This document shows positions 1 to 64,000 of a DNA stretch of 64,000 nt, in pieces. The stretch is from Chryseobacterium sp. ISL-80 (GTDB lineage: Bacteria > Bacillota > Bacilli > Bacillales > Cytobacillaceae). The notes below the pieces were generated by a model. It did not search any database. It worked only from the letters and a program-made list of their open reading frames with translations, and was not told where the DNA came from. The position numbers were made by a program, and so were the translations under genes. Within the stretch, counting starts at the first letter, position 1. Every line of letters starts with the position of its first letter. The stretch spans positions 310,001-374,000 of the forward strand of contig JAGGQZ010000013.1 in the NCBI GenBank assembly GCA_018613055.1. Direction: 5' to 3'.

Positions 1-585
1 ACAGGATACTTTACAGAAGAAACGCCACTGGCTCCAAACAGTCCTTATTCAGCAAGTAAAGCAGGAGCAGACATGCTCGTTCGCTCATACCATGAAACTT
101 ATGGAATGAATGTAAATATTACTCGTTGTTCCAATAACTACGGTCCATATCACTTCCCGGAAAAATTAATCCCTTTAATGATTACGAACGGGCTTGATGG
201 TGAAGAGTTGCCGATTTATGGCGATGGAAAAAATGTTCGGGACTGGCTTCATGTAAAGGATCATTGTTCTGCAATTGACCTCGTACTTCATGAAGGAAAA
301 CCAGGTGAAGTATATAACGTAGGCGGACATAATGAAAGGACTAACAATGAGATAGTTGAAATCATTGTTGAGAAATTAAAGCTTTCAAGAGATAAAATTA
401 AATATGTTGAAGATCGTCTTGGTCATGACCGTCGCTATGCAATTGACCCTCAAAAAATACAAAACGAATTAGGCTGGAAGCCAAAGTACACCTTTGAAAC
501 AGGTATTGTTGAGACAATTGACTGGTACTTAAATAATGAAGCTTGGTGGCGCCCGCTGAAAGAACGCGCTAAATTGGAGAAATAA
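1..585 (+). CDS. rfbB: dTDP-glucose 4,6-dehydratase, C-terminal part (5' end outside window)
   Basis: RmlB/RfbB converts dTDP-glucose to dTDP-4-keto-6-deoxyglucose, the second step of dTDP-L-rhamnose synthesis in the cytoplasm. The reading frame is open from base 1, so the gene starts upstream. The first ATG in the window (73) is internal, because the short-chain dehydrogenase motif YSASK (Tyr and Lys at codons 16 and 20) lies before it. Further family marks are NNYGPYHFPEKLIP and, later, DGKNVRDWLHVKDH. 194 residues are visible; the family is usually 320-350 long, so about 40% is missing. It is followed after one base by rfbD, as expected for a rhamnose operon. Identity to RmlB rather than another extended SDR epimerase is supported by the adjacent RmlD. 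Confidence 0.93.
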   Translation, partial: TGYFTEETPLAPNSPYSASKAGADMLVRSYHETYGMNVNITRCSNNYGPYHFPEKLIPLMITNGLDGEELPIYGDGKNVRDWLHVKDHCSAIDLVLHEGKPGEVYNVGGHNERTNNEIVEIIVEKLKLSRDKIKYVEDRLGHDRRYAIDPQKIQNELGWKPKYTFETGIVETIDWYLNNEAWWRPLKERAKLEK

Positions 586-586
586 A

Positions 587-1432
587 ATGAAGATAATAGT
601 AACTGGCGCGAATGGACAATTAGGACAGGATGTTGTTTCGATATTAAAAGAAAATGATCAGTTCGAGGTATTTTCATTCGGGCGTGAAGACTTGGATATT
701 GTTAACGAACAAAAGGTGAATGAAGTGATTCATTCTATCAATCCTGATTGGATTCTACATTGTGCAGCGTATACAAATGTCGAGGCGGCCGAAGATACCG
801 GTAAAGAACTGAACTGGAAAGTGAATAGAGATGGATCGGCAATCATCAGCAAAGCGGCATCAAAGGTTTCTGCCAAATTAATCTACATTAGTACTGATTA
901 TGTATTTGACGGTACAAAGCAAGACCAATATCAAACAAATGATCCTACAAATCCTTTGAATGAGTATGGCGCGGCTAAGTTAGCAGGTGAAAAAGCTGTC
1001 TTGGAATATAGTCCGAATGCTCATATTATACGTACGTCTTGGGTTTTTGGGGAAAATGGCAATAACTTTGTCTATACCATGCTTAAATTGGCCGGAAAAA
1101 TGGATACTCTTAAAGTAGTGAATGACCAATTCGGCCGGCCGACATATGCCTATGATTTAGCATCATTTATGGTGTACATTGTAAAGAACAATATCCCGGG
1201 CGGAGTTTACCACTTTTCGAATGATGAACAAGCTACCTGGTTTGAGTTTGCAAAAGAAATTCTCAAGGATCAAGATGTCGAGGTATTACCCGTGGACTCA
1301 AATGAATTCCCACAAAAGGCTACTCGCCCTAAGCACACGATTATGTCGCTTAGCAGTGTGAAGGAAACTGGGTTCGTTATTCCATCATGGAAGAATGCTC
1401 TTGTACGCTTTATGGAGGATGTAGAAAAATAA
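587..1432 (+). CDS. rfbD: dTDP-4-dehydrorhamnose reductase
   Basis: RmlD/RfbD carries out the final NAD(P)H-dependent reduction to dTDP-L-rhamnose. The 281-residue protein has the N-terminal Rossmann motif GANGQLGQ (residues 7-14), STDYVFDG (102-109), and the SDR catalytic pair Tyr127 and Lys131 in YGAAK. Its length is normal for the family. The ATG lies one base after the rfbB stop, with a GGAGAA ribosome site inside the end of rfbB, so the two are co-translated. A strong terminator follows immediately, making this the last gene of the rhamnose operon. The rhamnose is likely used for a cell-surface glycan, in keeping with the wall teichoic acid genes next door. Confidence 0.95.
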   Translation: MKIIVTGANGQLGQDVVSILKENDQFEVFSFGREDLDIVNEQKVNEVIHSINPDWILHCAAYTNVEAAEDTGKELNWKVNRDGSAIISKAASKVSAKLIYISTDYVFDGTKQDQYQTNDPTNPLNEYGAAKLAGEKAVLEYSPNAHIIRTSWVFGENGNNFVYTMLKLAGKMDTLKVVNDQFGRPTYAYDLASFMVYIVKNNIPGGVYHFSNDEQATWFEFAKEILKDQDVEVLPVDSNEFPQKATRPKHTIMSLSSVKETGFVIPSWKNALVRFMEDVEK

Positions 1433-1467
1433 AGTGAGGGAAACTTTTGTTTCCCTCACTTTTTTTA
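1432..1467 (+). terminator. Rho-independent terminator of the rhamnose operon
   Basis: A 13-bp stem (AAGTGAGGGAAAC paired with GTTTCCCTCACTT) closes over a four-base loop and is followed by a run of seven T. It begins at the rfbD stop codon. Confidence 0.92.
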
Positions 1468-1582
1468 TATAGGGAAAAATTAGGCTGTTGAGGAAATGAA
1501 ATAAACGTTAATGAGTTTGAAATTATGCATTCTGAGCTATATAATGAAGAATAGGTTAAATTTATGTTGATTTATTGAGATT

Positions 1583-1610
1583 TTGTAAATATTAAAATTG
1601 ACCTTATAAA
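1583..1610 (+). promoter_or_regulatory. candidate sigma-A promoter for tagD
   Basis: TTGTAA (1583-1588), 16-bp spacer, TATAAA (1605-1610), about 30 bp before the tagD start in an AT-rich gap after the rhamnose terminator. It is a moderate match. The remaining gap (1468-1582) shows no other recognisable element. Confidence 0.45.
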
Positions 1611-1641
1611 TTAACCTGTACAACAAGGAGTTGAGAAGCTA

Positions 1642-2031
1642 ATGAAAAAAGTATTGACATATGGTACCTTTGATTTGCTTCATACAGGTCATATTAACAT
1701 CCTGAAAAGAGCAAAGGAGTTAGGCGACCATTTGATTGTTGGCCTTTCTACAGATGAATTCAATCTAATGAAGCATAAAGAAGCTTATCATTCTTATGAG
1801 GATAGAAAATTGATCCTGGAAGCAATAAAATACGTTGATGAAGTTATTCCAGAAAACAACTGGGAGCAAAAAATTAAAGATGTATTAGACCATGAAGTTG
1901 ATATTTTCGTAATGGGAGAAGACTGGAAGGGACATTTTGATTTCCTTAAGGAGTTATGCCAGGTGATCTATCTTCCGCGAACTACGGGAGTGTCTACGAC
2001 AAAAATTAAAACTGACTTAAAGAGGGTGTGA
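1642..2031 (+). CDS. tagD: glycerol-3-phosphate cytidylyltransferase
   Basis: TagD makes CDP-glycerol from glycerol-3-phosphate and CTP, the building block of poly(glycerol phosphate) wall teichoic acid. The 129-residue protein has the nucleotidyltransferase motif GTFDLLHTGH (residues 8-17, with the HxGH signature His14/His17) and the C-terminal RTTGVSTT (113-120). Both are diagnostic of the TagD family, whose B. subtilis member has the same length. A good AAGGAG ribosome site precedes the ATG. It is followed after three bases by the glycerophosphotransferase gene that uses its product. Confidence 0.97.
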   Translation: MKKVLTYGTFDLLHTGHINILKRAKELGDHLIVGLSTDEFNLMKHKEAYHSYEDRKLILEAIKYVDEVIPENNWEQKIKDVLDHEVDIFVMGEDWKGHFDFLKELCQVIYLPRTTGVSTTKIKTDLKRV

Positions 2032-2034
2032 AGA

Positions 2035-3231
2035 ATGGTAAGAGAACTTTCCATATCAATATACCTCCTTTTCTTTAAAATGTTCTTTACTTTATTTAAT
2101 ACACTTCCATTGAAGGACAAAGTAACATTTATCGTTTCATTTGGAGATAACACTCAATATGTTTATGAAGAAATGCGTCGGCAAAATTTGAATTATGACG
2201 TAGTTTTTTTATGTAAAGGGAAAAGCATTAATTTATTTAAAGACTATGAGTCTGCGACTATCATTCCTTTTGAAACTAATAATATTATATATTGGCTTAA
2301 GTCGGTCTACCACATAGCAACATCACATAAGATCGTCGTGGATAATTACTTTGGTTTTTTTGCCGCTATTAACTTGCGTCAGGGTGTTGAAACAATTCAA
2401 TTATGGCATGCTACTGGTGCGATTAAGAAATTTGGGCTGCAGGACGAATCTGTCAAATTTAGAAGTGCAAAAGCGAAGGACCGTTTTAAAAAGGTGTACA
2501 ATAGTTTAGATAAAGTTATTGTAGGCTCGGATATCATGGAATCTATCTTTATCGATGCCTTTGGACTTGATTCTAGTAAATTATTAAAAACTGGCATTCC
2601 TCGTACAGACTTTTTCTTTGATGCACAAAAGATAAAGGAAAGCAAACAAAGGCTGTTTGGTGAAAACCAAGCATTGAATGAGAAAAAGGTTATATTGTAT
2701 GCACCAACATATAGAGATAATGAGTTAAATCAATTTAAGCTGCAGTTGGATCTTGAGCAAATGGCGAAGGATTTAGGTGATCAGTTTGTTTTAGTTCTAC
2801 GATTGCACCCGGCAGTTAAAAATAATGTTGACTATAGTGCTAAATTTCCCGGATTTGTTTTTGATTATTCATCACCCATGTATGAAATTAATGACTTGCT
2901 TCTCATTGCAGATATTCTGATTTCTGACTATTCATCTATTCCATTTGAATTTTCTTTAATGAGAAAACCAATGATTTTTTATATGTATGATTTAGATCAG
3001 TATAAAAAAGAACGTGGAATTTGGACTGGTATGATTGAGGAATTCCCAGGCCCAATTGTCAAGGATACTCATACAATTGTTGAGATGATACAGAATAATG
3101 CCTTTGACCTAAATATGATTAATCAATATGCAAGAAAGTGGAATAAATATTCCCGTGGTCAATCAAGTAAGAATTTAGTCAGCTACATGTTTAATGAGAA
3201 TCAAGCTTACCAGAAACAAAGAGCATTATAA
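2035..3231 (+). CDS. tagB: CDP-glycerol glycerophosphotransferase (TagB/TagF family)
   Basis: This 398-residue enzyme belongs to the CDP-glycerol glycerophosphotransferase family (Glyphos_transf), which adds glycerol phosphate from CDP-glycerol to the membrane-linked teichoic acid precursor. Visible family motifs are LWHATGAIKKFG, GIPRTDFFFD, YAPTYRDN, RLHP and ISDYSSIPFEFSL. An N-terminal hydrophobic stretch (residues about 5-22) fits membrane association. Its length matches the primase TagB (about 380) rather than the long polymerase TagF (about 750). No separate TagF is present in the window, so whether this enzyme only primes or also polymerises cannot be decided here. The start ATG sits three bases after the tagD stop. 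A terminator follows. Confidence 0.85.
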   Translation: MVRELSISIYLLFFKMFFTLFNTLPLKDKVTFIVSFGDNTQYVYEEMRRQNLNYDVVFLCKGKSINLFKDYESATIIPFETNNIIYWLKSVYHIATSHKIVVDNYFGFFAAINLRQGVETIQLWHATGAIKKFGLQDESVKFRSAKAKDRFKKVYNSLDKVIVGSDIMESIFIDAFGLDSSKLLKTGIPRTDFFFDAQKIKESKQRLFGENQALNEKKVILYAPTYRDNELNQFKLQLDLEQMAKDLGDQFVLVLRLHPAVKNNVDYSAKFPGFVFDYSSPMYEINDLLLIADILISDYSSIPFEFSLMRKPMIFYMYDLDQYKKERGIWTGMIEEFPGPIVKDTHTIVEMIQNNAFDLNMINQYARKWNKYSRGQSSKNLVSYMFNENQAYQKQRAL

Positions 3232-3267
3232 AAAGCTTCGAGAAGCATTTCTCGGGGCTTGTGTTTT
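3231..3267 (+). terminator. terminator after the tagB-like gene
   Basis: A 12-bp stem with two G-T wobbles (AAGCTTCGAGAA with TTCTCGGGGCTT) and loop GCAT is followed by GTGTTTTT. It separates tagD-tagB from tagGH. Confidence 0.75.
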
Positions 3268-3341
3268 TCCTATGCATAGTATGGGGAAAGTAATGTATAA
3301 TGAACAATGTTGTTACTTGGCTATAGGAAGGAAATTTTTTT

Positions 3342-4139
3342 ATGAGATCAATGTTTACGGTTATCAAGGAGCAAATAAACAGCTTTTACTTAATTAGAAG
3401 ATTATCCTTATTTGAATTGAAAAGTGCTAACAATAATAATTATCTTGGGATGCTTTGGGAAGTTATAAACCCTTCGATTCAGCTTGCGATTTATTGGTTT
3501 GTATTCGGATTTGGGATTCGTGGAGGTCAAGATGTAAACGGAATACCTTTTATTTATTGGCTGCTTTCCGGAATGTCCGTTTGGTTCTTTGTAAACCAAT
3601 CTCTGTTAGAGGGTTCGAAGTCAATCTATACAAGGATAAATTTTATATCTAAGATGAGTTTTCCTATGAGTGTCATTCCGACATACGTAATTGTATCAAA
3701 ATTTTATTCGCATCTGATACTGGTCGCTTTAATTACACTGGGGTTACAATTTACGGATTTTACCGTTTCTATCTACTTTATACAATTGCCTTATTTCATG
3801 TTTGGGACCTTAATGTTACTTATCGCAATTTCCCTAATTACATCTACGCTGGCTACCATTGTCAGGGATGTACAAATGATAGTTACTTCAATTGTCAGGA
3901 TGCTTCTCTACTTAACGCCATTGCTATGGGTCCCTCATGGATTTATAAAGAAAATCATGCTGGTTAATCCATTCTATTATTTGGTTGAAGGATACAGAGC
4001 TTCGATATTAGGTGAATCGTGGTATATAATTGAAAATATGCAATTAACACTTTATTTCTGGGGATTGGTGCTAATTCTTCTCATGATTGGGTCTGCACTG
4101 CATGTGAAATTCAGAAATCATTTTGTTGACTATATGTAA
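3342..4139 (+). CDS. tagG: teichoic acid ABC exporter, permease subunit
   Basis: TagG is the membrane half of the TagGH ABC transporter that flips undecaprenyl-linked wall teichoic acid across the membrane. The 265-residue protein has about six hydrophobic segments (for example residues 35-60, 65-85, 110-135, 140-170, 185-200 and 235-258), typical of ABC-2 exporters, and the conserved N-terminal stretch FELKSANNNNYLGMLWEVINP. The ATG at 3342 has AAGGAAA upstream. The ATPase partner tagH follows 15 bp later. Confidence 0.95.
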   Translation: MRSMFTVIKEQINSFYLIRRLSLFELKSANNNNYLGMLWEVINPSIQLAIYWFVFGFGIRGGQDVNGIPFIYWLLSGMSVWFFVNQSLLEGSKSIYTRINFISKMSFPMSVIPTYVIVSKFYSHLILVALITLGLQFTDFTVSIYFIQLPYFMFGTLMLLIAISLITSTLATIVRDVQMIVTSIVRMLLYLTPLLWVPHGFIKKIMLVNPFYYLVEGYRASILGESWYIIENMQLTLYFWGLVLILLMIGSALHVKFRNHFVDYM

Positions 4140-4154
4140 AAGGGGGTTTCTCAT

Positions 4155-4961
4155 TTGAGTGAAACAGTAATCGTAAAAAACGTTTATAAAAAATATAAAA
4201 TGCATAAAAAAAGCTCGGAGAAACTCCTGGATGTCATATTGCCAGGCGGATATGGCGAAGATTTTTATGCGCTTCAAGATATATCGTTTACAGCCAAAAA
4301 AGGTGATGTAATCGGTTTGGTCGGTGTAAATGGTTCAGGGAAATCAACCCTGTCAAATATCATATCAGGAGTTATTCCTCCCACATCTGGAACTGTAGAA
4401 ACAGTAGGGCAGACTTCGTTGATTGCGATAGCTTCCGGTCTTAATAATCAGTTGACTGGTCGTGAAAATATTGAGTTAAAATGCTTAATGCTTGGATTCA
4501 ATAAAAAACAAATCAAGGAAATGGAACCAGAAATCATTGATTTTGCGGATATTGGAAAATTCATCGATCAGCCTGTCAAGAAGTATTCAAGCGGTATGAA
4601 GTCAAGACTAGGATTCGCTATATCAGTAACGGTTAATCCTGATATCTTGGTCATAGATGAAGCCTTATCCGTAGGAGACCAGGCTTTTGCACAGAAATCC
4701 AAAAATAAGATGTTTGAGTTTAAGGAACAAGGCAAAACAATCTTCTTTGTCAGCCATTCCATGGGACAGATTAAAGAGTTCTGCGAAAAAGCTTTATGGC
4801 TGGAATACGGGGAAATTAAGGCATATGGTCCTGTTTCAGAAGTAATACCGGAGTATGAAAAGTTTTTGAAAAAGTATAAAGCGATGACGCCTGCTGAACA
4901 GAAGAAGTTCAGAGAAGAAGTCATTCGCAAACAAAGCGGCATGGTTGCCCATACAAATTGA
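4155..4961 (+). CDS. tagH: teichoic acid ABC exporter, ATP-binding subunit
   Basis: TagH powers teichoic acid export with TagG. The Walker A motif GVNGSGKS is at residues 57-64. The ABC signature SSGMKSRLGFA, the Walker B stretch ILVIDEAL and the switch histidine in FFVSHS follow in order. Translation starts at a TTG (4155) with AGGGGG upstream. At 268 residues it resembles the short TarH of staphylococci. The longer B. subtilis TagH (about 527) carries an extra extracytoplasmic domain that is missing here. The frame ends cleanly at a terminator, so this is not an obvious truncation. Confidence 0.94.
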   Translation: MSETVIVKNVYKKYKMHKKSSEKLLDVILPGGYGEDFYALQDISFTAKKGDVIGLVGVNGSGKSTLSNIISGVIPPTSGTVETVGQTSLIAIASGLNNQLTGRENIELKCLMLGFNKKQIKEMEPEIIDFADIGKFIDQPVKKYSSGMKSRLGFAISVTVNPDILVIDEALSVGDQAFAQKSKNKMFEFKEQGKTIFFVSHSMGQIKEFCEKALWLEYGEIKAYGPVSEVIPEYEKFLKKYKAMTPAEQKKFREEVIRKQSGMVAHTN

Positions 4962-4962
4962 T

Positions 4963-5002
4963 AAAATCTAGGCTGTCTTTGATAGATGGCTTAGATTTTT
5001 TG
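4963..5002 (+). terminator. terminator after tagGH
   Basis: AAAATCTAGGC pairs with GCTTAGATTTT (one wobble) over a 15-base loop, followed by a T-rich tail. It starts directly after the tagH stop. Confidence 0.75.
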
Positions 5003-5098
5003 CTTTTTTATAAGGGTTTGTAATATATAACATTAGGGTAAATATCTGAGAAAAAACCTTTTACATCATATAATCTTAATTTTCTGGAGAGGACTTAG

Positions 5099-5245
5099 TT
5101 GGTTATTTCAATACCATGGATTAGAAAAATGGCCAAACCAATTGTGGAACCTGCACTTAAATTGATTATTAATTTTGATGAGGTTAACGGAAAAAAAGGC
5201 GGAATAAACAAATTGCATAGGAATGAATGGACGTTGCATCCTTAA
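5099..5245 (+). CDS. possible small protein of unknown function (48 aa, TTG start)
   Basis: An unrecognised short frame in the 400-bp gap between tagH and tagA. It would start with TTG at 5099, seven bases after a good GGAGAGG ribosome site, and encodes a basic 48-residue peptide (IPWIRKMAKPIV near the start, ending RNEWTLHP). Upstream lies a promoter-like CTGAGA-N17-TATAAT (5046-5074). Promoter, ribosome site and frame are correctly ordered, which is why it is listed. It could equally be the remnant of a longer gene or chance. No function is proposed. Confidence 0.3.
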   Translation: MVISIPWIRKMAKPIVEPALKLIINFDEVNGKKGGINKLHRNEWTLHP

Positions 5246-5365
5246 GCTGGGATGATTTTAACTATACATCCATAAATAGTATATAAAAGAACTATTTCTT
5301 CTAACTGTATTTCATGATAATGTTAATAGATGAGATTTTTCAGTGAAGGAATAGGGTGTTTTTTT

Positions 5366-6100
5366 ATGAATAATGACAAAGTAAAAATACTCGATATACC
5401 ATTTATAAATATTACATTCGAAGAAATGGTTAATGAAACGGTAAGAAATATAAACACATCAAAAAAAACATTTATTGTTACGGCTAATCCAGAAATCGTT
5501 ATGTATGCAAAACGGAATAACCTCTATAAGGAAAATCTCTTAATTGCAGATTATATTGTTCCGGACGGTTTCGGAATTCTACTTGCCTCCAAAATCTTAG
5601 GATTACCATTGGAAGAGAGAGTAACTGGTTTTGATCTAACCATGAATTTACTCGAACAAGCTGTTGATAATAGCTGGAGTATATTTCTTTTAGGCGGAAC
5701 TGAAGAAACGAACGAAAGGGCAGCGAGTAACATGTCAGTTAAGTATCCTGGGATAAAACTTGCTGGCAGACATCATGGTTTTTTTGAGAATAATGAGGAA
5801 GAAATTATTGAGAAAGTAAAAGCGTCTAAGGCGGATATTGTATTAGTGGCAATGGGATTCCCAAAACAGGAGCAATGGATTTCAAGTCACTTAAGATTGT
5901 TCGAAAAAGGGGTATTCATTGGTGTAGGCGGTACAATAGATGTCCTTGCTGGTACAGTTAAACGGGCACCGCTATTTTGGAGAAAGAGCAATCTGGAATG
6001 GCTTTACCGGTTAATCAAACAACCATCCCGATGGAAGAGAATGCTATTTCTCCCTTTGTTTGTTTTAGATGTTATAAAGTCTAAGTATAGAAATAATTAG
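5366..6100 (+). CDS. tagA: N-acetylglucosaminyldiphosphoundecaprenol N-acetyl-beta-D-mannosaminyltransferase
   Basis: TagA adds ManNAc to undecaprenyl-PP-GlcNAc, completing the wall teichoic acid linkage disaccharide after TagO. The protein shows WecG/TagA/CpsF family motifs TANPEIVMYA, YIVPDGFGI, ERVTGFDL, MGFPKQEQWI and GVGGTIDVLAG, with a basic C-terminal tail (WLYRLIKQPSRWKRM) that in this family mediates membrane attachment. The frame is also open from an ATG at 5330, but AGGAATAGGG lies just before the ATG at 5366 and family proteins begin near that point, giving 244 residues. It stands alone, separated from tagH by about 400 bp and from tagO by 170 bp. Confidence 0.93.
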   Translation: MNNDKVKILDIPFINITFEEMVNETVRNINTSKKTFIVTANPEIVMYAKRNNLYKENLLIADYIVPDGFGILLASKILGLPLEERVTGFDLTMNLLEQAVDNSWSIFLLGGTEETNERAASNMSVKYPGIKLAGRHHGFFENNEEEIIEKVKASKADIVLVAMGFPKQEQWISSHLRLFEKGVFIGVGGTIDVLAGTVKRAPLFWRKSNLEWLYRLIKQPSRWKRMLFLPLFVLDVIKSKYRNN

Positions 6101-6270
6101 CAGCTTTTTCTGAAACTTTTTATTATTTTGCTCGTCAAATAAGTGGTAACAAAAAAAGAACCACAAACTGACCAATATGTGCTAAAATAGGAACGTTTGG
6201 TAAACATTCTTAGAAATAATGCCTGCAATAATTCGCTTATTAGGGCATTCTATACATGAGGAGGGTCATT

Positions 6271-7326
6271 ATGTTTTATTTGACCTTAATATTATGTTTT
6301 TTATGCTCTATTCTTATAACACCAATAATCAAAAAGTTGGCGTTCCGATTAGGAGCCACTGATTATCCTAATACAAGGAAGGTCCATCAAAAAATCATGC
6401 CTCGTATGGGTGGGCTAGCTATCTATATTAGTTTTGTAATTGGGTTATTAATTATGAATCCTGATAGTCCATACCACCTGGCAATCATAGCAGGAAGCGT
6501 CATTATCCTGTTTACTGGAATCATGGATGATATCTTTGGCCTTTCTGCTAAGGTCAAATTTTTCAATCAGATTGTAGCTGCCTTGGTAGTTGTGGTTTGG
6601 GGCGGGATCGATGTTGATTTCATTAATCTTCCTTTTGGTGGAAGGCTTGAATTTGGAGCATTTAGCTTGCCAATTACCATTCTGTGGATTGTTGGGGTTA
6701 CAAATGCGATTAATTTAATTGATGGATTGGACGGACTTGCAGCCGGTGTTTCCTCAATTGCTTTAATCTCCATCTCGGGGATGGCCATTGTAATGGGCGA
6801 TGTATATGTTATGACGATTGGCTTCCTTCTTCTTGCAAGTACGTTAGGGTTCTTAATTTTTAACTTTCATCCAGCGAAGATCTTCATGGGTGATACAGGA
6901 GCATTGTTCCTAGGATATATGATTGCCGTGCTTTCATTATTAGGATTTAAAAATGTAACGTTCATTTCCTTTATTATTCCTGTTATCATGCTTGGAGTGC
7001 CGATGACAGACACAATCTTCGCTATTGTTCGACGCCTTGTAAAGAAGGCACCCCTTGCTGCACCTGATAAGTCACATTTACATCATTGCCTGCTTAACCT
7101 TGGCTTCACACACAGGCAAACAGTGCTGCTGATATATGCCATCAGCGCAATGTTTGGGCTGACAGGCTTTATCTTCTCCTTTACAACCATGTGGGGATCA
7201 TTATTGATTCTCTCCATTATGATCTTGTCGATTGAATTGATTGTAGAAAGTGTAGGTTTAGTGCATAAAGATTATAAGCCGCTGCTTAATATGGTTCGTG
7301 GAATTAAATATGAAAAAAATCGTTGA
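6271..7326 (+). CDS. tagO: UDP-GlcNAc:undecaprenyl-phosphate GlcNAc-1-phosphate transferase
   Basis: TagO is the polytopic membrane enzyme that starts wall teichoic acid synthesis by transferring GlcNAc-1-P to undecaprenyl phosphate. It has about ten hydrophobic segments and MraY/WecA-family motifs: MDDIFGLS (catalytic Asp pair), NLIDGLDGLAAG, FMGDTGALFLGY and KSHLHHCLLNLG. The frame is open from an ATG at 6256, but that ATG overlaps the ribosome site GAGGAGGG, so the ATG at 6271 is chosen (351 residues; B. subtilis TagO is 358). A terminator follows at once. It could also feed other undecaprenyl-linked glycans. Confidence 0.95.
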   Translation: MFYLTLILCFLCSILITPIIKKLAFRLGATDYPNTRKVHQKIMPRMGGLAIYISFVIGLLIMNPDSPYHLAIIAGSVIILFTGIMDDIFGLSAKVKFFNQIVAALVVVVWGGIDVDFINLPFGGRLEFGAFSLPITILWIVGVTNAINLIDGLDGLAAGVSSIALISISGMAIVMGDVYVMTIGFLLLASTLGFLIFNFHPAKIFMGDTGALFLGYMIAVLSLLGFKNVTFISFIIPVIMLGVPMTDTIFAIVRRLVKKAPLAAPDKSHLHHCLLNLGFTHRQTVLLIYAISAMFGLTGFIFSFTTMWGSLLILSIMILSIELIVESVGLVHKDYKPLLNMVRGIKYEKNR

Positions 7327-7333
7327 TAAATTG

Positions 7334-7361
7334 CCCCTCGTCTTTAAGACGAGGGGTTTTC
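7334..7361 (+). terminator. tagO terminator
   Basis: CCCCTCGTC pairs with GACGAGGGG over a short TTTAA loop, followed by TTTT. It lies eight bases after the tagO stop. Confidence 0.88.
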
Positions 7362-7379
7362 GTAAAGATTTTATCATTG

Positions 7380-7412
7380 AAAAAAAATAACCCCTTATAT
7401 TTAAGGGGTTAT
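7380..7412 (-). terminator. tagU terminator (minus strand)
   Basis: ATAACCCCTTA and TAAGGGGTTAT form a hairpin; read on the minus strand it is followed by a run of T (AAAAAAA at 7380-7387 on the plus strand). It overlaps the end of tagU and, with the tagO terminator, makes a convergent pair. Confidence 0.85.
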
Positions 7413-8462
7413 CGTTTGGCCATTACTGTCAGTATTTTGCTCTGTTGTCATATTGTCGCTAGTTGTATCTGTAGTAGTCGCAGCAGAATTATCAGAGCTA
7501 ATGTTGAGATGCAATTGCAATGTTGCTATTGTTTCCGCTAATGCTATTTCGTCAAGCTGGTAATAATAAATTCCATCAATTCTAGAATCTGACCCAGCAA
7601 GATTTAATGTCTCTGTATTCAGGTTGCTTCCTGCTGTCGCATATTCAATGAAAGATTTCATTTGATCGAATCTTAAGTCAGTTGTCAAGTTTTTACCGAC
7701 TGCTTCCATGACATCGGTATACTTACCAATTGACTTCACAGATACAGCTTTTTGGATAATCGCCTTGATGATTTCCTGTTGTCTTTTTCCGCGTTCGATG
7801 TCGTTATCGAGTTTTCTCGTGCGGGCTAAAGCAAGGGCTTCTTCGCCATCAAGAGTCTGGAGACCCTCATTTAAAGTGATTGCACCAGCGCGGTCTTTAG
7901 AATCTTGCTCCGTGAACGTGTAAGGTACATTCACTTCAATTCCATTCAGCGCATCAATTACATCGATAAATGCATCGAAATTCATTTTTACATAATAATC
8001 AACAGGAACATCAAGTAATTCTTCTACTGTTTCCAATGTAAGCTCTACGCCACCGTATGCATGTGCGTGATTAATCTTTGTATAAATGTTCTTTTCAGGA
8101 ATATGGACGTATGAGTCTCTTGGGATACTTAATAGTTTAATTGATTTGTCTTCCTGGTTGAATGTAGCAAGCATTAAAGCATCAGTCCGTGAGCTTCCTT
8201 CAAATTGACGTTTGTTACTGTCATCTACTCCAATGAATAATACAGAAAAATTTTCATCGAACGGGTTTACTGCTCTTTTTCCTTCACGATCAATTGGGTT
8301 GTAGGACTCTTCCATTACCGACTCAGCTTTATTAAATAAGAATGCGCCGTATGTTATGAAGCTAAGTGATATAAGCATGAGTGGCAGTAAGACCCATCGA
8401 ATCACTCTTTTCCTTCTTAAACGCTTTTTATGAAAATTATTATTGCTCCTAAGTGAAGCCAT
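7401..8462 (-). CDS. tagU: LytR-CpsA-Psr family wall polymer ligase
   Basis: LCP proteins attach wall teichoic acid and related glycopolymers to peptidoglycan on the outer membrane face. The 353-residue protein has a basic N-terminus (residues 1-20), one membrane anchor (about 24-46), then the LCP domain with SRTDALML, SIPRDSYVHIP, KINHAHAYGG and RTRKLDNDIERGKRQQEII; the Arg and Asp residues of these motifs bind the pyrophosphate lipid carrier. A Ser/Thr/Asn-rich tail of about 30 residues is low in complexity and probably a flexible linker. The ATG at 8462 has AAGGAG upstream on the minus strand. It converges with tagO, as the lytR/tagU gene does in B. subtilis. Confidence 0.93.
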   Translation of the reverse strand: MASLRSNNNFHKKRLRRKRVIRWVLLPLMLISLSFITYGAFLFNKAESVMEESYNPIDREGKRAVNPFDENFSVLFIGVDDSNKRQFEGSSRTDALMLATFNQEDKSIKLLSIPRDSYVHIPEKNIYTKINHAHAYGGVELTLETVEELLDVPVDYYVKMNFDAFIDVIDALNGIEVNVPYTFTEQDSKDRAGAITLNEGLQTLDGEEALALARTRKLDNDIERGKRQQEIIKAIIQKAVSVKSIGKYTDVMEAVGKNLTTDLRFDQMKSFIEYATAGSNLNTETLNLAGSDSRIDGIYYYQLDEIALAETIATLQLHLNISSDNSAATTTDTTSDNMTTEQNTDSNGQTITP

Positions 8463-8563
8463 ATATTAATCTCCTTTATTATAATGTTAATTTATTGTAA
8501 AGATTAAAATTGCCCAACCTCCATTTTACAACCTTTTAGCTGGTTCGTAAATTGAATTTTTTG

Positions 8564-9196
8564 TCAGACATCCTGTTCCATGTAGATTACTTCCCCAGAC
8601 CTTATATTGGCTTGGCCATTAGTCATCTCGACCATCCACTCTTTGAATGCTTCAGTCTGGTCCTCTTCTACGTAAGCTTCGATTCCAACTTTATCCAAGT
8701 AATGAATTTCCTTCAGTTGATAAACAGAGGAGCGAAGTTCGTTTTCCACTTTTCCAAGTAAAGTGTAGGCGATGGTCGTGTGCATAATTCTCATAAGCTT
8801 TCTTTCCACTATACCCGTCGCTGCCAGTCCCTCGGACGTTGATTTCCCGTAAGCGCGTATCAGACCGCCCGCGCCCAACTTAATTCCGCCAAAATAACGG
8901 GTTATAACAACAACTGTGTCCTTTAAATGTTTCTTTTTCAGAACCTCAAGGATCGGCACACCAGCAGTCCCGCTAGGCTCACCGTCATCATTAGCTTTTT
9001 GGATTTGATCATTTTCGCCAATTATATAAGCCGAGCAATTATGGTTGGCATTCCAGTTCTGTTTTTTGATTTTCTGGATGAACTCTTGGGCTTCTACTTC
9101 TGTTTCTGCTCTTTGAATATATGCGATGAACCGAGACCTTTGAATCTCGATTTCATGTTCTCCGTAACCTTTTACCGTATAGTAACTAGCAAGCAA
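8564..9196 (-). CDS. yvyE: YigZ/YvyE (IMPACT) family protein
   Basis: A member of the YigZ/IMPACT family, whose eukaryotic relatives bind a translational regulator; the bacterial role is unsettled. The 210-residue protein has the N-terminal IMPACT signatures SRFIAYIQRA, NHNCSAYIIGE, DDGEPSGTAGVPILEVL and TRYFGGIKLGAGGLIRAYG, and a C-terminal ferredoxin-like domain (about 140-210). Translation starts at TTG (9196) after GAGAGGTGAG. Its place between tagU and degS is the same as yvyE in B. subtilis. Confidence 0.92.
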   Translation of the reverse strand: MLASYYTVKGYGEHEIEIQRSRFIAYIQRAETEVEAQEFIQKIKKQNWNANHNCSAYIIGENDQIQKANDDGEPSGTAGVPILEVLKKKHLKDTVVVITRYFGGIKLGAGGLIRAYGKSTSEGLAATGIVERKLMRIMHTTIAYTLLGKVENELRSSVYQLKEIHYLDKVGIEAYVEEDQTEAFKEWMVEMTNGQANIRSGEVIYMEQDV

Positions 9197-9359
9197 ATCT
9201 GGCTCACCTCTCTCGAAAATTTCCCAACCCTATAATCGACATCGTTTTTATGTTCGACACGGGTACTTAGTGCTACAATTCATTATAAGTTGACGGCAAT
9301 CGAGGAACAATGGTGTCTTATGATTGTAATATAACTTTAATACTGTAAATGGGTACGAA

Positions 9360-9368
9360 TGGTATAAT
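9360..9368 (+). promoter_or_regulatory. candidate extended -10 promoter for degSU
   Basis: TGGTATAAT matches the extended -10 motif TGnTATAAT; no good -35 is visible 16-18 bases upstream. It lies about 225 bp before degS, which would give a long leader. The rest of the 396-bp gap (9197-9592) is AT-rich and contains the inverted repeat listed separately, but no small ORF with a ribosome site was seen. Confidence 0.45.
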
Positions 9369-9495
9369 AGTTAGTGGTCTGACAAGCTATAATTTGTTTT
9401 TGGAAAAATGTTTTAATTTTAATTTTGGAGTTTAGCTCCTAAAATAATAGGATATAAGACTTAGGATTAAAAATCAAATCTATGTCTTTGTATCG

Positions 9496-9533
9496 ATTTT
9501 CAACAAAATTGGCATGATTTTCTTGTTGAAAAT
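9496..9533 (+). repeat. 11-bp perfect inverted repeat in the degS leader
   Basis: ATTTTCAACAA (9496-9506) and its exact complement TTGTTGAAAAT (9523-9533) are separated by 16 bases, 60 bp before the degS start. There is no T-run, so it is not a standard terminator. It may be a regulator-binding site or a leader RNA hairpin. Confidence 0.6.
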
Positions 9534-9592
9534 TAGTAACAAATTAGTTTTCAAGTTAAAATATCATTAGTGCCGCCCTTGGGGGAGTTTAC

Positions 9593-10735
9593 ATGGCGAT
9601 TAAAAAATTCGACACGAAAGCCCTCGATCTGATTTTGGAAAAAATGATCGAAACCGTTGGGGACAGCAAAGACGAGATCTTCCGGATCGCTGAACAGTGC
9701 CGGACGGATTATGAGTCTATCACCAACGAATTAAAAGAGATTAAGAGGAAGGTCGCACAAATCATTAATGATGGCGACAAGCTGGATGCCCAGGTAAGAC
9801 GAGCGAGGCTGCGACTTTCGGAAGTAAGCAAGCATTTTAAGGACTATTCCGAAGTGCAGGTTCGCGAGGCGTATGAAGTAGCCCACAAGCTCCAAATGGA
9901 CCTTACAATGAACAGGCAATTAGAAAAGCAGCTGCGTGAAAAGCGGGATGATTTGGAACGAAGGCTTGTTGGTCTGAATGAGACGATTGAACGAGCAGAG
10001 CACCTTGTATCCCAAATATCAGTTGTCATGAACTACATGATGAGTGATATTCGCCAAATGGGCCAAGCGCTTGAATCTGCCAAGGAAAAGCAGGATTTTG
10101 GTCTTAAGATTATTGAGGCCCAAGAGGATGAGCGTAAACGGCTTTCCCGTGAAATTCACGATGGGCCTGCCCAGATGATGGCTAACGTGATGATGCGTTC
10201 CGATTTGATTGAGAGGGTTTACAAAGAGCGTGGAGCAGACGAGGCCATTCGCGAGATTAAGAGCATGAAAAAGATGGTTCGATCAGCTCTATATGAGGTC
10301 AGGAGAATCATCTATGATTTGCGGCCAATGGCTCTTGACGATCTGGGATTAGTTCCTACCCTCAAAAAGTATTTGCAGACAATCGAAGAGTATCATAAGA
10401 CTACCAGAATTGAATTCACTAATATCGGTGAGGATAAAAGGCTGCCTTCTAAGTATGAAGTAGCACTATTCCGGATGATCCAGGAATCGGTCCAAAATGC
10501 GTTGAAGCATGCGCAAGCAACCTTGATTCAGGTGAAGCTGGAGATAAAGAGAGATCACGTAATGGCAGTCATAAAGGATGATGGCAAAGGCTTTGACATT
10601 AATGAAAAGAAACCAGAGTCATTTGGTCTTCTTGGAATCAGGGAAAGAGTCGAGCTTTTGGAAGGTGAGCTATCCATCCATTCAAAAATTGGCACTGGGA
10701 CACTGGTCATTATCCAGGTTCCGATGAACTTATAA
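9593..10735 (+). CDS. degS: two-component sensor histidine kinase DegS
   Basis: DegS is the cytoplasmic sensor kinase that phosphorylates DegU, controlling exoenzymes, competence, motility and biofilm genes. The 380-residue protein has no membrane segment, an N-terminal coiled-coil sensor region (about 30-145), the HisKA_3 motif [12 protein letters not shown] with the phospho-accepting histidine at 189 (the same number as in B. subtilis), and an HATPase domain with [18 protein letters not shown] and [12 protein letters not shown]. The ATG is preceded by a strong GGGGGAG. degU follows after 70 bp. Confidence 0.98.
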
Positions 10736-10805
10736 AAAGATAGAGGCAGCTGATCTGCCAATAAAGAGAAAAATAGAGACAGAAGCCATAAGGGAGGCGA
10801 ATGCT

Positions 10806-11489
10806 ATGACAACAAAGATTGTCATTATTGACGACCATCAACTTTTCAGAGAAGGGGTAAAAAGGATCCTGGATTTCGAACCAACGTTTGAAGTAGTCGC
10901 TGAAGGCGATGACGGCAGTGAAGCTGTTGCATTAGTAGAACAGTACCAGCCAGATGTCATTATTATGGATATTAATATGCCTAACAGAAATGGTGTTGAG
11001 GCAACAGCTGAATTGATAGAGGAGTATCCTGATTCTAAAGTCATTATTTTATCGATTCATGATGATGAGAATTATGTCACGCATGCTCTTAAAACTGGAG
11101 CGACTGGGTACCTTCTGAAGGAAATGGACGCTGATGCTTTAGTGGAGGCAGTCAAAGTAGTTGCCGATGGCGGATCCTATCTGCACCCAAGAGTGACTCA
11201 CAACCTGGTAAAAGAATATCGTCGACTGTCAGCTGATGAAGGTAGTACAGACAAATACATATCTCAGGTTGAAATTCGCCGCCCGTTACATTTGCTGACT
11301 CGCCGTGAATGTGAAGTCCTTCAGCTTCTTGCAGATGGTAAGAGCAATAGGGGCATTGGGGAAGCACTTTTTATCAGTGAAAAGACAGTAAAGAACCATG
11401 TAAGTAATATTCTGCAGAAAATGAATGTTAACGACCGTACCCAGGCTGTAGTCGTAGCGATTAAGAATGGCTGGGTAGAGGTAAGATAA
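10806..11489 (+). CDS. degU: response regulator DegU
   Basis: DegU is a NarL/LuxR-type response regulator; unphosphorylated it promotes competence, phosphorylated it drives exoprotease and related genes. The receiver domain (1-120) has the acidic pair Asp9/Asp10 and the phospho-acceptor Asp55 (IIMDINMPN). The C-terminal domain (about 160-227) has the LuxR helix-turn-helix [21 protein letters not shown] and [16 protein letters not shown]. At 227 residues it is near the B. subtilis length. It is separated from degS by 70 bp with a GGGAGG ribosome site and followed by a terminator. Confidence 0.98.
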
Positions 11490-11498
11490 TCTTTAAGG

Positions 11499-11537
11499 AA
11501 ACCACGTTTGTCGAATCGACAGATGTGGTTTTTTGTC
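11499..11537 (+). terminator. degSU terminator
   Basis: A long stem: AAACCAC outer arm with GTGGTTT, and inner GTCGA with TCGAC, about 16 bp with two wobbles over a one-base centre, then TTTT. Confidence 0.88.
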
Positions 11538-11587
11538 GATTGGTGCAGTTTAATGTTGGAAAAATACGACAAAAAAACCACCAGAGA

Positions 11588-11618
11588 TTTACAAAAACTT
11601 AATAATATCCGATATAAT
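11588..11618 (+). promoter_or_regulatory. candidate sigma-A promoter for sda
   Basis: TTTACA (11588-11593) and a perfect TATAAT (11613-11618) with a slightly long 19-bp spacer, 22 bp before the GTG codon that opens the sda frame. No perfect DnaA box was seen in this promoter, unlike B. subtilis sda. Confidence 0.55.
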
Positions 11619-11640
11619 TAAGGAACAGTAAAGCGAAGGG

Positions 11641-11802
11641 GTGGTCAAAATATCTTCACTATGGGAACTGACAGATGAAAAGTTAATAGAAGCTTACCAA
11701 AAGGCTACTCTATTAAACTTAGATGAAAATTTTATTGAAATGCTAATAGAAGAAATCGATAACCGAGGAATAGAGAGCTTAGAAATTGAATACGTTTCTT
11801 AA
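11641..11802 (+). CDS. sda: sporulation histidine kinase inhibitor Sda
   Basis: Sda is a small helical-hairpin protein that binds KinA/KinB and blocks sporulation when DNA replication is disturbed. The frame contains the Sda core LTDEKLIEAYQKAT...LNLDENFIEMLIEEI, closely matching the B. subtilis pattern LSDELLIESYFKAT...LNRDFIELIENEI. From GTG at 11641 it encodes 53 residues, but AAGGG lies directly against that GTG with no spacing. The sequence AAGGGGTGG is spaced correctly for an AUA codon at 11650 (50 residues), so the true start is uncertain. It has its own promoter and terminator between degU and degV. The two-helix pattern and length make the identity fairly secure. Confidence 0.85.
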   Translation: MVKISSLWELTDEKLIEAYQKATLLNLDENFIEMLIEEIDNRGIESLEIEYVS

Positions 11803-11809
11803 TGATGTG

Positions 11810-11840
11810 ACACTGCGCAAGCGATTGCCAGTGTTTTTTT
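11810..11840 (+). terminator. sda terminator
   Basis: ACACTG and CAGTGT form a stem enclosing a 13-base GC-rich loop that can partly pair further, followed by a run of seven T. Confidence 0.82.
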
Positions 11841-12074
11841 ATTGCACTAATCACCGGTTAACCTAAAAGTTTATTTATAAAGGTCTTAGATAGTTCTACT
11901 AAAAGGGGATTCGTAATCGGGAAAGGAATCAAGAATCATCGCTGCCGGATTCTCTTTTCAGTTACTAATTTCTTTATCAAAATACTTTTCCCGAAAGAAT
12001 GCAATTTAAAGGAAGTTCATATAAAATGGGATTGTACATACTGTAGAGAAAAACATAAGGATGGTAATATAATA

Positions 12075-12914
12075 ATGAAAACGGCCGTTGTTACGGATAG
12101 TACTGCTTACATCCCAAAGGAGTTACGGGAGAAATGGGATATCCACATGATTCCGTTAAGCGTGATATTCGATCATGAGACATATAGAGAAGAAATAGAC
12201 ATCAATGCTGAGGAGTTTTACGAGGAAGTCAAGCAGCGTGAGTTACCGACTACGTCCATGCCGCCTATTGGCGAGTTCATCGAGCTTTTTGAGAAATTGG
12301 CCAAAGACTACGATTCAGTCATCAGTATCCATTTATCCAGTGGGATCAGTGGAACCTATCAAGGCGCAGTGAGTGCAGGTGAGATGGTTGAAGGTATTGA
12401 AGTATATACTTTTGATTCTGAAATAAGTGCGATGGTGCAGGGGTTTTATGCTCTGGAAGCCGCTGAGCTGGCAGAACAAGGTATTGAACCTGAGAAAATC
12501 ATCGAGCGAATGAATAAGATGAAAGAGTCAATCCGTGCTTATTTTATTGTGGATGATTTAAGCCATCTTCAGCGCGGCGGCCGGTTGTCCAGTGCCCAGG
12601 CATTGATTGGAAGCCTCCTGCAGGTAAAACCGCTGCTGCATTTTGAAGATAAAAAGATCGTTCCATTCGAAAAGGTCCGTACCCGTAAAAAGGCGATGAA
12701 CCGTGTCGTCGAAATGCTTGCAGAAGACGCGAACAGCGGGGGTGAATACCGCGCGGCTGTGATCCATGCCAATCGTGAGGAAGAAGCGCTTGAATGGAAA
12801 AGCGAGCTCGAGGCCCAGTTCCCGAATGTCGAATTCCTATTAAGCTACTTCGGTCCGGTCATTGGAACCCATCTTGGTGAAGGCGCCATGGGGATGGGCT
12901 GGTATAAGAAGTAA
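12075..12914 (+). CDS. degV: DegV family fatty-acid-binding protein
   Basis: DegV/FakB proteins bind a fatty acid and, in systems studied, present it to the FakA kinase for phospholipid synthesis. The 279-residue protein has the N-terminal TDSTAYIP, the acyl-binding loops TTSMPPIGEF and HLSSGISGTYQGA, DDLSHLQRGGRLS in the middle and the C-terminal GTHLGEGAMG, all typical of the family. AAGGATGG precedes the ATG with a somewhat long spacing. The 234 bp before it (11841-12074) show nothing recognisable. Position after degSU is shared with B. subtilis yviA. No FakA gene is in the window. Confidence 0.94.
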   Translation: MKTAVVTDSTAYIPKELREKWDIHMIPLSVIFDHETYREEIDINAEEFYEEVKQRELPTTSMPPIGEFIELFEKLAKDYDSVISIHLSSGISGTYQGAVSAGEMVEGIEVYTFDSEISAMVQGFYALEAAELAEQGIEPEKIIERMNKMKESIRAYFIVDDLSHLQRGGRLSSAQALIGSLLQVKPLLHFEDKKIVPFEKVRTRKKAMNRVVEMLAEDANSGGEYRAAVIHANREEEALEWKSELEAQFPNVEFLLSYFGPVIGTHLGEGAMGMGWYKK

Positions 12915-12941
12915 ACACGGAAAAGTTATTACAACACTGTC

Positions 12942-12979
12942 AAAGCGCCATTTCCGTAATAGGAGGTGGCGCTTTTATT
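12942..12979 (+). terminator. degV terminator
   Basis: AAAGCGCCA pairs with TGGCGCTTT over a 16-base loop, followed by TTATT. It ends three bases before the first DnaA-box-like 9-mer of the comFA upstream region. Confidence 0.8.
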
Positions 12980-12981
12980 CA

Positions 12982-13173
12982 TTATCCACATAACAATGGT
13001 AGTTATCAACAAAATGCCCCACTTACCAACAGTACATTTACTCCTCAATTGCAATTACCCACAACGAAAAACGCTCACATCTATAAAAACATAGAGTTAC
13101 CAACAAATTAACCCACATTACCCACAGGAAATTGCTATTATCCACATATTAATCCACAAAAGGTTGTGATTAA
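12982..13173 (+). promoter_or_regulatory. cluster of DnaA-box-like 9-mers upstream of comFA
   Basis: The consensus DnaA box TTATCCACA occurs perfectly at 12982-12990 and 13138-13146. One-mismatch copies are at 13003 (TTATCAACA), 13055 and 13118 (TTACCCACA), 13150 (TAATCCACA) and, on the minus strand, 13165-13173. Two-mismatch copies are at 13023 and 13097 (TTACCAACA) and 13109. Ten sites fall in 192 bp, nearly all in the same orientation. More follow inside comFA: perfect boxes at 13589-13597 (minus) and 13749-13757 (plus), near matches at 13246 and 13263. No ComK-type AAAA-N5-TTTT pair was seen in this gap. Binding by DnaA is inferred from sequence only. Confidence 0.7.
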
Positions 13174-13175
13174 CT

Positions 13176-14654
13176 TTGATAAAAGAAGAGAAAATAATCC
13201 CCAACACCAAAAAGTCTGTTGATGAATGGACATTCACTCCTCCAATTACCCACAATCCTGCGTTATCCATATACCGCCCTTTCCAATACAATCCTCAGTT
13301 GCAAAAAATGCTCATAGGTAAACAGTTGTTGACTGATGAACTGCCTTGTACAACAGAGGAACTCCAGTATCACCATGAACATGGATATATAGTATATCGA
13401 AAGGGTTTTAATCGTAAAGAGCTGTCTTGTACAAGATGCGGCACAACTGATCCATCCTGGTTTGCGGAGTTCCCCTGTGCCAGGTGTGGAAAAGTAGAAT
13501 TCTATTGCCGAAAGTGCTTGATGATGGGGAGGATTAGCGAGTGTACACCTCTAATCAGCTGGGCAGGGCCAGACCCGAAACTTGAAGTTGTGGATAAACC
13601 ACTTGTTTGGGATGGTCAATTATCAGAAGGTCAAGATGTTGCTTCCAAAAGTGTGGCGGATGCTGTGGAAAACTCAAGCGAGCTCCTTGTCTGGGCAGTA
13701 GCGGGAGCGGGCAAAACAGAAGTACTATTCGCCGGCATAGCAAATGCTTTATCCACAGGCAAGCGAGTTTGTGTGGCTACGCCAAGGACCGATGTAGTCT
13801 TGGAACTGGCACCCCGACTGCAAAAAGTGTTTCCGGAAATAAAGGTTGCCGCTCTTTATGGGGGCAGTGAAGACCGCCATGAATATGCCCAGCTCACCAT
13901 TGCTACCACGCATCAGCTGCTCCGTTTTTACAAAGCGTTTGATGTCATGATTGTCGATGAAGTTGACGCCTTTCCCTATTCTATCGATGAAACCCTCCAA
14001 TATGCCGTCCAGCAATCAAGGAAGCATGAATCCTCCTTAATTTACTTAACGGCAACACCCAACACCCAGTGGCAAAAAGAATGCCGAACGGGCAAAAGAA
14101 ACTGCATCACGATTGCTGCCCGCTTCCATCGACAACCTTTGCCGTTACCCGAGTTTGTCTGGTCAGGAAATTGGGAGAAACAGCTGAAAAAAGGAAAGCT
14201 GTCCTCTCCGATAAAAAAATGGGTGGAATCCAGGCTGGCCAGTGGGAAGCAGGCATTGATCTTCGCTCCGAAAATAGCCGTTATGGACAAGATTCTCCTC
14301 ATCCTTCGCAAACTGAATCCTCGTATTGAATCCGTCCATGCTGAAGACCCCGACAGAAAAGAAAAAGTAATGAAACTCCGCAACAAAGAAATCACAATCT
14401 TGCTGACGACAACGATTTTAGAGCGAGGTGTTACCATACCCAATATCGATGTTGCCGTCATCGGCTCGGAGGACAGGGTTTTTACCGAGAGTGCCCTTGT
14501 CCAGATTGCCGGCCGGGCAGGGAGGAGTGCGGAATATCCCACAGGTGCTGTAACATTTTTTCATTATGGGAAAACAGAAGCAATGCTAAGTGCCCGCAGG
14601 CAAATTGTGATGATGAACAAGGAAGGGATCGAGAAGGGACTGATTGATGTATGA
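13176..14654 (+). CDS. comFA: competence DNA-uptake ATPase ComFA
   Basis: ComFA is a DEAD-box-like ATPase that helps pull single-stranded DNA through the ComEC channel during transformation. The 492-residue protein begins with a divergent arm, then a zinc finger of three cysteine pairs (Cys85/88, 101/104, 111/114). It has Walker A GAGKT (177-181), the DEVD box (261-264), the motif LTATP and a C-terminal helicase domain with TTTILERGVT and QIAGRAGR. The only start giving a full N-terminus is TTG at 13176, with weak ribosome site AAAAGG 12 bases upstream. The DnaA-box cluster abuts and enters this gene. comFC overlaps its stop codon; no comFB lies between them, unlike B. subtilis. Confidence 0.94.
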   Translation: MIKEEKIIPNTKKSVDEWTFTPPITHNPALSIYRPFQYNPQLQKMLIGKQLLTDELPCTTEELQYHHEHGYIVYRKGFNRKELSCTRCGTTDPSWFAEFPCARCGKVEFYCRKCLMMGRISECTPLISWAGPDPKLEVVDKPLVWDGQLSEGQDVASKSVADAVENSSELLVWAVAGAGKTEVLFAGIANALSTGKRVCVATPRTDVVLELAPRLQKVFPEIKVAALYGGSEDRHEYAQLTIATTHQLLRFYKAFDVMIVDEVDAFPYSIDETLQYAVQQSRKHESSLIYLTATPNTQWQKECRTGKRNCITIAARFHRQPLPLPEFVWSGNWEKQLKKGKLSSPIKKWVESRLASGKQALIFAPKIAVMDKILLILRKLNPRIESVHAEDPDRKEKVMKLRNKEITILLTTTILERGVTIPNIDVAVIGSEDRVFTESALVQIAGRAGRSAEYPTGAVTFFHYGKTEAMLSARRQIVMMNKEGIEKGLIDV

Positions 14655-15352
14655 ATCATTGTTTATTATGCCATGCAGAAATGGAACCAGTATTATCGTG
14701 GCAATCCCTTTTTGGTAAAAAAGAGAGTCCTAATATTTGTGGAGAGTGCAAGGGAAACCTTGCTGCGATAACTGGTGAAGTGTGCGAAATTTGCGGCAGG
14801 CCATTTGCCTTTTTGGAATCGGAATATCGTTCGGAGAATATGTGCCTGGATTGCAGGCGCTGGGAGGAGGATGGGAATTGGAGTGGAACTCTTGATCAGA
14901 ACCGGTCACTGTACCGCTATACCGATTATATAAAAAACGTAATCGCTAAATTTAAATTCCGCGGAGACTATATTCTGGTCAGTGTATTTGCTGCAGATCT
15001 CCGGCAGGCTTTGCAAGATTTTCAATATGATTATATTGTTCCCATTCCTCTCAGTGAAGAACGACTTTTCGAAAGAGGCTTCAATCAAGCTGAAGCTCTA
15101 ATCACCACTGCTGGCTTTAACCCAATCCACCTGCTCTCAAGAATCCACACTGAAAAACAGTCAAAAAAATCCCGTCCAGAAAGAATCCATCTACAACAGG
15201 TCTTCAAATTGGAAACAGAACTAAATCTTAACAGTAAAACAATTTTGCTCATTGACGATATATATACTACAGGCTCAACGCTGAGACATGCGGCTAAAAT
15301 ATTAAAAGACAACGGAGCGGCAAAGGTGTATTCATTCACTTTGGCACGCTAG
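14651..15352 (+). CDS. comFC: competence protein ComFC (phosphoribosyltransferase-like)
   Basis: ComFC is needed for transformation and interacts with ComFA. The 233-residue protein has an N-terminal zinc-binding segment of CxxC pairs (CLLC, CGEC, CEIC, CLDC) and a C-terminal phosphoribosyltransferase fold with the PRPP-binding loop LLIDDIYTTGST near residue 200, plus PIPLSEERLFERGFNQAE typical of the ComF/GntX family. Its ATG overlaps the comFA stop (ATGA), so translation is coupled. Confidence 0.94.
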   Translation: MNHCLLCHAEMEPVLSWQSLFGKKESPNICGECKGNLAAITGEVCEICGRPFAFLESEYRSENMCLDCRRWEEDGNWSGTLDQNRSLYRYTDYIKNVIAKFKFRGDYILVSVFAADLRQALQDFQYDYIVPIPLSEERLFERGFNQAEALITTAGFNPIHLLSRIHTEKQSKKSRPERIHLQQVFKLETELNLNSKTILLIDDIYTTGSTLRHAAKILKDNGAAKVYSFTLAR

Positions 15353-15380
15353 ATGAGATATGATTGAAGGAGGAAGGACA

Positions 15381-15782
15381 GTGGACCTTCAAAATTGCCC
15401 AAAATGCGATTCACTTTATGTGAAAAATAAATTTCGTGATGTATGTGAAAAATGCTGGAAAGAAGAAGAACAAGCTTATGATTTAGTTTCCAAGTTCATG
15501 AGAAAACGTGAAAATAGAGCGGCAACGATCTTGCAAGTTGTAGAAGCAACAGGCGTTTCTGAAGAGTTAATTTTAAAATTTATTAAAGCCGGCAAATTCC
15601 AGCTGACTCAATTCCCAAACTTCGGTTACCCATGTGACAAATGTGGAAGTATTATACGTGAAGGCAGGCTCTGTGCAACCTGCGCAAGCGGTTTAAAGGC
15701 GGATTTGAAAACTGTTGAATATGAAGAACAACGGAAGAAAGAACTAGCAAAACGCGCGACTTTTTTCACACATCGAGATTAG
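15381..15782 (+). CDS. yvyF: flagellar operon zinc-ribbon protein YvyF
   Basis: A small protein (133 residues) of the YvyF/TIGR03826 family, found at the start of late flagellar operons in Bacillus; its exact job is unclear. It has CPKC and CEKC near the N-terminus, a central helical segment (RKRENRAATILQVVEATG) and CDKC...CATC near residues 90-110, so two zinc ribbons. The frame opens at an ATG at 15360, but the ribosome site GGAGGAAGG lies inside that extension, so the GTG at 15381 is taken; homologues also start just before the NCPKC motif. Next in line is flgM. Confidence 0.88.
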   Translation: MDLQNCPKCDSLYVKNKFRDVCEKCWKEEEQAYDLVSKFMRKRENRAATILQVVEATGVSEELILKFIKAGKFQLTQFPNFGYPCDKCGSIIREGRLCATCASGLKADLKTVEYEEQRKKELAKRATFFTHRD

Positions 15783-15796
15783 GTGAAAAGAATCAT

Positions 15797-15823
15797 TAAA
15801 TATCAGCGGACCATTGCCGATAA
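15797..15823 (+). promoter_or_regulatory. sigma-D promoter of flgM operon
   Basis: TAAA (15797-15800), exactly 15 bp, then GCCGATAA (15816-15823), against the sigma-D consensus TAAA-N15-GCCGATAT. It lies 38 bp before the flgM ATG, so the anti-sigma factor and hook-associated genes are expressed by the sigma factor that FlgM inhibits, as in B. subtilis. Confidence 0.88.
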
Positions 15824-15860
15824 TAAAGGTAGAAATCGTTCTGAAAGAGAGGTTTAGACG

Positions 15861-16130
15861 ATGAAGATAAATAATAATTTTGGCCCATCCGGGATCAATC
15901 CATATAAACGCCAAATGAACAAACTGGATGCAGCCGCAGCTGCCCAAAACAAAAAGGCTGATAAAGTCGAGATTTCTTCAACTGCCAAGGAAATGCAGCA
16001 GCTTTCCCAGGTATCAGTGGAACGCAAGCAAAAGGTTGAGGAATTAAAAATCCAGGTGGAGAACGGCACATATAAACTGGATTCAAAAGAGACTGCCAAA
16101 AGCATCATCAATTTCTATCGTAATAAATAA
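15861..16130 (+). CDS. flgM: anti-sigma-D factor FlgM
   Basis: FlgM holds sigma-D inactive until the flagellar hook-basal body is built. The 89-residue protein has the family start MKINNNFG...INPYKRQ, a helical middle, and the C-terminal sigma-binding stretch VEELKIQVENGTYKLD followed by AKSIINFY. It has an AGAGAGG ribosome site and a sigma-D promoter, and flgN follows. Confidence 0.94.
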   Translation: MKINNNFGPSGINPYKRQMNKLDAAAAAQNKKADKVEISSTAKEMQQLSQVSVERKQKVEELKIQVENGTYKLDSKETAKSIINFYRNK

Positions 16131-16137
16131 GAAATAT

Positions 16138-16165
16138 ACTCGTCTCACAGACGAGTGTTTCTTTA
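16138..16165 (+). terminator. weak terminator or attenuator between flgM and flgN
   Basis: ACTCGTCT pairs with AGACGAGT over CAC, followed by GTTTCTTT, a poor T-tract. It may lower rather than stop transcription into flgN. Confidence 0.55.
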
Positions 16166-16187
16166 TGCCTAATAAGGAGGGCAGTCC

Positions 16188-16658
16188 ATGTCTGTTGAAT
16201 CACTGATTAGCATCATGAATAAATTACACAAGGTACATAAAAGCCTTTACGAATTGACGGTAAAAAAGACCGACATCGTGAAAAAAGGAGATACGGCTGC
16301 CCTCGACCAGCTTTTGAAGGATGAACAGGCCCATATGGCAGCAATCAATAAGCTGGAGCAAGAACGGGCCGCTGTATCAAATACGATTTTACCGAATGCA
16401 TCTTTACAGGAAATAGCTGAGGCAAATCCTGCAGGAAAAGAGCAGCTTTTACAAAAAAAAGAAGATTTATTAGATGTCATTACAGAAATCAAGGCGCGGA
16501 ACGAACTGAATCAGCAGCTGATTCATCAATCACTGCAATTCATCAATTTTTCCAAGAGCCTTGTAATGCCTCAAGAAAAAGAGATTAATTATGGACCGCC
16601 AGCTGGCAAAAAAGCAAAGCCTGGTCAATCGCCGGGAATGTTCAACTCAAAAGCATAA
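16188..16658 (+). CDS. flgN: flagellar export chaperone FlgN
   Basis: FlgN binds the hook-filament junction proteins FlgK and FlgL in the cytoplasm and delivers them to the export apparatus. The 156-residue protein is almost entirely helical (coiled coil about 5-120), with KKTDIVKKGDTAALDQLLKDEQ typical of the family, and a low-complexity Gly/Pro/Lys tail. AAGGAGGG precedes the ATG. Its clients flgK and flgL follow directly. Confidence 0.92.
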   Translation: MSVESLISIMNKLHKVHKSLYELTVKKTDIVKKGDTAALDQLLKDEQAHMAAINKLEQERAAVSNTILPNASLQEIAEANPAGKEQLLQKKEDLLDVITEIKARNELNQQLIHQSLQFINFSKSLVMPQEKEINYGPPAGKKAKPGQSPGMFNSKA

Positions 16659-16676
16659 TATTTGGAGGAACGAAAC

Positions 16677-18224
16677 ATGCGTTCAACCTTTATGGGATTA
16701 GAAACAGCGCGCCGCGGAATGTTCACGCAGCAGAGCGCTTTGCATACAACAGGACATAATATATCGAATGCCAATACTCCGGGCTACACACGCCAGCGGA
16801 TTAATTTTGAGCAGACAGAGCCGTATCCAAACGCTTCACTTAACCGCCCTCAGATTCCTGGGCAAGTTGGTACTGGGGTAAAAGCTGGTTCGATCCAACG
16901 TGTGCGGGAAAGTTTCCTTGATGTCCAGTACCGTGGCGAGAATAATAAGCTGGGATACTGGGAAACTAGGGCAGAGGCTTATACTAAACTCGAAGAAGTA
17001 TTGAATGAGCCTTCCGAATCAGGTCTTGCGAAGACAATGGACCAGTTTTGGCAGTCATTGCAGGATTTAGCTGTAAACCCGACCAATCCAGGTGCTCGTT
17101 CGGTAGTACGTCAGCGTGGGATTGCGGTTGCAGAGACGTTCAATTATCTACAAAATTCACTTTCTTCAATTCAGCGAGATTTGAAGAATGAAATCTCTGT
17201 TACGGAAAAAGAGATCAATTCGTTAACTTACCAGATTAGTAAGATCAATGGCCAGATTGCTGATGTAGAACCACATGGTTATTTGCCTAATGACTTATAT
17301 GATGAGCGCGACCGACTGATTGACCAATTAGCTTCCATAGTAAATATTAAAGTTGATTACACAAACTCAGGTGGCGGCTCACTTAAAATGGCGGATGGAC
17401 AGGCAGTCATTAAGATGGTTAGTGACAGTGGTAAAGAGCTGGGCATTCTTGTAAGTGGAGACCGTAATAACAATGTGACTGTAAACTTTGATGGTGCAGA
17501 TGAAGCAGTTAAGACCGTTTCTATTGGCAGTTCAAAGTTTGATTTTACTGAACTAAAATCAACTGGAAAGCTTAAAGCCTTAATAGATTCATATGGCTAT
17601 GAGGAAAACGGAAAAGTGACTGGTGTCTATCCTAATATGATGACAGAGTTGGATAACCTTGCCTATACCTTTGCAATAGAGTTTAACAACGTACACAAAG
17701 ACGGAATGAGCCCAAATGACATTGCCAATCAGACAAAGGCTGGTAATTCATTCTTTGCTGATTCAGAGAATGCTGACCTCCAACGTAAAGGATTCGCAAG
17801 CAGGATTCAGCTGGCGGATGCAATTAATCAGAGCCTTGATAACATCGCAACTGCAGATGGAGCAGATATTGTGAATGCAACAATCGGGGATTCTTCTAAT
17901 ATCTTAAAGCTTGCAAATATCATTAATGAAAAATTTGATTACGCCGGCGACAACGAACAAGCAAACTTCCGTAATTACTACGAAGGCGTAATCGGCGGCA
18001 TGGCTGTTAAATCGCAAGAAGCTGTTCGGCTTACTCAAAATAGTGGCTCACTGAGAGAATCCGTGGAAAATCGCCGGAAGTCAGTCAGCTCAGTATCTTT
18101 AGACGAAGAAATGACAAATATGATCCAGTTTCAGCATGCCTACAATGCATCAGCCCGGATGATCACCCTCCAGGACGAAATGCTAGATAAAATCATCAAC
18201 GGCATGGGAACTGCAGGAAGATAG
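16677..18224 (+). CDS. flgK: flagellar hook-associated protein 1 FlgK
   Basis: FlgK forms the first hook-filament junction ring. The N-terminus has FMGLETARRGMFTQQSALHTTGHNISNANTPGYTRQR and the C-terminus SSVSLDEEMTNMIQFQHAYNASARMITLQDEMLDKII, both hallmarks of FlgK/rod-hook proteins. The frame is open from a TTG at 16662 that overlaps the ribosome site GGAGGA, so the ATG at 16677 is used (515 residues, close to B. subtilis 507). flgL starts 11 bp after the stop. Confidence 0.96.
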   Translation: MRSTFMGLETARRGMFTQQSALHTTGHNISNANTPGYTRQRINFEQTEPYPNASLNRPQIPGQVGTGVKAGSIQRVRESFLDVQYRGENNKLGYWETRAEAYTKLEEVLNEPSESGLAKTMDQFWQSLQDLAVNPTNPGARSVVRQRGIAVAETFNYLQNSLSSIQRDLKNEISVTEKEINSLTYQISKINGQIADVEPHGYLPNDLYDERDRLIDQLASIVNIKVDYTNSGGGSLKMADGQAVIKMVSDSGKELGILVSGDRNNNVTVNFDGADEAVKTVSIGSSKFDFTELKSTGKLKALIDSYGYEENGKVTGVYPNMMTELDNLAYTFAIEFNNVHKDGMSPNDIANQTKAGNSFFADSENADLQRKGFASRIQLADAINQSLDNIATADGADIVNATIGDSSNILKLANIINEKFDYAGDNEQANFRNYYEGVIGGMAVKSQEAVRLTQNSGSLRESVENRRKSVSSVSLDEEMTNMIQFQHAYNASARMITLQDEMLDKIINGMGTAGR

Positions 18225-18234
18225 GTGAAATGAA

Positions 18235-19125
18235 ATGCGCATAACACAATCAATGCTTTCTTCCAATTCATTAAGGAATCTAAGTGAAAGCTATCGTCGG
18301 ATGGGTCAGTACCAGGACCAGCTGTCTACGGGAAAAAAAATTACAAAGCCCTCTGATGACCCTGTCGTTGCGATGAAAGGGATGTTTTATCGATCAGGAT
18401 TGACGGAAGTTGAGCAGTATAAGCGGAACCTTTCAGAACTCTATTTGTGGATGGAAAACTCAGAGGCAGGAATCGAGCAAGCCAATAATGGTTTGCAGCG
18501 GGTTCGTGAGCTGGTTATTCAGGGGAAAACAGGTTCATTGAGTCCTACTGACCGTGAGGCTATTGCCCGTGAGGTAGAACAAATAAAGGGTGATATGGTG
18601 CAGGTCGCCAACACACAGGTATCCGGCCGTTATATTTTCCATGGGACAGATACGGATCATCCGCCGGTACCGACTGCGAATCCGCCAAAGGTCGCGGCGA
18701 ACCTTGCTGACCCTGATATTAACTCGTACAAAGTGGAAATCTCACGTGGAGTTTCGTTAAGGGCGAATGTCAATCCAAATGGCGTCTTCAATCAGGAACT
18801 TTTTGATGTTGTCCAAGGTATCCAGACAGCATTGGAGAGTGACAACACAGCCGAACTAGAAGGTTTGCTTGGACGCTTGGATGGATCAATGGACAAGCTT
18901 TCAGCCGAACGATCTGAGTTGGGTGCACGATACAATCGTCTTGAAATGATTGATGATCGAATAGCTCAGCAAGAAATAATGGCCAACCGTGTACTGTCAG
19001 ATAATGAAGACGCGGATATAGAAAGGGTCATCACCGATTTAAAGACACAGGAAAGCGTCCACCGTGCAGCACTTGGAGTCGGAGCTCGAATTCTGCAGCC
19101 GACACTATTAGACTTTTTAAGATAA
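18235..19125 (+). CDS. flgL: flagellar hook-associated protein 3 FlgL
   Basis: FlgL forms the second junction ring onto which flagellin assembles. The 296-residue protein has flagellin-like ends: MRITQSMLSSNSLRNLSESYRRM...QDQLSTGKKITKPSDDP at the N-terminus and DLKTQESVHRAALGVGARILQPTLLDFL at the C-terminus. Length and order (flgK-flgL) match B. subtilis. It is followed by a terminator. Confidence 0.95.
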   Translation: MRITQSMLSSNSLRNLSESYRRMGQYQDQLSTGKKITKPSDDPVVAMKGMFYRSGLTEVEQYKRNLSELYLWMENSEAGIEQANNGLQRVRELVIQGKTGSLSPTDREAIAREVEQIKGDMVQVANTQVSGRYIFHGTDTDHPPVPTANPPKVAANLADPDINSYKVEISRGVSLRANVNPNGVFNQELFDVVQGIQTALESDNTAELEGLLGRLDGSMDKLSAERSELGARYNRLEMIDDRIAQQEIMANRVLSDNEDADIERVITDLKTQESVHRAALGVGARILQPTLLDFLR

Positions 19126-19155
19126 GCTATTCTCATTGGGAATAGCTTTTTTTTC
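19124..19155 (+). terminator. terminator after flgL
   Basis: AAGCTATTC pairs with GGAATAGCTT over a short loop, followed by eight T. Because the next gene starts 16 bp later with no clear promoter, read-through into yviE-fliW-csrA is likely. Confidence 0.82.
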
Positions 19156-19170
19156 TAGGAGGGATGAGTG

Positions 19171-19761
19171 ATGGAATTTCCTCAAATACGTTTGCAATCA
19201 ACTTTTGGCCAGACAGAAATCCGTACCATGCAATCACGGCTGGAAATGGAGCAGCCCAAAGCGGAATTAAGTATCCAGCAGCCCGCAGCCAAACTAAATA
19301 TTGACCGCAGGCCAGCAAGACTGACGATTGACCAGACTGAAGCTCGTGCTGATATGGATTTAAAGCATATATCCCGCCGTATTGAAGAGGCGGCACAGCA
19401 GGGTTATCAAGATTGGCTCGCGGGTCTTGCGCGGGTTACCCAGGATGGAGATGAGCTGATGATGATCGAGAATGGCGGCCATCCAATTGCAGATCAGGCA
19501 AAACGGAACAGTGAGTCCCCGTTGCTTGATTTTAATATTGGCTGGATTCCTTCCTCGGGTAGTGTGAAATTAGAATATGACCCTGGCAAAGTTGAAATTA
19601 CCTGGAACACAAACCGACCGGTGATTGAGAGTCGAATCAACAAACCGATAATTAGTTATACGGCAGGCAAAGCCGAAGTTAGCTTGAAGCAGCATCCATC
19701 GTTGAAAATAGATTTTGCCAATCTAAAGCATGTCGGAATTAATTATGAACAATCTATTTAA
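19171..19761 (+). CDS. yviE: DUF6470 family protein YviE
   Basis: YviE is found between flgL and fliW in many Bacillus genomes; its function is not established. The 196-residue protein is rich in short amphipathic repeats near the start (alternating Gln/Ala/Asp with LSIQQPAAKLNID and similar), then SRRIEEAAQQGYQDWLAGLARVTQDG. A GTG at 19168 and an ATG at 19171 are both in frame; AGGAGGG is better spaced for the ATG. No signal peptide or membrane segment is seen. Confidence 0.82.
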   Translation: MEFPQIRLQSTFGQTEIRTMQSRLEMEQPKAELSIQQPAAKLNIDRRPARLTIDQTEARADMDLKHISRRIEEAAQQGYQDWLAGLARVTQDGDELMMIENGGHPIADQAKRNSESPLLDFNIGWIPSSGSVKLEYDPGKVEITWNTNRPVIESRINKPIISYTAGKAEVSLKQHPSLKIDFANLKHVGINYEQSI

Positions 19762-19775
19762 GGAAGGGTTCTAAA

Positions 19776-20210
19776 ATGAAAATAAACACGATGTACCATG
19801 GTGAAGTGGAAATTAATGAGATTTTGACTTTTGAAAAAGGAATACCGGGTTTTGTGGAGGAGAAACAATTTGCGTTGCTGCCATTGTCTGATGATGAATT
19901 CTATTATGTCCTCCAATCAGTGTCGACTCCAGGATTGGCGTTTGTACTGACGAATCCTTTTCATTTTATGAAAGAGTATGATTTTCAGCTGGAGGAAGGG
20001 GCGGTAGAGGAATTGAGCTTAGAAAGTGAAAAAGATGTTACAGTCTACTCAATCCTGACTGTACAGGATCCATTCGAAAAAACAACCGCAAACCTGCAGG
20101 CTCCAATTATCATTAACCTGAAAAACCGCAAGGCAAAGCAGGTCGTCCTACACAATGAACAATATAAGACTAAACACCCAATATTTGAAAAAGCAGAAGT
20201 GAAGGGGTGA
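19776..20210 (+). CDS. fliW: flagellar assembly factor FliW
   Basis: FliW binds flagellin and, when free, sequesters CsrA, linking flagellin export to hag translation. The 144-residue protein has FEKGIPGFVEEKQFALLPL near the start and later NPFHFMKEYDF and the conserved NLQAPIIINLKNRKAKQVVL. It is followed six bases later by csrA, and hag lies next, so the whole three-part feedback circuit is encoded together. Confidence 0.95.
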   Translation: MKINTMYHGEVEINEILTFEKGIPGFVEEKQFALLPLSDDEFYYVLQSVSTPGLAFVLTNPFHFMKEYDFQLEEGAVEELSLESEKDVTVYSILTVQDPFEKTTANLQAPIIINLKNRKAKQVVLHNEQYKTKHPIFEKAEVKG

Positions 20211-20216
20211 CCAAAC

Positions 20217-20435
20217 ATGCTTGTACTCACAAGGAAAAACGGCGAAAGTATCAAAATCGGCGATGACATCGAAATCACTATCGTCTCAGCCAAAAATGAC
20301 CAAGTCAAAATAGGTATTAATGCACCAAAGAATATTGAGGTCTTCCGAAGTGAAATCCTTGAACAAATCAAAACAGAAAATCAGGAAGCCTCACAAGATA
20401 TTACTTTTCTATTAAAATTCATGAAAAAAAATTAA
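20217..20435 (+). CDS. csrA: translational regulator CsrA
   Basis: CsrA is an RNA-binding dimer that represses hag translation by covering its ribosome site. The 72-residue protein has the family start [20 protein letters not shown] and the RNA-contact segment EVFRSEIL (Arg44). GAAGGGGTGA precedes its ATG. The likely target hairpin is in the hag leader about 100 bp downstream. Confidence 0.96.
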
Positions 20436-20478
20436 AAACAATATTAAACAATTTTAAATACACGACGATAAAACTATT

Positions 20479-20505
20479 GTAAGAGAAAATAAGGGCGGCC
20501 GACCT
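20479..20505 (+). promoter_or_regulatory. weak sigma-D-like promoter for hag
   Basis: GCCGACCT (20498-20505) resembles the sigma-D -10 GCCGATAT, with GTAA or TAAG 14-15 bases upstream in place of TAAA. It is the best candidate in the csrA-hag gap and is placed about 70 bp before the start. The match is poor, so the call is tentative. Confidence 0.4.
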
Positions 20506-20529
20506 TATTGACTCAGACAAATACCCTTT

Positions 20530-20567
20530 TTGTTCACAAGGATGTGAACAACAAATTCAAGGAGGAA
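20530..20567 (+). promoter_or_regulatory. CsrA-binding leader of hag: AGGA-loop hairpin plus ribosome site
   Basis: TTGTTCACA (20530-20538) and TGTGAACAA (20543-20551) form a perfect 9-bp stem with the tetraloop AGGA, the GGA-in-loop arrangement CsrA prefers. A second site is AAGGAGGAA just downstream, which is also the hag Shine-Dalgarno sequence. This two-site layout matches BS1/BS2 of B. subtilis hag and fits the fliW-csrA genes immediately upstream. Confidence 0.85.
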
Positions 20568-20574
20568 ACAAAAA

Positions 20575-21438
20575 ATGAGAATCAATCACAATATTGCTGC
20601 TCTTAACACTTACCGTCAATTAAACAATGCAACTGGTGCACAATCAAAATCAATGGAAAAATTAGCTTCAGGTCTTCGTATCAATCGTGCTGGAGATGAT
20701 GCAGCTGGTTTAGCAATCTCAGAAAAAATGCGTGGGCAAATTCGTGGGTTAGATCAAGCATCACGTAACTCACAGGATGCAATTTCTTTGATTCAAACTG
20801 CTGAAGGTGCATTGAATGAGACTCATGATATTTTACAGCGTATGCGCGAATTAGCTGTTCAATCTTCAAATGATACTAATACAAGTAACGATAGAACAGC
20901 TCTTCAAAACGAAGTCAATGAATTAACTAAAGAAATTACACGTATTGGAAATCAAACAGAGTTCAATACAAAGAAATTATTAAATGGTCAAGGTGCTTCT
21001 AGCTTAAGTTTCCAAATTGGTGCAAACGAAGGTCAAACTCTTGCCCTTGGCATTAGTGCTATGGATGCATTCTCTCTAGGTGTAGCATCTGGTTCTGCAG
21101 CAACTTCAGCCGCTGCTGCATCAGTTACTTCTGGTATTGATATCTCTACTGCAGCAACTGCAGCTACTTCTGCAATTACAGTTATTGATTCAGCTATCCA
21201 AAGAGTTTCTGATGAGCGTGCTAAATTAGGGGCTAACCAAAACCGCTTAGAGCACACAATTAACAACTTAAACACATCTTCTGAAAATCTTACAGCTGCT
21301 GAATCTCGTGTAAGAGATGTTGATATGGCTAAAGAAATGATGAATCAAACAAAGAACTCTATCCTTTCTCAAGCTGCTCAAGCTATGCTTGCTCAGGCAA
21401 ATCAACAACCTCAAGGCGTTTTGCAATTATTACGTTAA
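20575..21438 (+). CDS. hag: flagellin
   Basis: Hag is the flagellar filament subunit. The 287-residue protein has the conserved N-terminal D0/D1 helices ([40 protein letters not shown]) and C-terminal helices ([24 protein letters not shown], ending LQLLR). The central variable region is short and rich in Ala, Ser and Thr (about residues 163-205); these are possible glycosylation sites given the glycosyltransferases next door. The ribosome site AAGGAGGAA is very strong and part of the CsrA target. Two hairpins follow the stop. Confidence 0.97.
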
Positions 21439-21446
21439 AAAAAATT

Positions 21447-21511
21447 CCTATCTCCTTCTTGGAGATAGGATATTTAAAAAAAGGTCGTATTTTTTATACG
21501 GCCTTTTTTTA
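21447..21511 (+). terminator. double terminator after hag
   Basis: First hairpin: CCTATCTCC (21447-21455) with GGAGATAGG (21461-21469), lacking a good T-run. Second: AAGGTCGTAT (21481-21490) with ATACGGCCTT and seven T. The second is a strong terminator; the first may protect the 3' end of the abundant hag mRNA. Confidence 0.88.
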
Positions 21512-21538
21512 AATAAATGCATCTAAGGAGTGTCATAA

Positions 21539-23116
21539 ATGAAACCATTTTTATCAGTATGTTTGATAGTGAAGGACGAAGAGAAGGTACTTAGTAGATG
21601 CCTTGAATCAGTGAACGGCATAGCAGATGAAATAATTATTGCAGATACGGGTTCCGTAGATAGAACCAAAGAAATTGCGTTAAAGTATACAGATATGGTG
21701 TACGATTATAAATGGGATGAAGATTTCTCCAAGGCACGGAATTTTGCTGCATCGAGGGCGTCAGGAGAATGGATTTTTGTAATTGATGCGGATGAATATG
21801 TAGATCGCGATAGTTTTTTGAAATTTAAAACTAATTTAAAGGAAAATCCAGTAGATTCCAACATACTTGCAGTACAAATAGTGAATTTTGTTGGGGCTAA
21901 TGGTAAAGATACTGTTCTCAATTATCATGAGAGGATATATCTAAATAATGGGATAATTTTCTATTACAGGCCTATCCATGAGATGTTAAAACACAAAGAG
22001 GCACATGAAAAAAGGGGATTTGCCCAACTTCAGATTTTTCATTCTGGGTATATGGAAAATGTAATTAAAGAAAAACAAAAATCTAAAAGAAATCTTTCAT
22101 TATTAATCAAGAAGAAAGTTAAAGAGCCTATTGATTATTACTTTCTCGGTAACGAATATTATCAAATAGGAAATTTAGAAAAAGCTATTAATTATTATAA
22201 AAAAGGCTACCAATTAAAAGAAAATATTAATATTGACTGGGTAAAAAAATTGCTAGTTAGACTTGTTAACTGCTTACATATTGCAAATAGAGATACAGAA
22301 GCAATGGAAATTATAGATGCTAGTGAAGAGGTTTTTGAGAATCTAGTTGATTTTAAATTCTTGAAAGGGAAAATCTTATTTAACCAAGGGAAGATAAAGG
22401 AAACAATTAATATATTTGAGGACATATTGTTAAAGAAAAATAAACTAATTGCTGATTCGAGTATGGATTACTTAGAGTATTTACCGCATAGATATCTTGG
22501 AGAATTATATGAAAAGGAGAACAATTTACATTTAGCTGTTCATCACTACTCAAAAACTATTTCTATAAATGAATCAGATGATCTTGTTTGGGTGAAGTTA
22601 ATAAATTTATTAGCAAAGCACTCAACGATGGATGAACTAACAAATTTTATAAACAATAATTGTTTGAAAAGAAACACAATGAATCCCTTAAGATTAATTA
22701 AAATCTTGCTGATGATACCAAATAAACATGTTCAAAAACTAACAAGATCTTTGATTAGTAAAACACCACTCGCCATAGAAGTTGAAAAAGCATTAATACT
22801 AAAAAATCTTTTCTTAGATGATAATAAAGATGACATTTTAGAGTTTTTTATAACTAATAATATAGAGGAAATCAGCCTTATATTATCTCAAGGTATATTT
22901 CAAGTTGTAGACTTAATACTAATTGCTTTGGAGACAAAAGATGATTTGTATAAAAATATACTTTTTGGTTTGAAATTTTCTGAGCCAATTAATAACTTAT
23001 TAAATTTATTGTTCCTTGAAAAAACTAATGATTTGTCAAGTTTTGAAGAAGAATTACTATCACTTATTATAAAGAACGCGGAAATACACGGGAAACACGA
23101 ATTGTTTGCATCTTAA
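21539..23116 (+). CDS. family 2 glycosyltransferase with TPR region (probable flagellin glycosylation)
   Basis: A 525-residue protein with an N-terminal GT2 domain (about 1-230): SVCLIVKDEEKVLSRCLES, ADTGSVDRTKEIA, FSKARNFAASRASGEWIFVIDADEY with the metal-binding DAD at 83-85, and a later HEM motif in RPIHEML. The rest (about 190-430) has TPR-like repeats such as YYFLGNEYYQIGNLEKAINYYKKGYQL and PHRYLGELYEKENNLHLAVHHYSKTI. Such GT2-TPR proteins often modify peptides or surface proteins. Its place between hag and yvyC-fliD, separate from core flagellar genes, suggests flagellin as acceptor; this is inference. It is more AT-rich than its neighbours, a sign of a variable, possibly transferred island. 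Confidence 0.85.
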   Translation: MKPFLSVCLIVKDEEKVLSRCLESVNGIADEIIIADTGSVDRTKEIALKYTDMVYDYKWDEDFSKARNFAASRASGEWIFVIDADEYVDRDSFLKFKTNLKENPVDSNILAVQIVNFVGANGKDTVLNYHERIYLNNGIIFYYRPIHEMLKHKEAHEKRGFAQLQIFHSGYMENVIKEKQKSKRNLSLLIKKKVKEPIDYYFLGNEYYQIGNLEKAINYYKKGYQLKENINIDWVKKLLVRLVNCLHIANRDTEAMEIIDASEEVFENLVDFKFLKGKILFNQGKIKETINIFEDILLKKNKLIADSSMDYLEYLPHRYLGELYEKENNLHLAVHHYSKTISINESDDLVWVKLINLLAKHSTMDELTNFINNNCLKRNTMNPLRLIKILLMIPNKHVQKLTRSLISKTPLAIEVEKALILKNLFLDDNKDDILEFFITNNIEEISLILSQGIFQVVDLILIALETKDDLYKNILFGLKFSEPINNLLNLLFLEKTNDLSSFEEELLSLIIKNAEIHGKHELFAS

Positions 23117-23199
23117 ACGACATAACAAGTATTAAAAAGAGATATATAACATTTACCGGAAAAAATCATAAATGTTTTCACGAGGGGTATAAATAAGCG

Positions 23200-26199
23200 A
23201 TGTTCAAAACGAGTATTATAATTTTAACTCATAATAAATTAGAATATACAAAACAATGTATTGAAAGTATAAGAAGATATTCGGATGAAGGTACATATCA
23301 AATAATCATTGTTGATAATGCATCCACCGATGGGACAGTTAGTTGGTTGAAAAAACAATCAGACTTAACTACAATCTTCAATGATAAAAATTTAGGATTT
23401 CCAACAGGATGTAACCAAGGAATTAAGGTTGCAAGTGGTGATGATATCTTACTTCTTAACAATGATGTAGTTGTTACAGAAAATTGGTTGAAGAACTTAA
23501 AGTCATGTTTATATAGTAGTGATTCAATTGGTGCTGTAGGACCTGTTACTAATTCTGCTGCTTACTATACAATGGTCCCAGTTGAATATTCTTCAATGGA
23601 AGAAATGCATCAATTTGCAAAAGGATTTAATCAATTAGACGCAGAGAAATGGGAGCAAAGACTAAAACTTATTGGTTTTTGTATGTTAATTAAGAAATCG
23701 GTAATTGAAGAAGTTGGACTACTAGATGAAATATTTTCCCCCGGGAATTTTGAAGATGATGACTACTCCTTTAGGATACAAAAAGCAGGATATAAATTAA
23801 TACTCTGTAAAGATACTTTTATACACCATTATGGAGGAACATCATTTAAAGAAGACATAGAAAAATACCACCAAGTACTTAAAATGAATGAGGATAAATT
23901 TGAAACCAAATGGGGATTTAATTCTACGTATTCTACCTATATTAGAAATGAAATTGTTGAGCTCATTGATAGTTCAAAAGATGCAGCGATAAATGTACTT
24001 GAAATTGGTTGTGCCTGTGGGGGTACTTTATTAAAGATCAAGAATTCGTATAAAAACGCAAACTTATATGGAATCGAATTTAACGAAAATGCCTCAGCTA
24101 TAGCTAACCAATTTGCTAATGTTAAAGCACAAGATGCAGAAAGAGAAATGGACTATCCTAAGGGTTTTTTTGATTACATTATTTTAGCTGATGTATTAGA
24201 ACATCTATACGATCCATGGGCAGTCATGAAAAATATTCGGAAATATTTAAAAGAAGATGGTAAAGTACTGATAAGTATTCCTAATGTTATGCATTTCAGT
24301 TTGCTGCAAAAGGTTATTAAAGGTAACTGGACATATACAGATGCTGGGTTACTTGATAAAACACACATTAGATTCTTTACTTTAAATGAAATAAAGAAAA
24401 TGCTTTTGGATGCAAATTATTCAGGTATTGAATTTGGTGCTTCAACTGTTGGGAAAACTACGGATGATGAAGCTTTTATTCAACTTTTAACTAAGATAAG
24501 TGATTCATCATTAGAAGGGCAATACAATGCATATCAATATATCGTCAAAGCTGTTAAAAGTGATAAAAAAACTAAATTGATTAATATATTAAATACTTTA
24601 GAAACAAATCTCATCCACCACTTAGACGAAGATTTAGAATTAAATTTAAACGAATTAGAAGGCTTCAGTACAGAAGAAGTAATTACGGGTGTTTGTTTAC
24701 ATGTTGAAGATAAGATAGGAGTTTTAAATTATCTTGCAATCAGAAACTATGGAAAAGCTTCCATAGATGAGGTTATTCCGTATTTGCAAAGAGCTCTTGA
24801 ACTTAGACCGGATGATTCTGATACAATATATAATCTAATTTTTGTCTTGAAAAGTATAGGAGAATTTGAACTAGCCAAGCAATATTTTGATTCCGTTCAA
24901 GAAAAGGACCCTGAGTTTATCTCACTTTACAAAGAATTATTAGAACTAGACACTAAAAATAAAGTTGAATTTTTAAATAATAATATGGAGAATTGTGATT
25001 CCTATTTATTAGATCAGGCAACGGAAATTAAAAATGCTAAAGAATTACCGTATTATAAAGCTGGAAGAAAAAACTTTGTAACTTTATTTCCTGAAACAGA
25101 AAATGTACATCTTACAAAAGATGTTGGTATGATTGGATATACTTTATATAAAAAGCATGATTTTAATTCCACAATTGCTTGCTATGAAAACGGAGATTAT
25201 CCTTATCTAGAAAAAGAAGTACGTGGATTAAATATAGATTTTATCTCTAAAACAGGGAATACATTGGAAGATGGAAAGTTATATTTACTTAATAATGCCC
25301 TAAATATTGATATACTTCATCTATTTCATTTAGAAACAAGAAGTTTAGTTTGGATTCAAACATATAAGGCTATAAATCCTGTGGGGAAAGTATATCTAAA
25401 ACTTGATGCAGACAGTAGATTTATGAACTCTATGATAAATGAGGAAGTTATAAATATATTAGGACTATGTGATGTAATTAGTGTCGAAACTAAAGGGATG
25501 TATAAATATTTAAATGAAGTATGGCCTTTAAGACATTATGGTTTGAATAAAGAATGGCCTCTTAGAATCGAATATATACCAAATGGATTCTTTGAAGATT
25601 TTGATAGCCTTGCCCATGAAGAGCCCTTAAAGATTCAATATGAAGAAAAAGAAAATTTCATATGCACAGTTGGAAGAATTGGTTTAGTGCAAAAGGCAAA
25701 CGAAATATTATTGGAAGCCTTTAGAATCGCTTCTCCCAAAATGCCTAATTGGAAATTAAAAGTTGTCGGGCAGGTTGAAGAACAATTTATTTCTTACCTT
25801 CAAAGATTTTTTATTTTAAACCCTGAGTTGCAGGAAAAAATAATAATAACCGGAAATATAGTGGAAAAAGATTTGTTGGAGGAAGAATATAGAAAAGCAA
25901 AGGTCTTTGTGTTAACATCGCGATTTGAAAGCTTTGGTTTAGTCTTAGCAGAAGCTGCAAAGAATGGCTGCTATATTATATCTTCTGATATTTTTCCGGC
26001 TTGGGATATTACAAATAATAAAAAATATGGTGATATTTTTGAAATAGATAATATAGAGCAATTAGCTCGAATGTTAATTGAAAATTGCAATGACATTATT
26101 TTAAAAGAAAAATGTATAGGTATTCAAGATTATGCATACTCACATTTTAGCTGGCCAGGTATTTGCCAAGAATTACTACAGTTATTAGATGAAATTTAA
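23200..26199 (+). CDS. three-domain glycosyltransferase/methyltransferase/glycosyltransferase
   Basis: A 999-residue fusion. Residues about 1-250 are a GT2 domain (TSIIILTHNKLEYTKQCIES, NLGFPTGCNQGI, LLLNNDVVV, GNFEDDDYSFRIQKAG). About 265-420 is a class I SAM-dependent methyltransferase (VLEIGCACGGTLLKIK, YIILADVLEHLYDPW, DGKVLISIPNVMH). About 500-590 looks TPR-like (RALELRPDDSDTIYNL). About 640-999 is a GT-B/GT4 domain (CTVGRIGLVQKANEILLEAF, FVLTSRFESFGLVLAEAAKNG with the sugar-nucleotide-binding Glu residues). The enzyme could add two sugars and O-methylate one, probably on flagellin given its location. GAGGGGT precedes the ATG. It is strongly AT-rich. Confidence 0.87.
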   Translation: MFKTSIIILTHNKLEYTKQCIESIRRYSDEGTYQIIIVDNASTDGTVSWLKKQSDLTTIFNDKNLGFPTGCNQGIKVASGDDILLLNNDVVVTENWLKNLKSCLYSSDSIGAVGPVTNSAAYYTMVPVEYSSMEEMHQFAKGFNQLDAEKWEQRLKLIGFCMLIKKSVIEEVGLLDEIFSPGNFEDDDYSFRIQKAGYKLILCKDTFIHHYGGTSFKEDIEKYHQVLKMNEDKFETKWGFNSTYSTYIRNEIVELIDSSKDAAINVLEIGCACGGTLLKIKNSYKNANLYGIEFNENASAIANQFANVKAQDAEREMDYPKGFFDYIILADVLEHLYDPWAVMKNIRKYLKEDGKVLISIPNVMHFSLLQKVIKGNWTYTDAGLLDKTHIRFFTLNEIKKMLLDANYSGIEFGASTVGKTTDDEAFIQLLTKISDSSLEGQYNAYQYIVKAVKSDKKTKLINILNTLETNLIHHLDEDLELNLNELEGFSTEEVITGVCLHVEDKIGVLNYLAIRNYGKASIDEVIPYLQRALELRPDDSDTIYNLIFVLKSIGEFELAKQYFDSVQEKDPEFISLYKELLELDTKNKVEFLNNNMENCDSYLLDQATEIKNAKELPYYKAGRKNFVTLFPETENVHLTKDVGMIGYTLYKKHDFNSTIACYENGDYPYLEKEVRGLNIDFISKTGNTLEDGKLYLLNNALNIDILHLFHLETRSLVWIQTYKAINPVGKVYLKLDADSRFMNSMINEEVINILGLCDVISVETKGMYKYLNEVWPLRHYGLNKEWPLRIEYIPNGFFEDFDSLAHEEPLKIQYEEKENFICTVGRIGLVQKANEILLEAFRIASPKMPNWKLKVVGQVEEQFISYLQRFFILNPELQEKIIITGNIVEKDLLEEEYRKAKVFVLTSRFESFGLVLAEAAKNGCYIISSDIFPAWDITNNKKYGDIFEIDNIEQLARMLIENCNDIILKEKCIGIQDYAYSHFSWPGICQELLQLLDEI

Positions 26200-26306
26200 T
26201 ATCAGGAACCGAAAAACTGCGTAATATGGTATTTAATGTATTTATGGAAAGTAAAATTTGCAAAAATAATATCATTAAATAATTAATGTTTTTGAGACAG
26301 GTCCCA

Positions 26307-26357
26307 AAACTAAACAACCAGTTGTCGAAAATTACATTAGGACTGGTTGTTTAGTTT
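26307..26357 (+). repeat. 16-bp perfect palindromic hairpin, possible REP-like element
   Basis: AAACTAAACAACCAGT (26307-26322) and its exact complement (26342-26357) flank a 19-base loop. No T-run follows, and it lies 108 bp after the preceding stop. Just upstream is GAGACAGGTCCCAAAAC, a type of sequence seen in dispersed palindromic repeats of Bacillus relatives. The rest of the 457-bp gap 26200-26656 is very AT-rich, with only the sigma-D promoter recognised near its end. Confidence 0.6.
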
Positions 26358-26596
26358 AAATTCGAATGTTTAATACTTAATTAAATATATTATTTTGTTT
26401 CCCCACTAATTCTTCGTATTATTTAATACCCATATTTATTTAGATGTCGGTTTCACCATCCTCTTACCAATTTTCCAGCATTATACACAAAAGCCTCTTT
26501 TTCGTTGACAGTTAAAATATCGATAGTGATTTGTAAAATTGCCCTATTAATTTTTCAGAAAGAATGAATAACCAAATATTATATAAGTCAAAGACT

Positions 26597-26623
26597 TAAA
26601 GTTTTAGTTCCTTTATCCGATAT
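26597..26623 (+). promoter_or_regulatory. sigma-D promoter of yvyC-fliD-fliS-fliT operon
   Basis: TAAA (26597-26600), exactly 15 bp, TCCGATAT (26616-26623): seven of eight -10 bases match the sigma-D consensus. It is 33 bp before the yvyC start. Confidence 0.87.
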
Positions 26624-26656
26624 ATTAATAAAAGACTTAAGTAGGGGGATAAAGAG

Positions 26657-27022
26657 ATGATTGAAAGATTGTCATCTAACCCAATTTCCTCACAACTCAG
26701 AACAAACAACAATAGTGAAATAACTAACCAGACCCAGGGAATTGATCTAGGACTATTTAAAGAGTTAAAAGAACAGAACCAAGAACATATTAATTTACCT
26801 AAAGAAAAAGTTAAAGAAATTGTAGATACCATGAACAAATTTATGGAAGCATCACCTACAGCACTAAAGTTTGAATTCCACGAAGAGTTAAACGAATATT
26901 TTGTTAAAATCATTGATGAAAAAACTAAGGAAGTTGTAAGAGAAATTCCTCCAAAGAAAATGCTTGACTTCTATGCAGCAATGAATAAGTTCATTGGTCT
27001 TATGGTGGATAAAAAAATCTAA
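26657..27022 (+). CDS. yvyC: FlaG family flagellar protein YvyC
   Basis: FlaG-family proteins sit upstream of fliD and influence filament length or assembly in some bacteria. The 121-residue protein has a disordered N-terminal half and the family core KEIVDTMNKFMEASPTALKFEFHEELNEYFVKIIDEKTKEVVREIPPKKMLDFYAAM, whose VREIPP stretch is diagnostic. GGGGGAT precedes the ATG and fliD follows 13 bp later. Confidence 0.92.
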   Translation: MIERLSSNPISSQLRTNNNSEITNQTQGIDLGLFKELKEQNQEHINLPKEKVKEIVDTMNKFMEASPTALKFEFHEELNEYFVKIIDEKTKEVVREIPPKKMLDFYAAMNKFIGLMVDKKI

Positions 27023-27034
27023 AGGTGATTATAC

Positions 27035-29137
27035 ATGGCGAATTTAAGAATTGGCGGTTTGGCCAGCGGAATGGATATCGATCAAATTGTTGGAGATCTA
27101 ATGAAGGCAGAACGTATGCCCGTTAATAAACTGAAGCAAAAGAAGCAGGTCTTAGAGTGGCGTCGGGATGATTATCGTACGATGAATAATCTCTTCCTGG
27201 ATTTCCGGAAAGACCTGACGACTATGAAGCTATCATCGACCTTCCGGGTAAGGACGACCTCCTCTACGAATGATGCCCGTGTTTCAGCGACTGCAAATAG
27301 TTCTGCAAGCGAATCGTCCTTTTCGATTTCCAGTGTGAAAAGATTGGCCAGTGCGGAAACTGTTAAAAATTCAGGTGCCATTGCTGGCACGGGTTTTGAT
27401 GCCAGTAAACCATTGTTATCGCAAACTTTTACAAATGGTATAACCTTTAACAATGGAGTCGTGGAAAGTAAGACAGTGAAAACGACAGCAGAGGGTACAA
27501 CTGTCAATCTTGGGCTTAGTGCAACTGAAATAGACAACCTTGATTCTGCAAAGCTGTCATCATGGAGTGTTAAGGTGAACGGCAAGAGCTATGAGGTAGT
27601 TACGGGAACACCAACTGCCGGGGAAGCTCAGGTACAATTTGATACAAACACTGGTAACTTGATTTTCGGAAATACTATTACTAAAGACAGCTCAGTGTCT
27701 GTGGAATATGTATCAAAAACCAAAACCGAAACCACATCTTCGATCACAAAAGACACACAGGCGTTGCAACTTACAAATGGGGCACTGGATAATATCACAG
27801 GATTGAAGTTGCACATTGGCACTGCTGCTCCGGAAGATTTGACACTTGAAACAGTAACAAATGAACCGAATAGCAGGAGAATCATGAGGGGAACCGAAGA
27901 GGTAGGGGTGCTGGATACCATCACAGGAAACATTAAGATTTCTGATGCTATGCGTACTCTGGCCGGATCAACTACGGATCCAATAAAACTTGAACTAACC
28001 TATGATCAAAAGTATACCGACTTTTCCGTTTCTTCTTATAAAACAGGGAACGTGAAGGTGACTGAGAATTTCCTGGTAAAGGGAAATGAGTCATTGAACC
28101 AGGTTATCAACGAGGTCAACTCTTCCGATGCAGGTGTCACGATGTTCTATGATGATTTTACCAAAGGTATGACCATGACTAGGAAGGAAACTGGAGATTT
28201 CAATACTGCTGGTAATGAGATGGATTTTTCCGGCAGCTTTATAGAAGATACCTTAGGGTTTGCATCAGGCCTGGTTACAACAGTTGGAGCCAACGCTGAG
28301 TTTACCATCAACGGCCTGTCTACAGAGCGGACATCGAATACTTTCGATATGAATGGAGTAACTTTTACTTTAAAGCAGACCTTCAATACTAATACAGATC
28401 CGGCATTGAACACAGATCCTGCGATTACGGTGAATATCAATAATGACACGACAACAGTGTTTGATAATATCAAGAAATTCGTCGATAAATACAATGAACT
28501 AATTGATAAGATTCAAAAGAAAACATCTGAGACGTATTATAAAGATTATCAACCATTAACAGATGAGCAGCGTGAAACCTTGAGTGAAAAGCAACAGGAG
28601 CAGTGGGAAGAAAAGTCTAAAAGCGGCTTGTTGCGAAGAGATACTATTCTAACAGGTGCATTGTCGCAGATGCGGATGGATTTTTACACACCAGTCGAAA
28701 ATGCCGAGGTCAGCCCGTTGTTTAACCAACTGGCCAGCATCGGGATCACCACATCAGCTAATTACCTTGAAGGCGGGAAGCTGCAGATCAATGAGGCAAA
28801 ATTGAAGAAGGCGATTGAAGCAGATCCACTGTCTGTCGAGAAATTGTTCAATGCCACTGGTAATACGGATTCGCAAAACGGAATTACACAACGACTATAT
28901 GATACGGCCAATGAAATTATGGACAATTTGAGAGAAAAGGCGGGGAATGCTTTTTCAACTAACCAGCAATTCAGCCTCGGAAAAGATTTGTTGAGTGTTG
29001 ATAGTCAAATTAAACGTTTTGAATCACGACTTACTCAAGTGGAAAGCCGCTATTGGCGCCAGTTCACTGCGATGGAAAAAGCGATACAAAAAGCGAACAG
29101 CCAGTCTGCCTACCTGATGCAGCAGTTCAGTATGTAA
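27035..29137 (+). CDS. fliD: flagellar filament cap protein FliD
   Basis: FliD (HAP2) caps the growing filament and folds incoming flagellin. The N-terminus LRIGGLASGMDIDQIVGDLMKAERMPVNKLKQKK and the C-terminal coiled coil (KDLLSVDSQIKRFESRLTQVESRYWRQFTAMEKAI) are conserved. At 700 residues it is about 200 longer than B. subtilis FliD (498); the extra length lies in the central, surface-exposed domain (about 90-480), which is Ser/Thr rich. AAGGTGAT precedes the ATG. fliS follows after 22 bp. Confidence 0.95.
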   Translation: MANLRIGGLASGMDIDQIVGDLMKAERMPVNKLKQKKQVLEWRRDDYRTMNNLFLDFRKDLTTMKLSSTFRVRTTSSTNDARVSATANSSASESSFSISSVKRLASAETVKNSGAIAGTGFDASKPLLSQTFTNGITFNNGVVESKTVKTTAEGTTVNLGLSATEIDNLDSAKLSSWSVKVNGKSYEVVTGTPTAGEAQVQFDTNTGNLIFGNTITKDSSVSVEYVSKTKTETTSSITKDTQALQLTNGALDNITGLKLHIGTAAPEDLTLETVTNEPNSRRIMRGTEEVGVLDTITGNIKISDAMRTLAGSTTDPIKLELTYDQKYTDFSVSSYKTGNVKVTENFLVKGNESLNQVINEVNSSDAGVTMFYDDFTKGMTMTRKETGDFNTAGNEMDFSGSFIEDTLGFASGLVTTVGANAEFTINGLSTERTSNTFDMNGVTFTLKQTFNTNTDPALNTDPAITVNINNDTTTVFDNIKKFVDKYNELIDKIQKKTSETYYKDYQPLTDEQRETLSEKQQEQWEEKSKSGLLRRDTILTGALSQMRMDFYTPVENAEVSPLFNQLASIGITTSANYLEGGKLQINEAKLKKAIEADPLSVEKLFNATGNTDSQNGITQRLYDTANEIMDNLREKAGNAFSTNQQFSLGKDLLSVDSQIKRFESRLTQVESRYWRQFTAMEKAIQKANSQSAYLMQQFSM

Positions 29138-29159
29138 GTTTTAAAAAGGAGTGTTCTAA

Positions 29160-29561
29160 ATGGCATTAAATAATCCTTACCAGTCATACCAGCAATCATC
29201 CGTCAACACGGCTTCGCCGGGTGAGTTGACGTTGATGTTATATAACGGTTGCTTAAAATTTATCAATCTGGCGAAACATGCAATAGACCAGAAGGACATT
29301 GAAACGAAGAATACAAATATCATCAAGGCGCAGAAAATCGTTCAGGAACTGATGGTCACGCTGAATATGGATTTGGAAGTTTCACAGAATATGATGTCTC
29401 TTTACGATTATATATACCGCCGTTTAATCGAGGCGAATATCAAGAATGAAGTAGCAATCCTGGAGGAAGTCGAAGGACTTGTAACGGAATTCCGCGATAC
29501 TTGGAAGCAGGTCATCCAGGTGAACCGCCAGAAGCAATTTGCCGAGAGTGGAAGAGTCTAG
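29160..29561 (+). CDS. fliS: flagellin export chaperone FliS
   Basis: FliS binds flagellin C-terminus and prevents early polymerisation. The 133-residue protein has NPYQSYQQSSVNTASPGELTLMLYNGCLKFI and YDYIYRRLIEANIKNE, both diagnostic. AAAAAGGAGTG precedes the ATG. The stop shares a base with the fliT GTG start. Confidence 0.96.
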   Translation: MALNNPYQSYQQSSVNTASPGELTLMLYNGCLKFINLAKHAIDQKDIETKNTNIIKAQKIVQELMVTLNMDLEVSQNMMSLYDYIYRRLIEANIKNEVAILEEVEGLVTEFRDTWKQVIQVNRQKQFAESGRV

Positions 29562-29902
29562 TGGGTCCGGTCAGCCAATTTTACGAGCGGACAGCGGAAT
29601 TGATCGATATCCTTAAATCGACAGAGGATCGCGATGGGAAAATTAGTCGTGTCGAAGATTTGCTGGATGAACGTGAGAGCCTGATGAAAGAAATGATTCC
29701 ACCTTTTTCTCCCGATGAGGTAGAGGTCGGAAAAAAGCTGGTCCAGCTGAATACCAGGCTGATGCAGCTTTTACAATCGGAGAAAATTTCGATTCAGAAG
29801 GACATAAAAAGTTTGCAGGCCAAAAAGGAATCCAATAACAAGTACGTCAACCCATATGATAACCTCTCGACCGACGGCGTGTTTTACGACAAAAGAAATT
29901 AG
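29561..29902 (+). CDS. fliT: flagellar chaperone FliT
   Basis: FliT is the export chaperone for FliD. The 113-residue helical protein has VSQFYERTAELIDILKS and VEDLLDERESLMKEMIPPFSPDE typical of Bacillus FliT/YvyD-operon chaperones. The frame is also open from an ATG at 29501 inside fliS, but the GTG at 29561, overlapping the fliS stop by one base and preceded by GGAAGAG, gives the family length. Confidence 0.87.
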   Translation: MGPVSQFYERTAELIDILKSTEDRDGKISRVEDLLDERESLMKEMIPPFSPDEVEVGKKLVQLNTRLMQLLQSEKISIQKDIKSLQAKKESNNKYVNPYDNLSTDGVFYDKRN

Positions 29903-29911
29903 GTGGATGGG

Positions 29912-30295
29912 ATGGCAACCCTGACTGAAGAGAAATTCCACATAGTCCAGCAATATGTGGGCTTGCTGGAGACAATCCAGGAGGCATTCGAGCATATACC
30001 GGTATGTTTTGAGGAGTTAAGGTATGAAGGAGCAATGGACCTATGGGAAGATATCCTCCTTGCTTTTTCACAGATTGATGACTCCCATCCGGCTATTTCT
30101 GAACATTTTGCCGAGAACCCTGGCCTTTTGGTTTACATTGAGCGGTTTGAAGAGGTCCTTGAGGCAACCGAACTGCTGGGAAACGTTAATGACATCGTTC
30201 AGGTTGACCAGATAATCAGTAAGAAAATATATCCAGTGTTTTTGTCTTGGAGATTTACGATCGACCAGGAGATAAAGCCTTATTACATTCTCTAG
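29912..30295 (+). CDS. uncharacterised helical protein at the end of the fliDST operon
   Basis: A 127-residue acidic, probably all-helical protein (FHIVQQYVGLLETIQEAFEHI, MDLWEDILLAFSQID, YIERFEEVLEATELL) that I do not recognise. It starts seven bases after fliT stop (ATG 29912, AGGTGG upstream; a GTG at 29903 is also possible) and a terminator follows, so it is in the flagellar operon. No signal peptide, membrane segment or metal motif. Size and helical content resemble export chaperones, but this is only a guess. B. subtilis has no gene I recall at this spot. Confidence 0.75.
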   Translation: MATLTEEKFHIVQQYVGLLETIQEAFEHIPVCFEELRYEGAMDLWEDILLAFSQIDDSHPAISEHFAENPGLLVYIERFEEVLEATELLGNVNDIVQVDQIISKKIYPVFLSWRFTIDQEIKPYYIL

Positions 30296-30318
30296 CCGCC
30301 CATAATCGGGCGGTTTTT
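30295..30318 (+). terminator. terminator of the fliD operon
   Basis: CCGCCC pairs with GGGCGG over ATAATC, followed by five T, directly after the stop codon. Confidence 0.9.
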
Positions 30319-30396
30319 GATTTACGGACAAAATCCTACAAATTATCCACTATTCCGACAGTAAAAACAGACATAAAAATGTCAAATCTTCAGACT

Positions 30397-30430
30397 GTTT
30401 TTGCAGGAGTTCTTTGGGGTAAAATAGAAT
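30397..30430 (+). promoter_or_regulatory. overlapping sigma-B and sigma-H promoters of hpf
   Basis: GTTTTT (30397-30402), 14 bp, GGGTAA (30417-30422) matches sigma-B (GTTTAA-N12-15-GGGTAT). Interleaved with it, GCAGGAGTT (30403-30411), 12 bp, ATAGAATTA (30424 onward) matches sigma-H (RnAGGAWWW-N11-12-RnnGAATWW). B. subtilis hpf (yvyD) is known to use both factors. The set is about 40 bp before the hpf start. Confidence 0.75.
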
Positions 30431-30468
30431 TAGTAATACATAGTCATATCCCAAAGGAGGAGTCCACT

Positions 30469-31014
30469 ATGAACTACAACATTCGTGGAGAAAACATTGA
30501 GGTAACTCCAGCAATCAGAGAGTACGTTGAGAAGAAGGTTGCTAAGCTTGAGCGTTATTTTACGGAGTCACCCAATGCCAATGTAAATGTGAATTTGAAA
30601 GTTTACCAAGATAAAAAATCAAAAGTTGAAATTACAATTCCGATGAAGGATCTTGTGCTTCGCGCAGAAGAGCTTCATGAAGATATGTATGCGGCGATCG
30701 ATCTGATCACTGATAAGCTTGAGCGCCAGATCCGCAAGCATAAAACAAAGGTCAACCGCAAATTCCGTGATAAGGAAAGCCTGAAGGATTTCGTTCCGAT
30801 TTTCACAGAAGTTGAACAGGTTGAAGAAGATGAAGACCTTGAAGTTGTCCGTACAAAGAGCTTCGACCTGAAGCCGATGGACAGCGAAGAGGCGATCCTG
30901 CAGATGAACATGCTGGGCCACAGTTTCTACGTGTTCACAAACGCAGAAACAAACCAAACAAATGTTGTTTACAAGCGTAACGACGGTCGCTATGGCTTGA
31001 TTGAAGCACAGTAA
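30469..31014 (+). CDS. hpf: long-form ribosome hibernation promoting factor
   Basis: HPF binds idle 70S ribosomes and dimerises them into 100S particles in stationary phase or stress. The 181-residue protein has the N-terminal ribosome-binding domain (YNIRGENIEVTPAIREYVEKKVAKLERYF, QIRKHKTKVNRKFR) and the C-terminal dimerisation domain (VVRTKSFDLKPMDSEEAILQMNMLGHSFYVFTNAET), so it is the long form. The frame is open far upstream (to 30247), but the ATG at 30469 has AAAGGAGG and matches the family start; the upstream region contains the promoter. Confidence 0.97.
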   Translation: MNYNIRGENIEVTPAIREYVEKKVAKLERYFTESPNANVNVNLKVYQDKKSKVEITIPMKDLVLRAEELHEDMYAAIDLITDKLERQIRKHKTKVNRKFRDKESLKDFVPIFTEVEQVEEDEDLEVVRTKSFDLKPMDSEEAILQMNMLGHSFYVFTNAETNQTNVVYKRNDGRYGLIEAQ

Positions 31015-31028
31015 TAATCTATCACTCT

Positions 31029-31059
31029 ACCCACAGTCAGAAGTTGGCTGTGGGTTTTA
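31029..31059 (+). terminator. hpf terminator
   Basis: ACCCACAG pairs with CTGTGGGT over an 11-base loop, followed by TTTT. Confidence 0.87.
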
Positions 31060-31122
31060 ATTTGTTCTTTTGAAGGGAAAATTATACCGAGTGCCGAAAT
31101 ATTTTTACAGGAGGCGATACAT

Positions 31123-31965
31123 ATGACATTTTCAATCGTAGGTTATGATCCCCAGAAAAAAGAATGGGGAATTGCGGTACAATCTAAATTTCTTGGCGTA
31201 GGGGCTGTTGTTCCATTTGCGAAAGCAGGAGTGGGAGCTGTGGCTACTCAGTCTTACGCAAATACAGCATATGGGCCACAGGCACTTGAATTGATGGTGC
31301 AGGGAAAATCAGCTGAAGAGGCGATGGAGCTGATCACAAAGGACGACCCAGACAAAGAAATGCGCCAGGTCGGCTTGATTGATGCCGAGGGTAATGCAGC
31401 AACTTTTACAGGTACATACTGTTATGACTGGGCAGGCGGAGTGACTGGCAAGCATTTTGCAGCCCAGGGAAATATTCTAGTGGACGAAAATACGGTAAAA
31501 GCAATTGCTGAAACGTTTGAATCAACGGAAGGCTCGCTTGCACACCGCTTGCTTCAGGCACTCAATGCCGGCCAGCAAGCTGGTGGCGACAGCAGGGGCC
31601 AGCAGTCGGCGGCACTTCTTGTCGTCAAGGAACAGGGTGGCTATGGAGGCTATAATGACCGTTACATTGACCTCCGTGTTGATGATCATCCTGAACCAAT
31701 CACGGAGCTGATCCGCATCTATGGCTTGCAGCAGCTTTATTTTGCCAAAGCGAAGCCGGAGAACGTTGTAGCAGTCGAGGGAGAGGTCAGGGATACAGTC
31801 GTACAGCATCTGAAGCGCCTTGATTATCTGAAGGCAGACCCTGCAGACGATGCTGAACTCCATAAAGCGCTCACTGCCTATATCCACACGGAAAACTTCG
31901 AAGAACGTGAACAGGAAAAAGGCAAGATCGACCTAGAAGTTTTGGAGTTTATGAAAAATCAATAA
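31123..31965 (+). CDS. DUF1028 family protein (Ntn-hydrolase-like fold)
   Basis: A 280-residue member of DUF1028, a family thought to have an Ntn-hydrolase-like fold; substrate unknown. Seen motifs: TFSIVGYDPQKKEWGIAVQSK at the N-terminus, GVGAVATQSYAN, GNILVDENTVKAIAETF and AAGDSRGQQSAALLVVKE-type stretch (here GGDSRGQQSAALLVV). The C-terminal third (about 215-280) has a TPR or peptidoglycan-binding-like helical tail. It has GGAGGCG before the ATG and its own terminator, so it is a single-gene unit inserted between hpf and secA, which are adjacent in B. subtilis. Confidence 0.85.
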   Translation: MTFSIVGYDPQKKEWGIAVQSKFLGVGAVVPFAKAGVGAVATQSYANTAYGPQALELMVQGKSAEEAMELITKDDPDKEMRQVGLIDAEGNAATFTGTYCYDWAGGVTGKHFAAQGNILVDENTVKAIAETFESTEGSLAHRLLQALNAGQQAGGDSRGQQSAALLVVKEQGGYGGYNDRYIDLRVDDHPEPITELIRIYGLQQLYFAKAKPENVVAVEGEVRDTVVQHLKRLDYLKADPADDAELHKALTAYIHTENFEEREQEKGKIDLEVLEFMKNQ

Positions 31966-31971
31966 TCATTG

Positions 31972-32003
31972 AGTCCCCCTGTCAGCCGGCAGGGGGACTT
32001 TTC
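31972..32003 (+). terminator. terminator after the DUF1028 gene
   Basis: AGTCCCCCTG pairs with CAGGGGGACT over TCAGCCGG, followed by TTTT. Confidence 0.87.
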
Positions 32004-32010
32004 CGATTGG

Positions 32011-32039
32011 TTGTCACCCCTTGTCCTAAGTGGTAAAAT
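32011..32039 (+). promoter_or_regulatory. sigma-A promoter for secA
   Basis: TTGTCA (32011-32016), 17-bp spacer, TAAAAT (32034-32039) with TG three bases before the -10. It is about 255 bp before secA, with the dispersed repeat element lying in the leader. Confidence 0.6.
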
Positions 32040-32142
32040 AGTAAGAAGCAATAAATCGAATTTTTCTAAAAGGGATTCGGTGCATTCAGGGCGAATCTTT
32101 TTTCTTTGGGATAATAAATATAATTCACTTCGAGAATTGGCC

Positions 32143-32257
32143 AGCTCCAGCGCCTAGCCCCTCGAGTCGTTTCGGTCCGCCCAATGAAGTCAAAGAACGA
32201 CTTCACCGGTCGGCCCTCCAACGCTTGTCGGGGCTGGACAAGGCGCTTGCGCTTTTC
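32143..32257 (+). repeat. dispersed palindromic repeat element (about 115 bp) in the secA leader
   Basis: A GC-rich block in an AT-rich gap, starting AGCTCCAGCGCCTAGCCCC and ending GGGGCTGGACAAGGCGCTTG then CGCTTTT. The ends are complementary, and the centre has TGAAGTC-N7-GACTTCA, so the whole folds into one long imperfect hairpin. From general knowledge, near-identical blocks are scattered between genes in many Bacillus-related genomes; copy number in this genome cannot be seen. It carries no ORF. Confidence 0.75.
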
Positions 32258-32295
32258 GATTTCAACGAGATTCAATAGATAAAAGGAGCGTCTGT

Positions 32296-34809
32296 ATGGG
32301 GATTTTAACGAAAATTTTCGACCAGAATAAACGCGATATTAAAAAATTGACAAAAATGGCGGATCAAATCGATGCGCTTGCAGGTGATATGGAAAAGCTG
32401 TCTGATGACCAGCTTAGGGAAAAAACGGAAGAGTTCAAGAATCGCTACCAGAATGGCGAATCGACTGATGACCTTCTTGTTGAAGCATTCGCGGTTGTCC
32501 GTGAAGGCGCCAAGCGTGTTCTTGGCCTGTATCCTTATAAAGTCCAGCTGATGGGTGGTATCGCTCTTCATGAGGGAAATATCTCTGAGATGAAGACTGG
32601 TGAAGGTAAAACCCTTACAGCGACGATGCCGGTTTACCTGAACGCCATCACTGGCCGCGGCGTGCACGTTATCACGGTCAACGAATACCTTGCGAGCCGT
32701 GACGCCGTCGAGATGGGCCAGCTGTATGAATTCCTTGGCCTGACTGTCGGTCTCAACCTGAACAGCATGACGAAGGAAGAGAAGCAGGAAGCTTACCGTG
32801 CTGATATCACATATGGTACGAACAACGAGTTTGGCTTCGACTATCTGCGCGATAACATGGTGCTCTACTCCGACCAGAAGGTTCAGCGCCCGCTGCACTT
32901 CTGCGTCATCGATGAAGTTGACTCCATCTTGATCGATGAAGCGCGTACGCCGTTGATCATTTCCGGCTCTGCGCAAAAATCGGCTGCACTTTACATCCAG
33001 GCGAATGCATTCGTCCGCACATTGAAGCGTGAAGAAGACTACACATATGATGAAAAAACGAAGGGTGTCCAGCTGACAGAGGAAGGGATTACGAAGTCTG
33101 AGAAGGCTTTCGGCATTGATAATCTTTTTGACATCAAGCATGTGACATTGCTTCACCATATCAATCAGGCAATGAAGGCGCACGCGAGCATGCACAAGGA
33201 TGTTGATTACGTCGTCCAGGACGGCGAAATCGTCATCGTTGACCAGTTCACTGGCCGTCTGATGAAGGGCCGCCGTTACAGCGAAGGCTTGCACCAGGCG
33301 ATCGAGGCAAAGGAAGGCCTTGATATCCAGAATGAAAGCATGACACTTGCGACGATCACATTCCAGAACTACTTCCGTATGTATGAAAAGCTGTCCGGTA
33401 TGACTGGTACAGCAAAGACAGAGGAAGAGGAATTCCGCAATATCTATAACATGAACGTAGTCGTCATCCCGACAAACCGTCCGATCGCTCGTGACGACCG
33501 TCCGGATTTAATTTACGCATCGATGCAAGGCAAGTTCAAGGCAGTTGCCGATGATATCGCGGAGCGCCACCAGGCGGGACAACCTGTTCTTGTCGGTACA
33601 GTTGCGATTGAAACATCTGAAATCATCTCTGCGTTTTTATCGAAAAAAGGCATCAAGCATAATGTCCTGAACGCGAAAAACCATGAGCGTGAAGCTGATA
33701 TCATCGCTGAGGCCGGTTCGATGGGCGCGGTGACGATTGCGACAAACATGGCGGGCCGTGGTACAGATATCAAGCTTGGCGAGGGCGTCAAAGAGCTTGG
33801 CGGTCTTGCGGTCATCGGTACCGAGCGACATGAGAGCCGTCGTATCGATAACCAGCTCCGCGGACGTTCTGGTCGTCAGGGAGACCCTGGTGTCACTCAG
33901 TTCTACCTTTCAATGGAAGATGAACTGATGCGCCGCTTCGGTTCTGATAATATGAAAACAATGATGGAACGCCTTGGCATGGATGACACCCAGCCAATCC
34001 AGAGTAAGATGGTTTCAAGAGCCGTAGAATCCGCGCAAAAACGTGTTGAGGGCAACAACTTCGATGCCCGTAAGCAATTGCTTCAGTACGACGATGTTCT
34101 TCGCCAGCAGCGTGAGATCATCTACAAGCAGCGTGACGAGGTTCTTGAATCTGAAAACCTTCGCAGCATCGTTGAAAATATGATCAGATCTTCATTGGAG
34201 CGCAATGTTTCCGCCCATACGCCAGCTGGCGAAGATATGGAAAGATGGGATCTGAACAGCATCATCGATTATGTGAACGGCAACCTGCTTCATGAAGGTG
34301 ACATCACTGTCGAAGACCTTCGCGGCAAAGAGCAGGATGAAATCATCGAAGCCATCATGGCGAAGGTGAAAGTCCGCTATGATGAAAAAGAAGAAATGTT
34401 GACTGATGAACAGATGCGTGAGTTTGAAAAGGTCATCGTGCTTCGTTCCGTTGACTCGAAGTGGATGGACCACATCGACCAGATGGACCAGCTGCGCCAG
34501 GGTATCCACCTGCGTGCATATGGCCAGATCGATCCACTGCGCGAATACCAGCATGAAGGCTTCGCAATGTTCGAGAGCATGGTCCTATCCATCGAAGACG
34601 ATGTTGCGAAATATATCATGAAGGCTGAAATCCGCAGCAACCTTGAGCGCCAGGAAGTTGCTAAAGGCCAGGCGGTGAATCCGAAGGAAGACGAAGGCGG
34701 AAAAGTGAAGAAGAAGCCAGTTGTCAAAACAATGGATGTAGGCCGTAATGATCCATGTATTTGCGGCAGCGGCAAGAAATACAAGAACTGCTGCGGCAAA
34801 GCTGAATAA
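32296..34809 (+). CDS. secA: preprotein translocase ATPase SecA
   Basis: SecA drives post-translational protein export through SecYEG. The 837-residue protein has Walker A (KTGEGKT), [14 protein letters not shown], the preprotein cross-linking region, [15 protein letters not shown] and [13 protein letters not shown] of the second nucleotide-binding fold, and the C-terminal zinc-binding [13 protein letters not shown]. Length is the same as in B. subtilis (841). AAGGAGCG precedes the ATG. Codon use is GC-richer than the flagellar island, as expected of a highly expressed gene. Confidence 0.99.
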
Positions 34810-34821
34810 ACTGATACAAGA

Positions 34822-34852
34822 GGCCGGCGGGCAACCCGCTGGTTTCTTTTTG
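34822..34852 (+). terminator. secA terminator
   Basis: GGCCGGCGGG pairs with CCCGCTGGTT (wobbles) over CAA, followed by TCTTTTTG. It separates secA from prfB, which has its own promoter. Confidence 0.8.
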
Positions 34853-34862
34853 TAGACCAGAT

Positions 34863-34891
34863 GTGAAATTCATTTAGCAAAAAGCTATAAT
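34863..34891 (+). promoter_or_regulatory. candidate sigma-A promoter for prfB
   Basis: GTGAAA (34863-34868), 17 bp, perfect TATAAT (34886-34891), 20 bp before the prfB ATG. Confidence 0.6.
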
Positions 34892-34910
34892 ATACTATGA
34901 GGTGAATGAT

Positions 34911-36021
34911 ATGGAATTAGCAGATATCAGAAATGAGCTTGAGAAAACAGCTAAGAAATTAGCGGACTTCAGGGGGTCTCTTTGACCTCGAAAATAAGGA
35001 AGCGCGAATCGCAGAGTTAGAAGACGGCATGCTTGCGCCTGACTTCTGGGATGACCAGCAGAAGGCACAGGTCGTCATCAATGAGGCAAATGCGCTTAAA
35101 GAACAGGTAAATGTTTTTAATGAGCTTAGCGAGACATACGAAAATCTCGATTTGACTTATGAGCTTGTAAAAGAAGAGGACGATGCGGATCTTCGGGAAG
35201 AGCTGGAGAAGGAGCTTGTCGAGTTCAAAGAGCGCATGAGCGAGTTCGAGCTTCAGTTGCTGTTAAGTGAAGAATACGATAAAAATAACGCAATCCTTGA
35301 ATTGCATCCAGGTGCTGGCGGAACCGAGTCACAGGATTGGGGTTCGATGCTGTTGCGTATGTATACACGCTGGGCGGAGAAGCGCGGCTTCAAGGTTGAG
35401 ACTTTGGATTACCTTCCTGGTGACGAAGCGGGAATCAAGAGTGTCACTTTAGCGATCAAAGGTCATAATGCCTATGGATATTTAAAGGCGGAAAAAGGCG
35501 TACACCGATTGGTTCGTATATCTCCATTCGATTCTTCTGGCCGCCGCCATACTTCATTTGTATCCTGTGAAGTCATGCCGGAATTCAATAACGAAATCGA
35601 AATCGAAATCCGTCCGGAAGATCTGAAAATCGATACGTACCGTGCAAGCGGCGCCGGCGGTCAGCACATCAACACAACTGACTCAGCCGTTCGGATCACG
35701 CACTTGCCGACAGGTGTCGTTGTATCATCCCAGGCAGAACGTTCACAGATCAAGAACCGGGAAACATCGATGAAGATGCTGAAAGCAAAGCTATACCAGC
35801 GTGAAATCGAGCAGCAGCAAGCCGAACTGGACGAAATCCGCGGCGAGCAAAAAGAAATCGGCTGGGGCAGCCAGATTCGCTCCTACGTCTTCCATCCATA
35901 CTCCATGGTAAAAGACCACCGCACCAGCGCCGAATCCGGCAACGTGCAGGCTGTCATGGACGGGGATATTGATATGTTTATTGATGCTTATTTGAGGTCT
36001 AAGTTGAGTTTGGGTGAGTAA
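34911..36021 (+). CDS. prfB: peptide chain release factor 2 (programmed +1 frameshift)
   Basis: RF2 ends translation at UGA and UAA. The gene is read as 34911-34982 joined to 34984-36021 (369 residues): 24 codons from the ATG, an in-frame UGA at 34983, then a +1 shift. The second part has the codon-recognition tripeptide SPF in [16 protein letters not shown] and the catalytic GGQ in [25 protein letters not shown] precedes the ATG. An automatic call may wrongly start at the ATG at 35029, losing the N-terminal 39 residues. Confidence 0.97.
34971..34985 (+). promoter_or_regulatory. prfB programmed +1 frameshift site
   Basis: Internal Shine-Dalgarno AGGGGG (34971-34976), three bases, then CTT TGA C: ribosomes slip from CTT to TTT and continue in frame with GAC. 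This is the classical autoregulatory RF2 site; low RF2 favours the shift. Confidence 0.96.
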
Positions 36022-36036
36022 CCCAACCTTATTAGG

Positions 36037-36069
36037 AATCTCCCGCCGGGTTGGCGGGGGATTTTTTTA
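36037..36069 (+). terminator. prfB terminator
   Basis: AATCTCCCGCC pairs with GGCGGGGGATT over GGGTT, followed by seven T. Confidence 0.92.
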
Positions 36070-37023
36070 TTTCGGTTGGTACCTTCTGCTTTTTGTAGCT
36101 CCAGTCGCAATGAGATTTGAATTTGCCAGCAGCTTGGATGCTAGTTTTTGGGATGGTAAATGCACGAACGACCGAAACTGCTGATTATTGATGGTTGGGG
36201 AAATTAAGAGAAAATAGTCTTCTAATGCTTGTAAGTGGGCATCTTTAGCAGTTGCTCCGCAGTGGGGACAATTCCAAGTACCGCTGTATCTCTCCATAGC
36301 ATAACGAGTGCAAGACGGGCATTGGACTCCGGTAAGGTAATCAGATGGGGTGATTTGAAATTTTGGAAGGTGGGAATCAGGAGGCTGGTCACTCTTTAGT
36401 AATAGCTTACTTAGCTTCCTATGTTCTTTTAAGGTAAGCGTGTCTTTTTTATACTTTGAAAGAAACTCTTCAATTTTAAAAATTAGTCTTCCGGGTGGAC
36501 ATACGCGATGGTATACCTCTGGATCATTAGTGGGGTTTCGCAAGGCAGTTGAAGGGTTACTGCTGAAGACTAGGTATTCGATAGGAATCATAGGGTAATG
36601 ATGGAGATTCAGCCATTTTAGCAAGAGAATGCGGTGTCTTCTTGCCTGTAGAAGTGGGTCATCAAACGTGTCTGTCTTATCATTAAAGCTTCGGTCCATT
36701 TGATTGAATTGGGAATTGAAAGTGAGAGTGCCTGCCATGTTCTTGGATTCGATAATAATGGCGAAAGAAGGGGAGAGGAGCAAGGAGTCCATTTGGAAAT
36801 GAGTTTCACCTGTTTTTAAGCGCAAACCCTGAAATATGTGAAAGGCATCTTCATGGAGCAGGCTAGTGTAGTAGTCTAAAGTTACCTCTCCTTTGTGGCC
36901 AGCTCCGAATCTCATTGAATCCTGCAAGACTTCTGCCCGTTTGGGATGTGGATCGGGCAATCTTCTTAAGATAGCATCATTTATTTTGAGTCTTAATGGT
37001 ACTTTTCTTCTTTTAACAATCAA
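36067..37023 (-). CDS. NERD domain protein with C-terminal zinc ribbon
   Basis: A 318-residue protein with the nuclease-related domain NERD (about 40-150): GHKGEVTLDYY, FQMDSLLLSPSFAIIIESKNMAGTL and a following QMDRS, carrying the Asp...Glu-x-Lys pattern of PD-(D/E)xK-like nucleases. A C-terminal zinc ribbon (CPSC...CPHC, about 250-275) follows. NERD proteins are thought to act on DNA, but the substrate is not known. It starts with TTG (37023) after AAGGAGG. It runs convergent to prfB and is divergent from the 21-bp repeat array just upstream. Confidence 0.85.
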   Translation of the reverse strand: MIVKRRKVPLRLKINDAILRRLPDPHPKRAEVLQDSMRFGAGHKGEVTLDYYTSLLHEDAFHIFQGLRLKTGETHFQMDSLLLSPSFAIIIESKNMAGTLTFNSQFNQMDRSFNDKTDTFDDPLLQARRHRILLLKWLNLHHYPMIPIEYLVFSSNPSTALRNPTNDPEVYHRVCPPGRLIFKIEEFLSKYKKDTLTLKEHRKLSKLLLKSDQPPDSHLPKFQITPSDYLTGVQCPSCTRYAMERYSGTWNCPHCGATAKDAHLQALEDYFLLISPTINNQQFRSFVHLPSQKLASKLLANSNLIATGATKSRRYQPK

Positions 37024-37107
37024 AATTGGTTTCCTCCTTGTGTGTGATCCTAAATTCTTCGACAGAATATACTATAATTCCTGCTACAAGAGGGGGAGAT
37101 GAGAAAT

Positions 37108-37225
37108 ATTCACTAATAATCGAAGGTAATCTCTACGGAATCTCAATTATTCTCTACGAAAAAAGCATAATCTCTACGAAATGGACCACATTCTCTACGA
37201 AAACTGCAATAATCTCTACGTTTAC
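37108..37225 (+). repeat. 21-bp-phased repeat array A (TCTCTACG)
   Basis: TCTCTACG occurs exactly at 37130, 37151, 37171, 37192 and 37213: spacings 21, 20, 21 and 21 bp. A degenerate copy (ATTCACTAAT) is near 37108. Each core is preceded by AA or AT and usually followed by AAA. The motif is the reverse complement of that in array B at 46.76 kb. The array fills the gap between the NERD gene start and the end of the CoA-disulfide reductase gene (37024-37339), where nothing else is recognised. Confidence 0.85.
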
Positions 37226-37339
37226 CAATTAACTAGGAAAATACAAAAGCCAGTCACCTTCTTTTAGCAATCCCACCCACCCAACCCGCACGCGTGCTGT
37301 ACCAAAAAAAGCGGCCCCCCGAAGAAGGCCGCTCCCAAA

Positions 37340-39913
37340 TTAGATAAACAAATTCAATCCAGAATCCTCAGCATCTCCAAGATATGCTGCAACTCCGCCG
37401 ATCTCGACTCCATCAATCAGCTCTTCTTTTGAAATCCCCATAATGTCCATGCTCATGCCACAGGCGACGAGCTTCACGCCGGCGTCCATGGCGTTTTTCA
37501 TCAGGGTTTCTAGGCTGTCGACGTTTTTGTTGGCCATGACGGTCTTGATCATCTTCGCACCCATGCCGCCCATGTTCATCTTGGATAATGGCAGGTCGTT
37601 TGCGCCCTTTGGCATCATCATGCTGAACATTTTTGCCATCATGTCCTTCTCGGTTGCCGGTGCGTCATTGCGCTTCAGGATGTTCAGTCCCCAGAAGGTG
37701 AAGAACAAGGTTACCTCTTTACCCATCGCCGCGGCGCCGGATGCGATGATGAAGGTTGCGATGGCCTTGTCGAGGTCACCGCTGAACACGACCATCGTTG
37801 CACCGTTTTTAGCTGGAACAGCTGTTGGCTTGCCTGTAGGAACTTCCACCGGTGCTGCCATCGTATTCAAAGGCACCACGAAGTTTCCTTTCATGATCTG
37901 TGCCTTGAATCTCTTATCCTCAAACTTGTTACTGATTAGCTTGTTACCGGTCTTTTCGCACCATGCCTTGATGTCCTTCGCGAATCCTGGATCTGTTGCG
38001 TGGACTTCCATCACCTCGCCGTCCTGCATGTCGCCGATTGTTTTGTACACCTTCATGATTGGGCCAGGGCAAGACAGGCCGCAAGCATCAAGAGTCGTCT
38101 TCACGGTTGGCGGTACAGTTGCGACGGAAGGAGCCGCAGCCACTAAAGCTGCCTCAACTGCTAATCCAACACTGCTCTGCGCAGCACCAGCAGCAATCTC
38201 CTCCATCGCAGCATTACGCTGGGCAACACCATTATCGCTGATTGGTGTACCACAGTTCTGGCTGGCATCCGGCTCGTAGACACAAGAGTAAGTCTTATAT
38301 CCGCCATCCAGATTGCGAACATTGAATCCAGCCTGCTTAAGGATACGTGAAGCAAGGTAGCCGCGGAGACCGACCTGGCAGTATACATACACTTCTTTCG
38401 TAGGAATCTCTCCAAGTCTCTCACGAAGCTCCCCAAGCGGGATGTTAACAGATCCCTCAATCATGCCCATGTCGCGCTCGATTGGCTCACGGACGTCAAT
38501 CAGGTAGCCGCCGTCTGCAAGGATGTCGTTGATTTCATGCCATTGAACGGTTTCCACAAGACCTTCGGCGATATTCTTCGCTGCGTAACCTGCCATGTTG
38601 ACTGGGTCTTTTGCAGAAGAATATGGTGGTGCGTATGCCAGCTCAAGATCTGGCAGGTCGAAAATCGTCATGCCGCCTTTGATGGCAGTTGCCAGAACGT
38701 CGATACGTTTGTCGGCACCATCATAAGACACTGCTTGAGCACCAAAGATTTTTCCTGTCTCGCGGTCAAAGATCAATTTTAGCGCGATAGGGAACGCACC
38801 TGGATAGTATCCGGCGTGAGAGCTTGGGTGAACATGCACGACATCGTAAGAAATGCCAAGACGCTTCAATGTTTTCTCGTTGTTACCTGTGGCGGCAACG
38901 GTCATGTCGAACACCTTCGCGATGGAGGTGCCAAGTGTTCCCTGGTACTTGGAGTCGATGCCGTTGATATGGTCAGCAACGATACGTCCCTGACGGTTGG
39001 CAGGCCATGCAAGCGGAATATGGGTCGCCTGTCCGTTGATGTAGTCCTTCACTTCAATCGCGTCACCAATTGCGTAAATGCTTTCGTCAGCTGTCTGCAG
39101 GCGTTCGTTGACACGGATGGTACCGCGCAAGCCAAGCTCCAGCCCAGCTTCCTTAGCCAATTTATTTTCTGGAGCAACGCCAATCGCAAGGATGACCAAA
39201 TCTGTCTCGATTTGCTTGCCGCTGTTTAAATTGATTAACTTACCGTTGTTTTCAAATGATTTCACGCCATCTTCAAGAACCAGGTTCACACTTTTTTCCC
39301 GCAGATGCTGGTGTAAAATAGAAGCCATTTCAAAGTCGATCGGCGCCATGATCTGGTCTGCCATCTCAACTAAAGTTACTTCGACGCCGCGTTCCCAGAG
39401 GTTTTCGGCCATTTCAACACCGATGAAGCCGCCGCCGATGACTGTTGCTTTCTTCGGCTTCTGCTCATCGACATATGCCTTGATTTTATCAGTGTCCGGA
39501 ATATTGCGAAGCGTGAACAATGCTTCCGCTTCACCAATGCCTGGAATCGGAGGCTTGATTGGGCTAGCCCCTGGTGAAAGAACCAGTACATCATAATTTT
39601 CTTCATATCTCTTACCAGTTTTTAAATCAGTAATTTCTACTACCTTGTGTTCACGGTCAATACGAGTCACTTCGCTCAGATTGCGAATGTCCATGTTGAA
39701 TTTCTTGGACATGCCTTCAACTGTTTGCACAAGCAATGCATCGCGTTCCTGGATGGCACCGCCGATATAATATGGAAGGCCGCAGTTTGCGAAAGAAATA
39801 TATTCACCGCGTTCGATCATCACGATTTCTGTCTGTTCATCCAATCTTCTTAAACGTGCAGCAGTTGTAGCCCCGCCAGCAACTCCACCTACGATTACCA
39901 CTTTTTTAGCCAT
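37340..39913 (-). CDS. CoA-disulfide reductase/rhodanese/TusA/DsrE fusion protein
   Basis: An 857-residue sulfur-handling fusion. Residues 1-450 are a pyridine nucleotide-disulfide oxidoreductase: FAD motif GGVAGGATTA at 9-18, active-site Cys44 in SFANCGLPYY as in CoA-disulfide reductase, a NAD motif (VIGGGFIGVEMAE) near 160, and the dimerisation domain. Residues about 460-555 are a rhodanese domain with the Cys loop YCQVGLRGY. About 605-685 is TusA-like with the CGLSCPGP signature. About 700-857 is a DsrE-like domain. Such fusions are thought to reduce persulfides or polysulfides and pass sulfane sulfur. GAGGGTAA precedes the ATG. It is transcribed alone on the minus strand. Confidence 0.92.
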   Translation of the reverse strand: MAKKVVIVGGVAGGATTAARLRRLDEQTEIVMIERGEYISFANCGLPYYIGGAIQERDALLVQTVEGMSKKFNMDIRNLSEVTRIDREHKVVEITDLKTGKRYEENYDVLVLSPGASPIKPPIPGIGEAEALFTLRNIPDTDKIKAYVDEQKPKKATVIGGGFIGVEMAENLWERGVEVTLVEMADQIMAPIDFEMASILHQHLREKSVNLVLEDGVKSFENNGKLINLNSGKQIETDLVILAIGVAPENKLAKEAGLELGLRGTIRVNERLQTADESIYAIGDAIEVKDYINGQATHIPLAWPANRQGRIVADHINGIDSKYQGTLGTSIAKVFDMTVAATGNNEKTLKRLGISYDVVHVHPSSHAGYYPGAFPIALKLIFDRETGKIFGAQAVSYDGADKRIDVLATAIKGGMTIFDLPDLELAYAPPYSSAKDPVNMAGYAAKNIAEGLVETVQWHEINDILADGGYLIDVREPIERDMGMIEGSVNIPLGELRERLGEIPTKEVYVYCQVGLRGYLASRILKQAGFNVRNLDGGYKTYSCVYEPDASQNCGTPISDNGVAQRNAAMEEIAAGAAQSSVGLAVEAALVAAAPSVATVPPTVKTTLDACGLSCPGPIMKVYKTIGDMQDGEVMEVHATDPGFAKDIKAWCEKTGNKLISNKFEDKRFKAQIMKGNFVVPLNTMAAPVEVPTGKPTAVPAKNGATMVVFSGDLDKAIATFIIASGAAAMGKEVTLFFTFWGLNILKRNDAPATEKDMMAKMFSMMMPKGANDLPLSKMNMGGMGAKMIKTVMANKNVDSLETLMKNAMDAGVKLVACGMSMDIMGISKEELIDGVEIGGVAAYLGDAEDSGLNLFI

Positions 39914-40026
39914 ATATATTACCCTCTTTCTAGAGAATTTTATTGTGTAAAGTTGAGCAATCTCAGTTAAAAAAATAATTTCTTCTTATTACAGGAAAGA
40001 CTAATCAATATGACCGCATCCTTATA

Positions 40027-40042
40027 CGTGAAATATATCACA
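40027..40042 (-). promoter_or_regulatory. FNR/CRP-like palindrome upstream of the CoA-disulfide reductase gene
   Basis: On the minus strand TGTGA-TATATT-TCACG: nine of ten conserved bases of TGTGA-N6-TCACA, 114 bp before the gene start. Redox control would fit a sulfur-redox enzyme, but no well-placed -10 was identified. The rest of the gap 39914-40243 holds nothing else recognised. Confidence 0.35.
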
Positions 40043-40243
40043 AAGTACGACTAGGGGTAAGGGTATTTGGTGAATCGTCAAACAATGTTCATAATTTCAC
40101 AAATTTCTGCAGGTAAGTCGAAACATTTGCTTAAAAAATCTCTGGTTCCTAATTGACACTGTGTTGCCTAAAAAAAGATGACAGAACTCTCCATATAAAA
40201 TCGAAGTCTTTCTTTCATCCTTTAACACGGCGCACTGCTAGCG

Positions 40244-40272
40244 TTTACAGAAAATTCGACACATGCTATACT
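40244..40272 (+). promoter_or_regulatory. sigma-A promoter of the yitT-family gene
   Basis: TTTACA (40244-40249), 17-bp spacer, TATACT (40267-40272). It overlaps the first in-frame ATG (40263), which therefore cannot be the start and supports the TTG at 40308. Confidence 0.7.
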
Positions 40273-40307
40273 CACTGACGGCATTAATGGAAAAAGGGGA
40301 TAGGACA

Positions 40308-41171
40308 TTGAAAAAACGGCGAAATCGGACGATTAATCCAGCTTTTTACAAGCTGATTGAATATGTATATGTGTTGATAGGTTCTGGAATTGTGGCTGTA
40401 TCGTTTAATGTGTTCCTGCTGCCGAACCGTGTGGCTTCAGGCGGAGTGAGCGGGATCAGTACTATTTTGGATGCGACGCTTGGCTGGGAGCCGGCATACG
40501 TGCAATGGGCTTTTAATATCCCGTTGTTTATCGCGGGGGTTGTTTTACTAGGAAGACAATATGGGTATAAAACTCTTGCAGGAACCATTTTCCTTCCATT
40601 TGTCGTGTTCCTGACGAATGATGTGAAGCCCTGGACTCTCGATCCTTTGCTTGGGTCATTGTTCGGCGGCATCGGTGTCGGTCTGGGCCTTGGGATAGTA
40701 TTTAGAGGAAATGCGTCAACTGGCGGTACGGATTTGGCCGCGCAAATCATCCATAAGTACACTGGACTTTCACTTGGGACCTGCGTGGCGTTAATTGATG
40801 GACTCATTGTATTGTCGGCAGCGATTGTCTTTGATATTGAACGCGGTCTTTATGCTTTGATCGGGCTTTATGTGACTAGTAAAACAATCGACCTTGTGCA
40901 GGTTGGCATCGGGCGCTCGAAGATGGCGATGGTCATCACGAACCGCCAGGATGAAGTTCGCGAAGCGATTTTGAATAAAATTGACCGTGGAGTGACAAAA
41001 CTATCAGCATACGGCGGCTATACGGACCAGGAACGGCCAATCATTATGTGTGTTGTGGACCAGACGGAGTTCACAAAATTGAAACAATTGGTCCAATCCA
41101 TTGATCCTGCTGCATTTGTGATCGTAATGGATGCTTCAGAGGTATTGGGCGAGGGTTTTAAAAGGGCTTAG
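40308..41171 (+). CDS. yvjA: YitT family membrane protein (YvjA)
   Basis: A 287-residue YitT-family protein with about five membrane segments (residues about 13-35, 55-75, 80-100, 110-130, 150-175) and a C-terminal cytoplasmic DUF2179 domain (MAMVITNRQDEVREAILNKIDRGVTKLSAYGGYT). Conserved membrane motif LLPNRVASGGVSGISTIL and GNASTGGTDLAAQI. Function is unknown. Start TTG at 40308 follows GGGGATAGG and lies downstream of a good promoter. Its place before cccB and ftsEX matches yvjA of B. subtilis. Confidence 0.88.
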   Translation: MKKRRNRTINPAFYKLIEYVYVLIGSGIVAVSFNVFLLPNRVASGGVSGISTILDATLGWEPAYVQWAFNIPLFIAGVVLLGRQYGYKTLAGTIFLPFVVFLTNDVKPWTLDPLLGSLFGGIGVGLGLGIVFRGNASTGGTDLAAQIIHKYTGLSLGTCVALIDGLIVLSAAIVFDIERGLYALIGLYVTSKTIDLVQVGIGRSKMAMVITNRQDEVREAILNKIDRGVTKLSAYGGYTDQERPIIMCVVDQTEFTKLKQLVQSIDPAAFVIVMDASEVLGEGFKRA

Positions 41172-41222
41172 TATTGGTATAAAATAGTCGTGTATGCAAA
41201 ATTTTCTTAGGGGGAGTTAAGT

Positions 41223-41537
41223 TTGAAGAAGAAATTATTAGCTCTATTAATGGGAACCTCCTTGGCACTGGCAGCCTGCGGCGGTGGTGGCGGCGATGAA
41301 GCTGGCGGCGACAAAGCTGGTGCAGATCCGGAAAAGCTTTTTAACCAAAAATGCTCAAGCTGCCATGGCGGCAATCTTGAAGGCGGCGTAGGACCAAAGT
41401 TAAGTGATGTAGGTTCACGTCTATCACAGGATGAGATTGAAAGCACAATCGCCAATGGTAAAGGGTCAATGCCTCCAAAATTATTGGAAGGTGACGACGC
41501 TTCCGCAGTGGCTGAATGGCTGGCAAACAAGAAATAA
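41223..41537 (+). CDS. cccB: cytochrome c-551 lipoprotein
   Basis: CccB is a small membrane-anchored cytochrome c that carries electrons on the outer face of the membrane. The 104-residue precursor has a lipoprotein signal with lipobox LALAAC (Cys19), a Gly/Asp-rich linker (20-36), the haem motif CSSCH (45-49) and the axial Met84 in GKGSMPP. It starts with TTG (41223) after AGGGGGAG. A terminator follows. Confidence 0.95.
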   Translation: MKKKLLALLMGTSLALAACGGGGGDEAGGDKAGADPEKLFNQKCSSCHGGNLEGGVGPKLSDVGSRLSQDEIESTIANGKGSMPPKLLEGDDASAVAEWLANKK

Positions 41538-41550
41538 GGTCTATGAGGGA

Positions 41551-41584
41551 AACGTTCTGATCATCATCAGGACGTTTTTTTTAC
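41551..41584 (+). terminator. cccB terminator
   Basis: AACGTTCTGAT pairs with ATCAGGACGTT over CATC, followed by eight T. Confidence 0.9.
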
Positions 41585-41900
41585 GCCGATTTTACCAGTC
41601 TGATACGAGGGTTATTGCTGTCCTTATGCATTTTTGTAAAATCGCCAAATTATTTAGCAATTCAGCAAGCTTCACAATTTGTACATACAAGTTATAGCAT
41701 TTTTTGTTACATATCAGTAATAAAACTGAAAATTCGACAAATGGAGAAGTGTTGAAGAGGTGCGGATTTTACTAGATAAATAGCTAACTTAGCACAATAA
41801 ATAGGTTCATAAATTACCCTCAATAGGTATAAAGTGGTATTTTTTATGTAATTTGAAAAGAAACTGTAATATAATAAGGGGTTTTTTTGATAGTGTGAGA

Positions 41901-41909
41901 TGCTATAAT
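41901..41909 (+). promoter_or_regulatory. candidate extended -10 promoter for ftsEX
   Basis: TGCTATAAT (41901-41909) matches TGnTATAAT about 65 bp before ftsE; the -35 region is poor. The preceding AT-rich stretch 41585-41900 shows no ORF with a ribosome site and nothing else recognised. Confidence 0.5.
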
Positions 41910-41974
41910 AGGTTTGTTACAAATTGTCGAAGAATAGCCGTGTGATAAGACTAACTATCTAAGGTGATACAAAA

Positions 41975-42661
41975 ATGATCGATATGCAGGATGTTTACAA
42001 GACTTATTCCAACGGCATCATGGCCGCGAATGGATTTAATGTTCATATAGATGCAGGTGAATTTTTATACGTGGTAGGACCCAGCGGTGCCGGGAAATCT
42101 ACTTTTATAAAAATGATGTACCGGGAAGTGAAGCCTTCAAAAGGTTCCATCATTATAAATGGTGTCAATCTCGCAAAGCTTAAGGACAGCAAAGTGCCAT
42201 TGCTTCGCCGCAATATTGGCGTGGTATTCCAGGACTTCAAATTGCTCAATACTCTTTCAGTCTATGAAAATGTCGCGTTTGCGATGGAGGTTATTGAGGA
42301 ATCACCACAATATATCAAAAAGCGGGTAATGGAGACTTTGGAACTTGTCGGGTTGAAGCATAAGGCCAGAGCGCTACCGACTGAGCTTTCAGGCGGGGAG
42401 CAGCAGCGCGTTGCTATCGCTCGTTCAATAGTGAACGCACCGAAAGTGGTGATTGCCGATGAGCCAACGGGTAACCTTGATCCGGACACTTCATGGGAAA
42501 TCATGAACATCTTTGAAGAAATCAATATGAGGGGAACCACGATTGTCATGGCTACCCACAACAAAGAAATCGTCAACACAATCAAGCATCGCGTTATTGC
42601 GATCGAGAACGGCCGGATTGCGCGTGATGAAATGAAAGGTGATTACGGATATGAAAGCTAG
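41975..42661 (+). CDS. ftsE: cell division ATP-binding protein FtsE
   Basis: FtsE is the ATPase of the FtsEX complex, which in Bacillus activates a cell-wall hydrolase during elongation rather than working at the septum. The 228-residue protein has Walker A GPSGAGKS (near residue 36), signature LSGGEQQRVAIARS, Walker B VVIADEPTGNLD and the switch His in MATHNKEI. CTAAGGTGAT precedes the ATG. It overlaps ftsX by 11 bases. Confidence 0.97.
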   Translation: MIDMQDVYKTYSNGIMAANGFNVHIDAGEFLYVVGPSGAGKSTFIKMMYREVKPSKGSIIINGVNLAKLKDSKVPLLRRNIGVVFQDFKLLNTLSVYENVAFAMEVIEESPQYIKKRVMETLELVGLKHKARALPTELSGGEQQRVAIARSIVNAPKVVIADEPTGNLDPDTSWEIMNIFEEINMRGTTIVMATHNKEIVNTIKHRVIAIENGRIARDEMKGDYGYES

Positions 42662-43544
42662 AACATTCCGCCGCCACATTCGTGAAAGCTTTAAAAGCTT
42701 AGGCCGGAATGGCTGGATGACGTTCGCATCCGTAAGTGCCGTAACGGTTACCTTGCTTTTGGTCGGTGTCTTTTTCGTCATTATGATGAATTTAAATAAA
42801 GTCGCAACCACAATTGAGGAGGATGTAGAAATCCGAGTCCATGTGGATGCAGCAGCGAATGACAAAGATAAAAAGGTATTGGAACAGCAAATCAATCAGG
42901 TTTCTGGTATCAAGAATGTAACTTTTTCTCCTAAGGAAAAAGAGCTTGAGAATCTGATCGACAGTCTTGGAGACCAGGGTGAAGCCTTCCAGCTGTTTGA
43001 GCAGGACAATCCTTTGAACGATGTGTTCGTCGTAAAGACGAAAAATCCTACTGACACAATGAAAGTCGCAAAGAAGATCGAGAAGCTGAATTATGTAGCA
43101 ACTGTAAAATATGGTCAGGGCAAGGTTGAAAAACTATTCGGTTTTATCAAAGTAAGCCGTAATGTCGGACTCGTCCTCATTGTCGGACTTCTTTTTACTG
43201 CCATGTTCCTGATTTCCAATACAATTAAAATCACAATTATGGCGCGTAAACGAGAGATTGAGATTATGAGACTCGTTGGAGCGACAAACGGTTTTATCAG
43301 GTGGCCGTTCTTCCTTGAAGGACTATGGTTGGGTATTCTTGGAGCGGTGATTCCGATCGCCGTCGTATCAGCAGCGTATTATTACGCTTACGACTTCTTG
43401 AACGAAAAGCTAAAAGATCATTTCATAAGATTGCTTGAATTTAACCCGTTTGTTTACCAGTTATCAGCCATCCTGATCATTATGGGTGCTGCAATTGGAA
43501 TCTGGGGAAGTCTCATGTCCGTCCGTAAGTTCTTGAAGGTGTAA
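42651..43544 (+). CDS. ftsX: cell division protein FtsX
   Basis: FtsX is the membrane partner of FtsE. The 297-residue protein has a first membrane segment (about 25-48), a large extracytoplasmic loop (about 50-165) that contacts the hydrolase, then three more segments with the conserved MARKREIEIMRLVGATNGFIRWPFFLEG. A GTG at 42639 is in frame, but AAAGGTGAT is better spaced for the ATG at 42651. Confidence 0.96.
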   Translation: MKARTFRRHIRESFKSLGRNGWMTFASVSAVTVTLLLVGVFFVIMMNLNKVATTIEEDVEIRVHVDAAANDKDKKVLEQQINQVSGIKNVTFSPKEKELENLIDSLGDQGEAFQLFEQDNPLNDVFVVKTKNPTDTMKVAKKIEKLNYVATVKYGQGKVEKLFGFIKVSRNVGLVLIVGLLFTAMFLISNTIKITIMARKREIEIMRLVGATNGFIRWPFFLEGLWLGILGAVIPIAVVSAAYYYAYDFLNEKLKDHFIRLLEFNPFVYQLSAILIIMGAAIGIWGSLMSVRKFLKV

Positions 43545-43643
43545 GGGAGATTGAAATTCTTCCTTAACACTACATAAATAATAGACGATAGATAGAAAGA
43601 CAAAGTTACGAAACTATCATGAGTAAGAGAGGGGAAAGATCTA

Positions 43644-44972
43644 GTGAAAAAGCAGATACTCTCACTAGCAGTAGTCAGTACTTTAAGCCTGGGGGCCATT
43701 GTAAGCCCATTTTATACGAATCATGCGAATGCAGAATCAATTTCGAATCTGGAAAAACAAAGGCAGGAAGCTTTAAATAAGCGTTCCGGTTTAAACAGTG
43801 AAATTGATGAGAAAAAATCTAAAATAACTGAGATTCAATCTGAACAAGATCAAGTCAAGAATGAAATCAGTGCATTAGATAATTCAGTGAAAGATACCGA
43901 AAAGAAAATTCAAGATAAAACTGCACAGATCGCCCAAACAACGGCTGAAATTGAGCAGTTGAAAGTTGAAATCGCAGAACTGATTGAGCGTATTGAAAAA
44001 AGAAATGAATTATTGAAGGAAAAGGCCCGCTCTATGCAGGAAAGCGGGGGAACGGTAAGTTATATGGACGTTCTCCTGGGTGCACAAAGCTTCAGTGATT
44101 TCATCGACCGAGTAAATGCGGTTACGACCATTGTACAAGCTGACAGAGGTATTCTTGAGCAGCATCAAAAAGATAAAGACGACTTGGAGAAAAAGCAAAA
44201 GGAAGTTGAAACAAAGCTTGCAAACCTTCAATCGATGAAGAAAGACTTGGAAGACTTGAAAGTTCAGCTTAAAGGGAAAATTGCTAAACAGAAAGAATTG
44301 ATGAAAGAGCTTGAACACGAAGAGCACAAAATGCACGGAGAAATCAATGATATTGCCGAACAGCAGCAAATCTTAGCTTCACAAGCAGCAGCAATCGAAA
44401 AAGCGATCGCCCTTGAGAAGAAGCGTCAGGCTGAGATTGCAGCCGAGCGTGAGAGACAAGCTAAATTAGCTAGGGAAAGAGCAGCGGCGGCAGCGAAACA
44501 GAAAAACAGCGGATCATCTGCTTCCGCTTCAACTGCACCAGCTCCTGAAGTTTCTGCCCCTCCAGTATCGAATGGCATGTTCATGTGGCCTGCTCGTGGT
44601 TATGTTTCTTCAAACACTGGTTCAAGATGGGGAGCTTATCACTATGGAATCGATATTGCTAGCGGTGGAACTGTTCCAATCGTAGCCGCAGCGGATGGGT
44701 ATGTCAGCCAATCTTATACATCCAGCAGTTATGGAGAAGTTATCTTTATCACCCATTCTATTAACGGACAGATTTATACGACTGTTTATGCACACATGAG
44801 ATCTGGTTCAAGAAAAGTAGGGCAAGGTTCAGTAGTATCAAAAGGACAAAGAATTGGTACAATGGGCAGCACAGGCCAATCGACAGGTCAGCACTTGCAC
44901 TTCGAATTGCACAAAGGACCTTGGACTCCTGACAAGAGAAACTATGTCAATCCAATTCCATATTTGAGATAA
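43644..44972 (+). CDS. coiled-coil M23 family peptidoglycan hydrolase
   Basis: A secreted EnvC/NlpD-like hydrolase, 442 residues. A signal peptide (MKKQILSLAVVSTLSLGAIV...NHANA, cleavage near residue 31), a long coiled coil (about 35-270), an Ala/Ser/Pro linker, and an M23 peptidase domain (about 305-442) with the zinc ligands HYGID and HLHFELH. Right after ftsEX, it is the likely hydrolase that FtsEX activates; in B. subtilis that role is filled by CwlO, encoded elsewhere and with an NlpC/P60 domain instead. The GTG start (43644) follows GAGGGGAAAG. A terminator follows. Confidence 0.92.
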   Translation: MKKQILSLAVVSTLSLGAIVSPFYTNHANAESISNLEKQRQEALNKRSGLNSEIDEKKSKITEIQSEQDQVKNEISALDNSVKDTEKKIQDKTAQIAQTTAEIEQLKVEIAELIERIEKRNELLKEKARSMQESGGTVSYMDVLLGAQSFSDFIDRVNAVTTIVQADRGILEQHQKDKDDLEKKQKEVETKLANLQSMKKDLEDLKVQLKGKIAKQKELMKELEHEEHKMHGEINDIAEQQQILASQAAAIEKAIALEKKRQAEIAAERERQAKLARERAAAAAKQKNSGSSASASTAPAPEVSAPPVSNGMFMWPARGYVSSNTGSRWGAYHYGIDIASGGTVPIVAAADGYVSQSYTSSSYGEVIFITHSINGQIYTTVYAHMRSGSRKVGQGSVVSKGQRIGTMGSTGQSTGQHLHFELHKGPWTPDKRNYVNPIPYLR

Positions 44973-44979
44973 TCACTTT

Positions 44980-45012
44980 AAGGAAGAGATTTCGCATCTC
45001 TTCCTTTTTTAT
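44980..45012 (+). terminator. terminator after the M23 hydrolase gene
   Basis: AAGGAAGAGAT pairs with ATCTCTTCCTT over TTCGC, followed by TTTT. Confidence 0.92.
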
Positions 45013-45174
45013 TTTCCCGTTTAATAGTCTCGGAAACTTGTAAAATAAAACCAGAAACGATTTTTGCCTGAAATTAATCCTTCATACCCTGTCCCTCTTC
45101 GTCATATAATGGGAATCATAGAAAATTTTACGGCAGAGGAGCAGTTGATGCGGTAAACAGGAAGGAGTTTGGCA

Positions 45175-46626
45175 ATGGAACGTAAGTGGATTGCCATTTT
45201 GATGGCGGGCTCGCTGCTGACTGGTGCGGGGAGTACATACGCCGGAATGCAATGGTACGAGAGCAAGGCTGGGGTGCTGGATCGCCAGATTGTCCCTTTC
45301 AAGGATAATGCGAGAGCAGAATCAGGCGAGCAGGGCAGTCTTGAAAAAGTGGAGCAGGCTTACAGTTTGATTTTTAATAGTTATGTGGAAAAAGTAGAGG
45401 AAGATAAGCTGGTTGAAGGTGCGATTAAGGGCATGTTGTCAACCTTGGAGGATCCTTATTCGGTCTATATGGACAAGGAAACCGCCAAGCAATTCAATCA
45501 GACTCTGGAGTCATCATTTGAGGGGATTGGCGCTGAAGTCAGTTCAGTCGATGGAAAAATCGTGATTGTTTCGCCTTTTAAAAATTCACCTGCGGAAAAA
45601 GCAGGTTTGAAGCCGAACGACCAAATTCTAAAGGTTGATGGTGAAAGTATTGAAGGCTTGGACTTGTTCGAAGCGACAACGAAAATACGCGGAAAAAAAG
45701 GGACACCTGTCGTACTCGAGATTGGACGAAAAGGCTTGAAGGATCCACTGCAGGTAAAAGTCGTCCGTGATGAAATCCCTCAGATTACCGTTTATAGTGA
45801 TATGAAAAAGGTAAATGGCGAAAAAATTGGTTATCTTGAGATTACTTCATTTTCCGAAGATACATCCAAGGAGTTCAATAAAGAACTGAAGGCTTTGGAA
45901 AAAGAGGGAATGGATGCGCTGCTGATCGATGTGCGCGGCAATCCTGGCGGGCTGCTTTCGAGCGTCGAAGAGATTTTACGTGTGCTGATACCTAAAGATA
46001 AGCCGCTTTATCAAATAGAGGAACGCAGCGGTGATAAGACACGTTATTTTTCCAATTTGGATAAAGCAAAAGACTATCCAATTGGCGTGCTGACAAATGA
46101 CGGCAGTGCATCCGCATCGGAAATATTGGCCGGGGCATTGAAGGAAGCGGGCGGATATCCTGTTATCGGCGAGAAGACCTTTGGCAAGGGAACAGTCCAG
46201 CAGGCTGTGCCGATGGGTGATGGCAGCAATATCAAGCTGACGCTGTTCAAATGGCTGACGCCGGACGGAAACTGGATTCATAAGAAAGGCATCGAGCCAA
46301 CCGTCGAAGTCAACCAGCCGGCGTTGTATGACACGCATCCAATCCAGGCTGAAAAACCGCTAAGGCTGGATATGAATAACGAGCAGGTCAAGAACGCCCA
46401 GCAAATCCTTGCAGGCCTTGGATTCGAGCCTGGTCGTACAGATGGCTACTTCAGCGACAAGACTGAAATCGCCGTCAAGGCGTTTCAGCGTAATAAGAGC
46501 ATGAATGTAACAGGCGTGATTGACGCTAAAACGGCCTCCGCGCTGGAGGAAGCCGCAAGAGAAGCGATGAAGCAGGAAGAGAACGATTTGCAGCTGCAGA
46601 CCGCGTTGAGGCTGCTGGCGAAATAA
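45175..46626 (+). CDS. ctpB: S41 family carboxy-terminal processing protease CtpB
   Basis: CtpB is a PDZ serine protease that, in B. subtilis, is secreted into the space around the forespore and cleaves SpoIVFA to help activate sigma-K. The 483-residue protein has an N-terminal signal/anchor (IAILMAGSLLTGAGSTYAG), a PDZ domain (about 85-175), the S41 core with catalytic Ser in NDGSASASEILAGAL and Lys in GEKTFGKGTVQQ, and a C-terminal peptidoglycan-binding domain (about 400-465). TTG at 45169 touches the ribosome site AAGGAG; the ATG at 45175 is correctly spaced. minJ follows, as in B. subtilis. Confidence 0.94.
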   Translation: MERKWIAILMAGSLLTGAGSTYAGMQWYESKAGVLDRQIVPFKDNARAESGEQGSLEKVEQAYSLIFNSYVEKVEEDKLVEGAIKGMLSTLEDPYSVYMDKETAKQFNQTLESSFEGIGAEVSSVDGKIVIVSPFKNSPAEKAGLKPNDQILKVDGESIEGLDLFEATTKIRGKKGTPVVLEIGRKGLKDPLQVKVVRDEIPQITVYSDMKKVNGEKIGYLEITSFSEDTSKEFNKELKALEKEGMDALLIDVRGNPGGLLSSVEEILRVLIPKDKPLYQIEERSGDKTRYFSNLDKAKDYPIGVLTNDGSASASEILAGALKEAGGYPVIGEKTFGKGTVQQAVPMGDGSNIKLTLFKWLTPDGNWIHKKGIEPTVEVNQPALYDTHPIQAEKPLRLDMNNEQVKNAQQILAGLGFEPGRTDGYFSDKTEIAVKAFQRNKSMNVTGVIDAKTASALEEAAREAMKQEENDLQLQTALRLLAK

Positions 46627-46706
46627 CATTCAGTTGGATTGAGTGTTAGACTGCTGTCCGGGTAATGACCTCCAATTTCAAGTTTAGGATAGACTGCTGG
46701 TGAAAA

Positions 46707-46742
46707 TGCGCTGTACCTTAGACAGGGGTGCAGCGTATTTTT
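46707..46742 (+). terminator. ctpB terminator
   Basis: TGCGCTGTACC pairs with GGTGCAGCGTA over nine bases, followed by TTTTTG. It lies 80 bp after the stop. Confidence 0.72.
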
Positions 46743-46758
46743 GTTAGTTTATGGAAAA

Positions 46759-46871
46759 CGTAGAGAATATGCATCATTTCGTAGAGAATATGGCCGCTTT
46801 CGTAGAGAATAAGTAACATTTCGTAGAGATTCCAGACCAAACCATAGAGAATAACCCGGATTCCCTAGAGA
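46759..46871 (+). repeat. 21-bp-phased repeat array B (CGTAGAGAAT)
   Basis: CGTAGAGA at 46759, 46780, 46801 and 46822, then CATAGAGA at 46843 and CCTAGAGA at 46864: six units at exactly 21-bp spacing, decaying to the right. Each unit reads CGTAGAG(A/T)(A/T)T-N8-TTT. The core is the reverse complement of array A's. The array lies between the ctpB terminator and minJ and is the only structure found in that gap besides the terminator. Confidence 0.9.
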
Positions 46872-47008
46872 TTAGTTGCGTACGCCCTAATAATTCCCCG
46901 CAAGAAAAAAATCCCATCCCATTTCCGCAACTATTAATAGGTTTTACCCCCCAGATTTGATAGAATAAGCTTAATATCATGTAATTTTACGGGGATGGTG
47001 ACATAGGG

Positions 47009-48202
47009 GTGGCACAGGATTGGTTCATTGAGCTTTTGAAAGGGACGGGCAGGCTTCTGCTTCACCCTGTGTTCTATTATTCTTTCTTTATAGCTGCGGT
47101 TATTGGTGTTTCGCGCGTGAAACGGGAGCGGAAGAACTTCACGGTCCGGTCGGAGGATGCTTATTTTGAGCTCAGGCAGCTGTTTCCGGTCGGGCTGCTT
47201 GTCGGTCTGGTGATTTCGCTCATCACAGTAGCTGCAGGGATTACGATTCCATTCGCGGCGATTGTGTTAATTGCGGCTGCGACATTGCTATTGAGCTTTA
47301 CCACGAGAGTCAGGCTGCTGGCTCCTGCCTATACGGTTGGCGCTGCTTTCTTTGCTCTGGCTTTTCTGTCTGGCAAAAAGATCGAGCTTCCGCTGGTAGG
47401 CGACTTGTTTGCAAATTTGGATGAAAAAATATATCCATCCATTGCAATTTTGTTGGCGTTGCTGACAATTGGCGAGGGATTCCTGATTTTAAAGAATGGC
47501 AAAAAGGGGACTTCTCCTAAGCTGATTAAAAGCAAGCGTGGCCAGATGGTTGGTGTCCACGAGGTGAAACGGCTGTGGCTGGTTCCGGCATTCATGCTCA
47601 TTCCGGGAAACATCCTGACCATGCCGTTCGAGTGGTGGCCGGTGTTCACACTTGGCGACAATACATATTCATTGCTTCTCGTTCCATTCGCGATCGGCAT
47701 GCACCAGCAAATTCAGGGCATGCTGCCGAGGGAGGCCATTCAGCAGCAGGGCAGCCGTGTAATCGGACTTGGCATCCTGACCACCCTCATTTCGGCAACC
47801 GGATACTGGTACCCAATTGCATCCATTGCAGCTGTGTCGATTGCTATCATCGGCCGCGAAGTTTTGACTTACACACAGCGAATGCACGAAGAGAGCAGGC
47901 CGTTCTATTTTTCAAAAAAGAATCATGGCGTGATGATTCTCGGCATTCTGCCAGAATCGCCGGCCGATAAAATGGCTCTGGAAGTTGGGGAGCTTGTCAC
48001 AAAGGTCAATGGCACGAACGTCAATGACGAAAAAACATTTTACGAGGCTCTGTCTCGAAACAGGGCGCATTGTAAGCTGGAAGTTCTTGATACGAACGGG
48101 CAGATTCGCTTTGTGCAACGGGCGTTATATGAAGGGGATCACCATGAGCTGGGCATCCTCTTCGTACAGGATGAGAAAAAGTGGGACAGTGAAGTTGGAT
48201 AA
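47009..48202 (+). CDS. minJ: cell division topological factor MinJ (PDZ membrane protein)
   Basis: MinJ bridges DivIVA and MinD to place the division inhibitor at poles and septa in Bacillus. The 397-residue protein (the B. subtilis length) has about eight membrane segments in residues 15-300 and a C-terminal PDZ domain (about 305-390; VMILGILPESPADKMALEVGELVTKVNG). GTG start at 47009 after GGGGATGG. Its place directly after ctpB corresponds to yvjD/minJ in B. subtilis. Confidence 0.9.
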   Translation: MAQDWFIELLKGTGRLLLHPVFYYSFFIAAVIGVSRVKRERKNFTVRSEDAYFELRQLFPVGLLVGLVISLITVAAGITIPFAAIVLIAAATLLLSFTTRVRLLAPAYTVGAAFFALAFLSGKKIELPLVGDLFANLDEKIYPSIAILLALLTIGEGFLILKNGKKGTSPKLIKSKRGQMVGVHEVKRLWLVPAFMLIPGNILTMPFEWWPVFTLGDNTYSLLLVPFAIGMHQQIQGMLPREAIQQQGSRVIGLGILTTLISATGYWYPIASIAAVSIAIIGREVLTYTQRMHEESRPFYFSKKNHGVMILGILPESPADKMALEVGELVTKVNGTNVNDEKTFYEALSRNRAHCKLEVLDTNGQIRFVQRALYEGDHHELGILFVQDEKKWDSEVG

Positions 48203-48209
48203 GGAACCA

Positions 48210-48245
48210 AAACAGGAGCCATCACAAAAGGCTCCCGTTTTTTGT
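48210..48245 (+). terminator. minJ terminator
   Basis: GGAGCC (with flanking AAC) pairs with GGCTCC (with GTT) over ATCACAAAA, followed by a T-run. It abuts the tandem repeat tract. Confidence 0.82.
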
Positions 48246-48590
48246 TTTATGTCACAACCACGGTCCTCAAGATCAACAAAGTCAATATTGATACCAATTT
48301 GCCTAGAGGCTTCCCGCCTTTGCATTATTCCGCAACCCCGGCCCTCAAAATCAACAAAGTCAATATTGATATCACTTCGTCTTGAGACTCCCGCTTTTGC
48401 ATTATTTCACAGCCCCGGTCCTCAAGAACATCAAAGTCAAAATGATATCACTTTGCCTTGAGACTCCCGCTTTTGCATTATTTCACAGCCCCGGTCCTCA
48501 AGAACATCAAAGTCAATATAGACATCACTTTGCCTTGAGGCTCCCGCTTTTGCATTATTCCACAACCCCGGTCCTCAAGATCTCAAATTT
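48246..48590 (-). repeat. five-unit 76-78-bp tandem repeat made from the 3' end of the gerAC-like gene
   Basis: The block GGTCCTCAAG (and variants) recurs at 48262, 48340, 48417, 48493 and 48570: spacings 78, 77, 76 and 77 bp. The unit at 48570 is the real C-terminal coding end of the germination lipoprotein gene; the four others lie beyond its stop codon. On the minus strand each unit carries a copy of the LRTG-coding sequence, and most keep the stop as TAATG, so a 25-residue frame starts where the previous ends in the first and third copies. The copies diverge with distance from the gene. Confidence 0.88.
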
Positions 48591-49685
48591 GATTTTGACA
48601 TCGACTTTGCTGTCGGGGTATATTTCATGCCAACTCTTAGTAGTCAGATTGGAATGGCGGACGTTTTTTCGGTAGATTTCGCCGAATCCGAACGGGTCTG
48701 AGTTAAGTTCCTGAGCTTTTGTTATTAAGCCTTCAATATCGGATTTTATCTTACCGCTGAGTTTTTTCTCCAGCTGCTTGAGGCTGTCCGGACTTTTCAG
48801 GTCGAGCGCCTGGTTGACTTCAAGCAGCCTGGTTTTGAGTGTGATCTTCAGTTCGAATTTCGGGGTGTCTTTATCAATCAGCTTGATATCCGTTTTGCTG
48901 TTGATGGTATCAAGGACAACGGCGAGTTCATCTGGCCCCTCGACGGCCTTTGTATAATGGAGTCCATCGGGGGATACGGTTAGCTCAATCGAACCTGCCT
49001 TATAGCGGTCATTGATCAGTTTCAGGAAAAAGGCTTCCTCTGGATTGATTTTGCCTACCATTTTATCATCACTGATCAGTGCCATCCCGGTTATGACGAT
49101 TTCTCCTCCTCTATCTTTAATCAATGGCATGCTTGGATCCACACCGGGTGCATAATAGTCGTGCATTGTTTCCTGTAGGGTCGAGGAGGGAACTGTTTCT
49201 CCCTTGGTGTTCTGGTCGAGCTGTTTATAAATCATCTGGCTGATATCAGCGAACTTTGAATTTTTCTGGTCGAGAAGTTTTTTTGTGTTTCCTTCCACGA
49301 CAGCCAGGTAGGTAAGGTCGCTGATGGAAGGGTCACGTGACAGTGTATCCGCGAGATTGATCAATCCGAGTTTGACGACTTCTTCGCTAAAAAGGGCTAC
49401 ACGCAACTGGCCTGACTGCAATTTTTTCGGGCTTTTTAAATCGGCTTCTATACGCGCCCCTTTACTTGTCAGGGCTTTGGTCGTAAGGACAACAGAATTT
49501 TGCGGTGCATTTGGATCGATTTGCAGCATCACGAAGGTTGTCTGGAGCTCTCCATCCTCAGTGACATCATAGCCTACCGTGGTGATGAGGCCCATCCGTT
49601 CCAACGTCTTTGGATCTGCACAGCCGGTCGTCAGGAAGGCAGAGATCAATAGAACACTTATCCTACTCCATGTTTTTCGCAGCAT
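48555..49685 (-). CDS. Ger(x)C family spore germination lipoprotein (GerAC-like)
   Basis: The lipoprotein subunit of a GerA-type nutrient germinant receptor in the spore inner membrane. The 376-residue protein has a lipoprotein signal with lipobox LTTGC, MGLITTVGYDVTEDG near the start and a C-terminal domain with SDPFGFGEIYRKN and SWHEIYPDSKVDVKIKFEILRTG typical of Ger(x)C. The ATG at 49685 lies within the end of the upstream permease gene with AGGTGAGG before it; a GTG at 49694 is less likely. It is the last gene of the operon. Its 3' end is tandemly duplicated downstream. Confidence 0.9.
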   Translation of the reverse strand: MLRKTWSRISVLLISAFLTTGCADPKTLERMGLITTVGYDVTEDGELQTTFVMLQIDPNAPQNSVVLTTKALTSKGARIEADLKSPKKLQSGQLRVALFSEEVVKLGLINLADTLSRDPSISDLTYLAVVEGNTKKLLDQKNSKFADISQMIYKQLDQNTKGETVPSSTLQETMHDYYAPGVDPSMPLIKDRGGEIVITGMALISDDKMVGKINPEEAFFLKLINDRYKAGSIELTVSPDGLHYTKAVEGPDELAVVLDTINSKTDIKLIDKDTPKFELKITLKTRLLEVNQALDLKSPDSLKQLEKKLSGKIKSDIEGLITKAQELNSDPFGFGEIYRKNVRHSNLTTKSWHEIYPDSKVDVKIKFEILRTGVVE

Positions 49686-50793
49686 TTCCCTCACCTTTTT
49701 TCGAAAAAAGTTTCTGCTTAATCAGGACAGCGGCATAAAGGACGAACGGATATCCGAAAATTAAATAAAACGCTCCCCTCGCAAAATAGTCATTCATCAT
49801 GTTGATTTGCAGCCTGTTCATTGGGTAAAGCAGGGTCAAATACATCATGACTAAAAGCAGCCAGCTGATTTTCTGTTCTTTTTTATTGAACATCCGGGCT
49901 ATCCCGCGAGCGGCCGACCACATATAGAACATCAGATTCGGCAGGATCAGCAGGACCCAGAACGTGATCGCCACATATTCGAATCTCTCGATGAACGGGA
50001 AGCGGACGATTTTGAAAAGGGATAAGGTGCCCCAGATGGTCCTTTCAAGCTGGCCTCCGCTGAAGTAGGCAAGAGAAATGACCATGAGCGCAAGATAGAG
50101 GACCGTTGTGAACAACAATCCATATTGCATATGCCTGTGCACACTGTCCTTTTCTTTTAAAAAAGGATAAATGATATAGAGGATCTCAAAGCCTACGACG
50201 GTGAAGGTCATCTGCTTTGCTCCTCGCAGCATGTCGGGGATGCTCGCTTCGAATATCGGGAACAGATAGTCCCACTTCGCAAACTGGAAGGGATAGGCGA
50301 GCAGCAGGATGATCCACAAGGAAAGGACGACGCTGAAAAAACTGACACCCACGATTGTCCTCAAACCGCCGTTCAAAGCGTAATACACAAGGTAGATAAG
50401 CGTGAGCGCGAGCAGCCAGTTCGGGACCTCCGGGAAAATCCATGCCTGGATGACCTCGATATAGTTTCTGACGATGACATGGAAGCTGCCAAGGCAATAG
50501 AGGACGAAAATAAAATTCAATAAGTTTCCAAGCCATTTTCCAAGCACATCATATTGAATACCGTATAAATCCGCTGTTTCATAGGCAGCAAGGGTTTTCA
50601 CCATCACGAAACCGACGACAGCCGTGGCTGCTCCGCTAAGAATGACGGAAACCCAGGCATCATGTTTTGCCTCAAGGTAGATAATGCGCTGGAAACCCTG
50701 GACTCCGACTCCGAGCTGCATGGAATGGACGATGAAGAACAGCAGGAATGTGTTGAACATCTGCTGGGGTTTGGGCTGGATTAAAACCTTCAT
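49663..50793 (-). CDS. GerAB-like spore germination permease
   Basis: The multi-membrane-spanning subunit (APC superfamily) of a GerA-type receptor, thought to bind the germinant. 376 residues with about ten hydrophobic segments, the N-terminal FLLFFIVHSMQLGVGVQGFQ and conserved AWVSVILSGAA. It begins 17 bp after the GerAA stop and overlaps the start of the GerAC gene, giving the usual A-B-C order. Which germinant it senses cannot be told. Confidence 0.9.
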   Translation of the reverse strand: MKVLIQPKPQQMFNTFLLFFIVHSMQLGVGVQGFQRIIYLEAKHDAWVSVILSGAATAVVGFVMVKTLAAYETADLYGIQYDVLGKWLGNLLNFIFVLYCLGSFHVIVRNYIEVIQAWIFPEVPNWLLALTLIYLVYYALNGGLRTIVGVSFFSVVLSLWIILLLAYPFQFAKWDYLFPIFEASIPDMLRGAKQMTFTVVGFEILYIIYPFLKEKDSVHRHMQYGLLFTTVLYLALMVISLAYFSGGQLERTIWGTLSLFKIVRFPFIERFEYVAITFWVLLILPNLMFYMWSAARGIARMFNKKEQKISWLLLVMMYLTLLYPMNRLQINMMNDYFARGAFYLIFGYPFVLYAAVLIKQKLFSKKGEGNAAKNME

Positions 50794-50809
50794 TCATAAC
50801 ACCACAACT

Positions 50810-52315
50810 TTACTCTTTGGTTTTCTTAGTCTGGAATTTCATGCTGTCAACAGGTCTTGTTTGATAAGGCCTTTTATTGGTCCAGGCCATCGGCAGCCGG
50901 AAGATGCTGTCGCGCCAATCTGAAAAACGCGGCGGATAAAAGGGTGTCAGGAACGGGACGCCCATACTTGTCTGTCTGATCAGGTGAATCAGCAGGAAAC
51001 AAAAGCCGATCATCAGCCCGTAAAAACCCCAGAAGCCAGCTAAAATGATCAGCGGAAACCGCAAGATCCGGATAACATTGCCCATCATATAGTTTGGTGT
51101 CGTGAACGAGGCCAGCGCGCTGACAGCAATGATAATAATCAGGATATTGCTCGTGAATCCGGCATCAACCGCAGCCGTCCCGACAACGATACCGCCTACG
51201 ATACCCATCGTCTGGCCAACCTTTGTCGGCAAACGGGCCCCTGCCTCCCGCAGCAGTTCAATCATGACTTCCAAAAGCAAAGCCTCGATGATAGGAGGGA
51301 AGGGGACAAGGGACCTTGATTCCCCTAGCGGGATCAGGAGTGTCTGCGGAATGATTTCATAGTGGAAGGTCAGGGCTGCCACATAGATGGCCGTGAAAAA
51401 AATTGAAACAACCATCGAAAATACTCTTAGCAGACGCAAAAAGGTGCCGATTTGCCATCTGACACTTTCATCCTCCATGCTCTGGAAAAATTCGAAAAAA
51501 CTTAATGGCGCTCCAATCACCTGTACGCTGCCATCCACCAGCAATGCCACCTTCCCGTTCAACAGCCAGGAGCAGGCGCGATCCGGTCTTTCTGTCATCA
51601 GAAGCTGCGGGAAGATCGCGAACGAATTGTCCTCGACCAGTTGAACGAGCATCGAGCTGTCAATGACACTGTCGATCTGGATTTTCTGGATTCGTTCCCT
51701 CATTCGATCGACCATTTCTTCATCGGCAATATGTTTTATATATAGAAGGGATACTGCTGAATTCGTCTGTGTGCCCAATGTGAAACTTTCATTGCATACA
51801 TTCGGGTTAGAAATATATCTCCTGATCAGCGAGATATTCGTAGCAAGACTTTCATTGAAAGCGATTTGCGGCCCCAACACTTGTGATTCGTTTTCCGGGC
51901 GTGTCAGGGATCGGTTTTCCTGGGTTCCGACCGCTGCCTCGATAATGACGGGAAAGCCCTGGGAGTGGACGAGCGCCGATCCTTTTAAGATTTTTTCAAT
52001 ACAATCCTCAATATACTTCACCTTTGAAACGGTTCCGAGGGTGATCTTTTTATAAGCTTCATCTGGCGAAGCCTGGACTCCTTCAAGCTGGCGAAGGATA
52101 TCCTCGTTAATCATCGTGTTATCCGTCATGGTGTCAAGGTAGATCAGTGTAAACCCATTTGGCAATTCCTTAATGTTCAGGTCGGCACTATGATGGAAGA
52201 GGTCTTTCATTCTTTGGATGAAGTCCTCTTTTTGGACAGGAATCAATTCCTTGTCGTCGAGATTTTTTTCATTCAGGCGGTCAGGAGCTTCAGGTTTCTT
52301 TTTCTTGAAGAACAT
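50810..52315 (-). CDS. GerAA-like spore germination protein
   Basis: The large subunit of a GerA-type receptor. 501 residues: a hydrophilic N-terminal half (FHHSADLNIKELP, QGFPVIIEAA, SLIRRYISNPNV, SVIDSSMLVQLVEDNSF, DRACSWLLNGKVALLVDGS), then about five membrane segments with the family motif ALLLEVMIELLREAGARLPTKVGQTMGIVGG. The frame extends to 52360, but GGAGGG lies before the ATG at 52315. Start of a gerA-type operon, expected to be expressed in the forespore; no clear sigma-G promoter was picked out. Confidence 0.92.
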   Translation of the reverse strand: MFFKKKKPEAPDRLNEKNLDDKELIPVQKEDFIQRMKDLFHHSADLNIKELPNGFTLIYLDTMTDNTMINEDILRQLEGVQASPDEAYKKITLGTVSKVKYIEDCIEKILKGSALVHSQGFPVIIEAAVGTQENRSLTRPENESQVLGPQIAFNESLATNISLIRRYISNPNVCNESFTLGTQTNSAVSLLYIKHIADEEMVDRMRERIQKIQIDSVIDSSMLVQLVEDNSFAIFPQLLMTERPDRACSWLLNGKVALLVDGSVQVIGAPLSFFEFFQSMEDESVRWQIGTFLRLLRVFSMVVSIFFTAIYVAALTFHYEIIPQTLLIPLGESRSLVPFPPIIEALLLEVMIELLREAGARLPTKVGQTMGIVGGIVVGTAAVDAGFTSNILIIIIAVSALASFTTPNYMMGNVIRILRFPLIILAGFWGFYGLMIGFCFLLIHLIRQTSMGVPFLTPFYPPRFSDWRDSIFRLPMAWTNKRPYQTRPVDSMKFQTKKTKE

Positions 52316-52434
52316 AAAAAAATCCCTCCGATGCATTCCTCTACTTGAGAGGTTTTGCATTAAAGGGAAAAATTATACTGTGATCGAAAGCGAAGGTGCT
52401 ATAGCCACTGCTTAAAGAAAGAAGTCGAAATCAT

Positions 52435-53772
52435 TTAAATGATGCCCAGTGAATCCAAGAAAACAATGATAATGACGACTGGAACGATGAATCTCATGAC
52501 ATTGTACCAGAGAGTGAAGAGCAAGCTGTCGGCTTTCGAATTCTGCAGCAGTTCCTGTCTTAACACTTCTTTCCTGATTTTCAGCGGAACGAAAATCGAA
52601 ATCAGCAGGACTCCGAGCGGCATTAAGATATTGCTTACCAGGAAATCGGCTGTGTCGAAGATGTTTTTCCCGAAAACCGTTGCCTCTGCCAGTGTTCCAA
52701 ATGACAGGGCGGATGGGATGCCGAGCAGGAAGATCAAACCGCCGGCAATCCATGCGAATCTGACGCGCTTTTTACGATCGCCTTTTGCCAGAGTGGCGAC
52801 GACAATTTCAAGCATTGAAAATGCCGAGGTCAATGTCGCGAACAGGAATAACGCTAAAAACAGCAGCAGGAACAGCTCGCCGAAAACCATTTTTTCAAAA
52901 ACCGCTGGCAGGACGACGAATAGCAGGCCAGGACCTTCTGCCGGTTCGAATCCTAGTGAGAATACAGCAGGAAAGATTGCCAGTCCGGCAAGTAAAGCGA
53001 TGAACAGGTTCATCCCGACAACCGACAGGGCCGGCTGTACGAGGCTGCCTTTTTTCGGCAGGTACGAGCTGTATGTCACCATCACTGATACTCCGATGCT
53101 CAGGGAGAAAAAGGATTGTCCCATTGCGAACAAAATGCTTTCAGAGGTGATGCTTGAAAAGTCCGGAGCGAGGAAGAACTTTACTCCAGCTAATGCATTG
53201 TCGAGCGTGAGTGAACGGACGATCAGGATGATGAAAAGCAGGAACAAGGCCGGCATCAGGATTTTGCTCGCTTTTTCAATCCCGGACTGAATGCCTTTCG
53301 CAACCACAACGATGGTGACTAGCAAGAACGCAGCCTGTGCAGCGAGTACGCTCCACGGATCGCTGATTGTCTTCCCGAACAGTTCACCGTAATCGGCGCC
53401 TTCCTGGACCACTCCGCCAGCAAGCCCTTTTATGAAATAAAGGCTGATCCAGCCGCCGACCACACTGTAAAAGCTGAGCAGCACGAAGCTGGTGACAACA
53501 CCGAGGATCCCGATGAAATACCATTTGCTTTTAGGCGCGATTTCTAAATAAGCACGAATCGCTTCCTTCCCGGTGCTTCGGCCTATCACGAATTCCGCAA
53601 GCAGCAGAGGCAGGCCGATGAACAGCGAAAATAAGATGAACATGAGGAAAAATGCTCCGCCGCCGCTGACCCCCGTTACATATGGAAGCTTCCAGATCGC
53701 CCCGATTCCGATTGCTGAACCGGCTGCGGCAAGGATAAATCCAATCTTTGATGACCATTGCTCTTTCTCCAT
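52435..53772 (-). CDS. sodium-dependent amino acid transporter of the SNF/NSS family
   Basis: A neurotransmitter:sodium symporter family protein, which imports an amino acid with sodium. 445 residues with about 11-12 membrane segments. The N-terminal family motif [27 protein letters not shown] holds the sodium and substrate site, followed by [13 protein letters not shown]. The frame extends upstream to 53904, but that part is the T-box terminator; AAGGAG precedes the ATG at 53772. The T-box leader shows it responds to an uncharged tRNA, so the substrate is an amino acid, perhaps phenylalanine from the likely UUC specifier. Confidence 0.92.
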
Positions 53773-53824
53773 GTTGATTCTCCTTTTTTCTCTCTTTTTC
53801 AGCTGGGCCGCTGGACGTCCGGGC

Positions 53825-54110
53825 AAAATAAAAAGCCACGCCGCTATCCAACGATCTGGATAGGGACGTGGCTGAACACGCGGTACCACCCTATTTGGAA
53901 GCAAAAATACGCTTCCCGCTCAAGTTAATTGGATAACGGCCAAGTCCGTTCCTTTTATACAATGCGAAAACAGCTTGTAGTTAAGGAAAAGCTCCAAGAA
54001 CGAAATTCACCAGGCCTTTGTATCAGTTTCCACCAACCACTGATTCTCTAGTAACAGGGAGACCGGCTTAATAGACTCTCTTCAATGCTTCAACTTATTA
54101 AAATGTAATA
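53825..54110 (-). promoter_or_regulatory. T-box riboswitch controlling the SNF transporter
   Basis: On the minus strand the leader contains the T-box sequence AGGGTGGTACCGCG (plus-strand 53879-53892), just before a terminator whose arms are GCCACG...CTATCCA (53835-53850 and 53857-53872, plus strand) with a T-run. Further upstream is a stem I region (AGAGAGTC, AGGCCTGGTGAA, TTGGAGC). In the specifier loop GTGAAT-TTC-GTTC the codon is read as TTC (Phe). High uncharged tRNA would stabilise the antiterminator and switch the transporter on. Confidence 0.9.
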
Positions 54111-54116
54111 CTCGAA

Positions 54117-54145
54117 ATTATAGTATGATAAGAATATACTGTCAA
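54117..54145 (-). promoter_or_regulatory. consensus sigma-A promoter of the T-box leader
   Basis: On the minus strand TTGACA (plus 54140-54145), exactly 17 bp, TATAAT (plus 54117-54122): a perfect consensus. It is divergent from the isoaspartyl dipeptidase gene. Confidence 0.9.
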
Positions 54146-54211
54146 GCGTCTTTTTCAGAGAATTGAAACAGGCTATAATTGAGGAAACAGCTGGAACTTG
54201 GAGGAAAGCAT

Positions 54212-55381
54212 ATGCTGACACTGATTAAGAATGGAGAGATTTACGCTCCTGATTACCTTGGGAAAAAAGATATACTACTAGTTGACCGGAAAATTGGATT
54301 GATCCAGGATGAGATTAAAATTCCTGAGGACTTCGTTCCGATCAAAGTCATAGACGCAAGTGGTAAAAAAGTCGTTCCGGGCTTCATCGATTCCCATGTC
54401 CACCTGATCGGCGGCGGCGGGGAAGGAGGGTTCCGCACCAGGACGCCGGAGATTCAGCTGACCCAGGCGACAACTGCCGGTATTACGACGCTTGTCGGCG
54501 TTCTCGGCACGGACGGAACGACACGGACGATGCCGAGTCTGATTGCCAAGGCGCGTGGATTGGAAGAAGAGGGGATTACCACCTATGTGCAGACTGGCTC
54601 CTACCAGGTCCCGGTCAAAACGCTTACCGGCAAAATTGAGGACGATATCATTTTGATTGATAAAGTCATCGGGGCGGGCGAGATTGCGATTGCTGATCAT
54701 CGTTCATCCCAGCCGACTGTTGAGGAGCTGGCTAAGATCGCTTCGGCTGCGAGGATTGGCGGCATGCTCGCAGGGAAAGCTGGAATCGTCAATGTTCATG
54801 TTGGGGACAGTCTTGATCATTTGAAGCTGATTGAGGAGGTTGTCGAGAATACCGACATTCCAATCCGGCAATTTTATCCGACACACATCAACCGGAATCC
54901 GCACTTGTTTGAAGCGGGCATCGAGTACGCGAAAAAGGGTGGCTGGGTCGATTTCACCACCAGCTCCATCCCGAAGTTTTTGGAAGAGGGAGAGGTCAAA
55001 TGCAGTGTCGGCCTGAAGCGGATGCTTGAAGCGGGCGTCGAGATCAGCCAGATTACCTTCACATCAGACGGACAGGCGAGCCTGCCTGATTTTGATGAAA
55101 ATGGTGAATTGATCGGTTTGCAGATCGGCCGGGTTTCCTCTTTGTATGATGCGGTGAAGGAAGCGATAGTGACGGAGGGAATCCCGCTTGAGGTCGCCAT
55201 CCGAGTCATCACAGCAAACCCGGCAACCGTTTTAAAGCTTGCGCAAAAAGGCCGGATTGAAGCTGGACGTGACGCAGACCTGGTGCTCCTCGATGAGAAC
55301 CTGGAGATTGATACGGTCATCACAATGGGGAAAGTGATGGTAGAAGATAAAGTTCCGTTGGTGAGAGGGACATTTGAATGA
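54212..55381 (+). CDS. iadA: beta-aspartyl (isoaspartyl) dipeptidase
   Basis: IadA hydrolyses isoaspartyl dipeptides formed by ageing of Asn and Asp in proteins. The 389-residue amidohydrolase has the metal motif DSHVHL (after KKVVPGFI), GIAD-type IAIADHRSSQPT, VHVGDS, HINRNPHLFE and the metal-binding Asp in FTSDGQASLPDF. A TTG at 54179 is in frame, but TTGGAGGA precedes the ATG at 54212. It is divergent from the T-box transporter, and a terminator follows. Confidence 0.92.
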   Translation: MLTLIKNGEIYAPDYLGKKDILLVDRKIGLIQDEIKIPEDFVPIKVIDASGKKVVPGFIDSHVHLIGGGGEGGFRTRTPEIQLTQATTAGITTLVGVLGTDGTTRTMPSLIAKARGLEEEGITTYVQTGSYQVPVKTLTGKIEDDIILIDKVIGAGEIAIADHRSSQPTVEELAKIASAARIGGMLAGKAGIVNVHVGDSLDHLKLIEEVVENTDIPIRQFYPTHINRNPHLFEAGIEYAKKGGWVDFTTSSIPKFLEEGEVKCSVGLKRMLEAGVEISQITFTSDGQASLPDFDENGELIGLQIGRVSSLYDAVKEAIVTEGIPLEVAIRVITANPATVLKLAQKGRIEAGRDADLVLLDENLEIDTVITMGKVMVEDKVPLVRGTFE

Positions 55382-55386
55382 ATAGA

Positions 55387-55420
55387 AGAACCTTGACCGT
55401 GTGCGGTCAAGGTTCTTTTT
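55387..55420 (+). terminator. iadA terminator
   Basis: GAACCTTGACC pairs with GGTCAAGGTTC over GTGTGC, followed by five T. Confidence 0.93.
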
Positions 55421-55424
55421 CACT

Positions 55425-55524
55425 TGGTCGATATATCTGTAAATGTGGTCGATAAATTCGTAAAAGTGGTCGATATATTTGAAAATCCGCCGAAATAATC
55501 AAAAATGTGGTCGATAAAATTAGA
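55425..55524 (+). repeat. 21-bp-phased repeat array C (TGGTCGATA)
   Basis: GGTCGATA occurs at 55426, 55447, 55468 and 55509 (spacings 21, 21 and 41), with a degenerate unit CCGCCGAAATA where the missing copy should be. Unit consensus: TGGTCGATA(A/T)A(A/T)TT then about four bases and AAAA. It lies between the convergent iadA and chrA terminators. Its core differs from arrays A and B but the period is the same. Confidence 0.85.
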
Positions 55525-55599
55525 TTTTCGCCAATTAACCCATTTAGCTGTTAAGCGGAAGCCGATATGTGAGTGCGGAAATAACAAAACCTTTGTAAA

Positions 55600-55631
55600 A
55601 AAACAAAAAAACGGGCAAAAGCCCGCATTTT
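55600..55631 (-). terminator. chrA terminator (minus strand)
   Basis: GCGGGC and GCCCG arms around TTTT, followed on the minus strand by a T-run (plus-strand A-run 55604-55611). Confidence 0.82.
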
Positions 55632-56825
55632 TTAAAAAATCATAGACAAAATCATTCCGCCAACTGCTCCGGTAACAACGACAATCCACGGTGCGAGCTT
55701 CCAATACACGAGCATGCTGAACAAAACAGCGGCAAATACGAAATCAACCGGCGCGAGAATTGAACTCGTCCAAATAGGGTGATAGAAAGCCGCAATCAGG
55801 ATGCCGACAACAGCGGCATTCACGCCCATAAGCGCCCTGCTAATCTTGCTGTTCCGTCGTAACGCATCCCAGAATGGCAGTGTCCCGAGGATCAGCAGGA
55901 AGGCCGGCAGAAAGATCGCCGCTGTCGCGAGCAGTCCGCCCTTCCAGCCGCTGATGACCGCCCCGATATAAGCAGCAAAGGTGAACAAAGGTCCAGGTAC
56001 TGCCTGGGCTGCGCCATATCCCGCAAGGAAGGCTTCCTCACTCAGCCAGCCAGTCGGCACGAATTCGCGCTCGAGCAATGGCAATACCACATGGCCTCCG
56101 CCGAAAACGAGCGAACCTGAACGATAAAAGCTATCGAACATGGCAATCCAATTAAGGGAAGTCGCTTCCCTTAAAATCGGCAGGAGGATCAGCAAACCGA
56201 AAAACAAAGCAAGACTGACATAGCCAACCGTTTTGGAAATGGAAAAAGTCATCCTGCCATCATCTGCGGCATTGTGTGATTTAAATAGCAAATATCCTAG
56301 AATACCAGCAATGATGATAACGCCAATTTGCGTAAACGCGGTCTGCCAAAGCAGTGTGGCAGCTAGCGCGAATAAAGCAATCGTCTTACGAGGCAGGTCG
56401 GGCGTCAGTTTTTGCGCCATACCGAGGATGGCGTGTGCCACGACGGCGACAGCAACAATTTTCAGTCCGTGGATCCAGCCTGCGTCGGCCACATCGAACC
56501 CCTGTAAAATAAGAGCAAATAGAATAAGTGCCAAAACAGAAGGCAGGGTAAACCCGAGGAAGGCGAACAATCCTCCAAGCAATCCTCCGCGCATCAATCC
56601 TACGCCGATTCCAACCTGGCTGCTTGCCGGGCCGGGCAGGAACTGGCATAATGCCACCAAATCGGCATAACTCTTTTCGTCCATCCACTTCCTGCGGCGG
56701 ACATATTCTTCATGGAAATAGCCGAGGTGGGCAACAGGCCCGCCGAAAGATGTCAGTCCGAGCCTGGTGGACACCATCAGAATCTCCAGCAGTGACTGGA
56801 AAGTAACGCTTTTTTTCTCTGTCAT
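55632..56825 (-). CDS. chrA: chromate transporter ChrA
   Basis: ChrA of the CHR family pumps chromate out of the cell. The 397-residue protein has two homologous CHR halves: the first with GLTSFGGPVAHLGYFHEEYVRRRKW and CQFLPGPASSQVGI, the second with LVFGGGHVVLPLLEREFV and AQAVPGPLFTFAAYIG. About ten membrane segments. GAAGGAGAAA precedes its ATG, which overlaps the stop of the fetB-like gene (ATGA), so it is co-transcribed with the FetAB-like genes. Confidence 0.93.
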   Translation of the reverse strand: MTEKKSVTFQSLLEILMVSTRLGLTSFGGPVAHLGYFHEEYVRRRKWMDEKSYADLVALCQFLPGPASSQVGIGVGLMRGGLLGGLFAFLGFTLPSVLALILFALILQGFDVADAGWIHGLKIVAVAVVAHAILGMAQKLTPDLPRKTIALFALAATLLWQTAFTQIGVIIIAGILGYLLFKSHNAADDGRMTFSISKTVGYVSLALFFGLLILLPILREATSLNWIAMFDSFYRSGSLVFGGGHVVLPLLEREFVPTGWLSEEAFLAGYGAAQAVPGPLFTFAAYIGAVISGWKGGLLATAAIFLPAFLLILGTLPFWDALRRNSKISRALMGVNAAVVGILIAAFYHPIWTSSILAPVDFVFAAVLFSMLVYWKLAPWIVVVTGAVGGMILSMIF

Positions 56826-57616
56826 TTCTTTTTCTCCTTCATAACTAATTGTAAGCGATCATTGAAAAATGATTGATAGGCGAGCTGCAAATAAAGAATC
56901 ACCGTCAAAGACACACTCCCGACGATTCCAAGCATGATCGCGATTTGATACTCCACTGCCACAATCGGCGACGTTCCGGACAGGATCTGCCCTGTCATCA
57001 TGCCAGGCAGAAAAATAATGCCCATGCCGACCATTGAGTTGATTGTCGGCAGCATCGCGGCGTCGAAGGCCTGGTTGACCACCTTTTTGGCAGCCTGCTT
57101 CGGGGTTGCTCCGAGCATCAAGGCACCCTCAATCTGAGCTTTGTTGTCTTCGAAGCCTGAAATCAGGTTATTCACTCCAAGCGACACACCAGTCATCGAG
57201 TTTCCGATGATCATCCCGGCAATTGGGATGAAGTAACGCGGTTCGTACCATGGAGTAACATCCAGGACAAACAGTATGAAAAAGAACAAACTCGAAAGGA
57301 TGCCGATTGCCATCGCATAAGCAATATGTTTTTTCATCCCGCTGCCCAGCGGATGCTTTGTCCGTTTATACACATTATAAATCGCAAAGATCTGCATGAT
57401 GGCGACAATCAGCAAGGTATACCAGGGACTCGGATTATCAAACAGATAGATCAGCAGATAGCCGACAAGGATGAGCTGAATCGACATCCGGGCCGTCGCT
57501 ACGAGGATTTCTTTTTCCCGGGGAATCCCGCGAACCCTGACGATGACGATTAAAATCAGGATGAAAATATACGCAGCAGCAAGCTGCAAAAACGTTAAAT
57601 CTATGTCATTTTTCAT
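56822..57616 (-). CDS. fetB: FetB-like ABC transporter permease (UPF0014/YbbM family)
   Basis: A 264-residue membrane protein with about seven hydrophobic segments and the family motifs GMIIGNSMTGVSLGVNNL, ALMLGATPKQA, INSMVGMGIIFLPGMMTGQILSG. In E. coli FetAB exports iron and protects against oxidative stress. Its start overlaps the stop of the ATPase gene. Substrate here is inferred; the downstream chrA hints at a metal or oxyanion stress unit. Confidence 0.88.
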   Translation of the reverse strand: MKNDIDLTFLQLAAAYIFILILIVIVRVRGIPREKEILVATARMSIQLILVGYLLIYLFDNPSPWYTLLIVAIMQIFAIYNVYKRTKHPLGSGMKKHIAYAMAIGILSSLFFFILFVLDVTPWYEPRYFIPIAGMIIGNSMTGVSLGVNNLISGFEDNKAQIEGALMLGATPKQAAKKVVNQAFDAAMLPTINSMVGMGIIFLPGMMTGQILSGTSPIVAVEYQIAIMLGIVGSVSLTVILYLQLAYQSFFNDRLQLVMKEKKK

Positions 57617-58251
57617 CTGCTTACCCTGCTTTCAATCGAGTACTGCGACATGTCAATTGTATTCTCCGCGACTATTTCAGCGAGCTCTTTCGAGTGGGTA
57701 ATCATAACCACCGTCTTCGAATGCTGCTCGGCGTATTCCCGGAATCGCTGCAACACCGTCCTGGCCGTATCCTCATCCAATGCAGAGGTCGGCTCGTCCA
57801 GCAAAAATACTTCCGGATCCAGCAGCATCGCGCGAGCCCAGGACAGCCGCTGTTTTTCACCGCCGGAAAGGTTCTCGGCGTCATCACCCAGCTTTTTATC
57901 AAGCATGAACATCTTCAACAATGATTCCATTTCTCCAGCACTGGCCGTTTCTTTTTCGGAAAAAGCAAGACCAATCTGCAAATTATCTTCAATACTGCCC
58001 GGAAAGATGACTGGCATCTGCGGTACCATTACAACTGTTCTTCTAAGCTGGAGCGGGTCGATTTCACTGACGGACTTGTTTTCATAGGCAATCTCACCTT
58101 CGTCGGGGCTGGACAGATCATTCAAAAGCCTCAATAGCGTCGACTTGCCGCTCCCGCTCGGTCCAAGAATGCAGGTGAATTGATTTTCCGGAATCACCAA
58201 CTGTTCGATTTGTAAAATGCCGTTTACCGTCACATTCTTAAGTACAAACAA
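57613..58251 (-). CDS. fetA: FetA-like ABC transporter ATP-binding protein
   Basis: A 212-residue ABC ATPase with Walker A GPSGSGKS, signature LSGGEKQRLSWARAM, Walker B VFLLDEPTSALD and switch His in MITHSKEL. It pairs with the FetB-like permease that overlaps its stop codon. Translation starts at TTG (58251), eight bases after GGGGAG. Confidence 0.9.
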   Translation of the reverse strand: MFVLKNVTVNGILQIEQLVIPENQFTCILGPSGSGKSTLLRLLNDLSSPDEGEIAYENKSVSEIDPLQLRRTVVMVPQMPVIFPGSIEDNLQIGLAFSEKETASAGEMESLLKMFMLDKKLGDDAENLSGGEKQRLSWARAMLLDPEVFLLDEPTSALDEDTARTVLQRFREYAEQHSKTVVMITHSKELAEIVAENTIDMSQYSIESRVSR

Positions 58252-58306
58252 TCTGTTTCACTCCCCATCATCCGTTGAATTCTGGTTCACATCCCCTGGT
58301 CTCTGA

Positions 58307-58615
58307 TCAATCCTTGATTTCCTTGAACAATTCATAGGCCTTGTTCTGGGCTTCCTCAAGGACGTTGTTCCCTTTTTCCGTCGTCCGATAGTATTTGCGT
58401 ATTTTCCCTTCGACATTTCTCTCTTCTTTTAAAAGCAGACCGTCAGACTCCATACTGTGGAGAATCGGGTAAAGGGTGCCTGCGCTCAGGCTGTAGCCAT
58501 GCTCCTTAAGCTCCTCCAGCATCCATAGGCCGAAAATTGGCTGCTCCTTCGCATGGTGCAGGATATGAATCTGGATGAATCCGAGAAAAAGCTTTCTGAG
58601 GACTTTATCCTCCAT
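58307..58615 (-). CDS. PadR family transcriptional regulator
   Basis: A 102-residue winged-helix regulator with the PadR signature FGLWMLEELKEHGYSLSAGTLYPILHSMESDGLL and a short C-terminal dimerisation helix. AGAAGGAA precedes the ATG. It lies 55 bp upstream of the FetAB-ChrA genes on the same strand and probably controls them and itself. Confidence 0.9.
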   Translation of the reverse strand: MEDKVLRKLFLGFIQIHILHHAKEQPIFGLWMLEELKEHGYSLSAGTLYPILHSMESDGLLLKEERNVEGKIRKYYRTTEKGNNVLEEAQNKAYELFKEIKD

Positions 58616-58637
58616 GTGAAATTCCTTCTTTCATTGT

Positions 58638-58665
58638 TATCGAAATCCAATAACGAAACTCGATA
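58638..58665 (-). promoter_or_regulatory. inverted repeat upstream of padR, possible operator
   Basis: TATCGA (58638-58643) and TCGATA (58660-58665) are separated by 16 bases, 23 bp before the padR start. The placement suits autoregulation. The remainder of the gap to 58886 shows nothing further. Confidence 0.35.
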
Positions 58666-58886
58666 TCATTTTAACTTATCAGGCAAATTAATCAACTTAT
58701 TTACTTTTACCCTTTACCTGTCGAAGAATAAAAAGTAAATTCTACTTCAGAAATTTGCAGATTTTATCAATTTCAAAAAGCTGTAAAATCTTTCGGGGAT
58801 AAATTTTGGTTTGTGATGAACTTAACATTTCTGCCTGGATAGTGGGGATTATCATGATGGTAGATTTCTAAAAAGGAGGGCTCAAC

Positions 58887-59944
58887 ATGAGTCGTTTAAA
58901 TGTAAAAATGATTAGCCTGTTTGCTTCTGTCGGACTCGTCCTTGGGGGATGTGGAGCAGGTGCGGATTCTAAGGCCGAGGAGAAACCTGAAGTAAAGAGG
59001 GACAAACAAGAACAAACCATAGAAAAATATTATTTTACAGCGAATGAGGGGGGTACAATCAGCAAGGTCAATGTCAAAGACAATAAGGTTTCTGAAACCA
59101 TCAAGGCTAATGGAGTGGTTCATAATATCCAGCTATCACCTGACGGAAAGGTGGTTGCCGCACACTCATTCCAGAGTCTGGGCATGGGCATGGCGGTCAC
59201 GGGGGCGGAGCTTCTGGAAGAGTACTATTCTATGATGCCTTTACAAATGAACTGTTAAAAGAAGTCGAAGTTGGGAATCATCCGGCACATGTTGTGTATT
59301 CAGGGGATGGGAAATATGTAATGGCAACAAACAACGAAGATGACACAGTTTCGGTCATTGACGCGGTAACCTTTAAAGTTGTCAAAACCATTCCAACAGG
59401 CAATGGCCCCCATGGTTTCAGAATGTCAGCCGACAGCAAATTTGCCTATGTCGCCAATATGGGTGAGGATACAGTAAGTGCTATTAATCTGGAAACATTC
59501 CAAGAAGAAAGAATTCAAATAGGCAAGATGCCTGTTACAACAGGAGTGACTAAGGACGGTAAGACCTTGGCAGTAACTCTTTTCTCTGAAAACGCACTGG
59601 CCATAGTTGATCTCGAAACGAACCAAGTGGTCAAGGTGGAAGTTGGCAAAGGCCCGGCACAGGTCTATATTGGTCCTGACAGCAAATACGCTTATGTCGC
59701 GAACCAGGGCACTGAGGAATCACCATCAAGTTCCATGTCAATAGTAGATTTGGAATCGAAAACAGTTGTCGATGAAATCAAGACAGGAAATGGAGCCCAT
59801 GGTGTTACTGTAAGCAATGACGGGAAATTCGCCTATGTAACGAATATGTTCGATAACACAGTCAGCGTCATTGATCTCGACAAGAAGCAGGCAAAAACAA
59901 TTGAGGTCGGGGAAGTGCCTAATGGAATCACGATCATGAATTGA
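58887..59944 (+). pseudogene. YncE-like beta-propeller lipoprotein, frameshifted
   Basis: A lipoprotein with lipobox LGGC (Cys22), followed by repeated beta-propeller blades of the YVTN/YncE type (FAYVANMGEDTVSAINLETF, YAYVANQGTEE, FAYVTNMFDNTVSVIDL). The reading frame breaks near 59161: the first frame (58887-59258) leaves the blade pattern after DGKVVAA, and the second frame continues with TLIPESGHGHGGHGGG, then VLFYDAFTNEL onward to 59944. One missing base restores a 352-residue protein. It may be a real pseudogene or a sequencing error. The His/Gly-rich loop suggests metal contact. Strong AAGGAGGG before the ATG. Confidence 0.8.
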
Positions 59945-60032
59945 TTCAAGAAATCCACACATTCTCCACTTTTTCACGGTATGATGGAAATAAATTCATT
60001 CTAAACAAGCGGCGAAAGAGGATGGAGATTAA

Positions 60033-60673
60033 GTGGAATCAACTAAAAAAACAATAAAGCTGGCCGTTAATGGCGGCATTGATTTTGGCTCCAAATTGAA
60101 TGCCAGGCAGCTGATCGTCCTGGCGAAATATCTGGGAGAGGATCAGGAGCTGGAGTTGACGACGTTTCAGCAGCTCTATATCGAAATACCGGAAATCGAA
60201 AAGAAGAGGCAATAGCAGAGTTTGCACAGGCTGGCCTCAGCTGTTATCCAGTGGGGAGCTTTGTGAAAAGTCTCCGCACATGTAATTTTTGCAAAGGAGC
60301 GGAGGAGGAAGGGATGCCGGTAGCAATCGAACTCAACAAAAGGATTGCCGGCAAACCGGTGCCGTTCACTCTGAAACCAGCTTATACAGGCTGCCCAGTT
60401 GGCTGCGGTGAACCGCTGATCAATGATATCGGCATCATGAAAGTGAAGGACGGTTATAACCTGTACGCAGGGGGAAAGTCAAAGGGGCAGGATGCTGCGC
60501 CAGGAAGCCTGTTATACGAACAACTTACCTCGGATGAGCTGTATCAAAAGGTAGATAGGCTTATAGAAATATATGCGGAGAACAGGAAAAAGCGCGAGTC
60601 GGTTCATAAATTCATAGCCCGATTTGGAAAAGGTAAGCTGTTGGAGAAAATCAATACAGCAGGTGATTTCTAA
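60033..60673 (+). pseudogene. nitrite/sulfite reductase-like siroheme-domain protein, frameshifted
   Basis: The first frame (GTG 60033 to 60215) has KLAVNGGIDFGSKLNARQL; the second (open before 60251 to 60673) has TCNFCKG, YTGCPVGCGEP and NDIGIMKV, matching the iron-sulfur/siroheme region of nitrite and sulfite reductases. The frames join near 60200 (from PEIEK to EEAIAEFAQAGLSC) if one base is added in an A-rich stretch, giving about 213 residues. Even repaired it is a half-length, single-repeat protein, like short assimilatory-type reductase relatives in Bacillus. GAGGATGGAG precedes the GTG. Confidence 0.75.
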
Positions 60674-60707
60674 TTCCGATATCCAAGGGTAGAGAGTAGA
60701 CATTATT

Positions 60708-60759
60708 AGCATATGGACAAATCCAATTTTCTGGATTTGTCCATATGCTTTCTTGTTTT
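60708..60759 (+). terminator. long-stem terminator before feoA
   Basis: AGCATATGGACAAATCCA pairs perfectly over 18 bp with its complement (60732-60749) around ATTTTC, followed by TTCTTGTTTT. Confidence 0.88.
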
Positions 60760-60771
60760 ATATAAATAATT

Positions 60772-60800
60772 TTGACACTTTCCATCCACTTACATATAAT
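60772..60800 (+). promoter_or_regulatory. consensus sigma-A promoter of feoAB
   Basis: TTGACA (60772-60777), exactly 17 bp, TATAAT (60795-60800), about 50 bp before feoA. AT-rich flanks could hold a Fur box, but no convincing 7-1-7 match was found. Confidence 0.92.
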
Positions 60801-60849
60801 AAAAACAAAAGTTGCACTAAGGAAACTTTTTGAGGTGGAGGAAATATTG

Positions 60850-61098
60850 ATGGGTAAATCAAAAAAAGTCCGTTTATCCGATAGTGAAAAAGGAGATGTC
60901 ATTAAGTTGACTTGCATAACAGTCGAAGGGGTCATGCGGAGAAGGCTGCTTGATTTAGGGTTCGTGCCCGGCGCCATCGTGGAAGTGGTCAGGAAAAGTC
61001 CTTTGGGTGATCCAATTGCCTTTCGAGTAAGCAATACTACAATTGCTTTAAGAAAAGATGAAAGCATAAAAATCGAAGGAGAGCTGATGGACTTATGA
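60850..61098 (+). CDS. feoA: ferrous iron transport protein FeoA
   Basis: FeoA is a small SH3-like cytosolic protein that aids FeoB. 82 residues with the family core VIKLTCITVEGVMRRRLLDLGFVPGAIVEVVRKSPLGDPIAFRV. The frame is open from 60772, but that part holds the promoter; GAGGTGGAGG precedes the ATG at 60850. Its stop overlaps the next start (ATGA). Confidence 0.93.
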   Translation: MGKSKKVRLSDSEKGDVIKLTCITVEGVMRRRLLDLGFVPGAIVEVVRKSPLGDPIAFRVSNTTIALRKDESIKIEGELMDL

Positions 61099-61787
61099 GC
61101 AGACAATTTCGTGTCGCGCTGGCTGGAAACCCTAATACGGGGAAAAGCACATTGTTCAATGCACTGACGGGATTGAAACAGCACACGGGAAACTGGGCAG
61201 GAAAGACGGTCGAATTAAAGGAAGGTTCCTTTCAATACAAAGGCAACACTTTTAATCTAGTGGATTTGCCTGGTACCTATTCGCTTTATTCCAATTCTCT
61301 TGATGAAGAAGTGGCCCGCAACTATATCGTGTTCGAAAAACCTGATCTCACACTCGTCGTATTAGACGCTACTGCATTGGAAAGGAACTTTAACCTGGCT
61401 CTGCAAGTACTTGAGATGACCGGCCAGGTAATCATCTGCATCAATTTAATCGATGAGGCCGAGAAAATGGGCATTAAAATTAATGAAAAAATCTTAATGA
61501 GACGGCTGGGGGTACCGGTCATCAAGATCTCCGCCAGGAATAAAACTGGCATCCCAGCCCTGCTCGATGCTATGGACCGGCTGATGAGTGGTGAAATCAC
61601 CTGTAATCCTATACCGATCACCTATGATGAAGAAATCGAAGAAAAGATTGCCGTCCTCATGCCGTTGCTCAAACAGCTCGGGAATAGCCAAATCCCATCC
61701 CGATGGCTTGCTTTGCGATTGCTTGATGGAGATAAAGCTTTACTTGATGAAATCAGCAAGCGGCAGCAGCCTGAGGAGGTATTGTGA
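61095..61787 (+). CDS. feoB: FeoB N-terminal GTPase, separate polypeptide
   Basis: The G-protein part of ferrous iron transporter FeoB as its own gene. 230 residues: G1 GNPNTGKST, G2 region with HTGNWAGKTVE, G3 DLPGTYSL, G4-like NLID and G5 near SARNKTG, then a helical GDI-like region (about 175-225). In the usual FeoB this is fused to the membrane domain; here a stop at 61785 ends it and the second part starts at an overlapping GTG. Confidence 0.9.
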   Translation: MSRQFRVALAGNPNTGKSTLFNALTGLKQHTGNWAGKTVELKEGSFQYKGNTFNLVDLPGTYSLYSNSLDEEVARNYIVFEKPDLTLVVLDATALERNFNLALQVLEMTGQVIICINLIDEAEKMGIKINEKILMRRLGVPVIKISARNKTGIPALLDAMDRLMSGEITCNPIPITYDEEIEEKIAVLMPLLKQLGNSQIPSRWLALRLLDGDKALLDEISKRQQPEEVL

Positions 61788-63190
61788 AAATGGAATCTCA
61801 ATCATTGAATCATAATCGGCTCCTTGACGAAATTCTTCATCAAGCTGAAAAACTATCAACCTCTGATTCCCGTGACCGCATCGTCGAGAAGCTCTACCAG
61901 AATAGCAGCCAATTGGTGCAGGCTGGAGTTACTTACACGAAAAATAAGCATGCTCAGCGCACAGAAAAATTAGATGCCATTTTTACTTCCCCATTCCTTG
62001 GTTTCCCGATTATGTTAGTGATGCTCGGGGTGGTCTTTTATTTAACAATTGCCGGGGCCAATGTTCCATCTGCCAAGCTGGCTGAATTTTTTGGATGGAT
62101 AGAAGGTTATGTCACCTTGTTTTTTGAAATGATCCATGCCCCTGAATGGCTTCATGGTGTACTTGTCCTAGGGTTCTATCGTGGCACAACATGGGTAATC
62201 AGTGTCATGCTCCCGCCGATGGCAATTTTTTTCCCGACATTTGCCCTCCTAGAAAACTATGGCTATCTCCCACGAGTTGCCTTCAATATGGACCGACTTT
62301 TTAAATCTGTTGGCGCTCATGGAAAGCAATCGCTGACAATGGCAATGGGTTTTGGGTGTAATGCAGCTGCGATGTTGTCAACGAGGATCATCGAATCGCC
62401 ACGGGAAAGAATGCTGGCGATTCTAACGAATAATTTTGTACCTTGCAACGGAAGATGGGGCACACTGATTGTCCTTGCTTCATTGTTCATGGCTTCAGGC
62501 TTCACGGGCGGAATGGCGATGGTCGTGACCACTTCGGTCATCGTGGGAATTGTATTGTTTGGAATCATCGTGACATTCTTCGTATCATGGGTCCTTTCAA
62601 AAACAATGCTAAAAGGAGTTCCGACACATTATACACTGGAACTGCCTCCATATCGTAAACCGAAAATATTCGATACCGTGATCAGGGCTTCTCTTACAAA
62701 ATCGCTTTCCGTGTTAAATAGGGCTGTAAAAGTCGCCGCACCCGCCGCCGTGCTGACATGGGTCTTCGCCAACATCGATATAGGCGGCACTAGCATCCTC
62801 CTGCACATCGTTCACTTTTTGGATCCCTTGGGACAAATACTGGGGCTGGATGGATATATCCTGATGGCTTTCTTGATTGGCTTGCCAGCAAATGAAATCG
62901 TGCTCCCCGTCCTGTTGATGGGATATTTATCAACAGGCGAATTGATTGATGTGGAAGGAATCGGGGATTTGAAGCAAATCTTCCTTGACCATGGCTGGAC
63001 CTGGCTGACAGCTCTCAATATGATGTTGTTTTCACTCCTGCATTATCCTTGCGGAACCACATTGATCAATATTTATAAAGAGACCAAAAGCAAGAAATGG
63101 ACCTTTATGGCATTCGCGATACCGACTGTCATCGCTTTACTCGTAACCTTTGTCATCGCGCAACTGGCAAATTTCTTTGGATGGGTGTAA
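61784..63190 (+). CDS. feoB: FeoB C-terminal membrane permease, separate polypeptide
   Basis: The membrane part of FeoB, 468 residues, with about nine hydrophobic segments, the FeoB/nucleoside-recognition (Gate) motifs VSVMLPP, FLPGF-type GYLPRVAFNMDRLF, GFGCNAAAMLSTRIIESPRERMLAILTNNFVPCNGRW with the two conserved cysteines, and ANEIVLPVLLMGY. GTG at 61784 overlaps the GTPase stop and follows GAGGAGGT; an ATG at 61790 is also possible. The overlap with a proper ribosome site suggests a true two-gene arrangement. Confidence 0.9.
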   Translation: MKMESQSLNHNRLLDEILHQAEKLSTSDSRDRIVEKLYQNSSQLVQAGVTYTKNKHAQRTEKLDAIFTSPFLGFPIMLVMLGVVFYLTIAGANVPSAKLAEFFGWIEGYVTLFFEMIHAPEWLHGVLVLGFYRGTTWVISVMLPPMAIFFPTFALLENYGYLPRVAFNMDRLFKSVGAHGKQSLTMAMGFGCNAAAMLSTRIIESPRERMLAILTNNFVPCNGRWGTLIVLASLFMASGFTGGMAMVVTTSVIVGIVLFGIIVTFFVSWVLSKTMLKGVPTHYTLELPPYRKPKIFDTVIRASLTKSLSVLNRAVKVAAPAAVLTWVFANIDIGGTSILLHIVHFLDPLGQILGLDGYILMAFLIGLPANEIVLPVLLMGYLSTGELIDVEGIGDLKQIFLDHGWTWLTALNMMLFSLLHYPCGTTLINIYKETKSKKWTFMAFAIPTVIALLVTFVIAQLANFFGWV

Positions 63191-63191
63191 A

Positions 63192-63252
63192 AATAAGCAT
63201 AAGGGCCTGCTAAGTGGGTTGGTCCTTATGCTTATTCATTTTCCCTCGGCAG
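63192..63252 (+). terminator. terminator-like hairpin after feoAB
   Basis: AATAAGCATAAGG pairs perfectly with CCTTATGCTTATT (63234-63246) over a 29-base loop, followed by CATTTTCC. Confidence 0.75.
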
Positions 63253-63301
63253 AATGGGTTTTGGGGTATAGGATAAAATAGTGAGACAAGGAGTGAAGCG
63301 A

Positions 63302-63823
63302 ATGTCCAAAGATGCTTTGTCAAAATGGATAAAGTTTGGCGGCTACATAGTTACTGCATTGTTTGCTGGTCTATTGATCCCAGGCTTCTTCACTGGTGAA
63401 ACAGATTTAATGAGCGAGCTTTACGAGAAGGTTGGATCAATAGCCGAAATAGGAGCAATCGCAGCCTTTGCACTCTGGCTGGCCAGAATCTTATTCCTGC
63501 AATTAAAAAAACGGAAAGTTGGATTTCTGAAGTGGGTCCAGTTAGCCTTCAAGCTTTTAAGAGAGCATCATACACTCATTGGCTGGGCTGCTTTTTCAGG
63601 AGCGCTTGCGCATGGCTCTTATTTTTTCCTGCAAACAAATGAAGAATGGGAAAGCATCTACAGCGGATTAGCGACATTGATTGGGTTTGCTTTCCTTGTA
63701 ACCTTTGGCTTGATCCTGGACAAGTGGGCCAAGGGGAAGAAGTATCTCGCGTATAAAAAAATCCACCAGGCATTCGCAATTGTGTTTGGGATTGCATTAG
63801 GTGCTCATCTCCTGTTCGGTTAA
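63302..63823 (+). CDS. four-helix membrane protein with conserved histidines
   Basis: A 173-residue protein with about four or five membrane segments (about 15-33, 48-68, 85-110, 120-140, 152-172). Histidines in REHHTLIGW, ALAHGSYFF, KIHQAF and GAHLLFG fall in or near the helices, a pattern like small cytochrome b or ferric-reductase-like membrane proteins. This is suggestive, not proven. The frame reaches 63281, but AAGGAGTG precedes the ATG at 63302. Next to an iron uptake operon, a redox role is plausible. Confidence 0.65.
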   Translation: MSKDALSKWIKFGGYIVTALFAGLLIPGFFTGETDLMSELYEKVGSIAEIGAIAAFALWLARILFLQLKKRKVGFLKWVQLAFKLLREHHTLIGWAAFSGALAHGSYFFLQTNEEWESIYSGLATLIGFAFLVTFGLILDKWAKGKKYLAYKKIHQAFAIVFGIALGAHLLFG

Positions 63824-63827
63824 GGTC

Positions 63828-63860
63828 TAAAAAAAAGACTCCAGAAATGTCCGGAGTCTT
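63828..63860 (-). terminator. terminator of the multicopper oxidase gene (minus strand)
   Basis: AAGACTCC and GGAGTCTT arms over ten bases, with a T-run on the minus strand (plus-strand A-run 63829-63837). It could also serve the plus-strand membrane protein gene. Confidence 0.85.
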
Positions 63861-64000
63861 ACTCTTCTACCGTGAACTGTCCCATCATCCCGGAGTCCTC
63901 ATGCTCTAGGATATGGCAGTGATACATGAAAAGTCCTTTGTGATCAAATGTCGCTATCACCCTCACTTTTTCACCCGGTGAAACCAGAATTGTATCCTTC
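63859..64000 (-). CDS. multicopper oxidase, C-terminal end (5' part outside window)
   Basis: Only the last 47 codons are present. They read from the window edge through SPGEKVRVIATFDHKGLFMYHCHILEHEDSGMMGQF to the stop at 63859. The stretch HCHILEHEDSGMM carries the type 1 and type 3 copper ligands of multicopper oxidases (HCHxxxHxxxGM). Relatives include spore-coat CotA and copper-tolerance oxidases; which one cannot be told from the end alone. Confidence 0.9.
   Translation of the reverse strand, partial: KDTILVSPGEKVRVIATFDHKGLFMYHCHILEHEDSGMMGQFTVEE

Follow-up and report, generated by a model that had tools for sequence, protein, structure and literature searches.

Candidate DnaA boxes in a conserved, helically phased array at the DNA-uptake gene comFA of Mesobacillus

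What would a dense array of boxes for DnaA, the replication initiator, be doing directly in front of comFA, a DNA-uptake gene? The question arises in a 64-kb stretch of DNA (hereafter the window; G000:C5:310001-374000) from a genome of 4.75 Mb. Along the window the order is degS, degU, an Sda-family gene, degV, the box array, comFA, comFC, a yvyF-like gene, flgM, flgN and flgK, with comFA, comFC and yvyF named on the basis of domains and gene order. The closest comFA relatives of the window belong to named Mesobacillus species and to some strains still named Bacillus sp. or Cytobacillus, and we therefore call the genus Mesobacillus. Our sample of this genus comprised 21 genomes, and the region upstream of comFA was readable in 20 of them (loci L031-L049 and L093, the last from G004); the other genome, G010, is 66% complete, lacks a full comFA match and was excluded from the tally of genomes without the array because its comFA is incomplete. 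The features of the locus are listed here, with counts referring to the 20 Mesobacillus rows.

11641..11802, plus strand: Sda-family gene, 53 aa, between degU and degV (PF08970, 48 bits)
12075..12914, plus strand: DegV-family gene, 5' of the array
12942..12975, plus strand: intrinsic-terminator-like hairpin after degV (14-pair stem, 7 GC pairs)
12982..12990, plus strand: candidate DnaA box 1, TTATCCACA, perfect and shared by 15 of 20 rows
13003..13011, plus strand: candidate DnaA box 2, TTATCAACA; same 9-mer in 18 of 20 rows
13023..13031, plus strand: candidate DnaA box 3, variable, with TTACCAACA in this genome; 8 of 20 rows have TTATTAACA, one row has lost the box by deletion and another has lost part of it
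13055..13063, plus strand: candidate DnaA box 4, TTACCCACA here, one mismatch; TTATCCACA in 14 of 20 rows
13069..13080, no strand assigned: conserved non-box element between boxes 4 and 5, consensus AAnCGCTTnCAT, recognized by column conservation; read on the minus strand it looks like a CcpA cre half-site in many relatives
13097..13105, plus strand: candidate DnaA box 5, TTACCAACA, in 13 of 20 rows; TTATCAACA in 6
13109..13117, plus strand: candidate DnaA box 6, TAACCCACA, in 16 of 20 rows
13118..13126, plus strand: candidate DnaA box 7, TTACCCACA, in 3 of 20 rows including this one; variable (TTATCCACA in 6, TTATACACA in 3, TTATCAACA in 3)
13138..13146, plus strand: candidate DnaA box 8, TTATCCACA, perfect, in 19 of 20 rows
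13150..13158, plus strand: candidate DnaA box 9, TAATCCACA, abutting the putative ribosome-binding site
13159..13163, plus strand: putative ribosome-binding site AAAGG, followed by a conserved TGTGATT
13165..13173, minus strand: TTAATCACA, two mismatches, the sole minus-strand 9-mer of the ten; overlaps the conserved end of the leader
13176..14654, plus strand: comFA, 492 aa, TTG start (start codon inferred)
14651..15352, plus strand: comFC, the next gene, same direction
15861..16130, plus strand: flgM, downstream in the same direction, beyond the yvyF-like gene

Within 192 bp (12982-13173), ten 9-mers lie within two mismatches of TTATCCACA, nine on the plus strand and one on the minus strand; of the nine plus-strand boxes, six differ from it at no more than one position, and two of these (12982 and 13138) are perfect. 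An earlier note on this DNA had described ten such 9-mers, two of them perfect and nearly all in one orientation, and every coordinate was confirmed. It had also proposed weighing this density against random DNA of equal composition, and the density is clearly higher: in 3000 dinucleotide shuffles of these 192 bp the observed counts were never attained, either at up to two mismatches (10 observed; mean 1.34, maximum 6) or at up to one (6 observed; mean 0.15, maximum 3). The densest other 192-bp stretch of the window (starts outside 12700-13400) holds four boxes at up to two mismatches, and all four perfect boxes of the window fall within 12982-13757. The dinucleotide shuffles, together with cross-species conservation, rule out chance or base composition as the source of the array.

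To describe this conservation, we compared the interval between degV and comFA across genomes. All 20 readable Mesobacillus genomes have four to eight boxes at up to one mismatch in this interval, and every one of these boxes is on the plus strand except one in L093. The comparison with related genomes that had been proposed as a test therefore comes out both ways, with the boxes present in the 20 congeners but not in the other genera examined: 45 comFA loci from these genera have 0 or 1 box at up to one mismatch (one box in 6 loci). In this set at least one genome is counted twice (L052/L069), 320 bp upstream were scanned where no degV stop was found, and the scanned stretch takes in some coding DNA in the many loci whose match begins 20-40 residues inside ComFA. 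Within Mesobacillus most boxes keep their own identity, while boxes 3 and 7 vary and box 5 is either TTACCAACA or TTATCAACA in 19 of the 20 rows. Mean column conservation is 0.946 in the boxes (81 columns) versus 0.670 in the spacers (102 columns; Mann-Whitney p = 6e-21, uncorrected for relatedness), and by this measure the boxes are under purifying selection. A GC-rich, repeat-like insertion replaces the degV terminator region directly 5' of box 1 in L033, L038 and L093, and the array is intact in all three.

A profile of boxes 5-9 plus the ribosome-binding site, trained on 17 sequences (L043 and L048 were left out), scores 70.3-84.6 bits at comFA in 20 of the 21 Mesobacillus genomes, G010 being the exception, and the three Mesobacillus sequences outside the training set score 80.2 (G004), 71.2 (G008) and 79.7 bits (G012). 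Across 172 other genomes of the family, the best score was 34.6 bits and no comparable match was found under strict filters, with weak matches not all placed relative to comFA. Seven of the 30 profile-matched loci were read by their ORFs. Six of these are weaker matches outside the genus, of which three (L182, L183 and L188) are gcp clusters; the profile therefore recognizes DnaA clusters more generally. Taken together, these comparisons suggest that the array was gained or fixed in the genus Mesobacillus and has been kept by selection.

The boxes are not all alike. Boxes 2, 3 and 5, which end in -AACA, and boxes 6 and 9, which have A at position 2, depart from TTATNCACA and may be weak DnaA sites; judged by their sequence, boxes 1, 4 and 8 would be the strong ones in the genus, alternating with weaker ones. 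That boxes 2, 3 and 5 keep -AACA, not -CACA, in nearly all rows speaks for another DNA-binding protein, peculiar to the genus, that uses these 9-mer-like sites. However, the strong boxes are perfect DnaA boxes, the array profile finds gcp DnaA clusters in other genera and TTATCAACA is also present in the yydA array of the same genome, and we consider such a protein very improbable.

The spacing of the boxes is regular as well. The steps between the nine boxes are 21, 20, 32, 42, 12, 9, 20 and 12 bp, and the nine box starts have a mean resultant length (R) of 0.92 at 10.5 bp per turn, which is also the best period in the range 8-14. Only 3 of 20,000 random non-overlapping placements reached the observed value (Monte Carlo p = 1.5e-4). 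All nine leader boxes are co-oriented and on one helical face, compared with R values of 0.23-0.88 in the other sets of at least four boxes in this genome: yydA 0.71, gcp 0.69, sda 0.88 (five boxes), ywlC 0.60 and 0.32, and rpmH-dnaA 0.23 and 0.54. Per-genome R ranges from 0.70 to 0.96 across Mesobacillus. The spacer between boxes 4 and 5 is 11 bp shorter in L043 and 9 to 10 bp longer in L046, L047 and L049, each about one turn; in L043, however, boxes 2 and 4 differ in their distance by 23 bp, not a whole number of turns.

Boxes and near-boxes continue into comFA, as follows.

13195, plus strand: near-box, two mismatches
13217, minus strand: near-box, two mismatches
13246..13254, plus strand: intragenic near-box TTACCCACA, one mismatch
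13263..13271, plus strand: intragenic near-box TTATCCATA, one mismatch; a box at up to one mismatch lies 70-90 nt into the match in 12 of 19 Mesobacillus loci
13485..13493, minus strand: intragenic near-box TTTTCCACA, one mismatch
13589..13597, minus strand: perfect box within comFA; only 3 of 19 loci, this one among them, have a box at the equivalent position
13664..13672, minus strand: intragenic near-box TTTTCCACA, one mismatch
13749..13757, plus strand: perfect box within comFA; 16 of 19 loci have a box at up to one mismatch in the equivalent position

The perfect boxes at 13589 and 13749 and the near matches at 13246 and 13263 had been picked out in the earlier note, and all four are as it described. 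At up to one mismatch, the first 600 nt of the comFA match contain a mean of 3.2 boxes (range 1-6) in 19 Mesobacillus loci and 0.11 in other genera (44 loci; L103 left out), and the next 760 nt of the Mesobacillus comFA ORFs contain a mean of 0.16. The intragenic count exceeds that of synonymous-codon shuffles (200 per gene) at p ≤ 0.05 in 16 of the 19 Mesobacillus loci, the excess failing this threshold in L044, L048 and L049. Among 139 three-codon windows ranked by synonymous conservation, those beginning at 13752 and 13749 come first and third, and the remaining intragenic boxes vary more (codon identity 0.67-0.89 where it could be assessed). The first 208 codon positions of comFA are on average no more conserved than the rest (0.64 versus 0.67), and selection, if any, would therefore act on single boxes.

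The occurrence of boxes on both strands within the ORF argues for a double-stranded DNA target. This bears on the idea that the leader acts as RNA, for example as a Rho loading site or the target of an RNA-binding protein. The leader is C-rich and G-poor (A78 C49 G17 T48) with no stable fold (z = 0.34), as such an element could be, but selection on 9-mers with a 10.5-bp phase and intragenic boxes on both strands are not expected of RNA; we rejected this candidate as scarcely credible.

How does comFA compare with the DnaA-box clusters elsewhere in the genome? There is one DnaA match in this genome, sited at the usual oriC, and TTATNCACA occurs 209 times genome-wide. Same-strand close pairs (TTAYMMACA, gap 1-31) number ten, versus one with the reversed pattern, and are found at comFA (5), yydA/rlmH (3), gcp (1) and jag-trmE (1); opposite-strand TTATNCACA pairs (gap 0-30) are found at jag-trmE, oriC and sda (the names yydA/rlmH, gcp/tsaD, ywlC, trmE and jag were assigned by reading translations, with no Pfam scan). 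By these pair counts and positions, comFA therefore groups with oriC and with loci whose counterparts in B. subtilis are reported as DnaA-bound in PMC4447404. With limits set by hand, boxes at up to one mismatch number 6 in 177 bp at comFA, 6 in 124 at yydA, 8 in 171 at gcp, 9 in 238 at ywlC, 4 in 99 at sda, 4 in 95 at jag-trmE and 10 in 318 at rpmH-dnaA. The genome-wide scan that had been proposed thus ranks comFA with oriC and the yydA, gcp, ywlC, sda and trmE counterparts, at a box density comparable with the known clusters of the same genome and well above chance outside oriC. Pairs of the form TTAYCMACA-N8-38-TTAYCMACA occur 2-9 times per genome in the 21 Mesobacillus genomes (reversed control 0). 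The pair at comFA is absent in G010, where comFA is missing, and in G014, though the locus of the latter (L046) has seven boxes at up to one mismatch. Together with conservation, phasing and the profile that finds gcp clusters, this ranking gives good support to the original reading of the locus as a DnaA-box cluster akin to control or titration clusters.

Two further loci were noted. At about G000:C16 46051-46213 (L158, 1552-1714), six boxes at up to one mismatch lie in 163 bp between histidine-kinase-like and epimerase-like genes; similar pairs are present in G001, G007, G011 and G020, and L180, from another genus, is also beside an epimerase-like gene. At G000:C6:118246-118572, among the matches listed, three copies of TTATGCACA lie exactly 159 bp apart, a spacing that probably marks a tandem repeat instead of a DnaA cluster. 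Two other com operons, comGA and comE, were considered: one TTATACACA lies upstream of comGA and no box lies nearby upstream of comE. Since neither has a cluster, we rejected the array as a general control of competence.

The comFA array could serve only to titrate DnaA, in the manner of gcp/ydiF, binding the protein and delaying initiation with no bearing on comFA expression, its position at comFA being incidental. According to the review PMC5295017, B. subtilis lacking six extra-oriC clusters initiates early, though the same review doubts that these clusters have a significant role. In six single-contig Mesobacillus genomes, about 0.43-0.56 Mb separate the array from the jag-trmE pair next to oriC, and this oriC-proximal position also favors titration. 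Against titration alone, the array begins right after a terminator, ends at a ribosome-binding site and accompanies the same gene in 20 genomes, whereas the gcp site sits between 3' ends. The yydA/rlmH and gcp arrays of this genome do resemble that of comFA in being same-strand (6 of 6 and 7 of 8 boxes at up to one mismatch) and in the recurrence of 9, 12 and 22 bp steps, but they are more weakly phased and are not at a competence gene. We judge titration as the sole function to be unlikely, although it is the main alternative to repression.

The layout of the leader bears most directly on repression. Box 1 starts 6 bp past the terminator-like stem and the last box ends at the ribosome-binding site, so a dedicated comFA promoter must lie among the boxes. 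A search for sigma-A promoters across 12880-13400 gave three promoter-like sites compared with 1.9 (sd 1.5) in shuffles, and none stood above the shuffles. The conserved element at 13069-13080 might serve as a CcpA site or belong to the promoter. Its region matches the cre consensus at up to one mismatch in 13 of the 20 Mesobacillus genomes, on the minus strand in 12 of them, and such matches are present in 4 of 44 other upstream regions; the window's own region has no match at this threshold. The binding motif of ComK is a pair of AAAAN5TTTT boxes at an allowed spacing. With this motif, 18 of 19 Mesobacillus regions were within the shuffles (L032 was at p = 0.04), and 3 of 45 loci from other genera were above all 50 shuffles. 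ComK-family genes were found in all 21 Mesobacillus genomes; two (G000:C31:183570 and C5:240919) are present here and in 19 further Mesobacillus genomes, as in many relatives, and the incomplete G010 has one.

Activation of comFA by DnaA, with the uptake genes answering to active DnaA or replication stress, has a precedent in B. subtilis sda, which is activated by DnaA (PMC4447404). Raised DnaA also promotes competence in pneumococcus, an effect that its authors credit to initiation rate, not to regulatory properties of DnaA (PMC8394987). At comFA the boxes reach the ribosome-binding site and the ORF, where a bound filament should hinder expression, and the promoter search gave none at a suitable spacing for activation. 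We regard activation as improbable and place it third in order of preference, after repression and titration.

The neighboring Sda-family gene raises a related point. Sda inhibits KinA. The earlier idea of a DnaA reservoir beside sda holds only in a loose sense: the neighbor, 1.2 kb 5' of the array, is a paralogue (11641-11802), the stretch 10438-12138 has no box at up to one mismatch, and the canonical sda is on another contig (G000:C30:218113). A third Sda-family copy lies at C13:357337. Of 21 Mesobacillus genomes, 19 have an Sda-family match near comFA, as do at least five other genera (G021, with an internal stop, G024, G029, G031 and G033). By analogy, the paralogue beside degS-degU might inhibit DegS.

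We think it rather probable that the comFA array is a genuine extra-oriC DnaA-box cluster, selected and specific to Mesobacillus, at which DnaA most likely represses comFA-comFC and is itself titrated. DnaA molecules would bind side by side on one helix face, in the stretch from the degV terminator to the ribosome-binding site of comFA. Since the boxes fill nearly the whole leader, the resulting filament should cover any local comFA promoter, making repression the most likely effect. When free DnaA is high, comFA-comFC would be repressed, and likewise read-through towards flgM; repression would be lifted once DnaA is titrated elsewhere or replication passes into another state, and the cluster would also titrate DnaA. 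DnaA in B. subtilis appears to repress ywlC, vpr, yyzF-yydD, trmE-noc and ywcI-sacT (PMC4447404), and high ComK there lets transcription run from comFA into flgM (PMC4793158). As the gene order here is like that of B. subtilis, with its read-through from comFA to flgM, the effect could extend to motility. A bolder and more tentative possibility is that DnaA gates the DNA-uptake motor through a filament, phased along the helix, that spans the comFA leader and the 5' part of its coding region; comF expression, and by way of read-through the competence/motility switch at flgM, would then read the state of initiation directly. DnaA binding, affinities, repression and timing at comFA are predictions from the DNA, and the earlier proposals that DnaA is a repressor or activator of comFA and that replication is linked to competence are plausible from position.

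Extra-oriC clusters of B. subtilis (ywlC, yydA, gcp/ydiF, yqeG-sda, ywcI-vpr and trmE-jag; PMC4447404, PMC5295017) likewise have several to about ten boxes in 0.1-0.3 kb, and the yydA, gcp, ywlC, sda and trmE counterparts in this genome have similar box numbers (ywcI-vpr was outside the comparison). The comFA array differs in its locus, which is new, in boxes that run into the ORF and in having been observed in a single genus. Like oriC (rpmH-dnaA and dnaA-dnaN), it appears to mix strong and weak DnaA boxes; unlike the comFA leader, rpmH-dnaA has boxes on both strands (5 + 5 at up to one mismatch) and is unphased. PMC4447404 gives eight high-affinity DnaA regions in B. subtilis, none at a DNA-uptake operon, and "comF" occurs 0 times in the main text of this in vitro genome-wide study, whose supplement lists 269 regions; this fits the earlier statement that no cluster is known at comF in that species. 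Our literature search found no publication placing DnaA boxes at comF, and as far as that search shows the array would be a known kind of element at a new locus. In Streptococcus pneumoniae, replication state is likewise linked to DNA uptake, though through arrested forks and initiation rate and not through DnaA boxes at a com operon (PMC8394987).

The array suggests a coupling of chromosome replication to DNA uptake that is particular to this genus; if DnaA acted directly at a DNA-uptake operon, the coupling would be of a different and more immediate kind than the pneumococcal one. If DnaA does gate the uptake motor, this would be a lineage-specific circuit between DnaA and competence that evolved by building boxes inside coding sequence as well as before it. 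A selected array restricted to one clade indicates that new DnaA clusters can arise. The 10.5-bp phasing, turn-sized indels and largely fixed series of putative strong and weak boxes may offer a template for DnaA filament assembly on double-stranded DNA outside oriC. Finally, the 20 genomes with the array and the rest of the family, in which no comparable match was found, form a natural experiment on whether such clusters act through regulation of neighboring genes or through titration.
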